Of a stretch of DNA of 64,000 nucleotides, positions 1-64,000 are shown piece by piece. The notes under the pieces were generated by a model. That model had not been told where the DNA came from. It was given only the letters and a program-made list of their open reading frames with translations, and made no database searches. The stretch's first letter is position 1; each line of letters begins with the position of its first letter. This DNA comes from Mucilaginibacter phyllosphaerae (GTDB lineage Bacteria > Bacteroidota > Bacteroidia > Sphingobacteriales > Sphingobacteriaceae): assembly GCF_004378255.1 (NCBI RefSeq), contig NZ_SNQG01000002.1, positions 434,001 through 498,000 of the forward strand, read 5' to 3'. The position numbers and the translations under genes are program-made.

Positions 1-1032
1 CTTCAGGTGGTCTTCCTTTCCTGTAGCCAAATAAGTTGGGTAATCGCCGTAAGCGGTATTGGTGTATAATACGCCATCTTGATCAAAACCCGCCGGCCAA
101 AAGCCGTTACGGCGTTCAAAGTTGTTTTTTACATTGATCACCATAGTGCTGATGTGCCAATAGTTGCCATACTTATCTGCCCAGGTGGCCCCGTGGCCTG
201 CCCCTTTGGCAAAACCGCCCGGCTTATAACTAAAGGGGTTATGTTTTTGATAAGTGAAGGGGCCAAGCGGCTTATCGCCCACGTAAACGCCGTCGCCATA
301 GCCCCGGCCTTCGGTACCGGGGGCTGCATATTGCAGGTAGTATTTACCGTTGTGCTTGTTCATCCAGCCGCCTTCCATAAAACCGGTCAGGAATACGTTA
401 TCATTATTCTCGCCAAAGCGTTCCCAGCCGTGTTCTTTCCAATCCAGTTTGATCATTTCCTTTTTAGGGCCAATGGGCTCAAAGGTTTTTCGGTCAATCT
501 CCTGTTCGTACATGGGCAGGGTGTTGCTGCTGCCATGATAAATATACACGCGGCCATCGTCGTCGGCAAACAATCCCGGGTCCCAGGCGCCCACCTTAAA
601 GTAGTCCTTAGCGGCTTTCCAGGTATCGGTGCGCGGGTCGGTGCTCATCCACAAGGTAAAATCTTTGTTATAGGTAGACCCAATTACCAGCAACGTATCG
701 CCCAAAACCAAAGTGCCGGGGGCGCAAAGCTCATCGCCCTTTACCTCGTTGTAGGGGCGTACAAACTTACGCGATACAAATTTCCAGTTCAGCATATCGC
801 TGCTCCACCAGTAGCCAAACTGGTTGGTGCTAAACAAATAGTAATTGCCTTTAAACAAGGTAACGGTTGGGTCGGCCGTGGCGCGGTGCTTGCCCCAGGC
901 TGCAAAGTTTTCGAAAGGGGTGTAACCATAATCAAGATTAAGCGGGTTACAATAAGTTAAACGTTTGGTTTGTGCCGATGCGGATATTGCACAGCATAAT
1001 ACAAGGATTGCCGATAATTTGCGAAACTTCAT
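1..1032 (-). CDS. Glycoside hydrolase family 43 protein, secreted (3' end outside window)
   Basis: The reverse strand reads without a stop from an ATG at 1032 to the window edge, giving 344 residues of an incomplete protein. It starts with a signal peptide (MKFRKLSAILVLCCAISASA), so it is exported. The five-bladed beta-propeller GH43 pattern is recognisable: candidate general base D54 in ADPTV, pKa-modulating D151 in WDPGLFADDDG and general acid E220 in GFMEGGW. GH43 enzymes cleave arabinose- or xylose-containing plant polysaccharides; the exact substrate cannot be told from this fragment. No SD precedes the start. The 186-bp repeat array lies directly upstream. A long open frame on the opposite strand (79-960) is a shadow of this gene. 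Confidence 0.85.
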   Translation of the reverse strand, partial: MKFRKLSAILVLCCAISASAQTKRLTYCNPLNLDYGYTPFENFAAWGKHRATADPTVTLFKGNYYLFSTNQFGYWWSSDMLNWKFVSRKFVRPYNEVKGDELCAPGTLVLGDTLLVIGSTYNKDFTLWMSTDPRTDTWKAAKDYFKVGAWDPGLFADDDGRVYIYHGSSNTLPMYEQEIDRKTFEPIGPKKEMIKLDWKEHGWERFGENNDNVFLTGFMEGGWMNKHNGKYYLQYAAPGTEGRGYGDGVYVGDKPLGPFTYQKHNPFSYKPGGFAKGAGHGATWADKYGNYWHISTMVINVKNNFERRNGFWPAGFDQDGVLYTNTAYGDYPTYLATGKEDHLK

Positions 1033-1098
1033 AACAGGTAGTGTAATTGGTTAGCGCTTCAAATATCTGCTTTTGTGAGGAGAAAAGAAACAACCGGA

Positions 1099-1862
1099 CG
1101 GTCGGCGATTTACTCACCCGGTCATCGCTGCGCTCGACCACCCTCTCTTCGCCTTCGGCGGAAAGAGGGTAGAACTACTTTACGCCAGTTCAAGCGTCTG
1201 CGCTTGCACTGGCGGCACATGCGGCGATTTACTCACCCGGTCATTGCTTCGCTCGACCGCCCTCTCTTCGCCTTCGGCGGAAAGAGGGTAAAAAATTTAA
1301 CGCCTGCTTTTTTAAGATTTTTGGGGAGAAACTTTTTTACCCTCTCTGCGCCAGCGGAGAGAGGGTCGACCAGCGCAGCGTAGTCGGGGTGAGTAAACTT
1401 ACAAAGCGGGCGATTTACTCACCTGGTCATCGCTTCGCTCGACCGCCCTCTCTTCGCCTTCGGCAGAAAGAGGGTAAAAAATTTAACGCCTGCTTTTTTA
1501 AGATTTTTGGGGAGAAACTTTTTCACCCTCTCTGCGCCAGCGGAGAGAGGGTCGACCAGCGCAGCGTAGTCGGGGTGAGTAAACTTACAAAGCGGGCGAT
1601 TTACTCACCCGGTCATCGCTTCGCTCGACCGCCCTCTCTTCGCCTTCGGCGGAAAGAAGGTAAAAAATTTAACGCCTGCTTTTTTAAGATTTTTTGGGAG
1701 AAACTTTTTCATCCTCTCTTCGCCTTTGGCGGAAAGAGGGTGAAAAATTTAACGCCTGCTTTTTTAAGATTTTTGGGGAGAAACTTTTTCACCCTCTCTT
1801 CGCCAGCGGAGAGAGGGTCGACCAGCGCAGCGTAGTCGGGGTGAGTAAACTTACAAAGCGGG
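1099..1862. repeat. Array of 186-bp repeats with inverted-repeat arms
   Basis: The landmark CGATTTACTCACC recurs at 1225, 1411 and 1597, an exact 186-bp period, with a truncated copy beginning near 1101. Each full unit has a left arm (TTTACTCACCCGGTC ... CTTCGGCGGAAAGAGGG), a centre with TTTAACGCCTGC and GGGGAGAAAC, and a right arm (CCCTCTCTGCGCCAGCGG ... GTCGGGGTGAGTAAA). The right arm is an imperfect reverse complement of the left. The last unit carries an internal duplication of about 80 bp (roughly 1712-1791). All six frames give short, repetitive, arginine-rich peptides without homology features, so I call no gene here. This fills most of the 990-bp gap between the GH43 gene and the lipoprotein gene. 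Confidence 0.9.
1184..1213. repeat. Hairpin between repeat units
   Basis: GCCAGT-TCAAGCG-tctg-CGCTTG-c-ACTGGC forms a two-step stem. The inner word (CAAGCGTCnnCGCTTG) reappears in the rfbA-miaA gap at 25771-25792, so it looks like a small dispersed hairpin inserted between the truncated first unit and the second unit of the array. Confidence 0.6.
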
Positions 1863-1973
1863 CGACCTTACTCCCCCCAACCCTCCTGCTTTTCGCTTCG
1901 GCCATGCTGCTTGCATAATTTTTATAAATCATATTACAACATCATCGGTTTATAAACTTACACGCTAAACAGA

Positions 1974-2002
1974 ATTGACTGCTCAGGTATTTTGTATCTT
2001 CG
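1974..2002 (+). promoter_or_regulatory. Bacteroidota-type promoter for the lipoprotein gene
   Basis: ATTG at 1974-1977 and TATCTTCG at 1995-2002 are separated by 17 nt, close to the TTTG / TAnnTTTG consensus of the Bacteroidota primary sigma factor. The start codon follows 22 nt downstream. Confidence 0.5.
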
Positions 2003-2024
2003 CCGCTTCAAAATAATATTTATC

Positions 2025-2468
2025 ATGCATACTTATTTAAGCCGTTTAGCCATCGTTATCATTGCAGCATTAGGTTTATCCTCCTGCAACAGATCTGCCA
2101 AAACCGATACTAAAGCTACCGATACCATTGCTAAATTGCCTGCCGCTAAACCTGCGGCGGTTGATTCGGGCAAACTGGTTGGCGCCTGGCACGATGAAGC
2201 CATTAAAACCGACAAAGGCGAAGAGATAGCTTATGAAGTGATCAGCAGCGGGCACAAGGTATATATACAGGCTATAACTTTTACAGGCAAAAATTTAATT
2301 CTGAACGATACCCCGCCGATCACCCCGGCCGCATCCGAGATCAGGAAGGATGGCGACGGTTATGTGAGTGTGGAAAGGCCGGACGAAAGCTATAAAATTG
2401 ATAAAGAAGGCCACCTGCTTTTGTATGATAAGGGCATATTGGTTGCCAGGTGCAAAAGGATCTTATAG
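2025..2468 (+). CDS. Small predicted lipoprotein, lipocalin-like
   Basis: A 147-residue protein. A type II signal peptide ends in the lipobox LSSC (Cys near residue 20), followed by a Thr/Lys/Ala-rich linker of about 30 residues, so it is probably tethered to a membrane on the periplasmic or outer face. The remainder (GKLVGAWHDE ... LLLYDKGILVARCKRI) has the WxG-type opening and alternating beta-strand pattern of the small lipocalin-like lipoproteins frequent in Bacteroidota; this assignment is by resemblance only. I chose the ATG at 2025 because it puts the signal peptide at the N-terminus and a promoter-like element lies just upstream; an in-frame upstream start at 1992 would lie inside that promoter. 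Function unknown. Confidence 0.75.
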   Translation: MHTYLSRLAIVIIAALGLSSCNRSAKTDTKATDTIAKLPAAKPAAVDSGKLVGAWHDEAIKTDKGEEIAYEVISSGHKVYIQAITFTGKNLILNDTPPITPAASEIRKDGDGYVSVERPDESYKIDKEGHLLLYDKGILVARCKRIL

Positions 2469-2488
2469 GTGCTTATTTAAAAGTAATT

Positions 2489-2496
2489 TATATTTG
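2489..2496 (+). promoter_or_regulatory. Putative -7 element of the pth promoter
   Basis: TATATTTG exactly matches TAnnTTTG and lies 14 nt before the pth start codon. No convincing -33 element is seen, so pth may also be read from upstream. Confidence 0.4.
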
Positions 2497-2510
2497 CCCC
2501 ACACACGCGT

Positions 2511-3071
2511 ATGAAATATCTGATTGTTGGTTTAGGAAATATTGGGCCCGAGTATGCCGATACGCGGCATAACATTGGTTTTATGGTGCTTGATGAGCTG
2601 GCAAAGCAGGAGGGGGCAAAGTTTTATAACATGCGCCTGGCTTATTACACCGAGGTTACTTATAAAAGCCGCACCCTTTGCTTAATTAAACCTACCACCT
2701 ACATGAACCTGAGCGGCAAGGCCTTAAACCACTGGATGAAGGAACTAAAGATCCCGGTGCAGAATGTACTGGTGATAGTAGATGATATTGCCCTGCCATT
2801 GGGTACCCTGCGCCTGAAGCCTAAGGGCAGCGCCGCAGGCCATAACGGTTTAAAACATATCGAAGCCACCTTAGGCAATAACGAATATGCACGCCTGCGT
2901 TTTGGCGTGAGCGATAATTACCCCAAAGGCCGCCAGGTAGATTATGTACTGAGTGGTTTTGATGACGACGAAAAGCCAGAGTTGCCTGCATTGATAGATA
3001 GGTCGATAGAAATGATCAAAAGCTTTGCCACCATTGGTACAGAGTTGACCATGACAAAATTTAATAAATAG
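2511..3071 (+). CDS. pth: Peptidyl-tRNA hydrolase
   Basis: 186 residues, the normal length. It releases peptides from peptidyl-tRNA that has dropped off ribosomes, recycling tRNA in the cytoplasm. Diagnostic motifs: VGLGNIGPEYADTRHNIGF (residues 6-24; the His in TRHN is the catalytic base), KPTTYMNLSG (around 60-69) and DDIALPLGTLRLKPKGSAAGHNG (around 94-116), the last two lining the tRNA-binding channel. The ATG at 2511 begins directly with the first strand of the fold. The gene stands between a lipoprotein gene and a toxin-antitoxin pair and forms its own small unit. Confidence 0.97.
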   Translation: MKYLIVGLGNIGPEYADTRHNIGFMVLDELAKQEGAKFYNMRLAYYTEVTYKSRTLCLIKPTTYMNLSGKALNHWMKELKIPVQNVLVIVDDIALPLGTLRLKPKGSAAGHNGLKHIEATLGNNEYARLRFGVSDNYPKGRQVDYVLSGFDDDEKPELPALIDRSIEMIKSFATIGTELTMTKFNK

Positions 3072-3112
3072 TGCAGCCAATCATTCTGAGAAGAATTTTT
3101 TGTATCATCTAT

Positions 3113-3141
3113 TTTGGCGCTTTTAGCTCTGGATATAATTG
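3113..3141 (+). promoter_or_regulatory. Putative promoter of the toxin-antitoxin pair
   Basis: TTTG at 3113-3116 and TATAATTG at 3134-3141, 17-nt spacer, close to the Bacteroidota consensus. A second exact match to TAnnTTTG (TAAATTTG, 3144-3151) lies almost on the start codon and would give a nearly leaderless mRNA. Confidence 0.4.
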
Positions 3142-3154
3142 ATTAAATTTGAAT

Positions 3155-3352
3155 ATGACAACATTGATAATGCATCCTCAAAATAAAGAGCAACTAACAG
3201 CTTTAAAGGCAGTGGCAAAAGCATTAAAAATTAGTGTAGAAACAAGTCCTTATGATCCTGATTTTGTGGCAATGGTGAAAAAAGCTAACAAAAACGGCAA
3301 TTATACAGAAGTTGATCCAAATGATGTATGGGGCAGTTTAAACTTAAAATAG
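3155..3352 (+). CDS. Antitoxin of a YoeB/Txe-type module, DUF2683-like
   Basis: A 65-residue protein (MTTLIMHPQNKEQLTALKAV ...) of the type found upstream of YoeB-family toxins in Bacteroidota. The N-terminal half looks like a short helical dimerisation unit; the C-terminal part (YTEVDPNDVWGSLNLK) would wrap the toxin. No ribbon-helix-helix or helix-turn-helix is evident, so autoregulation may differ from the classical Phd/YefM scheme. The start is the ATG at 3155; a TTG six bases upstream is possible. The last 25 bases overlap the toxin gene in another frame, which implies translational coupling. Confidence 0.75.
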   Translation: MTTLIMHPQNKEQLTALKAVAKALKISVETSPYDPDFVAMVKKANKNGNYTEVDPNDVWGSLNLK

Positions 3353-3609
3353 AAGAGCTTGCCCAAAAGCACTTAAAGCAACATTATAGATCGGGCGATA
3401 AAGGAAACATTAAAAAGATCGAAAAAATACTACTCGAGCTTTCGCAGACTCCATACACAGGCACCGGTAGTCCCGAACAATTGAAATATGAACTTACCGG
3501 ATTTTGGTCAAGGCGCATCAATCAAAAGGATAGGCTTATTTATAAAGTTGAAGAAGGTATTGTAACTGTATTTGTCGTTTCTGCAATGGGGCATTATCAT
3601 AGTAAATAG
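3328..3609 (+). CDS. Txe/YoeB family mRNA-interferase toxin
   Basis: A 93-residue RelE-superfamily toxin that in the family cleaves mRNA at the ribosomal A site. Family signature: HLKQHYRSGDKGNIKKIEKI at the N-terminus, PYTGTGSPEQLKYELTGFWS (Glu in PEQLK), SRRINQKDRLIY with the catalytic Arg, and the C-terminal GHYHSK carrying the terminal His-Tyr pair that closes YoeB proteins. Length is normal. The gene overlaps the antitoxin by 25 bp. Expression is probably held in check by the coupled antitoxin. It appears intact. Confidence 0.88.
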   Translation: MGQFKLKIEELAQKHLKQHYRSGDKGNIKKIEKILLELSQTPYTGTGSPEQLKYELTGFWSRRINQKDRLIYKVEEGIVTVFVVSAMGHYHSK

Positions 3610-3654
3610 TTATTTCTCGCGGCTGCTCAATCCTAAAAAAAATAAATACTCCCA

Positions 3655-3999
3655 ATGAAAGTTTACGGCATCACCAATTGTAATACAGTAAAAAAAGCAC
3701 TCGACTGGTTAAAGGCTAACAATGTAGCTTACGAATTTCACGATTTTAAAAAACTGGGCATCAGCCCACAAAAATTGCAGGAGTGGGATAGCAAAGCCGG
3801 TTACGAAAAATTCATGAACAAGCAGGGGCTTACCTATAAACAGCTGGACCCAGCAGTGAAAGAAGGCCTTAAAACCAAAGATGATGCCCTGCAGATGCTG
3901 CAGCAAAAAACCAGCATGATCAAACGCCCGGTTATCGAAAACGGCGATTTTTTGTTCTTTGGGTTTGATGAAAGCATATACCAGGCTCATTTAAAATAG
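3655..3999 (+). CDS. ArsC/Spx-family thioredoxin-fold protein (YffB-like)
   Basis: A 114-residue protein with the ArsC-like fold: strand-Cys motif VYGITNCNTVKKALDWL with a single Cys at residue 9, the inserted helical subdomain (residues about 40-85), and the KRPVIENGDF segment (around 89-99), in which the conserved Arg and cis-Pro match arsenate-reductase-like proteins. There is no CxxC, so it resembles YffB/Spx/MgsR-like proteins rather than true arsenate reductase. It may be a glutathione- or thioredoxin-dependent thiol reductase; the substrate is unknown. It is monocistronic, with no visible SD. Confidence 0.85.
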   Translation: MKVYGITNCNTVKKALDWLKANNVAYEFHDFKKLGISPQKLQEWDSKAGYEKFMNKQGLTYKQLDPAVKEGLKTKDDALQMLQQKTSMIKRPVIENGDFLFFGFDESIYQAHLK

Positions 4000-4134
4000 C
4001 GCGCATCAATAATAATTACCGGTAACCCGTTAATTATTAACCCGTAACTTAATTATTACAGTTTATAATTTGCTGAGATACTCAAAGCTATAATTTGTAT
4101 TATTGCCCTGTTTTTACCAAATCATTATAAAATT

Positions 4135-6096
4135 ATGAAATTGAGATTGATTGCCGGTTTTACGCTGGCCATTGTGGCTATTGGCAACATAAGCCAGGCC
4201 CAGCAGCAGCCACCGGTTAGCAACTATAACTATCACGAAGCATTTGCCCCGTTCTTCTACACCAAAAATGGTTCGGAGTTTCGCGCGGCGGATGGGCAGC
4301 CTGGGCCAAGATACTGGCAAAACCGGGCCGATTACCAGCTATCAGCAACCCTGAACGACCAAACTAACGAGGTAACCGGTGCCGAAGCATTAACCTATAC
4401 CAATAACAGCCCGCAGAAACTGGATTTTTTGTGGATGCAGTTAGATCAGAACTTGTTTAAGTCGGATTCGCGCGGATCGGCTATCATCCCCCCAAGCGGC
4501 AGCCGTAACGGCACCGGCGGGCGGGCAGCAAACCCCAATGCAGGTTACAAGATCAAATCTGTTAAGGTAGGGGATACCCCGGTTAAATTTTTGATCGAAG
4601 ATACCCGGATGCAGATCTTTTTACCATCGGCTGTTAACCCCAACGGCGGCCAGGTAAAACTGAATATCGAATATTCATTCGTGGTGCCCGAGTATGGGTC
4701 TGACCGTACCGGCATCCTGAACACCAAAAACGGTAAAATTTACACCGTGGCCCAGTGGTATCCGCGCATGTATGTTTATGATGATATTATGGGATGGAAT
4801 GCGGTGCCCTATACCGGCCCTGCCGAGTTTTACCTGGAATACGGTGATTTCGACCTGAGCATTACCGCCCCTGCAAACCATATCGTGGTTGCATCCGGCG
4901 AGTTGCAGAACCCGCAGGATGTTTATACGCCCGAGCAGTTGAAGCGTTGGGCACAGGCCGAAAAAAGCGAGCAAACGGTAGTTATCCGTTCTGCAAGCGA
5001 GGTTACCGAAGCGTCATCACGCCCGGCCGGTAAAAAAGAGCTTACCTGGCACTTTAAAATAAAAAATGCACGTGATGCCGCCTGGGGGTCATCAGCATCA
5101 TTTATTGTAGATGCCGCAAAAATGAATTTGCCAAGCGGTAAAAAGTCTACTGCTATATCTGCCTACCCGGTAGAAAGCGATGGCAACAGCGCATGGGGCC
5201 GCTCTACCGAGTATGTTAAAAAATCGATCGAATTTAACTCGCAAAAATGGTTCGAATATCCTTATCCTGCCGCCACCGCAGTTGCAGGTGTTGTGGGTGG
5301 AATGGAGTACCCCGGTATAGTATTTTGTGGGTATAAGGCAAAAAAAGATCAGCTATGGGGGGTTAACGACCACGAGTTTGGCCATACCTGGTTCCCGATG
5401 ATCGTAGGCTCTAACGAGCGTTTGTACGGCTGGATGGACGAAGGTTTTAATACGTTCATCAACACCCTAACTACCGCCGATTTTAATAAAGGTGAGTATG
5501 CCAGCAAAAAACGCGATATGCAGCAGGTTGGCGCATACCTTACCAGGCCCGAACTTGAGCCTGTTTTAAGCACTCCCGAAAACCTGAAAGAAGCTAACAC
5601 CGGATGGCTGTTATATTTTAAGCCGGGTATGGGCTTAACTTTATTACGCGAGCAGATCTTAGGCCCCGAGCGTTTTGATTTTGCATTCCGTACTTATATT
5701 GCGCGCTGGGCGTTTAAGCACCCAACACCCGATGATTTTTTCCGTACGATAGAAAATGCAGCCGGCGAAAACCTGAACTGGTTTTGGAGAGGCTGGTTTG
5801 TAAACAACTGGCGACTGGATGTTGGTGTAAGCGGTGTTAAATACGTTAATAACGACCCTGCCAAAGGTGCGTTGATAACCCTTGATAACCTGGATAAACT
5901 GGTAATGCCTGCCATACTGGAAATTAAGACCGTAAGCGGCAAGGTGGAACGCCTTAAACTGCCTGTAGAGATCTGGGAGCGTAATACCAGCTTTACAGTT
6001 AAGTACCCGTCTACAGAAGAAATTCAATCGGTAACTTATGACCCTGACAAGGTATTGCCCGACTATAACCCCGACAATAACGTTTGGAAAAAGTAA
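4135..6096 (+). CDS. M1 family zinc aminopeptidase, secreted
   Basis: 653 residues with an N-terminal signal peptide (cleavage near SQA-QQQ). The gluzincin zinc site is complete: H413-E414-F-G-H417 and E436 in WMDEGF, exactly the HEXXH-X18-E spacing of family M1. The upstream GGMEYPG segment corresponds to the family's GAMEN exopeptidase motif (here GGMEY). The N-terminal region (30-300) is the beta-sandwich domain typical of this family and the C-terminal part is short, so it is the compact Bacteroidota form. It probably trims peptides in the periplasm or outside the cell. It is followed by a strong rho-independent terminator. Confidence 0.93.
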
Positions 6097-6108
6097 CATG
6101 ATTAATAA

Positions 6109-6133
6109 AAACCCGGTTTAGGCCGGGTTTTTT
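6109..6133 (+). terminator. Rho-independent terminator after the M1 peptidase gene
   Basis: AAACCCGG (6109-6116), loop TTTAGG, CCGGGTTT (6123-6130), then a T run. The stem is a perfect 8 bp. Confidence 0.85.
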
Positions 6134-6205
6134 GTTGCATTTAATGTTAAAATTGAAACCTTTAACAACCCAAGCGGGTTAAACTATTCAGCTAAAACAT
6201 CAGCC

Positions 6206-6889
6206 ATGAAAAAAATACTTTCCGTTATCTTGATACTATCGTTTATCGTATCGGTAGCTGCCGCGCAAACAACCTTTAAAGGCACCGTTTACGAAGAGGG
6301 CACCAATACCCGCCTTAGTGATGTTTTTATACGCGATAATAACAGCAGGCAGGTAAGCATTACCGATAAAAACGGAAACTTTACCATCCGGGCGGCGGTA
6401 GGGCATACGCTGATATTCAACTCCCCCGGCTACCAGTCGGATACGCTGTACCTGATCGATCTGATGCCGAAAAAGATCATGCTGGCTACACAAACCATTG
6501 CGCTGAGGGCTGTAAACATTACGGCCACCCGCACGGCCTTTAACCCCAGGGCAGAATATCCCGAAGTGTATGAGAAGAGCAAGGTGTATGTTTTTTCGCC
6601 ATCTACCTGGTTTAGCGGCGAGGGTAAAAAAGCCCGCCGTTTAAAAAAGTACTTTCAGCGCGAGTCTGAGCAGCGCGCCATTGATGCAGCGTTTAGCCCG
6701 GCTTATGTAGGCAGCCTGGTACCCCTAAAAGGCACCGAGCTGGAAAACTTTATGACGCTGTATCGCCCCAACTATGCCTTTCTGCGCAGCAACAACCGCG
6801 AATCTATAGTGGCCTATATAAATGATAGCTACAAAAAGTACATCGCCCTGCCGCCAGATAAACGTGCGCCGCAGCCGCTTAAGCCATAA
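6206..6889 (+). CDS. Secreted CarboxypepD_reg-like domain protein
   Basis: 227 residues. A signal peptide (MKKILSVILILSFIVSVAAA, cleavage before QTT) is followed by a carboxypeptidase-regulatory-like beta-sandwich at about 22-100: TFKGTVYEEGTNTRLSDVFI ... SITDKNGNFTI ... VGHTLIFNSPGYQSDTLYL. This domain is common at the N-terminus of SusC-type receptors, but here it stands alone with a helical C-terminal part (KARRLKKYFQRESEQRAIDA) of unknown fold. Comparable stand-alone proteins are frequent in Bacteroidota and have no assigned role. It lies between a terminated peptidase gene and rpsU. Confidence 0.75.
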   Translation: MKKILSVILILSFIVSVAAAQTTFKGTVYEEGTNTRLSDVFIRDNNSRQVSITDKNGNFTIRAAVGHTLIFNSPGYQSDTLYLIDLMPKKIMLATQTIALRAVNITATRTAFNPRAEYPEVYEKSKVYVFSPSTWFSGEGKKARRLKKYFQRESEQRAIDAAFSPAYVGSLVPLKGTELENFMTLYRPNYAFLRSNNRESIVAYINDSYKKYIALPPDKRAPQPLKP

Positions 6890-6948
6890 TACTTTAACCG
6901 GTATAAAAAATTATAAAATATTGTATTTCAGAATTAAAAGTATTTTCT

Positions 6949-6956
6949 TACCTTTG
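6949..6956 (+). promoter_or_regulatory. -7 element of the rpsU promoter
   Basis: TACCTTTG matches TAnnTTTG exactly, with an AT-rich upstream stretch and a weak TTTC about 19 nt before it. It would give a short leader carrying the SD below. Confidence 0.5.
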
Positions 6957-6965
6957 ACGTCCCTG

Positions 6966-6974
6966 AAAGGAGGT
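6966..6974 (+). promoter_or_regulatory. Strong Shine-Dalgarno of rpsU
   Basis: AAAGGAGGT is a full complement to the 16S 3' end, 10 nt before the ATG at 6985. Most other genes in this window, including all ribosomal-protein genes, lack an SD. In Flavobacterium johnsoniae bS21 occludes the anti-SD and rpsU itself keeps an SD, allowing autoregulation; this sequence fits that model. Confidence 0.85.
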
Positions 6975-6984
6975 ATTTGGGATT

Positions 6985-7179
6985 ATGATCATTATCAACG
7001 TAAAAGACGGCGAATCATTGGATAAAGCATTAAAACGCTTTAAAAAGAAATTTGAAAAAACAGGTGTTTTAAGAGAACTGCGCAGTCGCCAGGCTTTCGA
7101 AAAAAAATCTGTATCTCGTAGGCACGAAATTAAACACGCTATCTACAAGCAGAACATGAATCTGGAAACTACTGTATAA
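6985..7179 (+). CDS. rpsU: 30S ribosomal protein bS21
   Basis: 64 residues, basic (MIIINVKDGESLDKALKRFK ...), the expected size and sequence for Bacteroidota bS21. It binds the 30S platform near the 16S 3' end. In Bacteroidia its C-terminal tail helps sequester the anti-Shine-Dalgarno sequence, which explains why most genes lack SDs. The gene itself has a near-perfect SD, consistent with feedback control: when bS21 is scarce, ribosomes with a free anti-SD translate it preferentially. Downstream lie xerC and hpf. Confidence 0.97.
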   Translation: MIIINVKDGESLDKALKRFKKKFEKTGVLRELRSRQAFEKKSVSRRHEIKHAIYKQNMNLETTV

Positions 7180-7220
7180 TTCTGGCTAAAAAGAATTTTA
7201 CATATTTTCTTGTCACCATA

Positions 7221-7267
7221 AAAAAACTATTTGTACATTCAATTCATTGGGTGTTCAAATAGTTTTT
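7221..7267. repeat. 12-bp perfect inverted repeat ending at the xerC start codon
   Basis: AAAAACTATTTG (7222-7233) and CAAATAGTTTTT (7256-7267) are perfect complements with a 22-nt loop. The 3' arm ends directly before the ATG at 7268. It could act as an rpsU terminator (3' T run), an operator, or a structure that hides the xerC start. The stem is AT-rich, so stability is moderate. Confidence 0.8.
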
Positions 7268-8182
7268 ATGTTTTCAGACAGGTTTATACAATACATCAGG
7301 CACGAGAAACGCTATTCGCCCCATACGGTATCAGCCTATGAGAGCGATCTGGAGCAGTTTATGCTCTTTTTAAACCCGCCCGGCACCGCCCCGCAATTTT
7401 CACACCCTTCACAAATTACCCATCATGATATCCGCAACTGGATGGCCACACTGATGGATAACAAGCTGCTGGCGCGTTCTGTAAACCGCAAGGTTGCCAC
7501 CCTGCGCAAGTATTTTAAATTTTTATTGCAGGAAGCGATCGTTACGGCCAACCCCGCATCGCGCATCAGCGCCCCAAAGGTGCCTAAAAGCCTGCCAACA
7601 GTTATTAGCGGCGATAAACTAACCGGTATGCTGGATGGTAAGCTGGATAAAGAGAACGAACCTGTTTTTGCAGAAAACTTTGCCGGCCTGCGCGATAAGC
7701 TGATCATCGAGATGCTTTTTGGCACCGGGATGCGGCTTGCCGAAATTACCGGCCTTAAAGAGGGGGATATTAATTTTTACGAAGGCACCATAAAAGTTTT
7801 AGGTAAACGCAACAAACAGAGGATAATACCCCTTAATACCGAGCTTGTACAACTGTTAAAGCGATACATGGAGGCAAAGAAAAGTGAAAATTTTAATAAC
7901 AATTCTTTAACATTACTCGTTACAGATAAAGGAGCAGATGCATATCCGAAGCTTATATATTTAACTGTGCAAAAATACCTTTCAAACATATCAACCCAGG
8001 ATAAAAAAAGCCCGCATGTGTTAAGGCATACGTTTGCAACCAGCCTGCTCAATAACGGGGCCGATTTAAATTCAATAAAAGAATTGCTTGGCCATGCTAA
8101 CCTTAGCGCCACACAAATTTACACGCACAATTCAGTAGAACGACTTAAATCTATTTATAAACAAGCCCATCCAAAGGGATAA
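7268..8182 (+). CDS. xerC: Tyrosine recombinase XerC/XerD family
   Basis: 304 residues. An N-terminal SAM-like DNA-binding domain (RHEKRYSPHTVSAYESDLEQ, about 8-27) precedes the catalytic domain. The catalytic set is complete: R156 (GTGMRLAEITGL), H250 and R253 (HVLRHTFATS), H276 (LLGHANLS) and Y285 (ATQIYTH). Xer recombinases resolve chromosome dimers at dif with FtsK. Position next to rpsU and hpf favours a housekeeping Xer rather than a mobile-element integrase. I prefer the ATG at 7268 over the in-frame TTG at 7247 because the shorter form has the usual Xer N-terminus. There is no SD, unlike both neighbours. Confidence 0.93.
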   Translation: MFSDRFIQYIRHEKRYSPHTVSAYESDLEQFMLFLNPPGTAPQFSHPSQITHHDIRNWMATLMDNKLLARSVNRKVATLRKYFKFLLQEAIVTANPASRISAPKVPKSLPTVISGDKLTGMLDGKLDKENEPVFAENFAGLRDKLIIEMLFGTGMRLAEITGLKEGDINFYEGTIKVLGKRNKQRIIPLNTELVQLLKRYMEAKKSENFNNNSLTLLVTDKGADAYPKLIYLTVQKYLSNISTQDKKSPHVLRHTFATSLLNNGADLNSIKELLGHANLSATQIYTHNSVERLKSIYKQAHPKG

Positions 8183-8190
8183 AAAGGAGG
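8181..8190 (+). promoter_or_regulatory. Strong Shine-Dalgarno of hpf
   Basis: AAAAAGGAGG ends 4 nt before the ATG at 8195. It is the second full SD in this three-gene cluster; spacing is tight but within the functional range. Confidence 0.75.
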
Positions 8191-8194
8191 AAAA

Positions 8195-8542
8195 ATGAAA
8201 ATTACAGTGCAATCTATTCACTTTACTGCAGACAAGAAGTTGCTGGATTTTATACAAAAGAAGGTAGACAAGCTGGAGACGTTTTATGACCACATCATCA
8301 GCGGTGAGGTTTATCTGAAGCTGGAGAACGTAGAGGATGAGGCCAACAAAATATCAGAGATAAAACTACTGCTGCCGGGCAATCAAATTTTTGCAAAAGA
8401 GAAGTGTAAAACATTTGAAGAGGCCACAGATTTGGTGGTTGAGAGCCTGCGCAAGCAAATTGAAAAGCACAAAACAAAAAAATCTATTGCTGCCGAAGCT
8501 GCTAAAAAAGCAGCCCTTGTTTCGGAAGAGGATGATTTTTAA
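8195..8542 (+). CDS. hpf: Ribosome hibernation factor HPF/RaiA family
   Basis: 115 residues, the short form without the C-terminal dimerisation domain of long HPF. It has the beta-alpha-beta-beta-beta-alpha layout: MKITVQSIHFTADKKLLDFI, a basic first helix, strands around GEVYLKLENVEDE, and a second helix FEEATDLVVESLRKQIEKHK. In the family it binds the A and P sites of the 30S subunit and silences ribosomes in stationary phase. The acidic tail (VSEEDDF) is typical. The gene has a strong SD 12 nt after the xerC stop, so it can be translated differently from xerC on the same mRNA, and it is followed by a strong terminator. Confidence 0.92.
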   Translation: MKITVQSIHFTADKKLLDFIQKKVDKLETFYDHIISGEVYLKLENVEDEANKISEIKLLLPGNQIFAKEKCKTFEEATDLVVESLRKQIEKHKTKKSIAAEAAKKAALVSEEDDF

Positions 8543-8571
8543 GCATATACGGCGGTTAATTTAAAGCCGGG

Positions 8572-8603
8572 ATCGGCAGGTTTAAAGCCTGCCGATTTTT
8601 TTT
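8572..8603 (+). terminator. Rho-independent terminator after hpf
   Basis: ATCGGCAGG (8572-8580), loop TTTAAAG, CCTGCCGAT (8588-8596), followed by seven T. This closes the rpsU-xerC-hpf unit. Confidence 0.92.
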
Positions 8604-8613
8604 GTAAAAAAAT

Positions 8614-8643
8614 TTTGAAGAGGTTTAAATTTTTGTAGATTTG
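8614..8643 (+). promoter_or_regulatory. Promoter of the tRNA-tuf operon
   Basis: TTTG (8614-8617), 18-nt spacer, TAGATTTG (8636-8643): a textbook Bacteroidota primary-sigma promoter. The transcript would begin about 135 nt upstream of the first tRNA. Confidence 0.7.
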
Positions 8644-8786
8644 CAATCCCTTTCGGAGAGGTCTTAATCACATCTCACAAACAAAGAAAGGGGTGGTTCT
8701 TTAAAAAGAAAAATAACAGCGCAAATTAATTTGCAGCCAAAACCCATCAGCCTGTAAAGGTAACAAGGTAGTGGTAAACAATTTAA

Positions 8787-8859
8787 GCCTCCTTAGCTCA
8801 GCTGGTAGAGCGACTGACTTGTAATCAGTAGGTCATTGGTTCGATCCCGATAGGAGGCT
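8787..8859 (+). tRNA. tRNA-Thr (anticodon TGT)
   Basis: The 7-bp acceptor stem GCCTCCT/AGGAGGC, D-loop AGCTCAGCTGGTAGAGC, anticodon loop CTTGTAA with TGT at 8820-8822, and T arm with GGTTCGATCCC are all present. CCA is not encoded. First of four tandem tRNAs before tuf. Confidence 0.97.
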
Positions 8860-8860
8860 C

Positions 8861-8921
8861 TGTTAATTTCGGAAATGGTGTGTTTAGCTTCCAATTAAGC
8901 ATAACAGATCCGAAATCAACA
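8861..8921. repeat. Inverted repeat in the Thr-Tyr tRNA spacer
   Basis: TGTTAATTTCGGA (8861-8873) pairs with TCCGAAATCAACA (8909-8921) with one G-T wobble. It probably forms a processing hairpin between the tRNAs. Confidence 0.7.
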
Positions 8922-8924
8922 ATT

Positions 8925-9005
8925 GGGGGGATACCAGAGCGGTCAAATGGGACGGACTGTAAATCCGTTGCTTCGGCTACGAAGGTTCGAATCCTTCTCC
9001 CCCCA
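8925..9005 (+). tRNA. tRNA-Tyr (anticodon GTA)
   Basis: 81 nt with the long variable arm expected of a class II tRNA (TTGCTTCGGCTACGAA region). Acceptor GGGGGGA/TCCCCCC, anticodon loop CTGTAAA with GTA at 8959-8961, T loop GGTTCGAATCC. Discriminator A. Confidence 0.97.
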
Positions 9006-9009
9006 CTTT

Positions 9010-9085
9010 TAAATACTAATTGCTAAATTCTAAATTCTAAAAATTGTTTTAGGGTTTAGAGTTTAGTGTTTTAGAGTTTAAAAAG
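9010..9085. repeat. Heptad-word quasi-palindrome (AATNCTA class)
   Basis: The left arm is a run of heptads AATACTA ATTGCTA AATTCTA and one further AATTCTA copy. The right arm read on the other strand is AACTCTA AAACACTA AACTCTA AACCCTA. The arms can pair into one long imperfect stem. The element fills the tRNA-Tyr to tRNA-Gly spacer. Confidence 0.7.
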
Positions 9086-9087
9086 AT

Positions 9088-9160
9088 GCGGAAGTAGCTC
9101 AGTTGGTAGAGCGATAGCCTTCCAAGCTATAGGTCGCGAGTTCGAACCTCGTCTTCCGCT
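9088..9160 (+). tRNA. tRNA-Gly (anticodon TCC)
   Basis: Acceptor GCGGAAG/CTTCCGC, anticodon stem ATAGC/GCTAT with loop CTTCCAA (TCC at 9121-9123), T arm GAGTTCGAACCTC, discriminator T. Confidence 0.97.
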
Positions 9161-9163
9161 CGG

Positions 9164-9250
9164 TTGGTTCATTAGTAGGTTAGTTCATTTGTTCATTAAT
9201 GAAAGCCGAAAATACCAGTGAACAAAGCAACGAGTGAACCAATGAACAAT
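9164..9250. repeat. Octad-word quasi-palindrome (NGTTCATT class)
   Basis: Left arm octads GGTTCATT AGTAGGTT, AGTTCATT, TGTTCATT. The right arm on the other strand reads TGTTCATT GGTTCACT, CGTTGCTT, TGTTCACT. Same architecture as the other spacer elements but with an 8-nt period. It fills the tRNA-Gly to tRNA-Thr spacer. Confidence 0.7.
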
Positions 9251-9254
9251 ATAA

Positions 9255-9326
<72 letters not shown>

Positions 9327-9388
9327 CAGATACTTTTAACAAAGTACTATACGTTTAAATAAATTAACCTACAAATAAAAAAATAATC

Positions 9389-10576
9389 ATGGCAAAAGAA
9401 AAGTTTGACCGCAGTAAACCGCACTTAAACATCGGTACAATCGGTCACGTTGACCACGGTAAAACAACCCTTACCGCAGCTATAACTAAAGTATTGGCTG
9501 ACGCTGGTTTATCAGAAGCGCGTTCATTTGATTCAATTGACTCTGCTCCTGAAGAAAAAGAGCGTGGTATTACCATTAATACCGCTCACGTTGAGTATTC
9601 AACTGCAAACCGTCACTATGCACACGTTGACTGCCCGGGTCACGCGGATTATGTGAAAAACATGGTTACAGGTGCTGCCCAGATGGACGGTGCAATCATT
9701 GTGGTTGCTGCTACAGATGGCCCGATGCCTCAAACTCGTGAGCACATCCTGCTTGCACGCCAGGTAGGTGTACCTTCATTGGTTGTATTCATGAACAAAG
9801 TGGATATGGTTGATGATCCTGAATTATTAGAATTAGTTGAAATGGAGATCCGCGAATTATTATCATTCTACGATTTCCCTGGTGATGATATTCCTGTTAT
9901 CCAAGGTTCTGCATTAGGCGGTCTTAACGGCGATGCTACCTGGGTTGCAAAAATTATGGAGTTAATGGATGCTGTAGATAGCTACATCCCAATTCCTCCG
10001 CGTTTAACTGACCTTCCATTCCTGATGCCGGTTGAGGACGTATTCTCGATCACCGGTCGTGGTACTGTTGCAACAGGCCGTATCGAGCGTGGTGTGATCA
10101 ACTCTGGTGAGCAGGTTGATATATTAGGTATGGGTGCCGAGAACTTAAAATCAACCGTAACAGGTGTTGAGATGTTCCGTAAGATCCTTGACCGTGGCGA
10201 AGCTGGTGACAACGTAGGTTTATTATTACGTGGTATTGAAAAAACTGATATCCGCCGTGGTATGGTTATTTGCAAACCAGGTTCGGTAAACCCACACACT
10301 GACTTTAAAGCAGAGGTTTACGTATTATCAAAAGCAGAAGGTGGCCGTCATACGCCGTTCTTTAACAAATACCGCCCTCAGTTCTATTTCCGTACAACAG
10401 ACGTTACAGGTGAAATCACCTTAGCAGAAGGTGTAGAAATGGTTATGCCGGGTGACAACGTTACCATCACTGTAAAGCTGATCAACGCTATCGCTATGGA
10501 AAAAGGCTTACGTTTCGCTATCCGTGAAGGTGGCAGAACAGTAGGTGCTGGCCAGGTAACTGAGATATTAGCATAA
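9389..10576 (+). CDS. tuf: Translation elongation factor EF-Tu
   Basis: 395 residues. GTPase motifs: [10 protein letters not shown] (P-loop, residues about 19-28), DCPGHADY (G3, about 81-88), NKVD (G4, about 136-139) and the SAL element (G5). The [10 protein letters not shown] switch I segment is intact. Domains 2 and 3 are complete and end in [10 protein letters not shown]. It delivers aminoacyl-tRNA to the ribosome. It sits between tRNA genes, a conserved arrangement in Bacteroidota. Codon use is strongly biased, as expected for a highly expressed gene. There is no SD; an A-rich leader precedes the ATG. Confidence 0.99.
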
Positions 10577-10618
10577 TTACTTTACCCTTAAATGGGTAGC
10601 AAACGGTTAATTTTGTGT

Positions 10619-10650
10619 AAAGTACCGGGGCAAATGTCTCGGTACTTTAT
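10619..10650 (+). terminator. Hairpin after tuf (terminator or attenuator)
   Basis: AAAGTACCG (10619-10627) pairs with CGGTACTTT (10640-10648), with extra wobble pairs in the loop, followed by ATT. The short U tract suggests partial termination before tRNA-Trp/secE. Confidence 0.6.
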
Positions 10651-10695
10651 TCACAATAAGCAAACAATACAATTTCCTTTACCGGAATAATGTAC

Positions 10696-10766
10696 ACGGG
10701 AATAGTTCAACGGTAGAATAGAGGTCTCCAAAACCTTTGATCAGGGTTCGAATCCTTGTTCCCGTG
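10696..10766 (+). tRNA. tRNA-Trp (anticodon CCA)
   Basis: Acceptor ACGGGAA/TTCCCGT, D arm AGTTCAACGGTAGAAT, anticodon stem GAGGT/ACCTT with loop CTCCAAA (CCA at 10728-10730), T arm AGGGTTCGAATCCTT. The spacer to secE is only 17 nt. Confidence 0.96.
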
Positions 10767-10783
10767 CATAAGCAATTGATAAA

Positions 10784-10978
10784 ATGGCAGGCGTAGCTGA
10801 ATATATTAAAGAATCATACATCGAGTTGACCGAGAAAGTAACCTGGCCAACCTGGAGAGAGTTGCAAAACAGCGCTATTTTAGTGTTGGTTGCTGCAATG
10901 ATTATCGCTATGGTAATTTTTGGTATGGACCAGATCATCGGCTATTTGCTTAATCAGTTTTATACATCACTAACCTAA
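10784..10978 (+). CDS. secE: Preprotein translocase subunit SecE
   Basis: 64 residues, the minimal one-membrane-segment SecE. An N-terminal amphipathic helix with the conserved EKVTWPTWREL segment (about 17-27) is followed by one transmembrane helix (ILVLVAAMIIAMVIFGMDQI). It clamps SecY in the SecYEG channel of the inner membrane. It sits directly after tRNA-Trp and 14 nt before nusG, the usual secE-nusG arrangement. Confidence 0.95.
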   Translation: MAGVAEYIKESYIELTEKVTWPTWRELQNSAILVLVAAMIIAMVIFGMDQIIGYLLNQFYTSLT

Positions 10979-10992
10979 TTATATATAAATAG

Positions 10993-11535
10993 ATGAGTGA
11001 GCAAACAAAATGGTACGTAGTTAGGGCCATCAGTGGTAAAGAAAAAAAGGTAAAGCAATATATAGATGCTGAAGTAAGCAGGTTAGGTATAACACACCTG
11101 GTACCACAGGTACTGATACCTACCGAAAAATATTACCAGATGCGCGACGGCAAAAAAATTGCCAAAGAGCGTAACTATTTTCCGGGCTATGTACTGATGG
11201 AAGCCGCCCTTGACGGCGAGCTGGAGCACATCATCAAAAACATTAACAGCGTTATTGGTTTTTTAGGTGATAAAGCAGGCAATGCCATCCCTTTACGCCA
11301 GGCCGAAGTTAACCGTATTTTAGGTAAGGTTGATGAGATGAGCGCACAGGGCGAAACCATGAACGTGCCATATTACGTTGGCGAAAACGTTAAAGTAATG
11401 GATGGCCCATTCAACGGCTTTAGCGGCGTGATAGAAGAGGTGAACGAAGAGAAAAAGAAACTGAAGGTAATGGTAAAGATATTTGGGCGCCGTACGCCGC
11501 TTGAATTGAATTACATGCAGGTAGAGAAAGAATAA
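10993..11535 (+). CDS. nusG: Transcription termination/antitermination factor NusG
   Basis: 180 residues: NGN domain at about 6-110 ([19 protein letters not shown] ... [12 protein letters not shown]) and KOW domain at about 125-160 ([20 protein letters not shown]). It binds RNA polymerase to modulate pausing, and Rho or S10 for coupling. Length matches the family. It is in an operon with secE upstream. A 200-bp gap filled by a word-repeat quasi-palindrome separates it from rplK. Confidence 0.97.
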
Positions 11536-11540
11536 GTTTG

Positions 11541-11710
11541 GTGAGTAGTGAGATTTTAGAAGTGAGAAACATCTAAAGGTCATATAAAAATTACTAAATA
11601 ATAATATAAAAAAATAAAGGTTTGATTAACCTGGTTAGAGTCTTAAATCTCAAATCTAATATCTCAAATCTAACGATCTTAAATGTTACTTAGCTTCCAC
11701 TTACTAACAT
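11541..11710. repeat. Heptad-word quasi-palindrome in the nusG-rplK gap (AGATNTG class)
   Basis: The left arm has GTGAGTA GTGAGAT TTTAGAA GTGAGAA. The right arm on the other strand reads AGATTTG AGATATT, AGATTTG AGATTTA, AGAC, a 7-nt period. An AT-rich centre of about 50 bp separates the arms. The element occupies most of the 200-bp gap between two co-directional core genes. Confidence 0.65.
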
Positions 11711-11735
11711 TGAGTTATAATTAAAACAAATCAAA

Positions 11736-12179
11736 ATGGCAAAAGAAGTCGGTGCGATGGTAAAGCTACAAGTGAAGGGCGGCGCTGCAAACCCATCTCC
11801 ACCAATTGGCCCTGCATTGGGTGCAAAGGGTGTGAACATTATGGAGTTTTGCAAGCAGTTCAACGCACGTACCCAGGATAAACCTGGTAAAGTGTTACCT
11901 GTAGTTATTACTGTTTATGTCGACAAGTCTTTCGATTTTATCATCAAAACCCCTCCGGTAGCTATACAGCTTTTAGAAGTAACTGGCTTAAAGAGTGGTT
12001 CGGCCGAGCCAAACCGTAAAAAAGTTGCCAATGTAAATTGGGAACAGGTAGAGGTAATAGCCAAAGATAAAATGACTGATTTGAATGCATTTACAGTAGA
12101 ATCAGCCATGAGAATGGTGGCAGGTACTGCCCGCAGTATGGGAATAACCGTATCAGGTACGGCTCCCTGGAATAATTAA
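11736..12179 (+). CDS. rplK: 50S ribosomal protein uL11
   Basis: 147 residues. It opens with the Pro-rich binding segment of uL11 ([20 protein letters not shown], about 20-39) and ends with the RNA-binding domain ([15 protein letters not shown]). It binds the GTPase-associated centre of 23S rRNA and is needed for RelA activation. First gene of rplKAJL, with rplA 23 nt downstream. Confidence 0.98.
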
Positions 12180-12202
12180 TTAATACAAATCAGTTAAAGA
12201 CA

Positions 12203-12901
12203 GTGGCTAGATTAACAAAAAATCAAAAAGCGGCACTCTCCAAAATTGAGGCTAATAAATCATACACATTACAGGATGCATCATCCCTGGTAAAGGAATT
12301 AACCAATACCAAATTTGATTCATCTGTTGATATTGATGTACGTTTAGGTGTTGACCCCCGTAAAGCCAATCAAATGGTGCGCGGTATAGCAACATTGCCT
12401 CATGGAACCGGCAAAACTGTACGTGTATTGGTGCTTTGTACTCCTGATAAGGAACAAGAAGCAAAAGATGCAGGTGCGGATTTCGTTGGTTTGGATGATT
12501 ATATTGCCAAGATTGAAAGCGGATGGACTGATGTTGATATTATCATCACTATGCCAAGCGTTATGGCTAAGGTAGGTCGTTTGGGCAGAATATTAGGCCC
12601 GCGTAACCTGATGCCTAACCCTAAATCAGGAACAGTAACACCAGAAGTTGGTAAAGCTGTAACTGAGGTAAAAGGTGGTAAGATCGATTTCAAGGTTGAT
12701 AAAACCGGTATCATCCACACTTCAATAGGAAAAGCATCTTTCTCTGCAGATAAAATTTACGAGAATGCATTAGAAGTATTGCAAACTATCTCTAAATTAA
12801 AACCATCTGCAGCTAAAGGCACATATTTTAAGAGCATACATATCTCTTCAACCATGTCGCCGGGAATTACAATTGAAACTAAATCAGTAGCGGGGATCTA
12901 A
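12203..12901 (+). CDS. rplA: 50S ribosomal protein uL1
   Basis: 232 residues, normal length. Typical uL1 segments: [44 protein letters not shown] and the final helix region. It forms the L1 stalk that guides E-site tRNA release and in many bacteria represses its own operon. The start is GTG at 12203 (translated [12 protein letters not shown]), the only codon giving the conserved N-terminus. Two nt separate its stop from rplJ. Confidence 0.97.
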
Positions 12902-12903
12902 TC

Positions 12904-13422
12904 ATGAATAAAGAAGAAAAACACGACCTTGTTCTTGCCCTTGCTGATCAGATTAAAGAGTACGGTAATTTTTATATTACCGATACGGCTGATCTATCGG
13001 TTGCAAAAGTAAACAATATCCGTCGTCAATGCTTCGAGGCCGATATCACCATGCAGGTAGCAAAAAACAGCTTGATCAAAAAAGCTATGGAAGCAGCCGG
13101 CGGCGATTTTAGCCCGATATATGATGTATTAAAAGGTTCTTCATCAATCCTTTTCTCCAAATCAGCAACTGCCCCGGCAAAACTGATCAAGGCTTTAAGG
13201 AAAAAAGGTGACAAACCGGTTTTAAAAGCAGCATACATTGATTCAGCGGTATTTATCGGCGATAATCAACTGGATACTTTGACCAAATTAAAGTCAAAAG
13301 AACAATTGATCGGCGAGATAGTAGGCTTACTGCAATCACCAGCCAAGAACGTTATTTCTGCATTACAATCAGGCGGAAATATATTAGCAGGTGTTGTAAA
13401 AACATTACAAGAAAGAGGTTAA
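12904..13422 (+). CDS. rplJ: 50S ribosomal protein uL10
   Basis: 172 residues. The N-terminal rRNA-binding domain (MNKEEKHDLVLALADQIKEY ... VAKNSLIKKAMEAA) and the C-terminal helix that carries bL12 dimers are both present. It is the base of the stalk that recruits translation factors. Because rplA ends 2 nt upstream, any L10 autoregulatory RNA element must lie inside the end of rplA. rplL follows after 57 nt. Confidence 0.97.
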   Translation: MNKEEKHDLVLALADQIKEYGNFYITDTADLSVAKVNNIRRQCFEADITMQVAKNSLIKKAMEAAGGDFSPIYDVLKGSSSILFSKSATAPAKLIKALRKKGDKPVLKAAYIDSAVFIGDNQLDTLTKLKSKEQLIGEIVGLLQSPAKNVISALQSGGNILAGVVKTLQERG

Positions 13423-13479
13423 CGAACACCTTTAAAGTTCGATTTAAACAAAAAGAATTAAGTAAAAAAATAAAATAAA

Positions 13480-13863
13480 ATGGCGGATTTAAAAGCGTTT
13501 GCTGAACAGTTGGTAAACTTAACAGTAAAGGAAGTAAACGAATTAGCTCAGATCTTGAAAGATGAGTATGGCATTGAGCCTGCTGCTGCAGCTGTTGCTG
13601 CTGCACCTGCTGCTGGTGGTGGCGATGACGCCCCTGCTGCTGCTGCAGAGCAAACTGCATTTGACGTAATCCTGAAAGAAGCAGGTGGTTCAAAATTAGC
13701 AGTTGTTAAATTAGTGAAAGACTTAACTGGCTTAGGTTTGAAAGAAGCTAAAGATTTAGTTGACGGTGCACCTAAAGAGGTTAAAACCGGTGTAACTAAA
13801 GAAGAAGCTCAATCTTTGAAAACTCAATTAGAGGAAGCCGGAGCAGTAGTTGAGGTTAAATAA
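13480..13863 (+). CDS. rplL: 50S ribosomal protein bL12
   Basis: 127 residues: N-terminal dimerisation helix ([20 protein letters not shown]), an Ala/Gly/Pro-rich flexible hinge (about 35-53) and the globular factor-binding domain ([20 protein letters not shown] ... [19 protein letters not shown]). Codon use is strongly biased (repeated GCT and GCA Ala). It is followed by a long hairpin that separates it from rpoB. Confidence 0.98.
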
Positions 13864-13881
13864 TTTAACCCCACACCAAAT

Positions 13882-13921
13882 AGCATCAGACTCCGACCAT
13901 TTTTGGTCGGGGTCTATTGCT
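13882..13921 (+). terminator. Hairpin between rplL and rpoB (attenuator or processing site)
   Basis: AGACTCCGACCA (13888-13899) pairs with TGGTCGGGGTCT (13904-13915), extended below by AGCA/TGCT. No strong T run follows, so partial termination or RNase processing is more likely than full termination. A similar attenuating/processing region between rplL and rpoB is known in E. coli. Confidence 0.65.
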
Positions 13922-13940
13922 GTTTATATACTTTACTAAA

Positions 13941-14048
13941 GATTAGAGACATTAGATCTGAGATTTTGAGACCACCTTGGTAATCAAATAATCAAAGCAG
14001 GTTTCAATTTAAGTCTCCAATCTCCTATCTCAGTTCTCACATCTCATA
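13941..14048. repeat. Heptad-word quasi-palindrome in the rplL-rpoB gap (AGATNTG class)
   Basis: The left arm reads AGATTAG AGACATT, AGATCTG AGATTTTG. The right arm on the other strand reads AGATGTG AGAACTG, AGATAGG AGATTGG. The word class matches the elements at 11541 and 30782. Confidence 0.7.
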
Positions 14049-14076
14049 CAGGTTTAATAAATTAAATTATAACACC

Positions 14077-17000
14077 TTGGCAAACAATAATAACCAAAGA
14101 GTAAACTTTGCAACCAGCAGAAAGGTACTTGATTACCCGGATTTCCTGGATGTACAGTTACAATCTTTCCAGGAATTTTTTCAATTGGAAACCACGTCAG
14201 ACAACCGCTACAAAGAGGGGTTGTTTAAAGTATTTGCCGAAAACTTTCCTATTTCAGATTCAAGGAACATCTTCGTTTTAGAGTTTCTTGATTATTTTAT
14301 TGATCCGCCACGTTATGATATACGCGAGTGTATCGAGCGCGGGTTAACTTACAGTGTGCCATTAAAAGCAAAACTTCGCTTATCATGTAACGATGCCGAG
14401 CACGAAGATTTTGAAACAATTGTACAGGACGTGTACCTGGGTACCATCCCTTACATGACGCCTAAAGGTACCTTTGTTATTAATGGCGCCGAGCGTGTAA
14501 TTGTATCGCAGTTACACCGTTCGCCGGGTGTGTTCTTCGGCCAAAGCCGCCACACCAACGGTACCAAATTATACTCGGCCCGTGTTATCCCTTTCAAAGG
14601 ATCGTGGATTGAGTTTGCTACAGACGTTAATAACGTGATGTATGCTTATATCGACCGTAAAAAGAAATTCCCGGTTACTACGCTTCTTCGTGCCATAGGT
14701 TATGATTCTGATAAAGATATATTGGAGTTATTTGAACTGGCAGACGAGGTAAAGGTGAGCAAATCAGGCCTGAAGAAATTCATCGGCCGCAAGCTTGCTG
14801 CAAGGGTGCTTAAAAAATGGGTAGAAGATTTCGTGGATGAGGATACCGGTGAAGTGGTATCTATCGACCGTAACGAGATCATCCTTGAGCGCGAAACCGT
14901 ACTGGAAGACGACCATATTGATATGATCATTGATGCCGGTGTAAAAACTATCATCCTGAACAAGGAAGATGCTGCCACCAGCGGTGATTATACTATTATA
15001 TATAATACCTTACAAAAGGATACTTCAAACTCAGAGAAAGAAGCGGTGGAGCATATCTATCGCCAGCTGCGTAACGCCGAACCACCTGATGAGGAAACCG
15101 CACGCGGTATCATCGACAGGTTATTCTTCTCTGATAAAAGATATGATCTGGGTGATGTGGGCAGGTACCGCATCAACCGTAAATTGAAGCTGAATACTTC
15201 TGACGAAACAAAAGTATTAACCAAGCAGGATATTATTGCGATTGTTAAATACCTGATCAAATTAATCAACTCAAAAGCCGAGGTGGATGATATTGATCAC
15301 TTGTCTAACCGTCGTGTTCGTACTGTTGGCGAGCAGCTTTACGCACAATTTGGTGTTGGTTTAGCGCGTATGGCCCGTACCATCCGCGAGCGTATGAACA
15401 TTCGTGATAACGAGGTGTTCACACCAACCGACCTGATCAATGCACGTACGCTTTCATCTGTGATCAACTCGTTCTTCGGGACCAACCAGTTATCACAGTT
15501 TATGGACCAAACCAATCCACTGGCAGAGATCACGCACAAGCGTCGTCTGTCAGCCCTTGGGCCCGGCGGTCTGTCTCGTGAGCGTGCAGGTTTCGAGGTT
15601 CGTGACGTACACTACACCCACTACGGCAGGTTGTGTACTATCGAAACACCGGAAGGACCAAACATTGGTTTGATCTCATCACTTTGCGTACACGCAAAAA
15701 TTAACAACTTAGGCTTTATCGAAACGCCATACAAACGTGTGGTAGAAGGTAAGGTACAGGTTGATGAGCCGGTTATCTACTTATCTGCAGAGGATGAGGA
15801 TGGTAAAACCATTGGCCAGGCTAACGCTGTTTATGATGATAAAGGTGAATTTGCCACGCCGCGTGTTAAAGCACGTTTTGAGGGTGACTTCCCGATCATC
15901 GAGCCGGAAAGACTGGATCTAATGGATATCGCTCCAAACCAGATCACCTCTATCGCGGCATCATTGATTCCGTTTTTAGAGCATGATGATGCTAACCGTG
16001 CCCTGATGGGATCTAATATGCAGCGCCAGGCTGTGCCATTATTACGCCCCGAGGCGCCGATTGTAGGTACAGGTTTGGAAGGCCGCGTAGCAAAAGATTC
16101 TCGTACCCTGATCAACGCCGAAGGCGATGGTGTGGTAGAGTATGTGGATGCTAACGAGATCAAAATTAAGTATGACCGTAACGAACTGGATCGTTTGATC
16201 TCTTTTGACGGTGATACCAGGAGCTACCTGTTAACTAAATTTAAAAAGACCAACCAAAGCACCACCATCAACTTAAAGCCGATTGTTAAAAAAGGCCAAA
16301 GGGTTACCAAAGGTGAGGTACTTTGCGAGGGCTATGCTACCCAGAATGGCGAGCTTGCCTTGGGCCGTAACCTTAAAGTGGCATTCATGCCTTGGCAGGG
16401 TTATAACTTTGAGGATGCGATCGTAATATCTGAGCGTGTAGTATCTCAGGATATATTCACATCGCTTCACGTTGAAGAATTTGAACTGGAAGTGCGTGAT
16501 ACCAAACGCGGCGAAGAGGAGTTGACACCGGATATTCCTAACGTATCAGAAGAAGCTACTAAAGACCTGGACGAAGACGGTATCATCCGTGTAGGTGCAG
16601 AGGTTAAAGAAGGCGATATTCTGATCGGTAAGATCACTCCAAAAGGCGAATCAGACCCTTCACCGGAAGAAAAATTGTTACGTGCCATATTTGGTGACAA
16701 GGCAGGTGATGTTAAGGATGCATCTTTAAAAACTCCGCCGTCTATCGCGGGTGTGGTTATTGATACCAAACTTTTCAGCCGTGCTAAAAAAACCACCAAG
16801 GCAGAAGAGAAAGCACAGATAGAAAAACTGGATGCTAAACATGATAAAGCTGTAAAGGATCTTAAAAACACTTTGATAGAGAAGTTATTTGAGATTGTTA
16901 ACGGCAAAACATCACAAGGTGTTTACAATGTTTACAAAGAGCTGTTTGTAGCTAAAGGCGTTAAATTTACCCAGAAAATTCTGGCTGAATTAAACTACGA

Positions 17001-17880
17001 AAGCATCAACCCAACAAAATGGACAACTGATGACGATAAGAACGACCAGATCAAAACTTTGCTTCACAACTATAACATTAAAGTGAACGAAGAACTGGGC
17101 GCTTACCGCCGCGATAAGTTTGCCATCAGCGTAGGTGACGAGTTGCCATCAGGTATCGTACAAATGGCTAAAGTTTACATCGCTAAAAAGCGTAAGCTTA
17201 AAGTGGGTGATAAAATGGCTGGCCGCCACGGTAACAAAGGTATTGTTGCACGTATTGTACGTGACGAGGATATGCCTTTCTTAGAAGACGGTACCCCGGT
17301 TGATATTGTGTTGAACCCGCTGGGTGTACCTTCACGTATGAACCTTGGCCAGATCTATGAAACCGTATTAGGTTGGGCAGGTAAAGAGCTTGGCGTAAAA
17401 TTCGCTACCCCTATTTTTGATGGTGCAAGCCATACCGAAGTAGAGGAGTGGATTAAAAAAGCAGGCTTACCGGAATCTGGCCGTACCTATTTATACAATG
17501 GTTTAACAGGCGACCGTTTTGACCAGCAAACAACTGTAGGTATTATCTACATGCTTAAACTGGGCCACATGGTTGACGATAAGATGCACGCGCGTTCTAT
17601 CGGGCCATACTCATTAATTACGCAGCAGCCATTGGGTGGTAAAGCCCAGTTTGGTGGTCAGCGTTTTGGTGAGATGGAGGTTTGGGCACTGGAAGCATTT
17701 GGTGCATCAAACATCCTGCAGGAGATATTAACCGTTAAATCGGATGATGTTATCGGCCGTGCTAAAACTTACGAAGCCATTGTTAAAGGTGAAAACTTAC
17801 CTACACCTTCGGTTCCGGAATCATTCAACGTATTGGTTCATGAATTAAGAGGTTTAGGTTTGGATATCACGTTAGAATAA
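14077..17880 (+). CDS. rpoB: DNA-directed RNA polymerase subunit beta
   Basis: 1267 residues, the full Bacteroidota length. Recognisable blocks: the fork/rifampicin region ([20 protein letters not shown] and [12 protein letters not shown]), the [14 protein letters not shown] segment, the [14 protein letters not shown] block near the active centre and the C-terminal clamp ([19 protein letters not shown]). The start is TTG at 14077 ([16 protein letters not shown]), since no ATG gives the conserved N-terminus. TTG and the missing SD suggest moderate initiation. The 137-bp gap to rpoC is filled by an octad-word element. Confidence 0.98.
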
Positions 17881-17997
17881 TTAGTGATTTAGTGAGTGAG
17901 TGAATTAGTGATTTCAGGATCCGTTCATTCGCTCACTAATTCAATTATAGTAAAGCAGGTGATTCAATTCACTAATTCACTAAATCGCTAATTCAAC
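17880..17997. repeat. Octad-word quasi-palindrome in the rpoB-rpoC gap (ATTAGTGA class)
   Basis: The left arm reads ATTAGTGA TTTAGTGA, GTGAGTGA, ATTAGTGA. The right arm on the other strand reads ATTAGCGA TTTAGTGA, ATTAGTGA, ATTGAATC. The arms form a long imperfect stem occupying nearly the whole intergenic space. The left arm starts at the rpoB stop codon. Confidence 0.75.
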
Positions 17998-18017
17998 AAT
18001 TAAAAAAAAGGGAGACT

Positions 18018-21000
18018 ATGTCTTACAAAAAGGATAATAAAATCAAGAGTAATTTCACCACCATTACCATCAGTTTAGCTTCTCCGGAATCTATCCTTGA
18101 GCGTTCAAGCGGTGAGGTTTTAAAGCCTGAGACCATTAATTATCGCACCTACAAGCCCGAGCGTGACGGCTTGTTCTGCGAGCGTATTTTTGGCCCGGTT
18201 AAAGATTACGAATGCCATTGCGGTAAATACAAACGTATCCGTTACAAGGGTATCGTTTGCGACCGTTGCGGTGTGGAAGTAACGGAGAAAAAGGTACGCC
18301 GCGAGCGTATGGGCCACATCAATTTGGTGGTGCCTGTTGCGCATATCTGGTATTTCCGCTCGTTGCCAAATAAAATTGGTTACCTGCTGGGCCTGCCTAC
18401 CAAACGGTTAGACCTGATCATCTATTACGAAAGATATGTAGTTATTCAGCCGGGGATCAAAGAAGCTGACGGGATCTCTAAAATGGATTTCCTGACAGAA
18501 GAAGAATACCTGGATGTATTGGATACTTTACCAAAAGAAAACCAGTACCTGGATGATAAAGACCCGCAAAAATTTGTGGCTAAAATGGGTGCCGAGGCGC
18601 TTGAAGAATTATTACGCCGCATCGATTTAGATGAGTTGTCATATAATCTTCGTCACCAGGCAGCTAACGAAACTTCTCAGCAACGTAAAAACGAGGCGTT
18701 AAAACGCTTACAGGTTGTTGAGGCTTTCCGTGGTGCAGCTACCAGGATAGAGAATAACCCGTCATGGATGATCGTTAAGATCGTGCCGGTTATCCCGCCG
18801 GAATTGCGCCCGTTGGTACCGTTGGAAGGTGGCCGTTTCGCTACTTCCGATCTGAACGATTTATACCGCCGTGTAATTATCCGTAACAACCGTTTAAAAC
18901 GTTTGATCGAGATCAAAGCACCGGAAGTTATTTTACGTAACGAAAAACGTATGTTACAGGAAGCTGTAGATTCGTTATTTGATAACTCGCGTAAAGTTAA
19001 TGCGGTAAAAACCGAAGGTAACCGTGCCCTTAAATCACTTTCAGATATCCTGAAAGGTAAACAAGGTCGTTTCCGCCAAAACTTATTAGGTAAACGTGTG
19101 GATTATTCGGCACGTTCGGTAATTGTTGTAGGGCCAAACCTTAAATTACACGAGTGCGGCTTACCAAAAGATATGGCAGCTGAGTTATTCAAACCATTTA
19201 TCATCCGCAAGATGATTGAGCGTGGTGTGGTTAAAACAGTAAAATCTGCCAAAAAGATTGTTGACCGTAAAGACCCATTAGTTTGGGACATTCTGGAAAA
19301 CGTATTAAAAGGCCACCCTGTATTATTAAACCGTGCGCCTACGCTGCACAGGTTGGGTATCCAGGCCTTCCAGCCAAAACTGGTAGAAGGCAAGGCTATA
19401 CAATTGCACCCGTTAACCTGTACCGCCTTCAACGCGGATTTTGACGGTGACCAGATGGCTGTGCACGTACCGCTTGGTAACGCAGCAATTTTGGAAGCCC
19501 AGGTATTAATGCTTGCATCACACAACATCTTAAACCCTGCCAACGGTACCCCAATTACAGTACCATCGCAAGACATGGTGCTTGGTTTGTACTACATAAC
19601 CAAGGGCCGTAAAACAGATGAAGGACGTGTGGTAAAAGGCCAGGATTTAACTTTCTATTCTGCGGAAGAAGTGATTATCGCTTACAACGAGAAAAAGATC
19701 GACCTGCACGCCTTTATCAAAGTAAAAGGAAAAATTAAAGATCGTGACGGTGTTATCGTATCTAAAATAATTGAAACTACTGTAGGCCGTGTGTTATTTA
19801 ACCAGCACGTGCCCGAAGAAGTAGGTTATATTAACGAACTGTTGACCAAAAAATCACTGCGTGACATTATTGGCGAGGTTGTTAAGATGACCGGTATGGC
19901 ACGCGCCGCCCAGTTTCTGGATGATATTAAGGAGTTAGGTTTCCGTATGGCATTTCAGGGTGGTTTATCATTTAACTTAAAGGATATCAATATCCCTGAA
20001 GAAAAAGTTACTTTGATTGCCCAGGCTTCTAAAGAAGTGGAAGATGTTATGGGTAACTATAACATGGGTTTCATTACCAATAACGAGCGTTATAACCAGA
20101 TCATCGATATCTGGACACGTATCAACAACCGCTTAACCGCGAATGTGATGAACATCCTGAGCAACGATAATCAGGGCTTCAACTCGGTTTACATGATGCT
20201 GGATTCTGGTGCGCGTGGTTCTAAAGAGCAGATCCGTCAGCTGGCAGGTATGCGTGGTTTGATGGCCAAGCCTCAAAAATCAGGCTCGGGCGGCGAGATC
20301 ATCGAAAACCCTATCCTTTCAAACTTTAAAGAAGGTTTGTCGGTATTAGAGTACTTTATATCTACCCACGGTGCGCGTAAAGGTTTGGCGGATACGGCGT
20401 TAAAAACGGCCGATGCCGGTTACTTAACCCGTAGGCTGCATGATGTTGCCCAGGATATGATTGTAGGCGAAGTTGATTGCGGTACGCTACGTGGTATCTA
20501 TACAACTGCATTAAAAGATAACGAGGATGTTGTGGAGCCGTTATACGACCGTATTTTAGGCCGTACAACCCTGCACGATGTGCACGACCCGATCACCAAC
20601 GAATTGTTAGTTACTGCCGGTGAAGATATTACCGAGGAGATTGCTAAAAAGGTAGAAAATTCACCTTTAGAAGGTATCGAGATCCGTTCGGTATTAACGT
20701 GCGAAAGCAAACGCGGCGTATGTGCCTTATGCTATGGCCGTAACCTGGCAAGCGGTAAACGCGTGCAGATGGGCGAGGCTGTTGGTGTAATTGCAGCACA
20801 GTCGATAGGTGAGCCGGGTACACAGTTAACCCTGCGTACATTCCACGTGGGTGGTACCGCATCAAACATCGCGGCCGAGTCACAGATCAATGCCAAGTTT
20901 GATGGTGTTATTGAATTTGAGAACGTACGTACCGTTGAATACAAAACAGATGAAGAAACTGTTGATGTGGTTTTGGGCCGTTCGGGCGAGTTCCGTATCA

Positions 21001-22304
21001 TCGAGGCAGGTACCAACAAGGTTATTGTAACCAACAACATCCCATACGGTTCATACCTGTATGTTAAGGATGGTGCCAAGATCTCTAAAGGCGACCGTAT
21101 CTGTTCATGGGATCCGTACAATGCGGTAATTATCTCTGAATTTGCCGGTATCACAACCTTTGAGGCCGTATTGGAAGGTATTACATTCCGCGAAGAAAGC
21201 GACGAGCAAACAGGTCACCGCGAAAAGGTGATCATCGATACCAGGGATAAAACCAAAAACCCTGCTATCCAGATAGCTGATACTAAAGGTAACATCATAA
21301 AAGGATACAACATCCCGGTAGGCGCCCACATTTCTGTTGAAGAAGGTGAGAAACTGCAAACCGGGCAGGTTATTGCCAAAATTCCTCGTTCTACCGGTAA
21401 AACCCGGGATATTACAGGTGGTTTACCACGTGTAACCGAGTTATTTGAGGCACGTAACCCATCTAACCCGGCTGTAGTAACCGAAATTGATGGTGTGGTA
21501 ACCTTAGGTGGTGTTAAACGTGGTAACCGCGAGATCACTATCGAAAGTAAAGACGGACAGGTTAAAAAATACCTGGTGCCATTATCTAAACACATCCTGG
21601 TACAGGATAACGACTTTGTTAAAGCAGGTATGCCATTGTCTGATGGTTCTATCTCTCCGGCAGATATCCTGGCCATTAAAGGCCCTGCTGCCGTGCAGGA
21701 GTACCTGGTTAACGGTATCCAGGAAGTTTACCGCTTACAGGGTGTAAAGATTAACGATAAGCACTTTGAGGTGATTGTTCACCAGATGATGCAAAAGGTT
21801 GCCATTGAAGATGCCGGCGATACCCGTTTCTTAGAAAGAGAAGCAGTGGACAGCTGGGATTTCATGACCGAAAATGATGAGATGTTTGATAAGAAAGTTG
21901 TTGTTGAGCCAGGCGATTCAGCAAACTTAAAAGCAGGCCAGATCATATCATTAAGGAAACTAAGGGACGAAAACTCGATCTTAAAACGTAAAGATTTAAA
22001 ATTGGTTGAGGTAAGGGATGCTATCGCAGCAACTTCCAGCCCGATGTTACAAGGTATTACCAGGGCATCATTAGGTACCAAATCGTTCATTTCAGCAGCA
22101 TCGTTCCAGGAAACTACCAAAGTACTGAACGAAGCAGCCATAGCAGGTAAAAAAGATTTAATGCTTGGTTTGAAAGAAAACGTTATTGTAGGTCACTTAA
22201 TTCCGTCAGGAACCGGTTTACGCGAATACGAAAATATCCGTGTAGGTTCTCAGGAAGAATTTGATCGCCTGATGGCTTCAAAAACTGAGGAAGTGGAAGC
22301 TTAA
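18018..22304 (+). CDS. rpoC: DNA-directed RNA polymerase subunit beta'
   Basis: 1428 residues. The N-terminal zinc-ribbon ([25 protein letters not shown]), the zipper/lid region, the catalytic NADFDGDQ (N472-Q479; three Asp chelate Mg2+), the trigger-loop region and a second zinc site ([13 protein letters not shown]) are all intact. GGGAG lies at 18010-18014, only 3 nt before the ATG, so it is at best a weak SD. It is followed by a GAAA-tetraloop terminator. Confidence 0.98.
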
Positions 22305-22327
22305 TCAGATTTTTTAAATACTTTTGC

Positions 22328-22365
22328 AAAGCCTTCTATGAAAATAGAAGGCTTTGTTATTTTTA
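22328..22365 (+). terminator. Rho-independent terminator after rpoC
   Basis: AAAGCCTTCTAT (22328-22339), GAAA tetraloop, ATAGAAGGCTTT (22344-22355), then GTTATTTTTAT. The stem is a perfect 12 bp. The DUF3467 gene starts just beyond it, so some read-through is likely. Confidence 0.88.
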
Positions 22366-22372
22366 TACGATT

Positions 22373-22684
22373 ATGGAAGAACAAAACGAAAACCAGATCA
22401 GCATTGAACTTTCTGAAGAAGTGGCCGAAGGCGTTTACGCCAACCTGGCCGTTATCACCCACTCCAGCTCAGAATTTGTGCTCGATTTTATCCGCGTGAT
22501 GCCGGGTGTACCAAAGGCAAAGGTTAAATCGCGCGTGGTGTTAACACCAGAGCATGCCAAGCGTTTATTAGCCGCTTTAGAAGATAATGTAGAGAAGTTT
22601 GAAGCCGCAAACGGCCGCATCAAGATCCAGAACGACCCCACCGGCTTCCCGATGAATTTTGGCGGTACAATGGGGCAGGCGTAG
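22373..22684 (+). CDS. DUF3467 family protein
   Basis: 103 residues. The pattern SEEVAEGVYANLAVITHSSS ... VLDFIRVMPGVPKAKVKSRV ... PEHAKRLLAALEDN is characteristic of DUF3467, a small cytoplasmic family of unknown function widespread in Bacteroidota. The gene lies 68 nt after rpoC, separated by a terminator. The position next to rpoC hints at a link with transcription, but nothing in the sequence shows it. Confidence 0.88.
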   Translation: MEEQNENQISIELSEEVAEGVYANLAVITHSSSEFVLDFIRVMPGVPKAKVKSRVVLTPEHAKRLLAALEDNVEKFEAANGRIKIQNDPTGFPMNFGGTMGQA

Positions 22685-22695
22685 GTTAAGTATTA

Positions 22696-22791
22696 AGTCC
22701 ATAGTCCATGGTCCATGGTCGATAGTCCATGGTCGATAGTCCATGGTTATGCGAGTGTTTTACTATGGTTTATGGGCCATTGACTATTGAC
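22696..22791. repeat. Heptad-word quasi-palindrome in the DUF3467-fcl gap (RGTCNAT class)
   Basis: The left arm (22696-22746) is a strict heptad run: AGTCCAT AGTCCAT, GGTCCAT GGTCGAT, AGTCCAT GGTCGAT, AGTCCAT. Positions 1 (A/G) and 5 (C/G) vary. The right arm on the other strand reads GTCAAT AGTCAAT, GGCCCAT AAACCAT. It fills the intergenic space. Confidence 0.85.
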
Positions 22792-22796
22792 AAATA

Positions 22797-23732
22797 ATGA
22801 AAAAAGAAGAAAAAATATACATTGCCGGCCATCGTGGTATGGTGGGTTCTGCCATTATGCGCAGGCTGCAGGCAGATGGGTTTACAAACTTTGTTACCCG
22901 CGTTTCGGCCGAGCTCGACTTGCGCAACCAGCAGGCCGTTGCTGCTTTTTTTGAGCAGGAAAAACCCGATTATGTTTTTTTGGCCGCAGCCAAAGTAGGG
23001 GGTATTGTAGCCAACAACACCTACCGTGCCGAGTTTTTGTACGATAACCTGCAGATCCAGAATAATGTTATCCATTCGGCGCATCTTAACGGTGTAAAAA
23101 AACTGATGTTTTTAGGGTCAAGCTGTATCTATCCAAAACTGGCACCACAGCCCTTAAAGGAAGATGCCCTGCTAACCGGCCTATTAGAGCCTACTAACGA
23201 GCCCTACGCTATTGCCAAAATAGCCGGCATAAAAATGTGCGATGCTTACCGCATGCAATACGGCTGCGATTTTATATCGGTAATGCCTACTAATCTGTAT
23301 GGTTATAATGATAACTATCACCCGCAAAACTCGCATGTGCTGCCCGCATTGATCCGCCGGTTTCATGAAGCTAAGGTGAATGGTACACCAGAGGTTGCCA
23401 TTTGGGGCAGCGGCTCGCCATTGCGCGAGTTTTTGTTTGCCGATGACCTGGCTGATGCCTGCGTTTACCTGATGCAGCATTTTAGCGACGCAGGCTTTGT
23501 AAACATAGGCAGTGGTAAAGAGATCACGATAAAAGATCTGGCCCTGCTGATCAAAAAAATAGTAGGTTACGAGGGCGAATTAACCTTTGATGCCACCAAG
23601 CCCGATGGTACCCCACGCAAGCTGATGGATGTAACCAAACTGGCCCAAATGGGCTGGGCGTATAAAACCGAATTAGAAGAAGGTATTAAACTGGCTTATC
23701 ATGATTTTTTGGTAAAACATGTAGAGCGTTAA
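22797..23732 (+). CDS. fcl: GDP-L-fucose synthase
   Basis: 311 residues, an extended SDR. It converts GDP-4-keto-6-deoxy-mannose to GDP-L-fucose by epimerisation and NADPH reduction. Evidence: cofactor motif [11 protein letters not shown] (about 9-19), the catalytic region LGSSCIYP and the YxxxK pair in [10 protein letters not shown], and the family segment [20 protein letters not shown]. The usual partner gmd (GDP-mannose dehydratase) is not in this window. rfbD follows after 50 nt, so both probably feed surface-glycan synthesis. Confidence 0.95.
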
Positions 23733-23782
23733 TTGTTTAGTGCTGTAGCTAATTACAATAAGCTTGTATAACAAATAGATAA

Positions 23783-24640
23783 ATGAGTAAAACGATCGTA
23801 TTTGGCGCTTCGGGCCAGTTGGGGCAATGTTTAAAAAAGGTTGTGGAAGATCATAGCCTCGATGGATATATTTTCCCGGATAGGGCAGAAGCCGATATCC
23901 TGAATGTAGCAGCCATAGAGGCATTATTTAAAAAATATAACCCTGCCTATTGTATCAACTGTGCTGCTTATACCGCAGTTGATAAGGCCGAAAGTGATGA
24001 GCAAACAGCCTTTGCCATAAACAAAACCGGGGCAGAGAACCTGGCAGATCTGTGCAGCGCATACAACGTGGTGCTGGTGCATATCTCTACAGATTTTGTT
24101 TTTGGCGGTACCGCCGATATGCCGCTGAACGAATTGTCTGCAACCAGGCCATTGAGCATCTATGGCGAAAGCAAACTTGCCGGCGAACGGGTTATTCCTA
24201 CTGTGCTTAATAAGTATTTTATATTACGTACAGGCTGGCTCTATTCCGAATATGGCAATAACTTTGTAAAAACTATTTTGCGTATAGGTAAAGAACGCGG
24301 CGAGATCAAAGTTATTAACGACCAGATCGGCACACCAACTTATGCCATGGACCTGGCCGCTGCTATTACACAGATCATCGGATCGGGTAGCAACAAATAC
24401 GGCCTTTACCATTATGCCAATGAAGGTACGGCAACCTGGTTTGATTTTGCAACTGCAATCCATCAAATAGCCGGCACCGGTGTAACCGTACTGCCCATAC
24501 CCACTTCTGAATATCCAACCCCGGCAAAGCGCCCCGTTTATTCAGTGATGGATAAATCGAAAATTAAACAGGCGCTTACTATCACAATTGCGGATTGGAA
24601 GGACAGTTTAAGGGTTTGTTTAAGTAAACTTACCCAATAA
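23783..24640 (+). CDS. rfbD: dTDP-4-dehydrorhamnose reductase
   Basis: 285 residues. Rossmann motif FGASGQLGQCL (about 7-17), catalytic YGESKLAGE (YxxxK) and the family's NDQIGTPTY segment. It performs the last, NADPH-dependent step to dTDP-L-rhamnose. rfbA is next, but rfbB and rfbC are absent from the window and must be encoded elsewhere. Confidence 0.95.
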   Translation: MSKTIVFGASGQLGQCLKKVVEDHSLDGYIFPDRAEADILNVAAIEALFKKYNPAYCINCAAYTAVDKAESDEQTAFAINKTGAENLADLCSAYNVVLVHISTDFVFGGTADMPLNELSATRPLSIYGESKLAGERVIPTVLNKYFILRTGWLYSEYGNNFVKTILRIGKERGEIKVINDQIGTPTYAMDLAAAITQIIGSGSNKYGLYHYANEGTATWFDFATAIHQIAGTGVTVLPIPTSEYPTPAKRPVYSVMDKSKIKQALTITIADWKDSLRVCLSKLTQ

Positions 24641-24703
24641 ATTAATTAATTTAGGGAACGAATACAAAAGAGCATAAAACACTATTTATTATATAAGCTG
24701 ATT

Positions 24704-24728
24704 ATTGAAAGCCTTTAAGGCTTTCAAT
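24704..24728. terminator. Hairpin between rfbD and rfbA
   Basis: ATTGAAAGCC (24704-24713), loop TTTAA, GGCTTTCAAT (24719-24728), a perfect 10-bp stem with no T run. It is probably a processing or attenuation hairpin. Confidence 0.6.
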
Positions 24729-24761
24729 AAATCACTAAATTACACATTCAATAAATCACTC
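24722..24761. repeat. Decayed octad-word repeat before rfbA
   Basis: TTCAATAAATCACT occurs twice 24 nt apart. The stretch parses as octads TCAATAAA TCACTAAA, TTACACAT, TCAATAAA TCACTCAT. No good opposite arm is seen, so it may be a remnant of the word-hairpin family. Confidence 0.4.
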
Positions 24762-24768
24762 ATCATCC

Positions 24769-25635
24769 ATGAAAGGTATCATATTAGCAGGCGGATCGGG
24801 CACCAGGCTTTATCCTATCACCAAAGCCATAAGTAAGCAGTTAATGCCTATTTATGATAAGCCCATGATCTATTACCCGCTATCTGTTTTAATGCTTGCC
24901 GGGATCAACGAGATCCTGATCATCACCACTGCCGAGGATAACCCGGGCTTTGTGCGCCTTTTAGGCACCGGCGAAGAGATTGGCTGCCGTTTTGAGTATG
25001 CCATACAAGAAAAACCAAACGGACTGGCACAGGCCTTTGTTATTGGCGAAAAATTTATTGGTGATGATAAAGTTGCGCTGGTATTGGGCGATAACATCTT
25101 TTACGGATCGGGCTTTAGCAAACTGATACAAAGTTTTAATGATGTTGATGGCGCAGCCATATTTGCCTACCCGGTTGCCGACCCCGAGCGTTACGGCGTG
25201 GTAGAATTTGACCAAAACTTTAAAGCGGTATCAATTGAAGAAAAGCCGGAGCAGCCAAAATCTAAATACGCGGTGCCGGGCCTTTATTTTTATGATAACA
25301 GCGTGGTAGAGATTGCCAAAAACATACAGCCATCCCCGCGTGGCGAGTACGAGATAACCGATGTGAACCGTGTGTACCTGGAGCAAGGCAACCTGCATGT
25401 AGGTGTAATGGACAGGGGCACCGCCTGGCTGGATACCGGTACCTTTGATTCCCTGAGCGATGCTACCGAATTTGTACGCGTAATTGAAAAACGCCAGGCC
25501 AAAAAAATTGGCTGTATAGAAGAAGTAGCCTACCTGATGGGTTACATTGATGCCCCGCAGTTACAATTGTTAGCCAATAAATACATCAAAAGCGGCTACG
25601 GGGTTTATATACAATCCGTGTTGGATAACGGGTAA
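24769..25635 (+). CDS. rfbA: Glucose-1-phosphate thymidylyltransferase
   Basis: 288 residues. It makes dTDP-glucose, the first step to dTDP-rhamnose. The nucleotide-binding signature [20 protein letters not shown] (about 7-26) and the EKP segment ([20 protein letters not shown]) are intact, as is [10 protein letters not shown]. Length is normal for the RmlA family. It is convergent with miaA across a hairpin-rich gap of about 400 bp. Confidence 0.97.
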
Positions 25636-25636
25636 A

Positions 25637-25771
25637 GTAGACAAAACCATACATTTAGCTTCAAAAGAGGATTTGGCAAATGCCAAAACTGATATGATTA
25701 AATGGTTTGTAGGCCTGTTTATAGCGTTATCTTTGATGCTTATCGGGTTATATTTAAATAGTATCTGCTAA
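25637..25771 (+). pseudogene. Remnant of a small membrane protein
   Basis: One frame reads (V)DKTIHLASKEDLANAKT then DMIKWFVGLFIALSLMLIGL and a stop at 25769. The pattern 'xxKEDLxxAKxDMIKW + one membrane helix' resembles the C-terminal half of small DUF1640-like coiled-coil/membrane proteins. No proper start or N-terminal half exists, and the frame runs back out of phase into rfbA. The only ATG (25694) would give 25 residues. It is more likely an eroded gene end than a working gene, though a tiny membrane peptide cannot be excluded. Confidence 0.35.
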
Positions 25772-26020
25772 GTCAAGCGTCCACGCTTGACTTTATAGTG
25801 ATTTAGCGTCTACGCTGAAAATACCTGATAATAATATTAGGTGAGCGTAGATGCTCACAATTTCCCTGATGCATGCGGAGGTAATTGAACGAGCATTTAA
25901 TCAACTCTTTTATAATCAAACTGATACCAGTATTTGAATTTAGCTTTAAAAGGCATATTGCTGATAATCAGCAATATGTGATAAATGCCTTACATGTTCA
26001 TGCGTGAACGTGAACATTGC
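25771..26020. repeat. Cluster of hairpins between convergent rfbA and miaA
   Basis: In order: AGTCAAGCGT/ACGCTTGACT (25771-25792); AGCGT/ACGCT (25805-25816); GTGAGC/GCTCAC (25841-25858); CATATTGCTGA/TCAGCAATATG (25954-25978, 11-bp stem); and ATGTTCA/TGAACAT around 25994-26016. The fourth can end transcription from either side. The first shares its core with the hairpin at 1184. No coding potential is seen between 25772 and 26034. Confidence 0.75.
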
Positions 26021-26034
26021 TGGTTATCAATGAT

Positions 26035-26955
26035 TTAAATATTTTGCTTATCTATCTCAGCTATCATATTCTCTACCAGCTTTTCATCGCCGGCATCCAT
26101 CCAGGTGATTTGTTTATCCTTGCGGAACCAGGTAAGTTGCCTTTTGGCAAAGCGGCGGGTATTTTGTTTGATCTTGTCGATAGCGGTATCCCTGTCGGTT
26201 TTACCATCAAAAAAATCGAACAGTTCCGAGTAGCCTACGGTATTTAGGGCATTGTATTGGCGATAGGGTTTTAGGGACGCAACTTCCTCTAATAAGCCAT
26301 CGTTAACCATTATATCTACCCGGCGGTTAATACGGCTGTATAATTGTTCGCGGGGCATATCCAGGCCAAGCTTAATGATATTGAACGGGCGCTGGTTAAC
26401 TTTAGCCGTTCTGTATGATGATATGGGGTTGCCGGTAGCCTCATATACCTCCAGCGCCCTGATAACGCGCTGTGGGTTATTAATATCCGCTTCCTTGTAA
26501 TACACGGGGTCGGCTTGTTTAAGTCGCTCCTGCAGAGCTTTAAGGCCGTTGATGGCCAGCTCGGTATTCAAGCGGTCGCGAATGCCGGGGTCGGCAGTAG
26601 GCAGTTCATCAAAACCTTCGGTAACCGCGCGGATGTACAAGCCCGATCCGCCGGCCATTACCACAACATGATGCTTTGTAAAAAGTTGGTTAAGCAAAGC
26701 AAGGCATTCGCGCTCAAAGTCGCCAACAGAAAATGGTTGCGTTATGCTGTGCGAGTCGATAAAATAATGTGTTGCAGCCGCCAGTTCTTCATCGCTTGGT
26801 TTTGCCGTACCGATAGACATCTCCCTGAAAAATTGCCTGGAATCGGCAGAAACTACAACCGTGTGATAATGTTGGGCCAGGCCAATGGCTGCGGCTGTTT
26901 TGCCCGATGCCGTTGGGCCGGCAATTACAATAAGGGTTTTATTTTTGAAGTCCAT
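26035..26955 (-). CDS. miaA: tRNA dimethylallyltransferase
   Basis: 306 residues. It prenylates A37 of tRNAs reading UNN codons. Evidence: P-loop GPTASGKTAAAIGLA (about 13-27), DSRQFFREMSIGTAKPS, the substrate-tunnel region GGSGLYIRAVTEGFDELP and the C-terminal TRRFAKRQLTWFRKD. The start ATG (26955) lies inside the first heptad of the flanking word repeat, so the codon and the next four bases (ATGGACT) are the repeat word read backwards. The P-loop begins 12 residues in, so no later start is possible. Confidence 0.95.
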   Translation of the reverse strand: MDFKNKTLIVIAGPTASGKTAAAIGLAQHYHTVVVSADSRQFFREMSIGTAKPSDEELAAATHYFIDSHSITQPFSVGDFERECLALLNQLFTKHHVVVMAGGSGLYIRAVTEGFDELPTADPGIRDRLNTELAINGLKALQERLKQADPVYYKEADINNPQRVIRALEVYEATGNPISSYRTAKVNQRPFNIIKLGLDMPREQLYSRINRRVDIMVNDGLLEEVASLKPYRQYNALNTVGYSELFDFFDGKTDRDTAIDKIKQNTRRFAKRQLTWFRKDKQITWMDAGDEKLVENMIAEIDKQNI

Positions 26956-27088
26956 AGTCGATGGTCAATAGTCCATAGAATAATATGCTTTACTGATTAT
27001 TGCAGCTGCTATTTACCATCAACTATGGTCTATGGACTGATTATTGCAGCTACTATTTACCATCGACTATGGTCTATGGACTGATTAT
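26949..27088. repeat. Heptad-word quasi-palindrome with 44-bp tandem duplication (RGTCNAT class)
   Basis: The left arm reads AGTCCAT AGTCGAT, GGTCAAT, AGTCCAT. The right arm on the other strand reads AGTCCAT AGACCAT, AGTCGAT. Within it a 44-bp block starting CTGATTATTGCAGC repeats at 26993 and 27037, with a third partial start at 27081. It spans the entire gap between the stop of the PRiA4b-like gene and the miaA start codon. Same word class as 22696-22791. Confidence 0.85.
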
Positions 27089-27732
27089 TAATAGTCGTCG
27101 CGGCCGGGTTTTTCGTCGTCCTCAAAGCCTTCGTCGTCGCCAAAGCCAAATTCGTCTTCTTCCTCTTCGTCGTCTGCTTTCTTTTCTTCCTCTACGCCGG
27201 TTTCGCTCACTTCAGAAAAATCGTCGGCATCATCGTGGTTGTAGGCCATTTCATTTAAAAAGTCAAAATCCTCATCGGGCGTATCTGCGGTAGCAGCAAT
27301 GGCCGGGTTAAACACATTGCCAAATTGTTTCGGCGCTTCGCCTACCGACCGTACAACCGCAGGGTAGGTAGTGCCCGGCGCTTCATCCAGGATGATCTTC
27401 ATCAGTTCCACATGGAAATCAAATGGCCGGTCGAAATTAAAGGTATAATAGAATTTCTGGTGCGGATCGTCAATAAAACTGCTCAGTTTTATTTTTTCCA
27501 TCAGCGGTATTTTGCGGTCTATCCGTTTTTGGTTGGGCATGTAGGTGATCTCTTCCCCCTTCATCCACTGGTCGTTACTGATATAAAAAGAAGACGGATA
27601 TTCGGGGTTATAACCGGTGCTTTGGTGTATAGCCTTATGAAGATCTTCAAATGTTTGGTTAGATTTTACATCAATATCCCGGGAAACGTCGTCATAATCC
27701 TCAAAAGTTACCCTGAACCTGTATAGTGCCAT
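27088..27732 (-). CDS. PRiA4b ORF-3-like (IS1096 TnpR-like) protein with acidic tail
   Basis: 214 residues. The first 80 residues (YRFRVTFEDYDDVSRDIDV ... SFYISNDQWMKGEEITY) match the pRiA4b ORF-3 / IS1096 passenger-protein domain. Family members are found both beside transposons and as chromosomal genes; the function is unknown. The last 60 residues are extremely acidic and probably disordered (EEEKKADDEEEEDEF ...). No transposase or inverted repeats flank it. It is co-directional with miaA and the CCA-adding enzyme, so it looks resident rather than mobile. Confidence 0.8.
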   Translation of the reverse strand: MALYRFRVTFEDYDDVSRDIDVKSNQTFEDLHKAIHQSTGYNPEYPSSFYISNDQWMKGEEITYMPNQKRIDRKIPLMEKIKLSSFIDDPHQKFYYTFNFDRPFDFHVELMKIILDEAPGTTYPAVVRSVGEAPKQFGNVFNPAIAATADTPDEDFDFLNEMAYNHDDADDFSEVSETGVEEEKKADDEEEEDEFGFGDDEGFEDDEKPGRDDY

Positions 27733-27770
27733 TGTATAAGTAGTTTTTTGTCAAAAATAGTAATGTTATT

Positions 27771-29183
27771 TTAATTTGTGTTTGCAACAACTTTCAAGCC
27801 AATTTCTTTACCTTTTTCAATTGTGAAGTTAATTGCTGCTTCGCGTTCGTTCGGGATCTCGCCTTCCAGTATCGCTTCGCGGATCTTATTTTTGATGATC
27901 CCCACCTCGCGGCCTTCGCCTATGCCAAAAAGCTGCATGATATCCATCCCCGTTACCGGCGGCTGCCAGTTGCGGATGTTATCGCGCTCTTCCACATCTT
28001 TTAGTTTTTGCTGTACCAGTTCAAAGTTGTTGCGGTATTTTTTAACCTTGTATTCATTTTTGGTGGTTACATCGGCCTTGCATAGCAGCATCAGCGCTTC
28101 TATATCCTCGCCGGCCTCAAACAGCAGCCTGCGCACGGCCGAGTCTGTTACAATGGATTGCGAAAGCACTATAGGGCGCAGGTGCAGCTGCACCAGCTTT
28201 TGCACCAGTTTCATCTTCTCGTTAAGGGGCAGCTTTAACTGCGCGAAGATCTTGGGTACCATACGCGCGCCCTTATCTTCGTGCCCGTGAAACGTCCACC
28301 CGTGGCCGGGCTCAAACCTTTTGGTTGGCGGTTTGGCAATATCATGCAAAATGGCAGCCCAGCGCAGCCACAGGTCGCCGGTGGTTTCGCAAATGTTATC
28401 CAGCACCTGCAGGGTGTGGTAAAAGTTATCTTTATGCCCCTTGCCGTTGATGATATCTACACCGTAAAGTGTTGCCATTTGCGGGAAGATGATGTGTAGC
28501 AAACCGGTATCAAAAAGGTAGTTAAAACCGATAGATGGCTTTGCCGACAGGATGATCTTGTTCAGCTCATCGGTAATGCGTTCCTGCGATACGATCTTGA
28601 TGCGCTGCAGATTGCTTTTGATGGCCGCAAGGGCTTCCTCGTCTATCCGGAAGTTAAGCTGGCTGGCAAAACGGATAGCCCGCATCATCCTTAACGGGTC
28701 GTCAGAAAAAGTTTCGACGGGGTTCAGGGGCGTGCGGATGAGTTTTGCTTCCAGATCTGCAATTCCGCTAAAAGGGTCTGTCAATTCGCCAAACTGGGGC
28801 GAATGAAGGGCGATTGCGAGTGCATTTATGGTGAAATCGCGTCGTTTTTGATCGTCCTCCAGGGTGCCGTTCTCCACAATCGGCTTACGCGAATCTGAGC
28901 GGTAACTTTCTTTGCGGGCGCCTACAAATTCCACTTCTACATCCTGGTAACGCAGCATAGCCGTGCCAAAATTTTTAAACACCGATACCTTAACGTTAAG
29001 TTTGGCAGCAACAGCTTCGGCAAAGGCAATGCCATTGCCAAGTACCACAATATCAATATCTTTGGATGGGCGGTTCAGGAAAATATCACGTACGTAACCG
29101 CCTATTGCATAGGCCTGTACACCATGTTCGGCAGCAAGTTTAGAAATAATAGAAAATACCGGATGTTGCAGGTGTTGTTTCAT
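27771..29183 (-). CDS. cca: CCA tRNA nucleotidyltransferase with HD domain
   Basis: 470 residues. Class II nucleotidyltransferase head: IGGYVRDIFLNRPSKDIDIV (about 23-42; the DxD carries the metals), the RRDFTINALAI motif, and DPLRMMRAIRFASQLNFRID of the poly(A) polymerase/CCA family. A central HD phosphohydrolase domain (AAILHDIAKPPTKRF ... FHGHEDKGA) follows. It adds or repairs the 3' CCA of tRNAs, needed here because none of the five tRNAs encode CCA. I chose the ATG at 29183; the longer in-frame start at 29255 would overlap the upstream gene and adds an unrelated 24 residues. Confidence 0.92.
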   Translation of the reverse strand: MKQHLQHPVFSIISKLAAEHGVQAYAIGGYVRDIFLNRPSKDIDIVVLGNGIAFAEAVAAKLNVKVSVFKNFGTAMLRYQDVEVEFVGARKESYRSDSRKPIVENGTLEDDQKRRDFTINALAIALHSPQFGELTDPFSGIADLEAKLIRTPLNPVETFSDDPLRMMRAIRFASQLNFRIDEEALAAIKSNLQRIKIVSQERITDELNKIILSAKPSIGFNYLFDTGLLHIIFPQMATLYGVDIINGKGHKDNFYHTLQVLDNICETTGDLWLRWAAILHDIAKPPTKRFEPGHGWTFHGHEDKGARMVPKIFAQLKLPLNEKMKLVQKLVQLHLRPIVLSQSIVTDSAVRRLLFEAGEDIEALMLLCKADVTTKNEYKVKKYRNNFELVQQKLKDVEERDNIRNWQPPVTGMDIMQLFGIGEGREVGIIKNKIREAILEGEIPNEREAAINFTIEKGKEIGLKVVANTN

Positions 29184-29235
29184 AAGTAGGCTGCGAACAG
29201 GCTTGTATTGCGCCGCAAATTTAATGATTATTAAA

Positions 29236-29802
29236 CTAACGGCGAATAAATTCAAAAGCGCCGCCCGGTGACAGCCTCATGATGGTTGACGGTTTTTTTA
29301 TTTCGGTGCTATACTGGTCAATGTCAACCACATAGTCTACCCCGTCAATAATTTCCGGGTCTATTTTGCCAAAGTATTCGGGCGATGGCTTGCCGCTGAT
29401 ATTAGCCGATGTTGATACCAACGGCTTGCGTAAACGCTGTATCAGCTGCTGGCAAAACGGGTGGCTGCTTATGCGTACACCAATACTTCCGTCGGCTGCT
29501 ATCAGGGCAGGCGAGATGTTTTTGGCCCCCGGCATTACCAGCGTTAAGGGGTTTTCGGCATATTCTATCAGGTCGTAAGCAATATCGGGCACTTCACTGA
29601 TGTAGCTTTGCAGTTTGTTGTCAATATCCAGCAAAATGATCATACTTTTACTTTCCTCGCGCTGTTTAAGGGCATAGATTTTTTTAACAGCTTCGGTATT
29701 GGTAGCATCGCAGCCAACACCCCAGATGGTATCGGTAGGGTATAGGATGATGCCGCCATCCTGTACAACTTTCAGCGCCTTGTTTACTTCGTCTTTAAGC
29801 AT
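29236..29802 (-). CDS. L-threonylcarbamoyladenylate synthase, Sua5/YciO/YrdC family
   Basis: 188 residues. The segment GGIILYPTDTIWGVGCDATN (about 16-35), the basic KQREESKSMIILL binding motif and STSANISGKPSP are diagnostic. It makes threonylcarbamoyl-AMP for the t6A37 modification of ANN-decoding tRNAs. It is the short TsaC-like form without the Sua5 C-terminal domain. It lies in a minus-strand run with the CCA enzyme and miaA, and overlaps the upstream GT9 gene by 8 bp, implying coupled translation. Confidence 0.93.
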   Translation of the reverse strand: MLKDEVNKALKVVQDGGIILYPTDTIWGVGCDATNTEAVKKIYALKQREESKSMIILLDIDNKLQSYISEVPDIAYDLIEYAENPLTLVMPGAKNISPALIAADGSIGVRISSHPFCQQLIQRLRKPLVSTSANISGKPSPEYFGKIDPEIIDGVDYVVDIDQYSTEIKKPSTIMRLSPGGAFEFIRR

Positions 29803-30781
29803 CTTTCAGGTGCAAACTTAAGGCTTTTATTATTTTATTTTCATCTAACATTTGCATGCATTTTGGTATGCCGTATAATTTGCAGGTATTACGCACACAG
29901 GGCTCGCACGTTAACTGCCCGTAGCGTATAATTTGCAGCCCGTTTTTATTATACGGAGCGGTGTTGTTTTCGTTACCTGCACCAAACAAAACTACAGTTG
30001 GTATTCCCAACGCATTAGCCAGGTGTGCCGGGCCCGAATCTGTTGTTAAAACAGCTTTGCTGCCGGCCATCAGGCTGGTTAAATCTTGTAAATTTGTTTT
30101 ACCCGCCCTATTTTGCAGCCTGCCGGCATGGTTTAAGCCAACAAGCAATTCGTCAATAAAGCGGGCTTCTTTTGGCGAACCTATAAACAGAAAATTTACA
30201 TGTTTAAACTTGTTTGTAAGCGTGTTAATAATATTGCGGCCCTTATCCAGCGGCATCCTGCGGGATGGTGCCTCGGAGTTAAAGTTGATGATGACCGTAT
30301 GGTTAGCACAAATTGGTTTTTCGGCTGCTAAACTTACCTGTTTGTTAGCTATAATTTTGCCCGAAAATTTTTCCAGCAGGTAAACGTATTCGTCAACCCG
30401 GTGCAGGTTGGCCGGCTTTGTGAAAGATCGCGTCAGCAAAAAACGGCCGCCCTCTTTATTAAAACCTATGCGCTGCTTTGCACCGCTTGCCCAAGCCATT
30501 ATAAAGGATGAAAGGGAATGGGGCAGGTTAAAAAAGATAGCGTACTGATGCGCGCGTAAGGATTTGCCGAACCGGTAAACGCCGCCTAAACCTTTATGAT
30601 CTTGTTTAGAAAAAAGATGAATGTTATTGATGCCGGGGATGAGAGAAGCAATCCCGCCCAGTTCTTTTTTGATGATAACATCAATTATGGCATCAGGATA
30701 AACCTGCCTTACCGCATAGATAAATGCGGTACTCATCACCACATCGCCAAGCCAGTTGGGCAATCTTATCAATATTTTCAT
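29795..30781 (-). CDS. Glycosyltransferase family 9 (heptosyltransferase-like)
   Basis: 328 residues. It starts with the GT9 signature MKILIRLPNWLGDVVMSTAF and has the donor-site motif TDSGPAHLANALGIPTVVLF near residue 245. The C-terminus carries a four-Cys pattern (CEPCVRNTCKLYGIPKC). GT9 enzymes add heptose or a related sugar to the lipopolysaccharide inner core on the cytoplasmic face. The start is ATG 30781; the 22 extra residues upstream come from the repeat element. Co-location with Kdo genes in the window fits LPS core work, but the acceptor is unknown. Confidence 0.88.
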   Translation of the reverse strand: MKILIRLPNWLGDVVMSTAFIYAVRQVYPDAIIDVIIKKELGGIASLIPGINNIHLFSKQDHKGLGGVYRFGKSLRAHQYAIFFNLPHSLSSFIMAWASGAKQRIGFNKEGGRFLLTRSFTKPANLHRVDEYVYLLEKFSGKIIANKQVSLAAEKPICANHTVIINFNSEAPSRRMPLDKGRNIINTLTNKFKHVNFLFIGSPKEARFIDELLVGLNHAGRLQNRAGKTNLQDLTSLMAGSKAVLTTDSGPAHLANALGIPTVVLFGAGNENNTAPYNKNGLQIIRYGQLTCEPCVRNTCKLYGIPKCMQMLDENKIIKALSLHLKDA

Positions 30782-30889
30782 ATTGATAGATATGAGATGT
30801 GAGATTTTAGATATGAGATCGGAGAAATTTGTTTGCGGGTTGTGCAAAAATGTATCTCAAATCTCATAGCTAACATCTCATATCTATAC
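30782..30889. repeat. Heptad-word quasi-palindrome in the dapD-GT9 gap (AGATNTG class)
   Basis: The left arm reads AGATATG AGATGTG, AGATTTT AGATATG. The right arm on the other strand reads AGATATG AGATGTT, AGCTATG AGATTTG. The outer 15 nt (ATAGATATGAGATGT) pair perfectly. It fills exactly the space between the two minus-strand genes. Confidence 0.85.
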
Positions 30890-31705
30890 TTACACTGCTA
30901 CGTTATTCTCTCTTAAAGCATCGTTTAACGATGTTTTTTTATCGGTAGATTCCTTGCGTTTGCCGATGATCAGGGCACATGGCACCTGGAAATCACCCGC
31001 CGGGAATTTTTTGGTGTATGAGCCGGGTATCACTACCGAACGGGCCGGTACAAGGCCTTTATATTCAACAGGTTCGGGGCCGGTTACATCAATAATTTTG
31101 GTAGATGCGGTTAAAACCACGTTAGCGCCTAAAACGGCTTCGCTCTCTACGTGAACACCTTCAACCACAATGGCGCGCGAACCAAGGAAACAGTTATCCT
31201 CGATAATTACGGGGGCTGCCTGTACAGGCTCTAACACACCGCCAATACCAACACCGCCGCTTAAGTGTACATGTTTGCCTATTTGCGCGCATGAGCCTAC
31301 GGTAGCCCAGGTATCAACCATGGTGCCTTCGTCAACATAAGCGCCAATATTTACATAAGATGGCATCATGATAACGCCTTTGGCTAAATAAGCGCCGTAA
31401 CGGGCAATGGCATGTGGTACTACGCGCACACCCAGTTCTTTATAATTGGTTTTCAGTTTCATTTTATCATGAAACACAAAAGGGCCGGTTTTAATTTCTT
31501 CCATACTGCGGGTAGGGAAGTATAGTATAACCGCTTTTTTGATCCAGTCGTTTGTATGCCAGCGGGTGCCAATCAGTTCAGCAACACGTATCTCGCCTTT
31601 GTCAAGGCGTTCTATAACGGTGTTTATGGCATTAATATAGTCGTTTTCACTTAAAAGGGTGCGGTTATCCCAGGCATCCTCAATCATTTTTTTAAGATCG
31701 ATCAT
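30890..31705 (-). CDS. dapD: Tetrahydrodipicolinate N-succinyltransferase
   Basis: 271 residues. N-terminal helical domain then a left-handed beta-helix (VIMMPSYVNIGAYVDEGTMV ... VHLSGGVGIGGVLEPVQAAP, about 110-200). The family motif GTMVDTWATVGSCAQIG is intact. It acts in lysine and meso-diaminopimelate synthesis by the succinylase route, supplying peptidoglycan. It is divergent from the S4-domain gene, with an 80-bp shared promoter region rich in A and T. Confidence 0.96.
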   Translation of the reverse strand: MIDLKKMIEDAWDNRTLLSENDYINAINTVIERLDKGEIRVAELIGTRWHTNDWIKKAVILYFPTRSMEEIKTGPFVFHDKMKLKTNYKELGVRVVPHAIARYGAYLAKGVIMMPSYVNIGAYVDEGTMVDTWATVGSCAQIGKHVHLSGGVGIGGVLEPVQAAPVIIEDNCFLGSRAIVVEGVHVESEAVLGANVVLTASTKIIDVTGPEPVEYKGLVPARSVVIPGSYTKKFPAGDFQVPCALIIGKRKESTDKKTSLNDALRENNVAV

Positions 31706-31785
31706 TACAAAATATAAATTTTGCCAAATTAAAGGAATTTTAAGGAGATTTGTTTAATTGTATTGTTAAGAATATAGAGAGCGGT

Positions 31786-32178
31786 ATGGCTGAGAAAGAA
31801 AAGTTAAGAATTGATAAGTATTTATGGTCGATACGTGCGTTTAAAACCCGCACGCTGGCATCTGATGCCTGCAAGGCAGGGCGCGTAAAACTGGGGGGCA
31901 ATAACATAAAACCATCGCACGAGGTTAAGGTAGGTGAAGTTTACACAGTTTCGAAAGGGCCGGATAAAAGGGTGCTAAAGGTAACCGGTTTGCTGGAGAG
32001 CCGCACCGATGCCAAAACAGCGGTAATGTTTTATGAGGATATGACCCCGGTAGAAGAAACCACCGCATTTAAATCGATGTTTCATGCGCCGGTGCTCACC
32101 CGCGACCGTGGTACCGGCCGCCCTACCAAGCGCGATCGCCGCGAAATAGACGACCTGAAAGACGATTTTTTTAATTAA
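31786..32178 (+). CDS. S4-domain RNA-binding protein, Hsp15-like
   Basis: 131 residues. The S4 domain (RIDKYLWSIRAFKTRTLASD ... VKLGGNNIKPSHEVKVGEVY, about 8-60) is followed by a short basic tail (GRPTKRDRREIDDL). Hsp15/HslR binds stalled 50S subunits carrying nascent chains and helps free them. Length and order match. The ATG at 31786 gives the standard start; an in-frame TTG at 31750 adds 12 non-conserved residues. It is followed by a 220-bp gap without genes. Confidence 0.9.
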   Translation: MAEKEKLRIDKYLWSIRAFKTRTLASDACKAGRVKLGGNNIKPSHEVKVGEVYTVSKGPDKRVLKVTGLLESRTDAKTAVMFYEDMTPVEETTAFKSMFHAPVLTRDRGTGRPTKRDRREIDDLKDDFFN

Positions 32179-32345
32179 GAAAAATAATTTCAAGCAACTG
32201 CACCCGCAGATTACGATGCGCTAAATATTAAGAAAACAGGCGTTTTTAAGCCTTTTTTTTGAAAATTAGTTAATATACCGGGGGTGGTACATCTGTATTA
32301 TTTTAATTACTTCAATGCCTTTACAACCTGAAGTCATTAATTTTC

Positions 32346-32377
32346 ATTGGTTTATTCCATAAATATGTATATTTTTG
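32346..32377 (+). promoter_or_regulatory. Promoter of the polysaccharide locus
   Basis: ATTG (32346-32349), 20-nt spacer, TATTTTTG (32370-32377), matching the Bacteroidota consensus. It lies 24 nt before the export-lipoprotein start. It is the only clear promoter before a run of co-oriented genes about 26 kb long. The rest of the gap from 32179 shows nothing I can name. Confidence 0.6.
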
Positions 32378-32401
32378 CGGCAAATACCCAATTTATTCTT
32401 T

Positions 32402-33214
32402 ATGATAAAAAAAAATATCTACCTTAATATTTTTTTGCTTTTTTCAGTTCTAACCGTATTGTCATCTTGTATCAATCAAAAAAAAGTAGTTTATTTTCAA
32501 AAAAGCGCTAACGAAACAGATACCATTGGTGTTGCTAAAGCGTATATTCCAAAAATACAGCCGGGAGATATCCTCACAATTCTGGTAAGTTCATTAAACC
32601 CGGCAGCAAGCAGCTTTTTTAATCCGCTTTTATATTCGCCGCCATCAACAAGTATTGATAACAGCGGTAATGCATCAACTACTACCACTTTGCCCATTTC
32701 GCAGCAGTCTAACGGTTTTTTAGTGGATCCGAATGGTATTATCCAGTTTCCGCTTTTAGGTGCTATAAAGGTAGTTGGCTTAACCTCTTCAGAAGTACGT
32801 GATACCATCAGGAATAAATTACAGCCTTATTTAAAAGAGGCTACCGTTAATGTCCGTTTCCTAAATTATAAAATATCTATTATGGGCGAGGTTATGCGCC
32901 CGTCTGTTTACGTAGTACCTAACGAGCGTATAACGCTGCCTGAGGCACTGAGTATGGCGGGCGACCTGACCGTTTTTGCTAAAAAAGATAACATTCTGAT
33001 CGTAAGGGATAACAATGGGAAAAAAGAGTTTGGCAGGGTGAATTTAAATACCCGGGAGGTTTTTAATTCCCCGTACTATTATCTGCATTCTGGTGATCTG
33101 ATCTATGTAGAACAGGGTAAAAATAAATCTGCACAAACAGATATGGTTTACCGTATTTTACCAATTGCTTTAAGCGCAATATCCATTCTTGTAGTATTTT
33201 TAACCAGAAAATAG
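32402..33214 (+). CDS. Polysaccharide export lipoprotein, Wza family
   Basis: 270 residues. The signal peptide ends in lipobox LSSC (residue about 24). The Poly_export domain (KAYIPKIQPGDILTILVSSL ... FLVDPNGIIQFPLLGAIKVV, about 45-150) and an SLBB-like repeat (YKISIMGEVMRPSVYVVPNE ...) follow. A C-terminal hydrophobic helix (ILPIALSAISILVVFLT) could span the outer membrane. With the Wzc-like kinase 20 nt downstream it forms the trans-envelope export machine. I used the ATG at 32402, since it begins the signal peptide. Confidence 0.93.
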   Translation: MIKKNIYLNIFLLFSVLTVLSSCINQKKVVYFQKSANETDTIGVAKAYIPKIQPGDILTILVSSLNPAASSFFNPLLYSPPSTSIDNSGNASTTTTLPISQQSNGFLVDPNGIIQFPLLGAIKVVGLTSSEVRDTIRNKLQPYLKEATVNVRFLNYKISIMGEVMRPSVYVVPNERITLPEALSMAGDLTVFAKKDNILIVRDNNGKKEFGRVNLNTREVFNSPYYYLHSGDLIYVEQGKNKSAQTDMVYRILPIALSAISILVVFLTRK

Positions 33215-33233
33215 CATTCTTTTAAACCACCCT

Positions 33234-35609
33234 ATGATACCCAATAACGAAATAAATAATATTGAAGTACAGGAAAATAATGAGATTAACCTAAGGGATA
33301 TCCTGCATAAATATATTATTCAATGGAAATGGTTTGTAATATCTGCTCTGGTATTCCTGTGTTTGGGATACGTTTTTGTGAAACTTACTGTACCGCTTTA
33401 TAAAATTGAAACAGACCTGCTTATAAAAGATAATAAAGGTAACCTGGGCGGCCAGGATGACCTGCTGAAAGATCTTGATCTGTTCTCTTCTGATAAAATT
33501 ATTGATAATGAGATAGAGATCTTAAAATCAAATACGATCATCGAAAAAACGGTTAAGGCCTTAAACCTCCAAACATCTTATTTTACTACAGAGGGTGTAA
33601 GGCAGCACGGTGTTTATAGTGATCTGCCTTATAAAATAGAAATGCTGAAACCGGCGGCAGGTGTAGATATGAGCACTTTGTACACCATACGCCTGGTTAA
33701 TGATAAAGAAGCTGACATTAACGGTAAAAAATACCCTGTTAACACACCTATACAAGCCGAGCCGGGTCTTATCCAGATCACAACCAACCCACAGGTAGAT
33801 GCTAATATGAAATTAAGGGCATTAAATGTAAAGTTTAACGACCTGAGAGATGTGGTTGATGCTTACAGCTTTGGTATTAATGTTACACCCGTAAGTAAAC
33901 AGGGTACCGTACTAATTATAACTTTGGAAGATGCTATACCACAGCGCGGTAAAGACGTTTTAAACAGGCTTATTTATGAATATAACAAAGCTGCCGTTGA
34001 GGATAAAAATAAGGTAACATCTACCACGTTAACCTTTATAACCGATAGATTGAACAAGCTGCAGGAAGAACTTGGCAGTGCCGAAAAAAAGGTTGAACAA
34101 TATAAATCGGGCAATAAAATAACTGATATCACTTCCCAATCGCAAATATTTTTGCAAAGCGTACAAACTAACGATGTTGAGTTGAACAAGGTAAACATAC
34201 AGTTAGGCATCTTAAAAAACATTGAAAATTATTTGCGAAGTGCTAAAAACTCGCCGGCACAGTTACCTTCAATGCTGGGTATTGATGACCCAACCTTGTT
34301 AGGGCTGGTAACGCAGTTAGGCGAAGCGCTGCTTAAAAAGCAAAGCCTGCTGCAAACTGTGCCAGAAACTAACCCTATTGTAACATCGTTTAACGACCAG
34401 ATAAATGCTTTAAGATCAGCCATCGATCAATCTGTTAACAACCTGAGAAATGGTTTGGAAACAACTAAGAAGCAGTTAGACAGGAAAAATGCGCAGTTTG
34501 AGTCGGTTATTAGTAAGGTGCCTTCAAAAGAACGCGGTTTGCTTGATGTGATGCGCCAGCAGGAAATAAAAAACAATTTATTTACCTACCTGCTGCAAAA
34601 GCGCGAAGAAACCGAAATATCTTTAGCATCAACCGCTGCAGACAGCCGTATTATTGACGAAGCCAGGAGTAGCAGGGTGCCTATTAAACCGGTAAAAAAG
34701 GCAACCTATTTAGCTTTCTTTTTATTAGGGCTGGTTATACCTGCAGCTGTTATTTACTTTAAGGACATTTTAAATTATAAAATATCAAAACGCGGCGATG
34801 TTGAACGGTTTACCAAGGTGCCTATCCTGGCAGAGGTATCGCACTCAGATGACTCGTCGTCTTTATTGGTATCAAGCAAGCCGCGCTCAATGGTGGCAGA
34901 GCAGTTAAGGGCCCTGCGTACCAATCTTAACTTTGTTATACCCAAGCCAGATCAAAAGGTTATATTATTTACATCCAGCATAAGCGGCGAGGGTAAATCA
35001 TTTATATCGTTAAACCTGGGTGCAAGTTTGGCCATGTCTGGCAAAAAGGTAGTGATCATGGAGTTAGACTTGCGCAAACCTAAGCTGCATGCCGGTTTAG
35101 AGTTAGAGAACGCACAGGGTATATCAAATTACCTGATTGGCGAGGTTACTACGGCCCAGATCTTAAAAAGCATTCCGCAACAAGAAAATTATTATATATT
35201 AACCAGCGGGCCGATCCCCCCGAACCCGGCTGAGTTATTAGTTAATGGAAAAATAGGCGCGCTGATAGAAGAGTTGAAAAAAGAATTCGACTTTGTGATA
35301 TTGGATGCACCACCGGTAGGTTTGGTAACAGATGCGCAAATACTTGCAGAGTTTTCTGATACTACTTTATTTATTGTACGCCATAACTATACGGCTAAGG
35401 CGCACATTAATTCTATCGAGAATTTTTCCAGAACCCGTAAGTTTAAAAACCTGAATATTGTAATCAACTCTATTAAAACAGAAGGCGGTTATGGTTACGG
35501 CTATGGCTATGGTTACGGCTACGGTTACGGCTATGGAGGTTATTATCAGGAAGACGCTTCCTCGAAAAGATCCGGTTTAACTAAATTATTAAAAAAGAAG
35601 AAAAGTTAA
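33234..35609 (+). CDS. Wzc-type polysaccharide co-polymerase / BY-kinase
   Basis: 791 residues. Wzz domain (about 15-110) with first membrane helix, a long periplasmic coiled coil (about 250-470), a GNVR-like segment (SKVPSKERGLLDVMRQQEIK), a second membrane helix (ATYLAFFLLGLVIPAAVIYF), and a cytoplasmic kinase: Walker A SISGEGKS (about 582-589), Walker A' VVIMELDLRKP and Walker B FVILDAPPVGLV (about 686-697). The C-terminus has a tyrosine cluster made of Gly-Tyr repeats (about 752-771). It controls chain length and export by cycles of autophosphorylation. Intact and full length. Confidence 0.96.
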   Translation: MIPNNEINNIEVQENNEINLRDILHKYIIQWKWFVISALVFLCLGYVFVKLTVPLYKIETDLLIKDNKGNLGGQDDLLKDLDLFSSDKIIDNEIEILKSNTIIEKTVKALNLQTSYFTTEGVRQHGVYSDLPYKIEMLKPAAGVDMSTLYTIRLVNDKEADINGKKYPVNTPIQAEPGLIQITTNPQVDANMKLRALNVKFNDLRDVVDAYSFGINVTPVSKQGTVLIITLEDAIPQRGKDVLNRLIYEYNKAAVEDKNKVTSTTLTFITDRLNKLQEELGSAEKKVEQYKSGNKITDITSQSQIFLQSVQTNDVELNKVNIQLGILKNIENYLRSAKNSPAQLPSMLGIDDPTLLGLVTQLGEALLKKQSLLQTVPETNPIVTSFNDQINALRSAIDQSVNNLRNGLETTKKQLDRKNAQFESVISKVPSKERGLLDVMRQQEIKNNLFTYLLQKREETEISLASTAADSRIIDEARSSRVPIKPVKKATYLAFFLLGLVIPAAVIYFKDILNYKISKRGDVERFTKVPILAEVSHSDDSSSLLVSSKPRSMVAEQLRALRTNLNFVIPKPDQKVILFTSSISGEGKSFISLNLGASLAMSGKKVVIMELDLRKPKLHAGLELENAQGISNYLIGEVTTAQILKSIPQQENYYILTSGPIPPNPAELLVNGKIGALIEELKKEFDFVILDAPPVGLVTDAQILAEFSDTTLFIVRHNYTAKAHINSIENFSRTRKFKNLNIVINSIKTEGGYGYGYGYGYGYGYGYGGYYQEDASSKRSGLTKLLKKKKS
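35486..35537 (+). repeat. In-frame hexanucleotide repeat encoding (Tyr-Gly)n
   Basis: About eight units of TAY-GGY (TATGGT, TACGGC, TATGGC, TACGGT) encode consecutive Tyr-Gly pairs in the Wzc C-terminal tail. Because the unit is 6 bp, gain or loss of copies keeps the frame and only changes the number of phosphorylatable tyrosines. Confidence 0.9.
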
Positions 35610-35640
35610 TACAGCGCTTTAGGCTGTAGCCTTTCTTTTT
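35610..35640 (+). terminator. Hairpin with T-rich tail after wzc
   Basis: TACAGC (35610-35615), 7-nt loop, GCTGTA (35623-35628), then GCCTTTCTTTTT. A short stem, so probably a partial terminator separating the export genes from the sugar genes. Confidence 0.5.
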
Positions 35641-35669
35641 AATTCTTATAAATTAATATTGCTTATATA

Positions 35670-36992
35670 ATGTTATCATTAAATAAAGACTTTGCTGATA
35701 CCCCAAAACCGGGTATTACTGTTATTGGGTTGGGTTATGTTGGCCTGCCGCTTGCCGTAGAATTTGCAAAAAAATTCAAGGTAACCGGGTTTGACATTAA
35801 CCAGAAACGCATACAGGAGTTAAACGAAGGGCACGATAACACCTTTGAGGTGGAGGATGAGCTTTTGGCAAACGTAACCGCCGGTGATAAAGCAAAAGAT
35901 ACGGGTTTGCTTTGCAGCTACAAACTTGATGATATTGCCGATAGTGATGTTTATGTAATTACGGTGCCTACCCCGGTTGATAAAAACAACAGGCCAGATC
36001 TTACACCGCTTTATAAAGCCAGCGAAACTGTTGGCAAGGTGTTAAAAGCCGGTAACATTGTTATATATGAATCTACCGTTTACCCTGGCGTAACCGAAGA
36101 CGAGTGCGTACCGGTGCTTGAAAAAATATCGGGCCTTAAATTTAACGTTGATTTTTTTGTAGGGTATTCACCAGAACGGATCAATCCGGGCGATAAAGAG
36201 CACACCGTATCTAAAATACTTAAGGTTACATCGGGCTCAACACCCGAGGCTGCTGAATATATAGATCAGCTTTACAGATCGGTAATTATTGCCGGTACAC
36301 ATAAGGCCAGCTGTATTAAAGTAGCCGAGGCTGCCAAGGTTATTGAAAATTCGCAGCGCGATATTAACATTGCCTTTGTAAACGAACTAAGTAAAATATT
36401 TAACAAAATGGGCATCGATACCCATGAAGTACTTGAAGCTGCCGGTACAAAATGGAACTTTTTAAAGTTTAAGCCAGGCTTGGTTGGCGGGCACTGTATT
36501 GGTGTTGACCCTTACTACCTGGCGCAAAAAGCACAGGAACTTGGTTACCACCCCGAAATTATACTTGCCGGCCGCCGCTTAAATGACGGCATGGGCGAAT
36601 ACATTGCGCATGAGATCATTAAACTGATGGTAAAAAAAGATATTGCCGTTAAGGGTTCTAACATATTAGTGCTGGGTATTACCTTTAAAGAGAATTGCCC
36701 TGATGTGCGCAATACCAAGGTGATTGATATTATTAACGAATTGCAAACCTACAACACCAACGTTACCATTTATGACCCATGGGTAAAACCGGCTACAGTT
36801 TTACATGAGTACAACCTGGTTGCATCCAATAATTTTGAGGAGATAAAAGGTAAAAAATACGATGCGGTTGTATTGGCAGTTAGCCACGATGAGTTTAAAA
36901 AGTTTGACCTGAACAGCTTTAAATGCGATAGCTGCGTGGTATATGATGTTAAGGCATTTTTTAATAAGGCAGAAGTAGATTCGAGGTTATAA
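35670..36992 (+). CDS. UDP-HexNAc 6-dehydrogenase, TviB/WbpA-like
   Basis: 440 residues of the UDP-glucose/GDP-mannose dehydrogenase family. NAD site [17 protein letters not shown] (about 18-34), the active-site [12 protein letters not shown] with the catalytic Cys (about 274), and C-terminal domain motif [15 protein letters not shown]. Sequence flavour ([34 protein letters not shown]) matches the TviB group, which oxidises UDP-GlcNAc to UDP-GlcNAcA. The adjacent epimerase would give the galacto form, as in Vi antigen. The stop and the next start are 1 nt apart. Confidence 0.9.
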
Positions 36993-36993
36993 G

Positions 36994-37986
36994 ATGGCGA
37001 TGTACGAAAACAAATATCATGATGGCGACCTGAGCGAAAAAACGTTTTTGGTTACAGGCGGTGCCGGCTTTATAGGTTCAAACATAGTGGAGTACCTGTT
37101 AAAATATAATGCTAAAAAGGTAAGGGTTTTAGATAACCTGTCTAACGGGTATTATGAAAATATCGAACCGTACATCGGCTTGCCGAACTTTGAATTTATA
37201 AAAGGAGATATCAGGGATATTGATACCTGCAAGAAAGCACTGGAAGGCATCAGCTATGTTACTCACCAGGCCGCTTTAGGTTCTGTACCACGTTCTATTG
37301 CAGATCCTATTACCACTAACGAAACCAATATTTCCGGCTTTTTAAATATGCTAACTGCTGTTAAAGATGCAGCTGGTGTAAAGCAAATGGTATATGCGGC
37401 ATCATCATCTACCTATGGTGATAGCCCTATTTTGCCAAAAGTAGAAGGTAACGAGGGCAACCCGCTATCACCTTACGCCGTAACCAAACTGGTTAATGAG
37501 TTATATGCCGATGTATTTAGCAAAGTATATGGTTTAAGCGCTATCGGCCTACGTTATTTTAACGTATTTGGGCCAAGGCAAAATGCCAATAACCCCTATG
37601 CCGCTGTTATACCAATTTTTTGTAAAGCATTTTTAGAGGGTAAACAACCACTTATTAATGGTGATGGCAAAACCAGCCGCGACTTTACATTTGTAGAGAA
37701 CGCTGTGCAGGCAAACATCAGGGCCTTATTGGGCTCAAATGTTCAAAAGCACGAGGTATTTAATATGGCCTGCGGCGAGCAGACAACATTAAATGAAATG
37801 GTTGAAATGCTGGGCCAGATAAGCGGTAACAATATGGAAGCAAATTATGGCCCGGAAAGATCTGGCGACGTAAAGCATTCAAAAGCAGATATTACAAAAA
37901 TTAAAACCGCTATAAACTATAATCCTACCATTAAATTTAAGGAAGGTTTAAAGCTTGTTTACGAATGGTATAAAGACAATCAATAA
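36994..37986 (+). CDS. UDP-HexNAc(A) 4-epimerase, TviC/WbpP-like
   Basis: 330 residues, extended SDR. NAD motif VTGGAGFIGSNIVEYL (about 20-35), AASSSTYGDSP and YAVTK (YxxxK), plus FNVFGPRQNANNPYAAVIP typical of UDP-GlcNAc 4-epimerases. Paired with the dehydrogenase it would supply UDP-GalNAcA, or UDP-GalNAc by itself. The start gives the family's N-terminal extension. pseB follows after 30 nt. Confidence 0.9.
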   Translation: MAMYENKYHDGDLSEKTFLVTGGAGFIGSNIVEYLLKYNAKKVRVLDNLSNGYYENIEPYIGLPNFEFIKGDIRDIDTCKKALEGISYVTHQAALGSVPRSIADPITTNETNISGFLNMLTAVKDAAGVKQMVYAASSSTYGDSPILPKVEGNEGNPLSPYAVTKLVNELYADVFSKVYGLSAIGLRYFNVFGPRQNANNPYAAVIPIFCKAFLEGKQPLINGDGKTSRDFTFVENAVQANIRALLGSNVQKHEVFNMACGEQTTLNEMVEMLGQISGNNMEANYGPERSGDVKHSKADITKIKTAINYNPTIKFKEGLKLVYEWYKDNQ

Positions 37987-38016
37987 CGAATCGATAAGCG
38001 ATTAAAAAAAAATAAG

Positions 38017-39027
38017 ATGTTAGCAGATAAATCAATTTTAATAACGGGCGGTACTGGCTCATTAGGTAAGGCTTTAACAAAGCATATCTTAACAAAATAT
38101 CCAAATGTTAAAAAGCTTGTTATCTTTTCAAGAGATGAGCAGAAGCAATTTGAGATGGCACAGGAGTACCCGCACGACAAATACCCTCAAATTAGATTTT
38201 TTATTGGCGATGTGAGAGATTTTGAGCGTGTGAAAAGAGCCCTTAAAGGAATTGATTACGTTATACATGCCGCCGCTATGAAACACGTACCAATTGCGGA
38301 ATATAACCCAATGGAGTGTGTTAAAACCAATATAATGGGTGCCGAAAATATCATTAATGCATGTTTAGAAACCTCTGTTGAAAGAGTTGTGGCGTTATCT
38401 ACAGATAAGGCAGCAGCCCCGGTTAATTTATACGGTGCAACCAAACTGGCATCAGACAAGTTGTTTGTTGCTGCAAATAACATCACCGGCTGGAACCCGA
38501 TCAAATTTTCTGTAGTGAGGTACGGTAACGTGATGGGCTCTAACGGTTCTGTGATCCCTTTTTTCATGAAAAAGAAAAAAACGGGCGTACTGCCTATTAC
38601 CGATGCTACCATGACCAGGTTCAACATCTCTTTACAGGGTGGCGTGGATATGGTAATGCATGCCCTTGAACATGCCTGGGGCGGTGAAATATTTGTACCT
38701 AAGATACCATCATACAAAGTTACTGATGTTGCCGAGGCTGTAGGGCCGGAGTGCGAAAAAGTAGTGATCGGTATCAGGCCGGGAGAAAAGATTCACGAAG
38801 AAATGATCACTTCTTCAGATTCATATTATACTTATGACCTGGGTAAATATTACACCATTTTACCTGCAACACACCGCTGGAAACTGGACGAATTTATCAC
38901 CCAATTTAATGCAGTGCAAGTGCCTTACGGCTTTAAATATAACTCTGAAGAAAACACCGAATGGGAAACCATCGAGGGTTTAAGAGAGTTGATAAAAGAA
39001 CACGTTGACCCAACTTTTGAAGTATAA
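38017..39027 (+). CDS. pseB: UDP-GlcNAc 4,6-dehydratase (inverting)
   Basis: 336 residues. ITGGTGSLGKALTKHIL (about 9-25) is the NAD site; the catalytic D-K and Y-K residues sit in ALSTDKAAAPVNLYGATKLA. Soluble, with no membrane segments, which separates it from the PglF/CapD type found at 59233. It produces UDP-2-acetamido-2,6-dideoxy-L-arabino-hexos-4-ulose, the first intermediate of pseudaminic acid. It lies 3 nt before pseC. Confidence 0.95.
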   Translation: MLADKSILITGGTGSLGKALTKHILTKYPNVKKLVIFSRDEQKQFEMAQEYPHDKYPQIRFFIGDVRDFERVKRALKGIDYVIHAAAMKHVPIAEYNPMECVKTNIMGAENIINACLETSVERVVALSTDKAAAPVNLYGATKLASDKLFVAANNITGWNPIKFSVVRYGNVMGSNGSVIPFFMKKKKTGVLPITDATMTRFNISLQGGVDMVMHALEHAWGGEIFVPKIPSYKVTDVAEAVGPECEKVVIGIRPGEKIHEEMITSSDSYYTYDLGKYYTILPATHRWKLDEFITQFNAVQVPYGFKYNSEENTEWETIEGLRELIKEHVDPTFEV

Positions 39028-39030
39028 GTT

Positions 39031-40224
39031 ATGAGTACTGTTATTCCTTACGGTCGCCAGCATATTACAGAGGAAGATATAACCGCTGTAATAGAAACGT
39101 TAAAGTCCGACTATTTAACCCAAGGCCCTAAAATTGTTGAATTTGAAGAAGCTTTTGCCAAATATATTGGCTGTAAATATGCGGTTGCTGTAGCTAACGG
39201 AACGGCGGCATTGCATTTATGTACCTTGGCGCTTGACGTTACCGAAGGGGATAAAGTAATTACAACACCTATAACTTTTGCGGCATCTGCCAATTGTGTT
39301 AGATACTGCGGCGGCGAAGTTGTTTTTGCGGATATAGATGCTGATACCTATTTACTGGATATTAATAATGTGAGAGCGTTATTAGAAAGTTCGCCAAAAG
39401 GTACCTATAAGGGTATTGTTCCGGTTGATTTTGCCGGCAGGGCAGTTAATCTGGAAGAATACAGGAAACTTGCCGATGAGTTTGGCTTGTGGATAATTGA
39501 AGATGCCTGCCATGCACCCGGCGGTTATTTTGTAGATAGCAAAGGCGAACAGCAATTTTGCGGAAACGGTAACTTTGCCGATCTGGCTATATTTTCATTC
39601 CACCCGGTGAAACACATTGCGTGTGGCGAAGGCGGTATGATCACCACAAATGACGAGGACTTATACAAAAAGCTGTTAAAGCTGCGCACCCACGGTATTA
39701 CAAAAAATGAAGACCAATATACAAACGATATAACCTTTGCTACAGGTGGCGTACAGGACGATAGCTACCCGGCATGGTATATGGAAATGCAAACCTTGGG
39801 TTACAATTATCGTTTAACAGATTTCCAGGCCGCTTTGGGTACAAGCCAACTTACACGGGCAAACGAGGGCATAGCACGTAGAAGAAATATCGCAAAAACT
39901 TATGAAGATGCCTTCACAGGCAAAGCATATATAGAAGGGCAATCCGGCGCTATTGAAGGGCATGCTTATCATTTATATATTATTGAAGCAACAGATCGCC
40001 TTGGTTTGTATAAATACCTGCGCAAGCAAGGCATCTATGCACAAATCCATTATATACCCTGCCATCTGATGCCTTACTACCGCGAGTTTGGCTGGAAAGA
40101 AGGCGACATGCCGTTATCTGAGGAGTATTACAAAAAATGCATCAGCTTGCCGATGTACCCTACTTTAACAGATGATGAGCTGAATTTTGTAATTAATACA
40201 ATAGATAGTTACTATAAACAATAA
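39031..40224 (+). CDS. pseC: UDP-4-amino-4,6-dideoxy-L-AltNAc transaminase
   Basis: 397 residues of the DegT/DnrJ/EryC1 PLP family. Start MSTVIPYGRQHITEEDITAV, anchor ANGTAALHLCTLAL, Asp in IIEDACHAPGG, and the PLP lysine in FSFHPVKHIACGEGGM. The substrate is the PseB product and the amino donor glutamate. The N-terminal IPYGRQHI segment is characteristic of PseC. It lies in the operon between pseB and the synthase-transferase fusion. Confidence 0.95.
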   Translation: MSTVIPYGRQHITEEDITAVIETLKSDYLTQGPKIVEFEEAFAKYIGCKYAVAVANGTAALHLCTLALDVTEGDKVITTPITFAASANCVRYCGGEVVFADIDADTYLLDINNVRALLESSPKGTYKGIVPVDFAGRAVNLEEYRKLADEFGLWIIEDACHAPGGYFVDSKGEQQFCGNGNFADLAIFSFHPVKHIACGEGGMITTNDEDLYKKLLKLRTHGITKNEDQYTNDITFATGGVQDDSYPAWYMEMQTLGYNYRLTDFQAALGTSQLTRANEGIARRRNIAKTYEDAFTGKAYIEGQSGAIEGHAYHLYIIEATDRLGLYKYLRKQGIYAQIHYIPCHLMPYYREFGWKEGDMPLSEEYYKKCISLPMYPTLTDDELNFVINTIDSYYKQ

Positions 40225-40228
40225 TACA

Positions 40229-42004
40229 ATGCATCCCTATCAAATTCTTGAAATAGCCAATACCCATGGTGGTAACCTGGATTATTTAATCTCATTAATT
40301 AATGAGTTCAACGAATTTAAAGGATACGGCATTAAATTTCAGCCGCTTCATCCGGATAAGATAGCTACAAAAGATTTTCCGTGGTATAATGTCTACGAAG
40401 AGCTTTTGTTTAGCGAGGATGAGTGGAAAACTATTATAGCCAAAGCTCAGGAAACTAAAGAGATCTGGTTAGATCTGTTTGACACCTATGGTGTAGAAAT
40501 ATTCGCTCAGAATAAACCTTTGGTTAAAGGGTTAAAACTACAACCATCTATTTTATATAACGAAGCTGTTTTAACTGCTTTAGAGCAGGAGAACATTAGC
40601 GGGCATTTGCTTATTATCAACGTAAGCGGATTAGAGATCCACGAGATTCATGAGCGTTTAAAATCGCTGGAAGAAAGGCTTAATCCATTAGAGATTTGGA
40701 TTGAGGTAGGTTTCCAATCATACCCTACCGAATTACAGGATTGCGGTTATGTGAAGATAGACTTGGTTAAGAAAGAGTTTAACAAGAAAGTTGTATTTGC
40801 AGACCATGCCGATGGTAAAGGTGAGGATACCGTTTGGCTGCCCATATTTGCAGCAATGAATGGTGCCGATATTATTGAAAAACACATTCTTCATTCAACG
40901 CTCGAAACTAAATATGATCATTTTTCGAGTATCGATGTTAATAAATACCGCACTTTTATAGAAAGGCTTAATAACTACATCGCGCTAAAAAGTATGCCGT
41001 TTATTAACCAGCGCGAACGTACTTACCTGGCTACCGGCATACAGATCCCGGTAAGTAAGCATGATGTTAAAGCGGGTAGCTTGTTGTCGTTAAAAACAGA
41101 CCTGGAGTTCAAAAGGTCGGGCTTAAGCGGGTTAAACACATTGCAAATAAAAGAATTGCAAAATAATATGCATATACTGGCTAAAGATGTACCTGCCGGT
41201 AAAACCTTTAAGCGCGAAGACTTTAAAAAGGCTACAATTGCAACAATTATTGCCTGCCGCTTAAAATCTACCCGGTTAGAAAAGAAAGCCCTGCTTAAAA
41301 TTGGCGATCTTACCTCGGTTGAGCATTGCATCCAAAGCTGCCTTAATTTTGATAACACCAATTATACTGTACTGGCCACGTCAGATCTGGATAGCGATGC
41401 CGAATTGGAGCATTATACTTATGATCCATCGGTAATATTTCACAAAGGTGACCCAGAGGATGTGATTAGAAGATACCTGGGCATTACATCAAAATTAAAA
41501 ATTGATGTGATTGTACGTATTACAGCAGATATGCCCTTTGTATCTAACGAAATTGTAAGTGTTTTATTGAAATCGCACTTTGAAACAGGTGCAGATTATA
41601 CCACGTCGGTAGCGGCAGCAGTTGGTACGTCAACAGAGATCATTAACGTATCGGCTTTAAATACCATTAAAGATCATTTCCCGAATGCGCAGTACTCTGA
41701 ATACATGACCTGGTATTTTTTAAGCAATCCGGAATACTTTAAGTTAAACTATGTTAACCTGCCTGATGAATTAGTGCGCAATTATAGGTTAACGCTTGAT
41801 TACCAGGAAGATTTGGATATGTTTAACCATATCCAGGCCCACCGGGATGAAACCAACGCACAGCCAACTATTACAGATTTGTTCAAGTATCTTGATGCTA
41901 ATCCGCAGATAGCTAATATAAACTCGCACTTAACATTAAAGTATAAAACCGACCCCGTTTTAATAGATACTTTAAATAAGGCTACAAAGATCAAAGGGGT
42001 ATAA
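40229..42004 (+). CDS. NeuB-like synthase fused to nonulosonate cytidylyltransferase
   Basis: 591 residues, two enzymes in one chain. Residues 1-255 are a divergent NeuB/SpsE-type TIM barrel: LEIANTHGGN, IKFQPLHPD, FADHADG (H193) and EKHIL (H219) keep the residues that bind metal and phosphoenolpyruvate in the family, but the two His are 26 residues apart instead of 21. About 270-330 is an SAF-like segment (HDVKAGSLLSLKTDLEFKRS). From about 336 a SpsF/PseF-like nucleotidyltransferase (IIACRLKSTRLEKKALLKIG ... RITADMPFV) follows. A dedicated PseI occurs downstream, so the first half is a second synthase or a scaffold. No free pseF exists in the cluster. Confidence 0.85.
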   Translation: MHPYQILEIANTHGGNLDYLISLINEFNEFKGYGIKFQPLHPDKIATKDFPWYNVYEELLFSEDEWKTIIAKAQETKEIWLDLFDTYGVEIFAQNKPLVKGLKLQPSILYNEAVLTALEQENISGHLLIINVSGLEIHEIHERLKSLEERLNPLEIWIEVGFQSYPTELQDCGYVKIDLVKKEFNKKVVFADHADGKGEDTVWLPIFAAMNGADIIEKHILHSTLETKYDHFSSIDVNKYRTFIERLNNYIALKSMPFINQRERTYLATGIQIPVSKHDVKAGSLLSLKTDLEFKRSGLSGLNTLQIKELQNNMHILAKDVPAGKTFKREDFKKATIATIIACRLKSTRLEKKALLKIGDLTSVEHCIQSCLNFDNTNYTVLATSDLDSDAELEHYTYDPSVIFHKGDPEDVIRRYLGITSKLKIDVIVRITADMPFVSNEIVSVLLKSHFETGADYTTSVAAAVGTSTEIINVSALNTIKDHFPNAQYSEYMTWYFLSNPEYFKLNYVNLPDELVRNYRLTLDYQEDLDMFNHIQAHRDETNAQPTITDLFKYLDANPQIANINSHLTLKYKTDPVLIDTLNKATKIKGV

Positions 42005-42029
42005 CCTATTGGGCTTAAATCCTTATATC

Positions 42030-42998
42030 ATGAAAAGGAAAGTTGTTTTCAGGGCAGATGGCAGTCATAAAATAGGGTATGGGCACTTTATCAGATGTTT
42101 GGGTATTGCAGGCCTTATAAAAGATGATTTTGATTGTGCTTACGCTACCATATCGCCTACCCCTTACCAGGTGGCAGAAATTAATGCAGTTTGCAAGCTT
42201 ATACAGGTACCTGATAATAACGATTTTTTATCGTGCCTTGTGGGTGATGAAATAGTGGTAATTGATGATTATAACTCAACTGCCGAATTCCAGTTGGCCG
42301 TAAAAGCTAAAGGCTGCAAAGTGGTTTATATTGATGACCATAATGATAAGCAATACGTTTGCGATGTGCTGATAAACAATATACCGGGTTTTGCAGCAGA
42401 TAGTTTTAAAACAGCTGATTACACCAGGCTATACTTAGGTACAGATTACGCTTTGTTGCGCAGTGAGTTTTTAAATAAAGAATTACGCACAATTAAGCCG
42501 AATATAAATGAGGCTTTTTTAGCATTTGGCGGTAGCGATATTTTTAACCTGTCGCCACGTTTTATTAAGTGGCTAAACGAGGTAGATGCAACGCTTAAAA
42601 TAAACTTGCTGATAGGTGATGCCTATAAGCATTTTGATGATTTGCAGGAGTTTAGTAACTTAAATATCTATAAAAATATAAGTGCAGCCCAGGTTGCTAA
42701 CTTAATAGCACAATCAAACGTGTGTATAGTACCGGCAAGCAGTTTGTTAAATGAGGCCGCTGCCGTTAGCAGCAAGCTTATTATCGGTTATTTTGCCGAT
42801 AACCAGGTGATGCCCTACAATTATTTTGTAGACAATAAGCTGGCGCTTGGCTTAAATGATTACAGGGATGCTACATTTGAGCAGTTTGCAAGCACTTACA
42901 AAGCGGCCTTAACTGCAGATTACCTGGTAGATAATCAGCGTGAAGCATATCATTACCAACAAGGGGACAACCTTAAAAACATATTCTACAATGTCTGA
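42030..42998 (+). CDS. pseG: UDP-2,4-diacetamido-trideoxy-altropyranose hydrolase
   Basis: 322 residues. The N-terminal signature FRADGSHKIGYGHFIRCLGI (about 6-25) is typical of PseG: the glycine-rich loop and the catalytic His in GH. A GT-B-like fold follows (LAFGGSDIFNLSPRFIKWL, and PASSLLNEAAAVSSKLIIGY in the UDP site). It releases the free sugar from UDP with inversion before condensation by PseI. The start is ATG 42030. The last 8 bp overlap the next gene. Confidence 0.9.
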   Translation: MKRKVVFRADGSHKIGYGHFIRCLGIAGLIKDDFDCAYATISPTPYQVAEINAVCKLIQVPDNNDFLSCLVGDEIVVIDDYNSTAEFQLAVKAKGCKVVYIDDHNDKQYVCDVLINNIPGFAADSFKTADYTRLYLGTDYALLRSEFLNKELRTIKPNINEAFLAFGGSDIFNLSPRFIKWLNEVDATLKINLLIGDAYKHFDDLQEFSNLNIYKNISAAQVANLIAQSNVCIVPASSLLNEAAAVSSKLIIGYFADNQVMPYNYFVDNKLALGLNDYRDATFEQFASTYKAALTADYLVDNQREAYHYQQGDNLKNIFYNV

Positions 42999-43635
42999 AA
43001 ATATTAAGATAGGGCTTATTGGTTTTGGCAGTGTTGGTAAGCAGCTGTATAACGTGTTGTTAGAAAACGGCTATGCCGATGAGCAGATCTACATATACGC
43101 AGATGACCATGCTTTTAGCGATGCCGACCGCAGGTACCCTCTAAATGATTTTAAGCTGGATAAATTTAGGGACATCCATTTTATACCCACTATGGGGTAT
43201 CTTAGCAAACATATTAAATACCAGCTGCTTAATTACTTAATTGATAATAATTACCACATATTCACCTTTATACACCCAACAGCTTTTGTAAGTACAAACG
43301 CAAAAATTGGGCGTGGGGTAATCATATACCCTTTGTGTAATATAGATCAGGGTGCTGTAATTGATGATGGTGCCATCATTTTAAATTCCTCTATCGTAGC
43401 ACATGATACCTATGTGGGCAAGTGCGTGTATGTAGCGCCCGGGGTTTGTATGAGCGGGTTTATCAATATTGGCGAATTATCTTTTATTGGTTCGGGCGCG
43501 GTAATAGCCAACAATATTACTTTAGGCAAGAACTGTACAGTTGCAATGGGCACTTGTTTAACTAAATCGATACCGGATGATGCCTGTGTGATTGGCAACC
43601 CATTCCAAATAAAACAAAACATTAAATTGTATTAA
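42991..43635 (+). CDS. NeuD/PglD-like sugar acyltransferase
   Basis: 214 residues. N-terminal Rossmann-like sugar-binding part (IKIGLIGFGSVGKQLYNVLL, about 5-24) and a left-handed beta-helix of hexapeptides (about 100-200: TNAKIGRGVIIYPLCNIDQG, YVGKCVYVAPGVCMSG), ending CVIGNPFQIK. NeuD/PglD proteins N- or O-acetylate amino sugars from acetyl-CoA. It lies where a GNAT-type PseH would be expected, and no GNAT gene is present, so it may do the N4-acetylation. That is inference. It overlaps pseG by 8 bp. Confidence 0.85.
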   Translation: MSENIKIGLIGFGSVGKQLYNVLLENGYADEQIYIYADDHAFSDADRRYPLNDFKLDKFRDIHFIPTMGYLSKHIKYQLLNYLIDNNYHIFTFIHPTAFVSTNAKIGRGVIIYPLCNIDQGAVIDDGAIILNSSIVAHDTYVGKCVYVAPGVCMSGFINIGELSFIGSGAVIANNITLGKNCTVAMGTCLTKSIPDDACVIGNPFQIKQNIKLY

Positions 43636-43637
43636 GG

Positions 43638-44324
43638 ATGAAAATGGTAGCGATTATTACAGGGGTAAACAGGGGGCTTGGTAAGGCACTTGCAGATATA
43701 ATGCTGCAGGCAGGTGATACCATAGTTATATCCCTGTCGCGTTCTGTACATTCCGACCATGAGGGGTTAAGCACCGATAAATTTTTATTTATTAAAACAG
43801 ATCTGTCCGCTTCCTTTAACGGGGAAGCATTGACGCAGATTGGTAATATTATAAACAAGCAGCCGGTTTGGTTATTTAACAATGCAGGTAATATACAACC
43901 GTTAAACAAAGTTGGTGCATTTACAGCCGGAAGCATAGCCGATTCGGTTGCGATTAATATTACTTACCCGGTAAGTTTAATTAACTATATTATTAGTAAT
44001 TATAGCCACAATCAAATTACTTTTGTAAACATCACATCTGGTGCAGGCAGCAGGCCAATTGAAAACTGGGCTACATATTGTTCTTCAAAAGCATATATGC
44101 TAATGTTTTTTAAAACATTGGAGCAGGAGTATAAAGAAAACGAAAACTATAAATTTTACAGTATTGACCCCGGTACCATGGATACCGGCATGCAGCAGCA
44201 AATAAGGGACAGCAGCTTCCCTGCAAAAGATTACTTTACTACACTTAAAGATAATAACCAATTAGTGGCGCCACAAGCGGCCGCCCAAAATATACTTACA
44301 GAAATAAATTATCCGTTGGTATGA
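43638..44324 (+). CDS. Short-chain dehydrogenase/reductase
   Basis: 228 residues, classical SDR: VAIITGVNRGLGKALADIML (TGxxxGxG), NNAGNIQP (NNAG), catalytic Ser in ITSGAG and YCSSKAYML (YxxxK), then DPGTMDTGMQQQI. The sequence flavour is sepiapterin/benzil-reductase-like. SDRs of this size occur in some legionaminic-acid clusters (PtmA in Campylobacter). It probably reduces or oxidises a sugar intermediate. It overlaps the phosphoesterase by 4 bp (ATGA). Confidence 0.85.
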   Translation: MKMVAIITGVNRGLGKALADIMLQAGDTIVISLSRSVHSDHEGLSTDKFLFIKTDLSASFNGEALTQIGNIINKQPVWLFNNAGNIQPLNKVGAFTAGSIADSVAINITYPVSLINYIISNYSHNQITFVNITSGAGSRPIENWATYCSSKAYMLMFFKTLEQEYKENENYKFYSIDPGTMDTGMQQQIRDSSFPAKDYFTTLKDNNQLVAPQAAAQNILTEINYPLV

Positions 44325-45019
44325 AGATAGGCGTAATATCAGACATACATGGAAACCATTACGCCTTGCAGGCAGTGTTAAGTTCCGCCCGTAAAATAGG
44401 TGTGGAGCAGATTTTTGTGTTGGGTGATATTGTAGGATACTATTACAGGCCGGATTTGATATTAGAAATGCTTGCCGAATGGCCGCATCAATTTGTAAGG
44501 GGTAATCACGAAGATATTCTGCTAAACCTAAAAAAAGGGTTGTTAGATGCAGAAGAGTTAAAGAAAAAGTATGCAAGCGGGCATGAGCAGGCATTATGGC
44601 GTTTAACAGAGCAACAGCAGCAATATTTGTTTAACCTGCCAACACAGCTTTCGGTAAAGGTAAATGATACCACTTTTCAGCTCAACCATGGCAGTCCGCG
44701 TAGTATAGATGAATATTTATATCCTGACACGGATACCGAGATATTAGAAAGCTGCAATTCTAACGAGCATGATTTTGTGCTGATAGGCCACTCGCATTAT
44801 GCCTTTACCTATCAATGCAGGCATAGCCTGCTGGTAAATAGTGGTTCAGTAGGGCAGTCGAGGCAAAAAGGTGGGGCCGCTTATTGGTCGGTTATTGATA
44901 CCGATGATAAAAGTTTAGAAATGCAGGTTACGGCATATGATACAACCGCATTATTAAATGACGTTAAAACGTTTGATCCGGAGAGTGGATACTCCTATAA
45001 AATATTAACAAGAGAATGA
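44321..45019 (+). CDS. Metallophosphoesterase, YfcE/MJ0936-like
   Basis: 232 residues. All metal-binding motifs are present: SDIHGN, LGDIVGYY, RGNHEDI, LNHGSP and GHSHYAF. Such enzymes hydrolyse phosphomonoesters or diesters with two metal ions. It overlaps both neighbours by 4 bp (SDR and ATP-grasp), so it belongs to the sugar operon. The canonical pseudaminic route has no phosphatase step, so a phosphorylated intermediate or side product must exist here; its identity is unknown. Confidence 0.87.
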   Translation: MKIGVISDIHGNHYALQAVLSSARKIGVEQIFVLGDIVGYYYRPDLILEMLAEWPHQFVRGNHEDILLNLKKGLLDAEELKKKYASGHEQALWRLTEQQQQYLFNLPTQLSVKVNDTTFQLNHGSPRSIDEYLYPDTDTEILESCNSNEHDFVLIGHSHYAFTYQCRHSLLVNSGSVGQSRQKGGAAYWSVIDTDDKSLEMQVTAYDTTALLNDVKTFDPESGYSYKILTRE

Positions 45020-45963
45020 ATAAGAAAGTAAATGTATTGGTTACAGGTTGTGGCGGCGATATCGGCCAGAGCATTGGTAAAATATTAAACGAAAGCGCTT
45101 ATGTAAATAATTTAAGCGGTTGTGATATTTCTGATAAAAACGCAGCAAGGTTCATATTCTCTGATTTTTTTATAGGGCTAAAATGTACCGATCCGGCTTA
45201 TCTGGCAAACCTGGAACGCATAGTTGCCGAAAAAGATATTGATATTATTATACCTATTGCCGAGCCGGAATTAAGGTTTCTGTCGCAGAAAGGCGTTGTG
45301 GATACCATAGGTAAGGCAAAATTAATACTGGCTTCGCCGGAAGCAATGGAAGTTGGGTTTGATAAGTTAAAAACGGCGCAATTTTTAGAAGTACACAACC
45401 TGCCTTTTCCGGTAACGCAGTTAATAAACACGGTAGATCAGGTTTCTGCCTTTCCGGTGATACTTAAGTCGCGCACGGGGTCTGGCAGTGCTACAGTGAG
45501 CGTTGTTAAAGAGCAGGAAGAATTTGAGTTTCTTAAAAAACATAATCCGGATTTTATAGTTCAGGAATACCTGCCGGGCGATAATGAAGAATACACCTGT
45601 GGTGTATTCAGAAGCAAAAGCGGAGAGGTAAGGAACATCATTTTAAAAAGGACCTTAACAGGTGGTTACAGTGGCTATGGCGAAGTAATTAAGAATAATG
45701 AAATAGAGTCGCTTTTAAATGCTATTGCTGCAGATATTAACTTAATTGGCAGTATAAACGTACAGTTAAGGCTAACCGCTAAAGGTGCAGTTGTTTTTGA
45801 AATAAACCCGAGGTTTTCCAGCACGGTGCTGTTTAGGCACATGTTTGGCTTTGCCGACTTGCTCTGGTGTATTGAAGACACGCTGGATTGGGGAGTGGCG
45901 CCTTACCAGGAAACGGCTGTAGGTAAAAAGTTTTATAAAGGGTTTAACGAATACATATCCTGA
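45016..45963 (+). CDS. ATP-grasp ligase (carbamoyl-phosphate-synthase-like)
   Basis: 315 residues. The N-terminal Rossmann-like preATP domain (VNVLVTGCGGDIGQSIGKIL), the ATP-grasp central part (FPVILKSRTGSGSATVSVV, IVQEYLPGDNEEYTCGVF) and the metal-binding VFEINPRFSSTVLF (E and N) are intact. ATP-grasp enzymes join a carboxylate to an amine or thiol via acyl phosphate. Inside a nonulosonate cluster it may attach an amino or other acid to an amino sugar. It overlaps the phosphoesterase by 4 bp and is 4 nt from pseI. Confidence 0.87.
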   Translation: MNKKVNVLVTGCGGDIGQSIGKILNESAYVNNLSGCDISDKNAARFIFSDFFIGLKCTDPAYLANLERIVAEKDIDIIIPIAEPELRFLSQKGVVDTIGKAKLILASPEAMEVGFDKLKTAQFLEVHNLPFPVTQLINTVDQVSAFPVILKSRTGSGSATVSVVKEQEEFEFLKKHNPDFIVQEYLPGDNEEYTCGVFRSKSGEVRNIILKRTLTGGYSGYGEVIKNNEIESLLNAIAADINLIGSINVQLRLTAKGAVVFEINPRFSSTVLFRHMFGFADLLWCIEDTLDWGVAPYQETAVGKKFYKGFNEYIS

Positions 45964-45967
45964 TAGT

Positions 45968-47047
45968 ATGAACGAGTTTTATATTGGAGATAGAAAAATA
46001 GGTGGCGATGCCCCGTGTTTTATCATTGCAGAATTATCTGCCAACCATGGCGGCGATATAAATATCGCAAAAGAAACCATCAGAGCGGCAAAAAAAACCG
46101 GCGCCGATGCTATTAAGCTACAAACATTTACGCCCGATACCATTACGCTCGATTCTAAAAGAAAAGAGTTTTTAATAGATCATGGCACTATCTGGGATGG
46201 GCAATATTTGTATGATCTGTACAAAGAAACCACTCTTCCCTGGGAGTGGCATGCAGAATTATTTGCGGTAGCTAAAGAAGAAGGCTTAGTGTGCTTTTCA
46301 TCCCCATTTGATTTTACAGCAGTTGACCTGCTGGAGGAGTTGGGTGCACCGGCCTATAAAATTGCATCGCCAGAGATAATTGATATCCCGTTAATAGAGA
46401 AGTGCGCAAGAACCGGTAAACCAATTATCATCAGTACAGGTATAGCAACCCTGGCAGATATTAATTTGGCCACACAGGCTTGCAGAAAAGCAGGCAACAA
46501 CCAAATAATTTTGCTGCAGTGCACTACGGCTTACCCTGCCCGTTTAGATCAGGCTAATCTTAAAACGATAGCCAACCTGGTAGAAACATTTGATGCCATT
46601 GGCGGCCTGTCAGACCATACGCTGGGTATTGTCGCGCCAACCGTAGCAGTGGCCCTTGGTGCCAAGGTTATCGAGAAGCATTTTATATTGGATAAAGCTA
46701 TTGGCGGCGCTGATGCTTCGTTTTCTTTAGACCCGGAAGAATTTACACAGATGGTGAATTCTGTAAGAGATGCTGAACAGGCTATCGGTACGGTAAAATA
46801 TAAGGTAGAATCAAAAATATCCGGCTTATCTCAATTAGCATCACGCTCATTGTTTGTAGTGGAGGATGTAAAAGCAGGCGAAATTTTTACAGAAAAGAAT
46901 GTACGGTCTATAAGGCCGGGCAATGGTATGCACCCTAAATTTTATGCTGATGTTTTAGGTAAAAAAGCTACCGGGGATATTGAAAGGGGCACACCGCTAA
47001 CCTTTAACCTGGTTAGCGATTTCGACGCTGTGAACAGTTATAGATAA
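45968..47047 (+). CDS. pseI: Pseudaminic acid synthase
   Basis: 359 residues, NeuB family. NeuB barrel with AELSANHGGD, IKLQTFTPDTITLDSKR, LLQCTTAYPA, GGLSDHTLG and EKHFILDKAIGGADASFSLD; the metal-binding His residues are 21 apart as usual. A C-terminal SAF antifreeze-like domain (about 285-345) closes the active site of the partner subunit. It condenses 2,4-diacetamido-2,4,6-trideoxy-L-altrose with phosphoenolpyruvate. The motif details favour PseI over LegI or NeuB, but the substrate is not proven by sequence alone. Confidence 0.92.
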   Translation: MNEFYIGDRKIGGDAPCFIIAELSANHGGDINIAKETIRAAKKTGADAIKLQTFTPDTITLDSKRKEFLIDHGTIWDGQYLYDLYKETTLPWEWHAELFAVAKEEGLVCFSSPFDFTAVDLLEELGAPAYKIASPEIIDIPLIEKCARTGKPIIISTGIATLADINLATQACRKAGNNQIILLQCTTAYPARLDQANLKTIANLVETFDAIGGLSDHTLGIVAPTVAVALGAKVIEKHFILDKAIGGADASFSLDPEEFTQMVNSVRDAEQAIGTVKYKVESKISGLSQLASRSLFVVEDVKAGEIFTEKNVRSIRPGNGMHPKFYADVLGKKATGDIERGTPLTFNLVSDFDAVNSYR

Positions 47048-47081
47048 TGCGCAGATACACTATGAGTAATTTTAATATTTA

Positions 47082-48362
47082 ATGCTGGCTAAATTTAAAG
47101 ACAATAACTTTTTTAAAACGATGCTTCACTATGCAGCATCGCAATTAGTCGGTAACATGTTTCGCTTAATATCGGGCTTTTTAACCGTAAGGTTAATTGA
47201 GCCGCAGATATACGGAATTTTTACAGGATACGGTGTTTACCTTGGGTACATACTATTGGGGCCGTTAGGCTTATCAAACGGCCTAAGCCGCGAGTTGCCT
47301 TATGAGATGGGCCGCGGTAATGATGCATATGCAGGCAAACTGGCAAACTCTGTGTTTGTGGTAATGACCATATTAGGTGCAATTGCTGCAAGTGCATTTA
47401 TTATATGGGGGTCTGTAGAAGCTTATCATCATCACCGGGATGCTGCAATAGTGTTGTTCACCTATTCTGTTTCGGCAGCGCTGGTGTTAATGAATAAGCA
47501 CTTTTTACCCGTACTTTACCGTACTAATAAAGATTTTAAGAAAGAATCTAAAATAAACATTGCGGTAAGTATAGCAAATGTTGTTACCGTTGTAATGGTT
47601 TGGTATTGGGGCTTAATGGGCTTGTGTGTACGCGGTATAATCCTTATTGTTTTTGAAACATCGTTGTTAAATTATTTTAAACCATACAAGTTAAAATTTG
47701 AATGGAACAAAGAAGACCTCAAAAAACTTTTTAAAACCGGTTTGCCTATATTTTTTGTAGGGCAGGTAAACCCGCAATGGACTAACATCATGAACACCCT
47801 GTTGTTCTCGTTTGGCGGGGCTTTAAACTTTGGATATTTTGCATTATGCTCTATCACGCAGGCTACAATTGGCATTATACCAAACGCTTTTAGCCAGGTG
47901 TTATACCCCAAAATGTCCAGGATGTATGGCGAGGGAAAATCGCTTAAAACAATATATTATTCATTCCGTAAAGCGGCTTATTTACAATCGGTTTTTATAT
48001 TTGGTATAGCTGTAATAGGTACATTTATTATACCCTGGGTTATCCCGCCGCTGTTGCCGAAGTACGTAAACGGTATAGCCGCCGCCCAGTGGATGATGTT
48101 TGTGCCTGCAGTGCAATCGCTAAGTTTGATGAACAACTTGTTTAATGTTGCTAAAAAACAAACCTGGTATTTTTTATCATTAATTGCCGGTGCTATAGGC
48201 GGTACAATATATATATTAATCCGTCTTAAACTTGGCACTTTTAACCTGGTGTTCTTTCCGCAGGGATTAATAGTAGGTGCAATTATTCAACAAGGAATGT
48301 GCATGTTCGCTATCAATAAATTAGTCCACTTACCAGAATTTAGTAATGAAAGAGCTGGCTAA
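47082..48362 (+). CDS. Oligosaccharide flippase (Wzx-like)
   Basis: 426 residues with about 12 hydrophobic helices, the polysaccharide biosynthesis/MATE-like fold. It starts with MLHYAASQLVGNMFRLISGF, the usual first helix, and has the central cytoplasmic amphipathic loop. It flips undecaprenyl-linked repeat units across the inner membrane for Wzy. It overlaps the next glycosyltransferase gene by 17 bp. Family sequences vary greatly, so substrate cannot be predicted. Confidence 0.87.
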   Translation: MLAKFKDNNFFKTMLHYAASQLVGNMFRLISGFLTVRLIEPQIYGIFTGYGVYLGYILLGPLGLSNGLSRELPYEMGRGNDAYAGKLANSVFVVMTILGAIAASAFIIWGSVEAYHHHRDAAIVLFTYSVSAALVLMNKHFLPVLYRTNKDFKKESKINIAVSIANVVTVVMVWYWGLMGLCVRGIILIVFETSLLNYFKPYKLKFEWNKEDLKKLFKTGLPIFFVGQVNPQWTNIMNTLLFSFGGALNFGYFALCSITQATIGIIPNAFSQVLYPKMSRMYGEGKSLKTIYYSFRKAAYLQSVFIFGIAVIGTFIIPWVIPPLLPKYVNGIAAAQWMMFVPAVQSLSLMNNLFNVAKKQTWYFLSLIAGAIGGTIYILIRLKLGTFNLVFFPQGLIVGAIIQQGMCMFAINKLVHLPEFSNERAG

Positions 48363-49674
48363 AAAGTTAATAAACGTTGAGCATGAGTTGAACAAGGAAA
48401 TTAAGGTTTATTTCCTGGGGTCTTTAATTGCAGATCATCTGCGTTATGTATTCTTAAACCAGGCTAAAAAAAATAAAGAAAGTATCTCCGGTGAATTATT
48501 GGGGGCCATAAAACTCTTGTTTAAATTTTTAGCTAAGAGTAGCAAGCCTGCAAATATTAATGGCGGCATAAAAGTAATTTTTGGCAGATCAGGCCAAAAG
48601 CATCACCACCACCGGTTAGTAGATTACCTGGAAGACGAGTACAAAAGCGAATCAATGCTTTTTGATAAGGGATATAAAAATGCAATAGCCTTATTGCCTT
48701 TAAGCAAAAGGATAAAAATATTTTTTAACGTACTAAAAAAATTGCCCTTTGCATATAAATCGGCAAAAAAGAAATTAACCAACTATGGCCTTATTCCCTA
48801 TCAAAGTAAATTAATCACCAACTTAACAGGCCAGCTTATAAAATTTGAGGCTGCAATGGCATACCTGCAAAGCATAGCCGGTTTAAAACTGGTGGTGGTA
48901 GATTATGACCGTAGCACGTTTTCGGCCCTGGTGTTGGCTGCGAATGCATTGAACATTAAAACTGTAAGTTTTCAGCACGGTGCTATCAATCCTCCTTACG
49001 GTTACGTGCCGCTCATCGCAAATGAAATTTGGGTTTGGGGTAATACCTGGAAAAAAAGCCTGGTGGCAATGAATGTACCGGCCTCAAATATACAGATTGT
49101 AGGATCTACCATTGCAGAGCACTTTCCTAACCACAAATCTGCCCGTATTAAAACAATTGGTATAGGGCCCAACCCAATAGGCTTTTACCACAATTTTGCC
49201 TTATGGAGCCAACTAACTGTTGAATTAACTGATCTTGGATATGAGGTAATTGTTAAGCTTCATCCATCGATGAAGGTTAATGACGAAGTGCTTAAAATAT
49301 TTGGCAGCAAGGCAAAAATTGTAAATGCGGCAGAAATGTCTAACCCTGATTTTCTTAGCCGGATAGACCTGCTTGTTATTTCTAACAGTGGGTTAGGTTA
49401 TGAGGCGGTACTTGCAAATGTGCCCGTAGCTGTAAAAAGGCAGGCAGGTAGTATAGGGAACGATGATATGATGATAACGGAAGGTTCATTCCCGGAGTTA
49501 ATATCCGGCAGTAAACTTAAACAGCAGATCTTGAGCATACAGGAGAATTATCAGGAGGTGCTTGCTTCAGAAACTGATTATGTAAGTAAAAATATCTACC
49601 AGCAAACCGGTAATGAGGCCCGTTTGGCAACAATTAAACTAATTAACAACTATATTGATGGGGTGGCTAAGTAA
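48346..49674 (+). CDS. Putative GT-B glycosyltransferase, candidate nonulosonate transferase
   Basis: 442 residues. The C-terminal half has a GT-B donor site look: VVVDYDRSTFSALVLAANAL, the SFQHGAINPPYGYVP motif (QHG), the VIVKLHPSMKV segment (HP) and SNSGLGYEAVLANVPVAVKR. The QHG...HP pattern recalls capsule/Kdo and sialyl-type transferases (KpsS-like, polysialyltransferase-like). It lies directly after wzx and the nonulosonate genes, so it is the best candidate to use the CMP-nonulosonate; I infer this from context. Confidence 0.6.
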   Translation: MKELAKKLINVEHELNKEIKVYFLGSLIADHLRYVFLNQAKKNKESISGELLGAIKLLFKFLAKSSKPANINGGIKVIFGRSGQKHHHHRLVDYLEDEYKSESMLFDKGYKNAIALLPLSKRIKIFFNVLKKLPFAYKSAKKKLTNYGLIPYQSKLITNLTGQLIKFEAAMAYLQSIAGLKLVVVDYDRSTFSALVLAANALNIKTVSFQHGAINPPYGYVPLIANEIWVWGNTWKKSLVAMNVPASNIQIVGSTIAEHFPNHKSARIKTIGIGPNPIGFYHNFALWSQLTVELTDLGYEVIVKLHPSMKVNDEVLKIFGSKAKIVNAAEMSNPDFLSRIDLLVISNSGLGYEAVLANVPVAVKRQAGSIGNDDMMITEGSFPELISGSKLKQQILSIQENYQEVLASETDYVSKNIYQQTGNEARLATIKLINNYIDGVAK

Positions 49675-50281
49675 TAAAGTTATTGATAACTTTGTAAAGT
49701 TAACAAAAGCTGTAAGGTCAAGAGAGATAAGCAGGCACATTAAAAGCGGTATGCTTACTGTTGGTGCAAATACTTATGGTATTAACCATTTAACTATACA
49801 CAGTTACAAAGGCAGCGAAGCAAAAGTTAACATTGGTAAATTTTGTTCAATTGGCCCTAATTTGCTTATTATAACCGGCGGTATACACCCCGGAGATTGG
49901 GTATCAACATACCCATTTCGCGTAAAGTGGAATATGGAGGGGAAATATCATGACGGGATGCCGTCGACAAAAGGAGATATCATCATAGAGAACGATGTTT
50001 GGATAGGCTCTGGTGTAACTGTACTATCAGGTATTACCATTGGTAGCGGTGCCATTATAGCCTCTAACAGTATGGTTACAAAAAGTGTTGCACCCTATAC
50101 AGTTGTAGGCGGTAACCCTGCTAAACCTATAAAACAACGTTTTGATAACGATACAGTTAATGCTTTGCTTAAATTAAAATGGTGGGATATGCCTGATAAC
50201 GAAATTCTAAAATTTGTGCCGTTATTAAGCAGTAACCAGGTAAATGATTTTTTAGAGGCGGTAAAAAAGGCAAAGGCTTAA
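49658..50281 (+). CDS. CatB/Vat-like hexapeptide O-acyltransferase
   Basis: 207 residues. Left-handed beta-helix of xenobiotic acyltransferase type (KVNIGKFCSIGPNLLIITGG, DVWIGSGVTVLSGITIGSGA) with the catalytic-His-bearing GGIHPGDW segment and C-terminal helix. Such enzymes O-acetylate sugars of capsules and O-antigens. I use the ATG at 49658 (a TTG lies one codon before). It overlaps the preceding gene by 17 bp. Confidence 0.85.
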   Translation: MGWLSNKVIDNFVKLTKAVRSREISRHIKSGMLTVGANTYGINHLTIHSYKGSEAKVNIGKFCSIGPNLLIITGGIHPGDWVSTYPFRVKWNMEGKYHDGMPSTKGDIIIENDVWIGSGVTVLSGITIGSGAIIASNSMVTKSVAPYTVVGGNPAKPIKQRFDNDTVNALLKLKWWDMPDNEILKFVPLLSSNQVNDFLEAVKKAKA

Positions 50282-50292
50282 ACAAATAGATA

Positions 50293-50847
50293 ATGAAGAA
50301 AGCCTTTAAAAAGCTGATCACGTTAATTAAACACTCTGGCAGGGTATTCATCTACTTTTTTAAGGGCGGTGTTGCCTATGCAAGGGCATGTGGCGTAATG
50401 GTTGGCCAAAATTGCCGCATATATACCCGTAGTTTTGGTTCCGAGCCTTTTTTGATAACCATAGGTAATAATGTAACCGTAACGGGTGGTACTGCTTTTA
50501 TTACACATGATGGTGCGGGTATTTTATTTAATGATGACAAAGGGCGCCGGTATTTGTACGCTCCGGTGGAGATAGGCAACAATGTTTTTATTGGCTATCG
50601 CAGTATTATATTGCCAGGCGTAAAAATTGGTAATAATGTAATTATAGCTGCAGGTTCTGTAGTTGTAAATTCAATACCCGATGATGCAATAGTAGGCGGT
50701 ACACCCGCTAAGATCATAGGTAAATTCAGTGATTTAAAAGACAGGGCTTTACAATCCTGGGTATCTGATGCTGATATTAATAAAAGCCTTGCTTATCAGG
50801 ACAGGATAAACCAGGTAAAAAGCAATGTTTTAAAGAAAAGTTTATAA
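50293..50847 (+). CDS. Hexapeptide-repeat acyltransferase (WbbJ-like)
   Basis: 184 residues. N-terminal helix then beta-helix repeats ([59 protein letters not shown]), ending [10 protein letters not shown]. The THDG His is the likely catalytic base. It is a second sugar O-acetyltransferase, following the first after 11 nt and abutting the GT2 gene. Probably decorates the repeat unit. Confidence 0.85.
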
Positions 50848-51765
50848 ATGGTGCTAAAAAAATACTCTATAGTTATTGTTAGCTGGAATGTAAGAGACTT
50901 ACTGATACAATCGATAAGTGATTTTGTAAACCGTAGCGATGTTGAAATTATTATTATTGATAATAACTCAAACGATGATAGCGTAGAGGCTGTGCGTTCC
51001 CAATTTCCGGAGGTAACAGTGGTAGATAATAAGGTCAATCTTGGCTTTGCAGGCGGTAACAACCAGGGTTTTGAAATGGCGACAGGCGAATATGTTTTTA
51101 TACTGAACCCTGATACTATTTGTACTTATGAGGCTTTGCAAATAATGGGCCGTTATTTAGATGAAAACCCTCAATGCGGTGCCGTTGGGCCAAAGATATT
51201 TTATGGCAACGGCGTAATACAAAAATCCTGCGCGCGCAGGTTGCCAACGGTGGGCAGTTTTTTTATAATGGAAGTGCTTAGGTTAAAAAAGGTAAAAAGT
51301 AAGGTTTTAAATCATTGGATGAAATATCCTTATAAATATGACCAGATTCAAAGTGTTGAAGCCATATCCGGCGCAGCAATATTGATAAGAGGAGCCTTAT
51401 TAAAGCAATTGAAGGGTTTTGATGAGATATATCTGCATACTGGTGAAGATATAGATCTTTGCAAAAGGGTAGTGGAAAGCGGCGCCGATATTATTTATAA
51501 TCCAGAAAGTTCATTGATACATTTGGCCGGACAAAGCAGTAAGCAAGATTTGCTTAAAGTTATGTTTAAAACACATAAAAGCAGCTACCAGTATTTTAAA
51601 CAAAACTCTGGCGTGGGTGCTGCATGGGTGTTTTGGGGTTTATTAATGGGCATTAAAATACCTGTTGATGTCTTTTACTACTTTATCAGATCTAAACTAT
51701 TTGGTAAAAACGAAGCGGAATATAAATTGAATTCATCGCTTTTTAAAAAGCTTACCGGCATATGA
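50848..51765 (+). CDS. Glycosyltransferase family 2
   Basis: 305 residues, GT-A fold. IVIVSWNVRDLLIQSISDF (about 8-26), DNNSNDDSVEAV, NLGFAGGNNQGF, and the DxD-like LNPDT motif (about 88-92). The C-terminal part has an amphipathic stretch. This pattern is the WbbL/rhamnosyltransferase-like group, so dTDP-rhamnose (rfbA, rfbD in the window) is a possible donor. It overlaps the polymerase gene by 4 bp. Confidence 0.87.
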   Translation: MVLKKYSIVIVSWNVRDLLIQSISDFVNRSDVEIIIIDNNSNDDSVEAVRSQFPEVTVVDNKVNLGFAGGNNQGFEMATGEYVFILNPDTICTYEALQIMGRYLDENPQCGAVGPKIFYGNGVIQKSCARRLPTVGSFFIMEVLRLKKVKSKVLNHWMKYPYKYDQIQSVEAISGAAILIRGALLKQLKGFDEIYLHTGEDIDLCKRVVESGADIIYNPESSLIHLAGQSSKQDLLKVMFKTHKSSYQYFKQNSGVGAAWVFWGLLMGIKIPVDVFYYFIRSKLFGKNEAEYKLNSSLFKKLTGI

Positions 51766-53021
51766 AAGCGAGTTACATTTTATTTTGTGTATTTATATTT
51801 TCTGTAACTACCGATCTTAACAACCTGTTAAGTATCGCCAATAAATCAGCAGGTTTTTTGTCGCCGGTGTTTATCGGGTTACTGATAATATTTTTATACT
51901 ATTCTTTTAAGTACAATATTAAGGTGGATAAGCACACCAAAACTTTACTGATACTATTCGGCTTATGGTTTACATACGGCTCTATATTAAATATTGGCAG
52001 GCCTCAAGGTTTTGAGCATACTACAGATCGTTTCAGGTATTATCTGCCATCTATTTTGTACCTGTTTTCGGTATCATTAATGTTTACCAGATTTTTTAAG
52101 GAGGGCAAGTTTTTAAACCTGATGCGGATAATAACATTCGCGCTTGTATTAAACTCTATTGTAATTACCTTAACCAGCCTTGGTTATGTGATATCCATCG
52201 TGAATACGGACAGGGGAAGTGATGACCGTATTGGTGGCTTGTTTGATAGCGTTAATCAGGCGGGAGTAGTATCGTCCTTTGCACAAATATTTTGCTTGTT
52301 TTTTGTACTGATAGAAGTAAAACCTATCCGTAAGATCATGTACTATACGATGTACTTTGTCAGTTTATCAGCAGCTGTTCTTACATTCTCAAAAGGTGCA
52401 TTTTTATACTCCATCGTAATTGGCGTGGGCTTCTTGTATTTCCAGACATTTAAAGCCGATAAAAAAGCTGTTAACAGCAAAGTGACACAGTATTTATTAT
52501 TGATTTGTATTATTATAGCAGGTGCATTTGCTTTTAAACAAATGTTCAGCAACCGCGAGTACTCAAAAAATCAAACACAGAGGATAGATCAATTTACCCG
52601 TTTATTGGGTGGGGAGGTAAGTGCAGAAACCACAACCAACAGATCGAAAATTGGCGGAACTGCTATATCGCTGATGGAAAACGATGCTTTTATGGGCAGG
52701 GGCTTGGGCTCATTCCATGCTATACCAGAATTGGGCGGCCTTGGTACCCACGATACTTATTTACTGATACTGGGAGAAATAGGTGTTGTAGGCTTATTTA
52801 TATTGCTTTTGTATTACTTTGGCCTCTGGTGGGCTTCATTCAGACTAAGGCCCAATTCCTACTCATTTTTATGTTTAGGCATCATTACTGTTTTGATGAT
52901 CGCATCTTTTGCATCGCATAATATATTCTACGTTAAACTATATATCATGATGTTTGCCCTGCTAAACAGTGTTAACAGTTATATAAAGGCTAATGGTGTT
53001 AAAAATATTTTAAATCAATAG
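51762..53021 (+). CDS. O-antigen polymerase / ligase family membrane protein (Wzy-like)
   Basis: 419 residues, about 10-12 transmembrane helices with one large periplasmic loop (about 255-330; RIDQFTRLLGGEVSAETTTN) and GRGLGSFHAIPELGGLGTHD, the H-containing loop seen in O-antigen ligase/polymerase proteins. It likely polymerises the repeat units flipped by Wzx. Position amid transferases supports Wzy over the WaaL ligase. Confidence 0.8.
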   Translation: MKASYILFCVFIFSVTTDLNNLLSIANKSAGFLSPVFIGLLIIFLYYSFKYNIKVDKHTKTLLILFGLWFTYGSILNIGRPQGFEHTTDRFRYYLPSILYLFSVSLMFTRFFKEGKFLNLMRIITFALVLNSIVITLTSLGYVISIVNTDRGSDDRIGGLFDSVNQAGVVSSFAQIFCLFFVLIEVKPIRKIMYYTMYFVSLSAAVLTFSKGAFLYSIVIGVGFLYFQTFKADKKAVNSKVTQYLLLICIIIAGAFAFKQMFSNREYSKNQTQRIDQFTRLLGGEVSAETTTNRSKIGGTAISLMENDAFMGRGLGSFHAIPELGGLGTHDTYLLILGEIGVVGLFILLLYYFGLWWASFRLRPNSYSFLCLGIITVLMIASFASHNIFYVKLYIMMFALLNSVNSYIKANGVKNILNQ

Positions 53022-53022
53022 C

Positions 53023-54135
53023 ATGAAGGTGGCTTTATTTGTAGGTAACCTGCAGGGTGGTGGCGCAGAAAGAATGATGGTTAATTTAGCCAATAGCTTT
53101 GCTGCATTAGGTAATGAAACCTCCCTGCTGTGTGCAGATTTCTCCGGCCCATATTGTGCCGAGGTTGCTAACGATGTTACTGTGTATGATTTTAAAAAGA
53201 AAGGGGCATTTGCTGCCGTAAAAGACCTTCGCAGTTATTTAAAAAGTAACCAACCCGATTATCTCCTTACTACACAAAGCCACGTAAGCGCGTGTGCCGT
53301 GCTTGCCCATAAATTATCTGGCCAAAGCAGCACTAAGCTGATCATCAGGGAAGCAACCACACCTTCAGAGGCGTCTAGGCGTAAGGGCGGGATTAAATCA
53401 AAGATAGTTTCGTTTTTAATAAAGCAGCTATACAATAAAGCGAATGGTTTTGTTGCAGTATCTGAAGGGGTTAGGGCCGATATGATTCCTTATTATTCCC
53501 TTAAGCCGCAAAATGCGGTGGTTATTAACAACCCTGTTGTTACAGCCAGTATGGATACACTTGCAAAGGCGCCTGCTGATCATCCCTTTTTGTTCACGCA
53601 TCGCAAGCATATTACTATTATGGGTGTTGGCAGGATAAGTAAGGTTAAGGATTTTGGTACGCTGCTAAAGGCATTGGCCGAACTTAAAAAAAATACCCCG
53701 GCCAAACTGATAATTTTAGGAGATATTACAACCAATCCGTCAGAGTATGAAAAGCTGCAGGGCTTGGTAAATGAATTGGGCTTACAGGCTGATGTAAGCT
53801 TTCCGGGATTTGTTGCCAATCCGTTTGCCTACTTATCAAAAGCGGATGTTTTTGTTTTATCATCTTTATATGAGGGGATGCCTGGTGTACTGATACAGGC
53901 GCTTGCCTGCGGGTGCCAATGTGTAAGTACCGATTGTAAAAATGGCCCGGCAGAAATATTACAAGGCGATAAATATGGCACTTTAGTACCGGTTGGCGAT
54001 TTTGAGGCTATGGCTCAGGCTATAAATAACGCGTCGGCAAATCCAAAAGATCCTGAATATTTAAAAACCAGGAGCATGGATTTTAACGATGTTAATTCTG
54101 CCAAGGCATATATAAATTATTTTAAACAATTATAA
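53023..54135 (+). CDS. Glycosyltransferase family 4
   Basis: 370 residues, GT-B. N-terminal GNLQGGGAERMMVNLANSF (about 8-26, the acceptor-side GGAE motif) and C-terminal donor site GVGRISKVKDFGTLLKAL with SSLYEGMPGVLIQALACG (the EGxPxxLxEA-like motif). The nucleotide-sugar donor is unknown. One nt separates it from the polymerase gene. Confidence 0.9.
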   Translation: MKVALFVGNLQGGGAERMMVNLANSFAALGNETSLLCADFSGPYCAEVANDVTVYDFKKKGAFAAVKDLRSYLKSNQPDYLLTTQSHVSACAVLAHKLSGQSSTKLIIREATTPSEASRRKGGIKSKIVSFLIKQLYNKANGFVAVSEGVRADMIPYYSLKPQNAVVINNPVVTASMDTLAKAPADHPFLFTHRKHITIMGVGRISKVKDFGTLLKALAELKKNTPAKLIILGDITTNPSEYEKLQGLVNELGLQADVSFPGFVANPFAYLSKADVFVLSSLYEGMPGVLIQALACGCQCVSTDCKNGPAEILQGDKYGTLVPVGDFEAMAQAINNASANPKDPEYLKTRSMDFNDVNSAKAYINYFKQL

Positions 54136-54171
54136 CATCACCAGTCTAAAATCCGGTGTTTTAATGGCATA

Positions 54172-55191
54172 ATGAAAAAAGATTTTTTGATCATAGGCTT
54201 CTTTGGATATATAACAAACCAGATAGACGGGCAAACCGTGCGCAGCCGTAATATCAAAAAGCTACTTACGCAGGAGTTTGGCTTTAATACATCTTATTAT
54301 GATACCCAAGCTTTTCGTAAAAACCCCTTAGGGATCTTTAGCCTGCTGTTTTCGATCCCATTGCATAAAAAAGTAGTGATATTACCTGCCCATCGTAATG
54401 TTAAATTTTTAATGCCCGTAATCGTTTTGTACAGTAAGCTGTGGTTCAAAAAAGTTTATTTTGTTGCTATAGGCGGCTGGCTTGCAGGTTTGGTTCAAAA
54501 AAACACCTACTTAAAGTTTTTTCTGAAAAGGCTTAATCATTTGTTTGTGCAAACTAACGATTTGAAGGAAAAACTGGAGGCTATGGGTATTGCCAACGTA
54601 ACCATTCTGCCTAATTTTAAGTTTCATGATTTTGAACGGCCGTTACCAGTTGTGTCTAATGATCTTAAGGTGATCTTTATGTCGCGCGTTATGCGCGAAA
54701 AGGGTTTGGATACGCTCGAAAACCTGGCCCGCCGTATAGAAGCAGATAACGTGCCTGTAACCATTGATATATACGGGCCGATGGCTAAGGCAGATGAGGG
54801 ATACCTGCATGAGATCGTTAAAAATTATAGCAGTTTACAATACCTGGGCTTGGTGCAGCCTGATGATGTACACCCGGTAATGGGCAAATATGATGTATTT
54901 CTGTTTCCGACACATTATATGACCGAGGGTTTCCCGGGTGTAATATTAGATGCCTTTATTGCAGGTATCCCGGTTGTTGCATCTAAATGGAACTATGCTA
55001 CAGAATTTATTGATGAGACTAACGGTTTGTTGTTTAACCATCAGGAATGGGAGCAGGCTTATGCACACATAACGCAATTACTTAACAATAAGCCTTTGTT
55101 GGAAAAATTAAAACAAGGCTCGTACTTAAGCCGCGAAAAATACGCCGTGCCTGCTATTAAAAAAATACTGGAAAAGGCCGGAATGGTTTAA
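54172..55191 (+). CDS. Glycosyltransferase family 4 (divergent)
   Basis: 339 residues. Opening IIGFFGYITNQIDGQTVRSR (about 6-25) and donor region VIFMSRVMREKGLDTLENLA with FPTHYMTEGFPGVILDAFIA. The retaining GT-B signature EGFPGVILDAF is clear. 36 nt lie between it and the preceding gene. Donor and acceptor unknown. Confidence 0.87.
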   Translation: MKKDFLIIGFFGYITNQIDGQTVRSRNIKKLLTQEFGFNTSYYDTQAFRKNPLGIFSLLFSIPLHKKVVILPAHRNVKFLMPVIVLYSKLWFKKVYFVAIGGWLAGLVQKNTYLKFFLKRLNHLFVQTNDLKEKLEAMGIANVTILPNFKFHDFERPLPVVSNDLKVIFMSRVMREKGLDTLENLARRIEADNVPVTIDIYGPMAKADEGYLHEIVKNYSSLQYLGLVQPDDVHPVMGKYDVFLFPTHYMTEGFPGVILDAFIAGIPVVASKWNYATEFIDETNGLLFNHQEWEQAYAHITQLLNNKPLLEKLKQGSYLSREKYAVPAIKKILEKAGMV

Positions 55192-55219
55192 TTTGTACAT
55201 CGCCGTAAAATTTACTTTA

Positions 55220-56422
55220 ATGAATATACTTTACATCCATCAATATTTTAGAACACCAGCCGAACCCGGCCCTACCCGTTCTTACTGGGTTTGTAAGGAA
55301 TTGATAAAGCAGGGGCATAAAGTAACGATGCTTACCACCAATAGTTCGATAGAAAAAAGCCATAGAAGGGATATTGAAGGCATTGATGTCATCTATCTAA
55401 AAATACCTTACGATAATAAAATGGGGATGTTAAAACGGTTAATAGCGTTCCTTAAGTTTATGTTCAGGTCCACCATGCTGGCGTTTAAAGAAAAAAACGT
55501 CGATCTGGTTATCGCTACTTCAACGCCTTTAACAATCGGTTTCCCGGCGCTGATGTTAAAAAGGTTTAAGAAATTGCCCTATCTGTTTGAAGTGCGCGAC
55601 CTTTGGCCTGAAGTGCCTATTCAAATGGGAGGGATAAAAAATCCGCTGATCATTAAAATGGCGGTGGCTTTTGAAAGAGCCATCTACAAACACGCTACAC
55701 ACATAATAGCCTTATCACCCGGAATGGCTGATGGAGTTAAAAGCGCCGGTGTTGCAGACAGTAAGGTGACCATGATCCCCAATATGTCTAAAATTGATGA
55801 GTTTTGGCCACGCGAAAGAAACGAACAGTTGTGTAAAGATCTTGGTTTAAGGCCAGAGTCATTCAAACTGATTCATTTCGGGTCATTAGGCCTGGCAAAT
55901 GGCGCCAATACGATTGTAGACAGTGCAATTTTATTGAACAATAACCCGGATATTGATATCCTGTTTGTAGGCGGCGGCTCCACAAAAGATGTTTTGGAAA
56001 GCCGCTGTGTGGAAGCTGGCCTTACTAATGTACACTTCCTGGGCAAATTTCCGATGAAAATCATGTCAGAGATCGTTAACTTTTGCGATGTATCTATTGT
56101 AAGTTTTATGGATCTGCCTATCCTGTACACTAATTCGCCAAACAAATTATTCGATTCATTATCGGCAGGTAAACCAATTATTGTGAATTCGGCCGGGTGG
56201 ACAAAAGACCTGGTAGAACAAAACCAATGCGGATATTACGTTAACCCCAACAAGCCGCAAGAATTGGTAGACCGCTTGCTGGAATTGTCGAGATCGCCGC
56301 AAATTATAGCCGATATGGGTACACAGTCCCGCAAACTTGCCGAAACAAAACTTGATAAATCAATATTATGCAAGCAGTTTTGCGAAGTGGTAAAAAGTTT
56401 GCCGGTTGGCAAAACAGCTTAA
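55220..56422 (+). CDS. Glycosyltransferase family 4, WbuB/WcaI-like
   Basis: 400 residues. Start MNILYIHQYFRTPAEPGPTR (typical of WbuB/FnlC-region fucosaminyl-type transferases), then VRDLWPEVPIQMGGIKN, and donor site SPNKLFDSLSAGKPIIVNS. I use the ATG at 55220; a TTG at 55193 adds nine non-conserved residues. It is the third GT4 in a row, adjoining the initiating transferase gene, so it may add the second sugar. Confidence 0.88.
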   Translation: MNILYIHQYFRTPAEPGPTRSYWVCKELIKQGHKVTMLTTNSSIEKSHRRDIEGIDVIYLKIPYDNKMGMLKRLIAFLKFMFRSTMLAFKEKNVDLVIATSTPLTIGFPALMLKRFKKLPYLFEVRDLWPEVPIQMGGIKNPLIIKMAVAFERAIYKHATHIIALSPGMADGVKSAGVADSKVTMIPNMSKIDEFWPRERNEQLCKDLGLRPESFKLIHFGSLGLANGANTIVDSAILLNNNPDIDILFVGGGSTKDVLESRCVEAGLTNVHFLGKFPMKIMSEIVNFCDVSIVSFMDLPILYTNSPNKLFDSLSAGKPIIVNSAGWTKDLVEQNQCGYYVNPNKPQELVDRLLELSRSPQIIADMGTQSRKLAETKLDKSILCKQFCEVVKSLPVGKTA

Positions 56423-56452
56423 TATTAATTTAAAATCAGTTACGTTCAAAAA

Positions 56453-57079
56453 ATGTATTCCATTATAAAAAGGCTTATTGATATGATCATATCAGCAGTG
56501 CTGTTAATTATCTTATTGCCTGTTTTAATTATTGTAGCCATCCTGATAAAACTTGATTCGGCCGGCCCGGTACTTTTTAAACAGATCAGGATCGGGCATT
56601 TGGGGCTGCCTTTCCAGATCTTAAAGTTCCGTACCATGATCAATCGTAAACCACACGAAATAGATCAGTTAAAAGAAGGCGTTATCAAAGGGAACGACAG
56701 CCGTATAACTAAGCTTGGCGCTTACTTGCGCGCCAGCAGTTTAGATGAATTGCCGCAACTCATCAACGTACTTTTAGGCAGCATGACGTTTATTGGCCCA
56801 AGGCCAATTTTACCCGAGCAAAAAGAAGTGGTACCCCCGCAGTACCAAAAACGGTTTTCGGTATATCCGGGTATCTCCGGGCTGGCGCAGGTAAAAGGCC
56901 GTCGTAGCCTGAGCTGGGAAGACCAGCTGATATTTGATTGCGAATATGCTGACAGAAAAAGCTTTAAACTGGATATCTATATCATGATCAGAACGGTTGC
57001 GGTAGTGTTTTCTAAAAAAGATATTTACGGTGCCGAAGGTAAAAACTGGCGCTTATACCGCGAAGAATGGAAAAAATAA
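56453..57079 (+). CDS. PglC-type undecaprenyl-phosphate sugar-phosphate transferase
   Basis: 208 residues, monotopic phosphoglycosyltransferase. A hydrophobic helix (MIISAVLLIILLPVLIIVAI), then KLDSAGPVLFKQIRIGHLG, FQILKFRTM, catalytic SLDELPQLINVLLG (DE pair) and FIGPRPILPE, PGISGLAQVKGRRSLSWEDQ. It starts the glycan by moving a UDP-amino-sugar phosphate to undecaprenyl phosphate. It overlaps the aldolase gene by 13 bp. The CapD-like dehydratase at 59233 may supply its donor. Confidence 0.93.
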   Translation: MYSIIKRLIDMIISAVLLIILLPVLIIVAILIKLDSAGPVLFKQIRIGHLGLPFQILKFRTMINRKPHEIDQLKEGVIKGNDSRITKLGAYLRASSLDELPQLINVLLGSMTFIGPRPILPEQKEVVPPQYQKRFSVYPGISGLAQVKGRRSLSWEDQLIFDCEYADRKSFKLDIYIMIRTVAVVFSKKDIYGAEGKNWRLYREEWKK

Positions 57080-57900
57080 ACAGGCCTATGAAATTAATGT
57101 ACATTACTAACGACCCGCATATTGCCACTTATGCAGAAAGCTGTGGTGTACAGCGCATTTTTGTTGATATGGAATATATAGGCAAAGATGAAAGGCAGGG
57201 GCATTTAGATACGCATAAGGCCAAACATACCCCGGCAGATGTAAAAAGAGTAAAGGGCGTTTTGCAAAAAGCAGAGGTTATGGTACGCATAAACCCTATT
57301 TATGATGGAACTGCTAATGAAGTGGAGGATGTTATTAAAGCCGGTGCGGATGTAATTATGCTGCCCATGTTTAAAACAGTAGCAGAGATTGATACCCTTG
57401 TTGGGCTGGTAAATAAACGTGCCCGCATTTGTTTATTATTAGAAACGCCGCAGGCTTTGGCACGCTTAGACAGCATTTTGGAAAGGGCGGCAGATCTGGA
57501 TGAGATCCATCTGGGGCTGAACGACCTGCACCTGGCTATGCAGCTTGATTTTATGTTTGAATTGCTGTCGGGTGGTTTGGTTGAGTATGTTGCGGGTGCC
57601 GTTAAGGCAAAAGGGTTGATATTTGGTTTCGGAGGCATTGCCTGTATTGGCGGCGGCGCTATCCCGGCAGAATTAATATTAAGCGAGCATATTCGTTTGG
57701 GTTCAGAAATGGTTATCCTTTCGCGCACGTTCCATCATAATGCCAGGTCTCTGGATGATCTGAAAAACAAAATAGATCTGAAGAAGGAAATAGACTTGTT
57801 GCAGGATACCTGTATTAAATATAGCCAGGTTAATTCATCTACACTTTTGCAAAACAGACAGTTACTGAAAGCGGCTATCAGTAAACTCAAAAAATCATAG
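57067..57900 (+). CDS. HpcH/HpaI-family aldolase/lyase
   Basis: 277 residues, a TIM barrel of the HpcH/HpaI aldolase/citrate-lyase family. VQRIFVDMEYIGKDERQG, VMVRINPIYDGTANEVEDVI, KAGADVIMLPMFKTVAEID and LLLETPQALARLDSIL (metal-binding Glu) are recognisable. In the family it cleaves or forms 2-keto-3-deoxy acids using pyruvate-like enolates. Within a polysaccharide locus it may build or remove an acidic substituent. The ATG at 57067 overlaps the sugar transferase; an ATG at 57088 is also possible. Confidence 0.85.
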   Translation: MEKINRPMKLMYITNDPHIATYAESCGVQRIFVDMEYIGKDERQGHLDTHKAKHTPADVKRVKGVLQKAEVMVRINPIYDGTANEVEDVIKAGADVIMLPMFKTVAEIDTLVGLVNKRARICLLLETPQALARLDSILERAADLDEIHLGLNDLHLAMQLDFMFELLSGGLVEYVAGAVKAKGLIFGFGGIACIGGGAIPAELILSEHIRLGSEMVILSRTFHHNARSLDDLKNKIDLKKEIDLLQDTCIKYSQVNSSTLLQNRQLLKAAISKLKKS

Positions 57901-57926
57901 TATTACACCTAATAATAGTTTGGCTT

Positions 57927-58892
57927 GTGATTAAAATAGCATTTGCATTTCCTGAAGACAGGCTGCCGCAGTTTACTGCTCTGGTAAATGAATATCTTGA
58001 TGAAAGTACAGATACATCTTTTCATTTTGTATCAGATAAAGAAGCCTTGATAGCCTTGTCTCCGGAGGTTTTAATTACCAACCAATATAATTGGGTATTT
58101 GAATATTATCAAGGGCCTAATCAGCTCAAATGGATTCATTTTATGAGCGCCGGTGTAGATAAGGCGCTGGAAGAAATTGCTAAAAAGCCACAAAATGGGC
58201 TGGTTGTAACAAACGTTAGCGGCATACACGAAGAGTGTATCCGTAATTACGTTTTCTCGTGGATATTGGGTGATGCACAGAATTTGCTGTTTAATTACGA
58301 TAATCAAAAGGCAAATGCCTGGGTGCGCAGGCAGTCGGTATCATTGGTAAACAAAACAATACTTGTTTATGGCTACGGTAGTGTAGGGCGTTCTATCGGG
58401 AAACTTGCCCGTACATTAGGCATGCAGGTAATTGGTGTGGTAAACCAAAGTAAACAAGAAGATACGAGCATTAAAACTATTGTCTTTGAACAGGTACAGC
58501 AATACGCTGCCGCTGCAGATTATATAATTGTATCAGCACCGCTAACTGCCAAAACGCGTAAAACACTTAACAGTGACTTTTTTAACCTGTTTACTCAAAA
58601 GCCGGTTCTGATCAATATTTCCCGTGCAGAAATGGTGGATATGAATGCTCTTTTATTAGCATTGGATAACGGTGTAATAAGAGCTGCCATTCTGGATGTT
58701 CATGATACTGAACCATTGCCTGCAGAATCGGGACTATGGGGTAAACAAGGATTGTTTTTAACACCCCACATTTCTGGCTATACCAATAACGGGATGGAAC
58801 TGGGGATGAAAAAATTAAATGACCTGCTAAAGTGTTACCTGTCATCTGGCATACCAAACCATATGCAAGTATTGGTAAATAGAGGCTATTAA
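57927..58892 (+). CDS. D-isomer-specific 2-hydroxyacid dehydrogenase
   Basis: 321 residues. N-terminal substrate domain, NAD site LVYGYGSVGRSIGKLARTLG (about 149-168), catalytic Arg in NISRAEMVD, Glu in DVHDTEPLP and His in TPHISGYT. It interconverts 2-keto and D-2-hydroxy acids. The start is GTG at 57927; no ATG gives the full first strand. It lies 26 nt after the aldolase, so the two may handle the same keto acid. It is the last gene of the 32.4-58.9 kb run. Confidence 0.88.
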   Translation: MIKIAFAFPEDRLPQFTALVNEYLDESTDTSFHFVSDKEALIALSPEVLITNQYNWVFEYYQGPNQLKWIHFMSAGVDKALEEIAKKPQNGLVVTNVSGIHEECIRNYVFSWILGDAQNLLFNYDNQKANAWVRRQSVSLVNKTILVYGYGSVGRSIGKLARTLGMQVIGVVNQSKQEDTSIKTIVFEQVQQYAAAADYIIVSAPLTAKTRKTLNSDFFNLFTQKPVLINISRAEMVDMNALLLALDNGVIRAAILDVHDTEPLPAESGLWGKQGLFLTPHISGYTNNGMELGMKKLNDLLKCYLSSGIPNHMQVLVNRGY

Positions 58893-58968
58893 TTTCATTA
58901 TTAGTAAGATATCTTTTTTAGCTATCAAAATACATAGAAATATCTATTTTAATTTTAACAGTAATTAT

Positions 58969-59213
58969 TATATTTGTAAGGTTAATAACAAATTTCCCCC
59001 GATTGTGTTGTGACGTTTAGTTACTGTGCATTTACATCAGCATGGTAATTAAAGTATAATAAAATGAAGATTACAGGCATAATGATTAGCCTGTTGTCAT
59101 CAATGTTATTGAATTATAAACAGAAATGATAACTGATACATACATTGTAATTTAACGATGTAAGTATGCCCCCAAACCAGGCATATCAGTAAAAGTTGAA
59201 AAATTTAGCTTTG
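58969..59213 (+). promoter_or_regulatory. Promoter candidates before the dehydratase/Kdo genes
   Basis: TATATTTG at 58969-58976 and TAGCTTTG at 59206-59213 both fit TAnnTTTG. The second would give a leader of only about 15 nt. The rest of the 340-bp gap (58893-59232) is AT-rich and I see no gene or stable hairpin in it. Confidence 0.45.
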
Positions 59214-59232
59214 CGTCATCTGCTTACATCAA

Positions 59233-61185
59233 ATGCCCATGAAAAAATATTTACTTTTTAGTAAGGTAGTACCCAGGTGGATAATCATGTTATTAGACTT
59301 TGTAATTGTAACATGGTCTTTTGCATCATCATACCTTATTGTAAATCGTTTTGAATTTGCCAATATATTAAGAGGGTACTTTTTTATTTATACAGGGGTA
59401 TATTGTATCATAACTGCAATAGTTATGTACCTGATGCGTATCCATACAGGGCTTATCCGCTACTCAAATACCCGCGATGTGCTGCGTATTTTCGGCTCGG
59501 TATTTATAAGTAGTTTGGCATATTTAATTGTTATTACATTGTGGATAAGGCCAAATTTGCACATTAATGCTGCCACTATTGATCTGGTATTACTGGTAAA
59601 TTTCTCCCTGTCGAGCACGTTGCTTATTTTGCTGCGAAGCGCCGTAAAAAGTGCTTTTAACTATCTTAACAATTATTCCAGTTCCAAAAAAACATCGGTG
59701 CTTATCTATGGGTCAGATACCAGCGCGGTGTTGGTTAAGCAGGCTTTAGAGGCAAGCGCTAAAACTAATTTTGTTATAGTTGGCTTTGTTGATGCCGATA
59801 ACAGCAAGATAAATAAAGAGATACAGCAAGTACGGGTATATGATATAAATAAACTTGCCAAACTGAAACAAAAACGCTCTATTGATAAGATGATCATCAT
59901 GAACCATCATCTGGATGAGCAATCTAAAAAAACGGCGCTTGAGGCATGCCTTGCATTAGGCATACAGGTACTTACCGTGCCGCCGTCAGATCAGTGGATA
60001 TACGGTAAGCTAAACATGCAGCAAATAAAAGATCTTAAAATAGAAGACCTGCTGCAACGTAAAACCATCCAGATTGATACTACCCGCATTTCTCAGGATC
60101 TGCAGGGCAAACGGGTTTTGGTTACAGGCGCTGCCGGGTCTATCGGGTCCGAAATCGTTCAGCAAGTATTGCAGTATAATCCTGCAATGGTTATACTTTG
60201 CGACCAGGCCGAATCTCCGCTGCATGAGATTCGTTTAGAGGTGGAAGAAAAATATGCGCAAATACCCATTAAAATATTTATTGGCGATATTCGTAACTAC
60301 CATCGCATGCATAAATTATTTGCAGATTACCGGCCCGAAGTTGTGTATCATGCCGCTGCCTATAAGCATGTGCCAATGATGGAAGAAAACCCTTCAGAAG
60401 CAATAAGAGCTAATGTGCTGGGCACAAAAAATATTGCCGACCTATCCCTTGCATTCGGTGCAAATAAGTTTGTAATGGTATCAACAGATAAGGCTGTAAA
60501 CCCTACAAATATTATGGGCGCAACCAAGCGTATTGCCGAGATCTACATCCAATCGCTTAAAAACAGCCCCGAGAATAAGCATACCTGCTTTATTACCACC
60601 CGCTTTGGTAACGTATTAGGGTCTAACGGTTCGGTTATACCGCGTTTTAGGGCGCAGATTCAAAAAGGCGGCCCTATAACGGTAACCCACCCGGAGATTA
60701 CCCGGTATTTTATGACCATACCCGAGGCCGTGCATCTGGTGTTAGAAGCGGGTACAATGGGCAGCGGCGGCGAAATATTTATTTTTGACATGGGCGAACC
60801 TGTACGTATAGTTGACCTGGCGCTTAAAATGATTAAACTGGCCGGTTTACAGCCAGACAGGGATATTAAGATAGTTTACAGCGGACTGCGCCCGGGCGAA
60901 AAGTTATACGAAGAGTTGCTTAACGATGGTGAAAGCACTATGGCTACCCATCACGAAAAAATTAAAATATCGCAGGTAATAACTTATGCTTATAAACAGG
61001 TTGCCGATGATATTAAGGAGTTGATATCCTTAAATGAAAAGGACAATGAAACAGCTGTTGTTCATAAGATGAAAGCCATTGTACCCGAGTTTATCAGTAA
61101 AAATTCAAAATTTGAAAATCTGGACGGTAAACGTTTAGAAAGTATAAAGATAGATACGAAAAAGTTACGGGTGCTGCAGGATTAG
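59233..61185 (+). CDS. Membrane-bound NDP-sugar 4,6-dehydratase, CapD/PglF/WbpM type
   Basis: 650 residues. Four N-terminal membrane helices (about 10-140), a CoA-binding-like Rossmann domain (about 150-260), then the SDR dehydratase: VTGAAGSIGSEIVQQVL (about 297-313), HAAAYKHVPMMEENP, STDKAVNPTNIMGATKR (catalytic D-K and M-K instead of Y-K) and RFGNVLGSNGSVIP. It turns UDP-GlcNAc into UDP-2-acetamido-2,6-dideoxy-xylo-hexos-4-ulose. No dedicated PglE-type transaminase is found beside it. Confidence 0.94.
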   Translation: MPMKKYLLFSKVVPRWIIMLLDFVIVTWSFASSYLIVNRFEFANILRGYFFIYTGVYCIITAIVMYLMRIHTGLIRYSNTRDVLRIFGSVFISSLAYLIVITLWIRPNLHINAATIDLVLLVNFSLSSTLLILLRSAVKSAFNYLNNYSSSKKTSVLIYGSDTSAVLVKQALEASAKTNFVIVGFVDADNSKINKEIQQVRVYDINKLAKLKQKRSIDKMIIMNHHLDEQSKKTALEACLALGIQVLTVPPSDQWIYGKLNMQQIKDLKIEDLLQRKTIQIDTTRISQDLQGKRVLVTGAAGSIGSEIVQQVLQYNPAMVILCDQAESPLHEIRLEVEEKYAQIPIKIFIGDIRNYHRMHKLFADYRPEVVYHAAAYKHVPMMEENPSEAIRANVLGTKNIADLSLAFGANKFVMVSTDKAVNPTNIMGATKRIAEIYIQSLKNSPENKHTCFITTRFGNVLGSNGSVIPRFRAQIQKGGPITVTHPEITRYFMTIPEAVHLVLEAGTMGSGGEIFIFDMGEPVRIVDLALKMIKLAGLQPDRDIKIVYSGLRPGEKLYEELLNDGESTMATHHEKIKISQVITYAYKQVADDIKELISLNEKDNETAVVHKMKAIVPEFISKNSKFENLDGKRLESIKIDTKKLRVLQD

Positions 61186-61308
61186 TAAATACACTAATAA
61201 CCGCTTTTGCCTGATGTTTGTGGTTTCAGCACATACAGGTCATTTATCTTATCTGATTTTATTGCCTATTATTGCAATACCAAATAATGGCCCGAGCTTT
61301 TGCAGCTT

Positions 61309-62244
61309 ATGAAGAGTATTGCCCAAAAAGTATTTGATATAGAGATTGCATCCTTGCAGTATGTGGCATTGATGATTGATGATGAATTTAGCCTTGCCGT
61401 TGATGCCATATTAAGATCAGCTGGTAAGCTGGTGGTTTGTGGTATGGGTAAATCCGGCCATATCGCTAAAAAGATCTCGGCTACATTCACCAGCACCGGT
61501 ACCCCCAGCTTTTTTATGCACCCTGCCGAAGCTTTTCACGGAGACCTGGGTATGATAAGCGCCAGTGATGTGGTACTATTGGTGTCTTATTCCGGCGAGA
61601 CCGAAGAAGTGCTTAAAATAGTCCCGTATCTACAATACAATAAAAATACTTTTATAGCAATCACCGGCAACCCGCTGTCTACGCTGGCCAAAAATGCAAC
61701 CTATCATTTAAGCGTTTGCGTTAAGCAGGAGGCATGCCCTTTAGAGTTAGCCCCTACATCGTCTACCACAGCTACGCTGGTTATGGGTGATGCGCTTGCC
61801 GTGGCGTTAATGACTGCAAGAGATTTTTCTCCGGCAGATTTTGCCCGTTTCCACCCCGGCGGCAGGCTTGGCCGCAAGCTGCTGGTAAGGGTTAAGGATC
61901 TGATGCGTACAGATAAGCTTCCGTTTATTGATACCGATGCCACATTCACACAGCTGGTACTGCAAATGAGCGAAGGTAAATTAGGGATGGTTATTGTAGG
62001 TACATCCGGCAAGGTACACGGTATCATAACAGATGGTGACCTGCGCCGCGGCCTGGTGAAGTACGATGACATTTATCACCTGCCAATTACCAGCCTGATG
62101 AACCCTAACCCTATGAGTATTAATGAGCATGAATTGGTTTACGATGCCGAGGAACTGATGATGAAGCATAAAATAACCACCTTGCTGGTACATAATGATG
62201 CCAAGGTACTTACAGGCGTTTATCAGATCTTTAATCAGGCGTAG
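61309..62244 (+). CDS. kdsD: D-arabinose 5-phosphate isomerase (KpsF/GutQ family)
   Basis: 311 residues. SIS domain (VVCGMGKSGHIAKKISATFT, SYSGETEEVLKIVPYL) at about 35-170 and a CBS pair (about 200-311; VHGIITDGDLRRGL). It makes arabinose 5-phosphate from ribulose 5-phosphate, feeding Kdo synthesis. I prefer ATG 61309 over TTG 61300. kdsB follows after 4 nt. Confidence 0.93.
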   Translation: MKSIAQKVFDIEIASLQYVALMIDDEFSLAVDAILRSAGKLVVCGMGKSGHIAKKISATFTSTGTPSFFMHPAEAFHGDLGMISASDVVLLVSYSGETEEVLKIVPYLQYNKNTFIAITGNPLSTLAKNATYHLSVCVKQEACPLELAPTSSTTATLVMGDALAVALMTARDFSPADFARFHPGGRLGRKLLVRVKDLMRTDKLPFIDTDATFTQLVLQMSEGKLGMVIVGTSGKVHGIITDGDLRRGLVKYDDIYHLPITSLMNPNPMSINEHELVYDAEELMMKHKITTLLVHNDAKVLTGVYQIFNQA

Positions 62245-62248
62245 CAAA

Positions 62249-62989
62249 ATGAAGGTAATTATTGTTATACCCGCACGTTTAAAATCTACCCGGCTGCCGC
62301 GTAAGGTGCTTTTAGATTTGGGCGGTAAACCGGTGATACAGCGTGTTTATGAGGCTTGCCAAAAAGCTACCCTCCATCACCAGATCTGGATAGCTGCAGA
62401 CAGCAATGAGGTTTTTGATGTGTGCAAGGCTTTTACCCCAAACGTTATCATGACCAAAGAAGAGCATCCCAGCGGTACCGACCGTATTGCCGAGGTGATT
62501 GAAACTATTGCCTGCGATATGGTAATAAATGTGCAGGGCGATGAGCCATTCTTTGATGCCGGGATTATTGACCGCCTGATAACTGCACTACAGCAAAGTG
62601 ATGCCGTTATGGCCAGTGTTTGCGCGCCGGTACAAAACAACGGGGAATTAAATAACCCCAACCTGGTAAAGGTGGTTACAGATGTAAATAGTAATGCTAT
62701 TTACTTTTCCAGATACGCCATTCCCTTTTCTCGGGATGCAGAGGTGGAAGAAACATCAGCTTATAAAAAGCATATGGGCGTTTATGCCTATAGGGCATCT
62801 TTCCTTAAAAAGTTTATCACGATGCCCGTTTCTTTTTTAGAAAGTACAGAAAAACTGGAGCAGTTAAGAGCGATAGAGAACGGATATAAAATTAAAATGA
62901 TTGAAGTAAAAGGTATAGAGAAGGGAATAGATACCCCGGAAGACTTACTGCTTGCACGGAAAAAAATAGAACAGAATGGCACTATATAA
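62249..62989 (+). CDS. kdsB: 3-deoxy-manno-octulosonate cytidylyltransferase
   Basis: 246 residues. IVIPARLKSTRLPRKVLLDL (about 4-23) is the CTP-binding signature; NVQGDEPF and the C-terminal KGIEKGIDTPEDL are intact. It forms CMP-Kdo for lipid A glycosylation. The ATG at 62249 replaces a longer open frame that runs back into kdsD. It overlaps kdsA by 14 bp. Confidence 0.95.
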   Translation: MKVIIVIPARLKSTRLPRKVLLDLGGKPVIQRVYEACQKATLHHQIWIAADSNEVFDVCKAFTPNVIMTKEEHPSGTDRIAEVIETIACDMVINVQGDEPFFDAGIIDRLITALQQSDAVMASVCAPVQNNGELNNPNLVKVVTDVNSNAIYFSRYAIPFSRDAEVEETSAYKKHMGVYAYRASFLKKFITMPVSFLESTEKLEQLRAIENGYKIKMIEVKGIEKGIDTPEDLLLARKKIEQNGTI

Positions 62990-63755
62990 TGATATTACCC
63001 AAAAACCTTTTTTTATTGTTGGCCCATGCGTTATGGAGAACCAGGAACTGCTTTACACCGTGGCCGAAAAGGTTGCCGAAATTGGCAGTAGATACCCGGT
63101 AACCGTAGTATTTAAATCATCGTTTGATAAGGCTAACCGTACCAGCGCACATGCATACCGTGGCCCCGGTTTAGCCAAGGGGATGGAGATGCTGAACAAG
63201 GTTAAAGAAAAATTCAGCCTGCCCGTTACTACAGATATCCATGAGCCATTCCAGGCGGCGGCTTGTGCCGAAGTGGTGGATATTTTACAGATCCCGGCAT
63301 TTTTATGCAGGCAGACAGACTTGCTGATTGCCGCAGCCGAAACAGGCAAGATAGTTAATGTTAAAAAGGCCCAGTTCTTATCCGGGCAGGATATGTTTTA
63401 TCCGGCGCAAAAGGTTAAAGATGCAGGTAACAACCAGGTAATACTTACCGAGCGTGGCAATTCTTTCGGTTATAACAACCTGGTGGTCGATTTCAGGAAT
63501 ATTTATGACATGAAAGAATTTGGTTACCCGGTATGTATGGATTGCACCCATTCGGTACAACGGCCGGGAGGTGCAGGAGGCAAAACCGGGGGCGACCGTA
63601 AATTTGTGCCTAATATGGCACATGCTGCCAAAGCATTTGGCGCCAGCGGCTATTTTATAGAAACACATCCAGACCCGGACAATGCCCTTAGCGACGGCCC
63701 TAATATGCTTTACTTAAAAGATCTGGAAGAGCTGATCAAATCACTCATCAACTAA
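62976..63755 (+). CDS. kdsA: 3-deoxy-8-phosphooctulonate synthase
   Basis: 259 residues, slightly short of the E. coli enzyme. FFIVGPCVMENQEL (about 12-25), FKSSFDKANRTSAHAYRGPG, VTTDIHEPFQAAACAEVVDI, IPAFLCRQTDLL and MDCTHSVQRPGG are all present. VGPC carries the Cys that binds metal in metal-dependent KdsA. It condenses arabinose 5-phosphate with phosphoenolpyruvate. Overlap with kdsB and closeness to kdsD make a compact Kdo operon. Confidence 0.96.
   Translation: MALYNDITQKPFFIVGPCVMENQELLYTVAEKVAEIGSRYPVTVVFKSSFDKANRTSAHAYRGPGLAKGMEMLNKVKEKFSLPVTTDIHEPFQAAACAEVVDILQIPAFLCRQTDLLIAAAETGKIVNVKKAQFLSGQDMFYPAQKVKDAGNNQVILTERGNSFGYNNLVVDFRNIYDMKEFGYPVCMDCTHSVQRPGGAGGKTGGDRKFVPNMAHAAKAFGASGYFIETHPDPDNALSDGPNMLYLKDLEELIKSLIN

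Positions 63756-64000
<245 letters not shown>

Follow-up and report, generated by a model that had tools for sequence, protein, structure and literature searches.

The window examined here, a 64,000-nucleotide stretch of the Mucilaginibacter phyllosphaerae genome, carries on its forward strand a run of pseudaminic acid (Pse) biosynthesis genes. Embedded in it, between an acyltransferase gene and pseI, are genes for an SDR, a metallophosphoesterase (MPE) and an ATP-grasp ligase:

38017–39027, + strand: PseB dehydratase (TIGR03589, 512.1 bits, cut-off 407.75)
39031–40224, + strand: PseC aminotransferase (TIGR03588, 454.8 bits, cut-off 423.5)
40229–42004, + strand: divergent NeuB-like domain fused to a cytidylyltransferase, the PseF candidate (PF03102, 44.7 bits; PF02348, 78.8 bits)
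42030–42998, + strand: PseG, UDP-sugar hydrolase, without a C-terminal GNAT domain (TIGR03590, 161.5 bits, above cut-off)
42991–43635, + strand: NeuD-type hexapeptide acyltransferase (TIGR03570, 148.1 bits, just below the cut-off of 160.8)
43638–44324, + strand: classical SDR, sepiapterin/benzil-reductase-like, 228 aa (PF00106); replaceable tailoring member of the trio
44321–45019, + strand: calcineurin-like MPE, YfcE/SapH-like, 232 aa (PF12850, TIGR00040); core member
45016–45963, + strand: ATP-grasp ligase of the PRK12767 'carbamoyl phosphate synthase-like' family, 315 aa (PF02655, NF009402); core member
45968–47047, + strand: PseI, pseudaminic acid synthase (TIGR03586, 492.9 bits, cut-off 340.25)

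PseB, PseC, PseG and PseI all exceed their curated NCBIfam cut-offs, which identifies the region as a Pse biosynthesis locus. PseH (TIGR03585) was missing from the window's genome, which is 99.98% complete; the best match was partial and scored 27.5 bits against 93.1. The PseF model (TIGR03584) was also unmatched; the cytidylyltransferase half of 40229–42004, which fits PF02348 and KdsB-type models, is likely to be a functional substitute for PseF. A second NeuB-like domain stands beside a full PseI in a single Pse locus. The same fusion, 56% identical, occurs in a Flavobacterium pectinovorum locus (L017), where a YhcH-family (N-acetylneuraminate anomerase-like) gene and an unassigned 219-aa gene lie between it and PseG (5817–6933 of that locus), while in locus L016 the two halves are separate genes.

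A sequence-only reading of the trio had given the positions, strand and families of its three genes correctly, as Pfam and NCBIfam searches confirmed, and had rightly set them between the acyltransferase and pseI. The 4-bp overlaps it described number two rather than three, at the SDR/MPE and MPE/ATP-grasp junctions; the outer junctions are gaps, of 2 bp after the NeuD-type gene and 4 bp before pseI. Its deduction that such tight overlaps imply one joint task does not follow from the overlaps alone, because other gene pairs of the same operon overlap as well (e.g. at 51762–51765). What carries the argument is gene order conserved in eight genomes, as described below.

The three proteins have intact active-site residues. 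The MPE passes the TIGR00040 cut-off (57.8 against 56.25 bits) and the ATP-grasp protein that of NF009402 (220.7 against 218 bits); the best NCBIfam models for the SDR, NF005436 and NF005381, both score below cut-off. Among aligned orthologues, the SDR motifs TGxxxGxG (TG-V-N-R-G-L-G) and YxxxK (Y147-C-S-S-K151) are conserved, and the MPE metal ligands (D8, H10, D36, N62, H63, H123, H157 and H159) and the GSGS loop and E-I-N-P-R-F motif of the ATP-grasp protein are invariant. The two AlphaFold models, with mean pLDDT values of 84 and 93, were good. The closest fold to the ATP-grasp model was the uncharacterized 2pn1, followed by PurK, RizA and PylC; PRK12767/NF009402 is itself a family without an assigned function, within which the Pse-locus proteins form a distinct clade. 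The closest solved structure to the MPE model was SapH (3qfm; TMq 0.89). SapH and YfcE have their fold and metal site in common with the MPE, although at ~28% identity their substrates are not transferable.

Across the order (121 genomes), close homologues of the MPE were absent from all but the window's genome (next matches 26–35% identical), and among 345 genomes of the phylum both genes were found in only one other, G284, where they adjoin each other inside a Pse locus (~41% identity). When 84,980 species genomes were scanned for the ATP-grasp protein by short peptide patterns, a method that will have missed some members, four loci emerged: those of F. pectinovorum (L017), F. aquariorum (L018), a Winogradskyella MAG (L019) and Thiobacillus thioparus (L020). 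Each of the four is a Pse locus in which the order is MPE, ATP-grasp, PseI. Two further loci came from genus-wide searches (L052 in G1129 and L105 in G1261). Close homologues of the MPE/ATP-grasp pair are thus found upstream of pseI in Pse loci in 8/8 genomes from two phyla, comprising Sphingobacteriaceae-like bacteria, Flavobacterium, Winogradskyella, a distant Bacteroidota class and Thiobacillus. The ATP-grasp gene is directly upstream of pseI in these loci, except in L018, where formyltransferase and PIG-L deacetylase genes separate the two. No genome examined has the cassette outside a Pse locus. Pse loci that lack it are common, since PseI was above cut-off in eight of the 121 genomes of the order and the cassette was present in the window's genome alone. 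Plasmids yielded no ATP-grasp relative at E 1e-25, and their MPE matches were all <60% identical (about 28–35% among the matches listed). Viral contigs held four ATP-grasp relatives (27–30% identical), next to which neither an MPE nor a HAD relative was recognized.

In trees of seven cassette loci (L105, found later, was left out), the ATP-grasp proteins were monophyletic with 100/100 support, and the MPEs with 100/97. The Thiobacillus and G284 copies paired in both trees, indicating that the two genes have been inherited as a pair across two phyla. Six of the eight loci retain the SDR gene, always with its 4-bp overlap with the MPE gene; the MPE/ATP-grasp overlap is present in four of the eight. 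Conservation of these overlaps across cassette genomes shows that the arrangement is not due to chance. In place of the SDR gene, G284 carries genes for an extended SDR and a methyltransferase, and Thiobacillus one for a methyltransferase. The joint unit is therefore not the trio as first read but the MPE, the ATP-grasp ligase and PseI, which form the core, with the SDR as a third member of the cassette that other tailoring genes can replace. The NeuD-type acyltransferase also falls outside the core cassette, because copies (69–70% identical) are found in the two Flavobacterium loci L017 and L018 and are absent from the other five cassette loci; in the window and these two loci it could perform C4 acetylation.

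Comparison with cassette-free Pse loci reveals what the cassette replaces. All seven Pse loci of the order that lack the cassette have a PseH-like GNAT domain of a single family next to PseI, whether fused to the C terminus of PseG (L090, L093, L094), fused behind another GNAT (L089, L091) or free-standing (L092, L088). A profile built from six of the seven recovered L088, which was outside its building set, at 124 bits. In cassette loci the same domain was found in 0/8, the best score being that of a generic GNAT at 28 bits; this absence applies to about 8–20 kb around the cassette, except in the window's genome. The contrast has a one-sided Fisher probability of 1/6435, to be taken as no more than indicative: loci that are related do not count as independent, and the profile was itself built from six of the seven that carry the GNAT domain.

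Three pairs of loci match otherwise and differ essentially in having either the GNAT domain or the cassette. L094 consists of PseB, PseC, AKR, SDR2, a cytidylyltransferase, PseG::GNAT and PseI; L019 has the same genes, with PseG lacking the GNAT domain and followed by SDR-MPE-ATP-grasp and then PseI. Where L091 has GNAT3::GNAT before PseI, L105 has GNAT3, SDR-MPE-ATP-grasp and PseI; this pair further shares PseC, GNAT2, AKR, a cytidylyltransferase and a GSA-like aminotransferase. The third pair sets PseG::GNAT, formyltransferase, PIG-L and PseI (L093) against PseG, NeuD, SDR-MPE-ATP-grasp, formyltransferase, PIG-L and PseI (L018). We infer from this exchange that the cassette is the functional counterpart of the GNAT acyltransferase, using ATP instead of acyl-CoA. 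PseH and the PseH-like GNATs occupy the same position in the locus and presumably act at the same step, acylation of an amine of the Pse precursor, but they have the GNAT fold and use acyl-CoA, whereas the cassette comprises an ATP-grasp ligase, a phosphatase and an SDR.

The simpler proposal that the ATP-grasp protein just replaces PseH is weakened by two observations, though it is still likely. Cassette-free L088 carries a true PseH in addition to the GNAT domain beside PseI, which may therefore not be PseH, and L016 and L020 have another GNAT downstream of pseI. No PseG was recognized in the Pse loci L089, L091 and L105, in which a second GNAT-like protein (GNAT3) is encoded near pseI.

We consider it rather probable that the cassette is a Pse N-acylation module, in which the ATP-grasp enzyme ligates an acid in place of the PseH-like GNAT and the MPE takes off a phosphate. 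Judged by gene context, it probably puts an unusual acid on Pse by an undescribed, ATP-driven route. The ATP-grasp enzyme would use ATP to activate a small carboxylic acid as its acyl phosphate and couple it through an amide bond to one of the amino groups of the Pse precursor, standing in for the acyl-CoA-using GNAT domain. The favoured and presumed acceptor is the amino group that PseC installs at position 4, which would become N7 of Pse. Either before or after this ligation, the MPE would strip the acid of a phosphate that it carries, and the SDR, or the methyltransferase in other lineages, would tailor the acid by reduction or methylation. PseI would then condense the modified sugar with phosphoenolpyruvate. 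Acylation is supported by the nearest ATP-grasp folds, among them RizA and PylC, which are ligases that form amides, and PurK, which carboxylates an amine, and also by the lack of a PseH above cut-off in the window's genome. The earlier suggestion that the ATP-grasp enzyme adds a new substituent has strong backing from context, namely confinement to Pse loci among the genomes examined and replacement of the GNAT domain; acylation itself, the amino group used, the order of the steps and the phosphate handle on the precursor are parts of the model rather than of the observations.

An N-glyceroyl group is one candidate for the product. It is an attractive guess that the acid derives from phosphoglycerate, because this would explain the phosphatase and the methyltransferases alike.

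Remoter relatives place the cassette in a wider setting. Fourteen Flavobacterium ATP-grasp relatives (25–31% identical) lie in other surface-sugar loci, and 13 of them adjoin genes for an extended SDR and a phosphatase, the latter an MPE in six triads and an unrelated HAD protein in seven. In one of the MPE triads (L056, 7499–8199) the MPE is divided between two ORFs, perhaps the remains of a broken gene. A PHP-domain protein holds the phosphatase role in G490. That unrelated phosphatase folds occupy the same position suggests that the ATP-grasp reaction involves a phosphorylated intermediate, in keeping with the Campylobacter jejuni capsule system described below; that MPE, HAD or PHP proteins can all fill the role argues that a phosphatase is wanted beside this ligase. 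The existence of these triads excludes the idea that the trio is an invention of nonulosonate loci only. It had been anticipated that a trio equally frequent in loci without nonulosonate genes would point to another pathway; the search gave a divided answer, with orthologues of the pair in Pse loci only (8/8) and the looser triad in other amino-sugar loci. For three of the latter the label 'no nonulosonate' is inexact, as a NeuB-type synthase lies several kb away. Tentatively, and with somewhat less confidence than would make it our expectation, we suggest a general module of SDR, ATP-grasp ligase and interchangeable phosphatase (MPE, HAD or PHP) that links phospho-acids to the amino sugars of surface glycans and strips the phosphate, the Pse cassette being its nonulosonate branch and a source of N-acyl groups such as glyceroyl.

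An alternative is that the ligase amidates the carboxyl of a sugar acid with a phosphorylated amine, which the MPE then dephosphorylates. This combination of ligase and phosphatase has been demonstrated in the Campylobacter jejuni capsule, where the amidoligase Cj1438C uses serinol phosphate or ethanolamine phosphate and the HAD protein Cj1435 removes the phosphate afterwards (PMC11800397). The likeness to the cassette would lie in an ATP-dependent amide on a surface sugar followed by dephosphorylation, as proposed here; in C. jejuni, by contrast, it is the sugar carboxyl that is amidated, and the phosphatase is a HAD protein (the ligases are likened by description). Genes for UDP-sugar dehydrogenases close to some of the remoter triads would fit carboxyl amidation. 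Nevertheless, we regard it as unlikely: the cassette replaces an acyltransferase domain, which acts on amines and not on carboxyls; a DegT aminotransferase is encoded near 11 of the 13 remoter triads; and the ATP-grasp gene precedes pseI in gene order, a point at which the Pse carboxyl is not yet present.

It is somewhat less improbable, though still doubtful, that the ATP-grasp enzyme is the sole ligase and the MPE cleaves a nucleotide sugar or dinucleotide, in the manner of LpxH or SapH, with no direct role in acylation. SapH, the nearest solved relative of the MPE model, is an asymmetric Ap4A hydrolase and phosphodiesterase rather than a phosphomonoesterase, which may count against phosphate removal by the MPE; yet PseG already frees the sugar from UDP, and a phosphomonoester fits better with the presence of unrelated HAD and PHP phosphatases at the same place in the remoter triads. 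It seems very improbable that the trio belongs to the synthesis of a different sugar in this surface glycan and sits in the Pse operon by accident. Surface-sugar loci are mosaics, and related triads do occur in such loci without an adjacent PseI, but an accident would hardly account for placement just upstream of pseI in 8/8 genomes of two phyla with otherwise different flanking genes, or for exchange with an acyltransferase that close counterparts carry fused to PseG. N-acylation of Pse remains the reading that we prefer.

Nonulosonic acids vary between strains mainly in their N-acyl groups, and we know of no genes for many of these groups. The cassette is a direct candidate for such genes and a genomic marker with which unusual forms of Pse might be predicted, and its three enzymes are open to assay in vitro. 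If the wider triad works alike, it could account for many of the hydroxy-acid amides on bacterial amino sugars. Tannerella forsythia, also of the Bacteroidota, makes the N-glyceroyl pseudaminic acid Pse5Am7Gra, whose gene for the unusual N7-glyceroyl group is stated to be elusive (PMC6120980, PMC6388019). Among other unusual acyl groups, C. jejuni has 2,3-di-O-methylglyceroyl (PMC3068675), and marine bacteria have hydroxybutyryl, hydroxyglutaryl and malyl amides (PMC3210612).

N-acyl tailoring of nonulosonates is a step of a familiar type, and an ATP-grasp gene near NeuB-type genes is already on record: in the spsE/spsF locus of Clostridium acetobutylicum it encodes the aminoacyl ligase CA_C2189 (PMC4000134). 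That locus resembles the cassette in this respect, but, compared by description, it has no MPE listed and no link to GNAT exchange. The Shewanella sfm flagellin operon was considered as a precedent and rejected, the accessible part of its description mentioning no phosphatase. Literature searches, most subscription journals aside, found no description of an ATP-grasp/MPE cassette in Pse loci. Apparently new are the dedicated cassette of MPE and ATP-grasp ligase, the fact that it is confined to Pse loci and exchanges with the GNAT domain, and the recurring triad of SDR, ATP-grasp ligase and phosphatase.

Further modification genes accompany the cassette in some loci. Upstream of it in L052 (4727–7337) are genes for a WbuX-type N-acetyl sugar amidotransferase and its HisH- and WbuZ/HisF-like partners, which suggests that one sugar may bear an acetamidino group together with the acyl group putatively added by the cassette. 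A glutamate-1-semialdehyde-aminotransferase-like gene (PRK06209) and an aldo/keto reductase gene recur in Pse loci, whether or not the cassette is present, the former in L016 (14057–15475), L020 (5900–7189) and L052 (7361–8185) and also in L090, L091, L093 and L105. By analogy with the 8-amino nonulosonate reported from Flexibacter maritimus (PMC3210612), the product of this PRK06209-type gene might make such a sugar.
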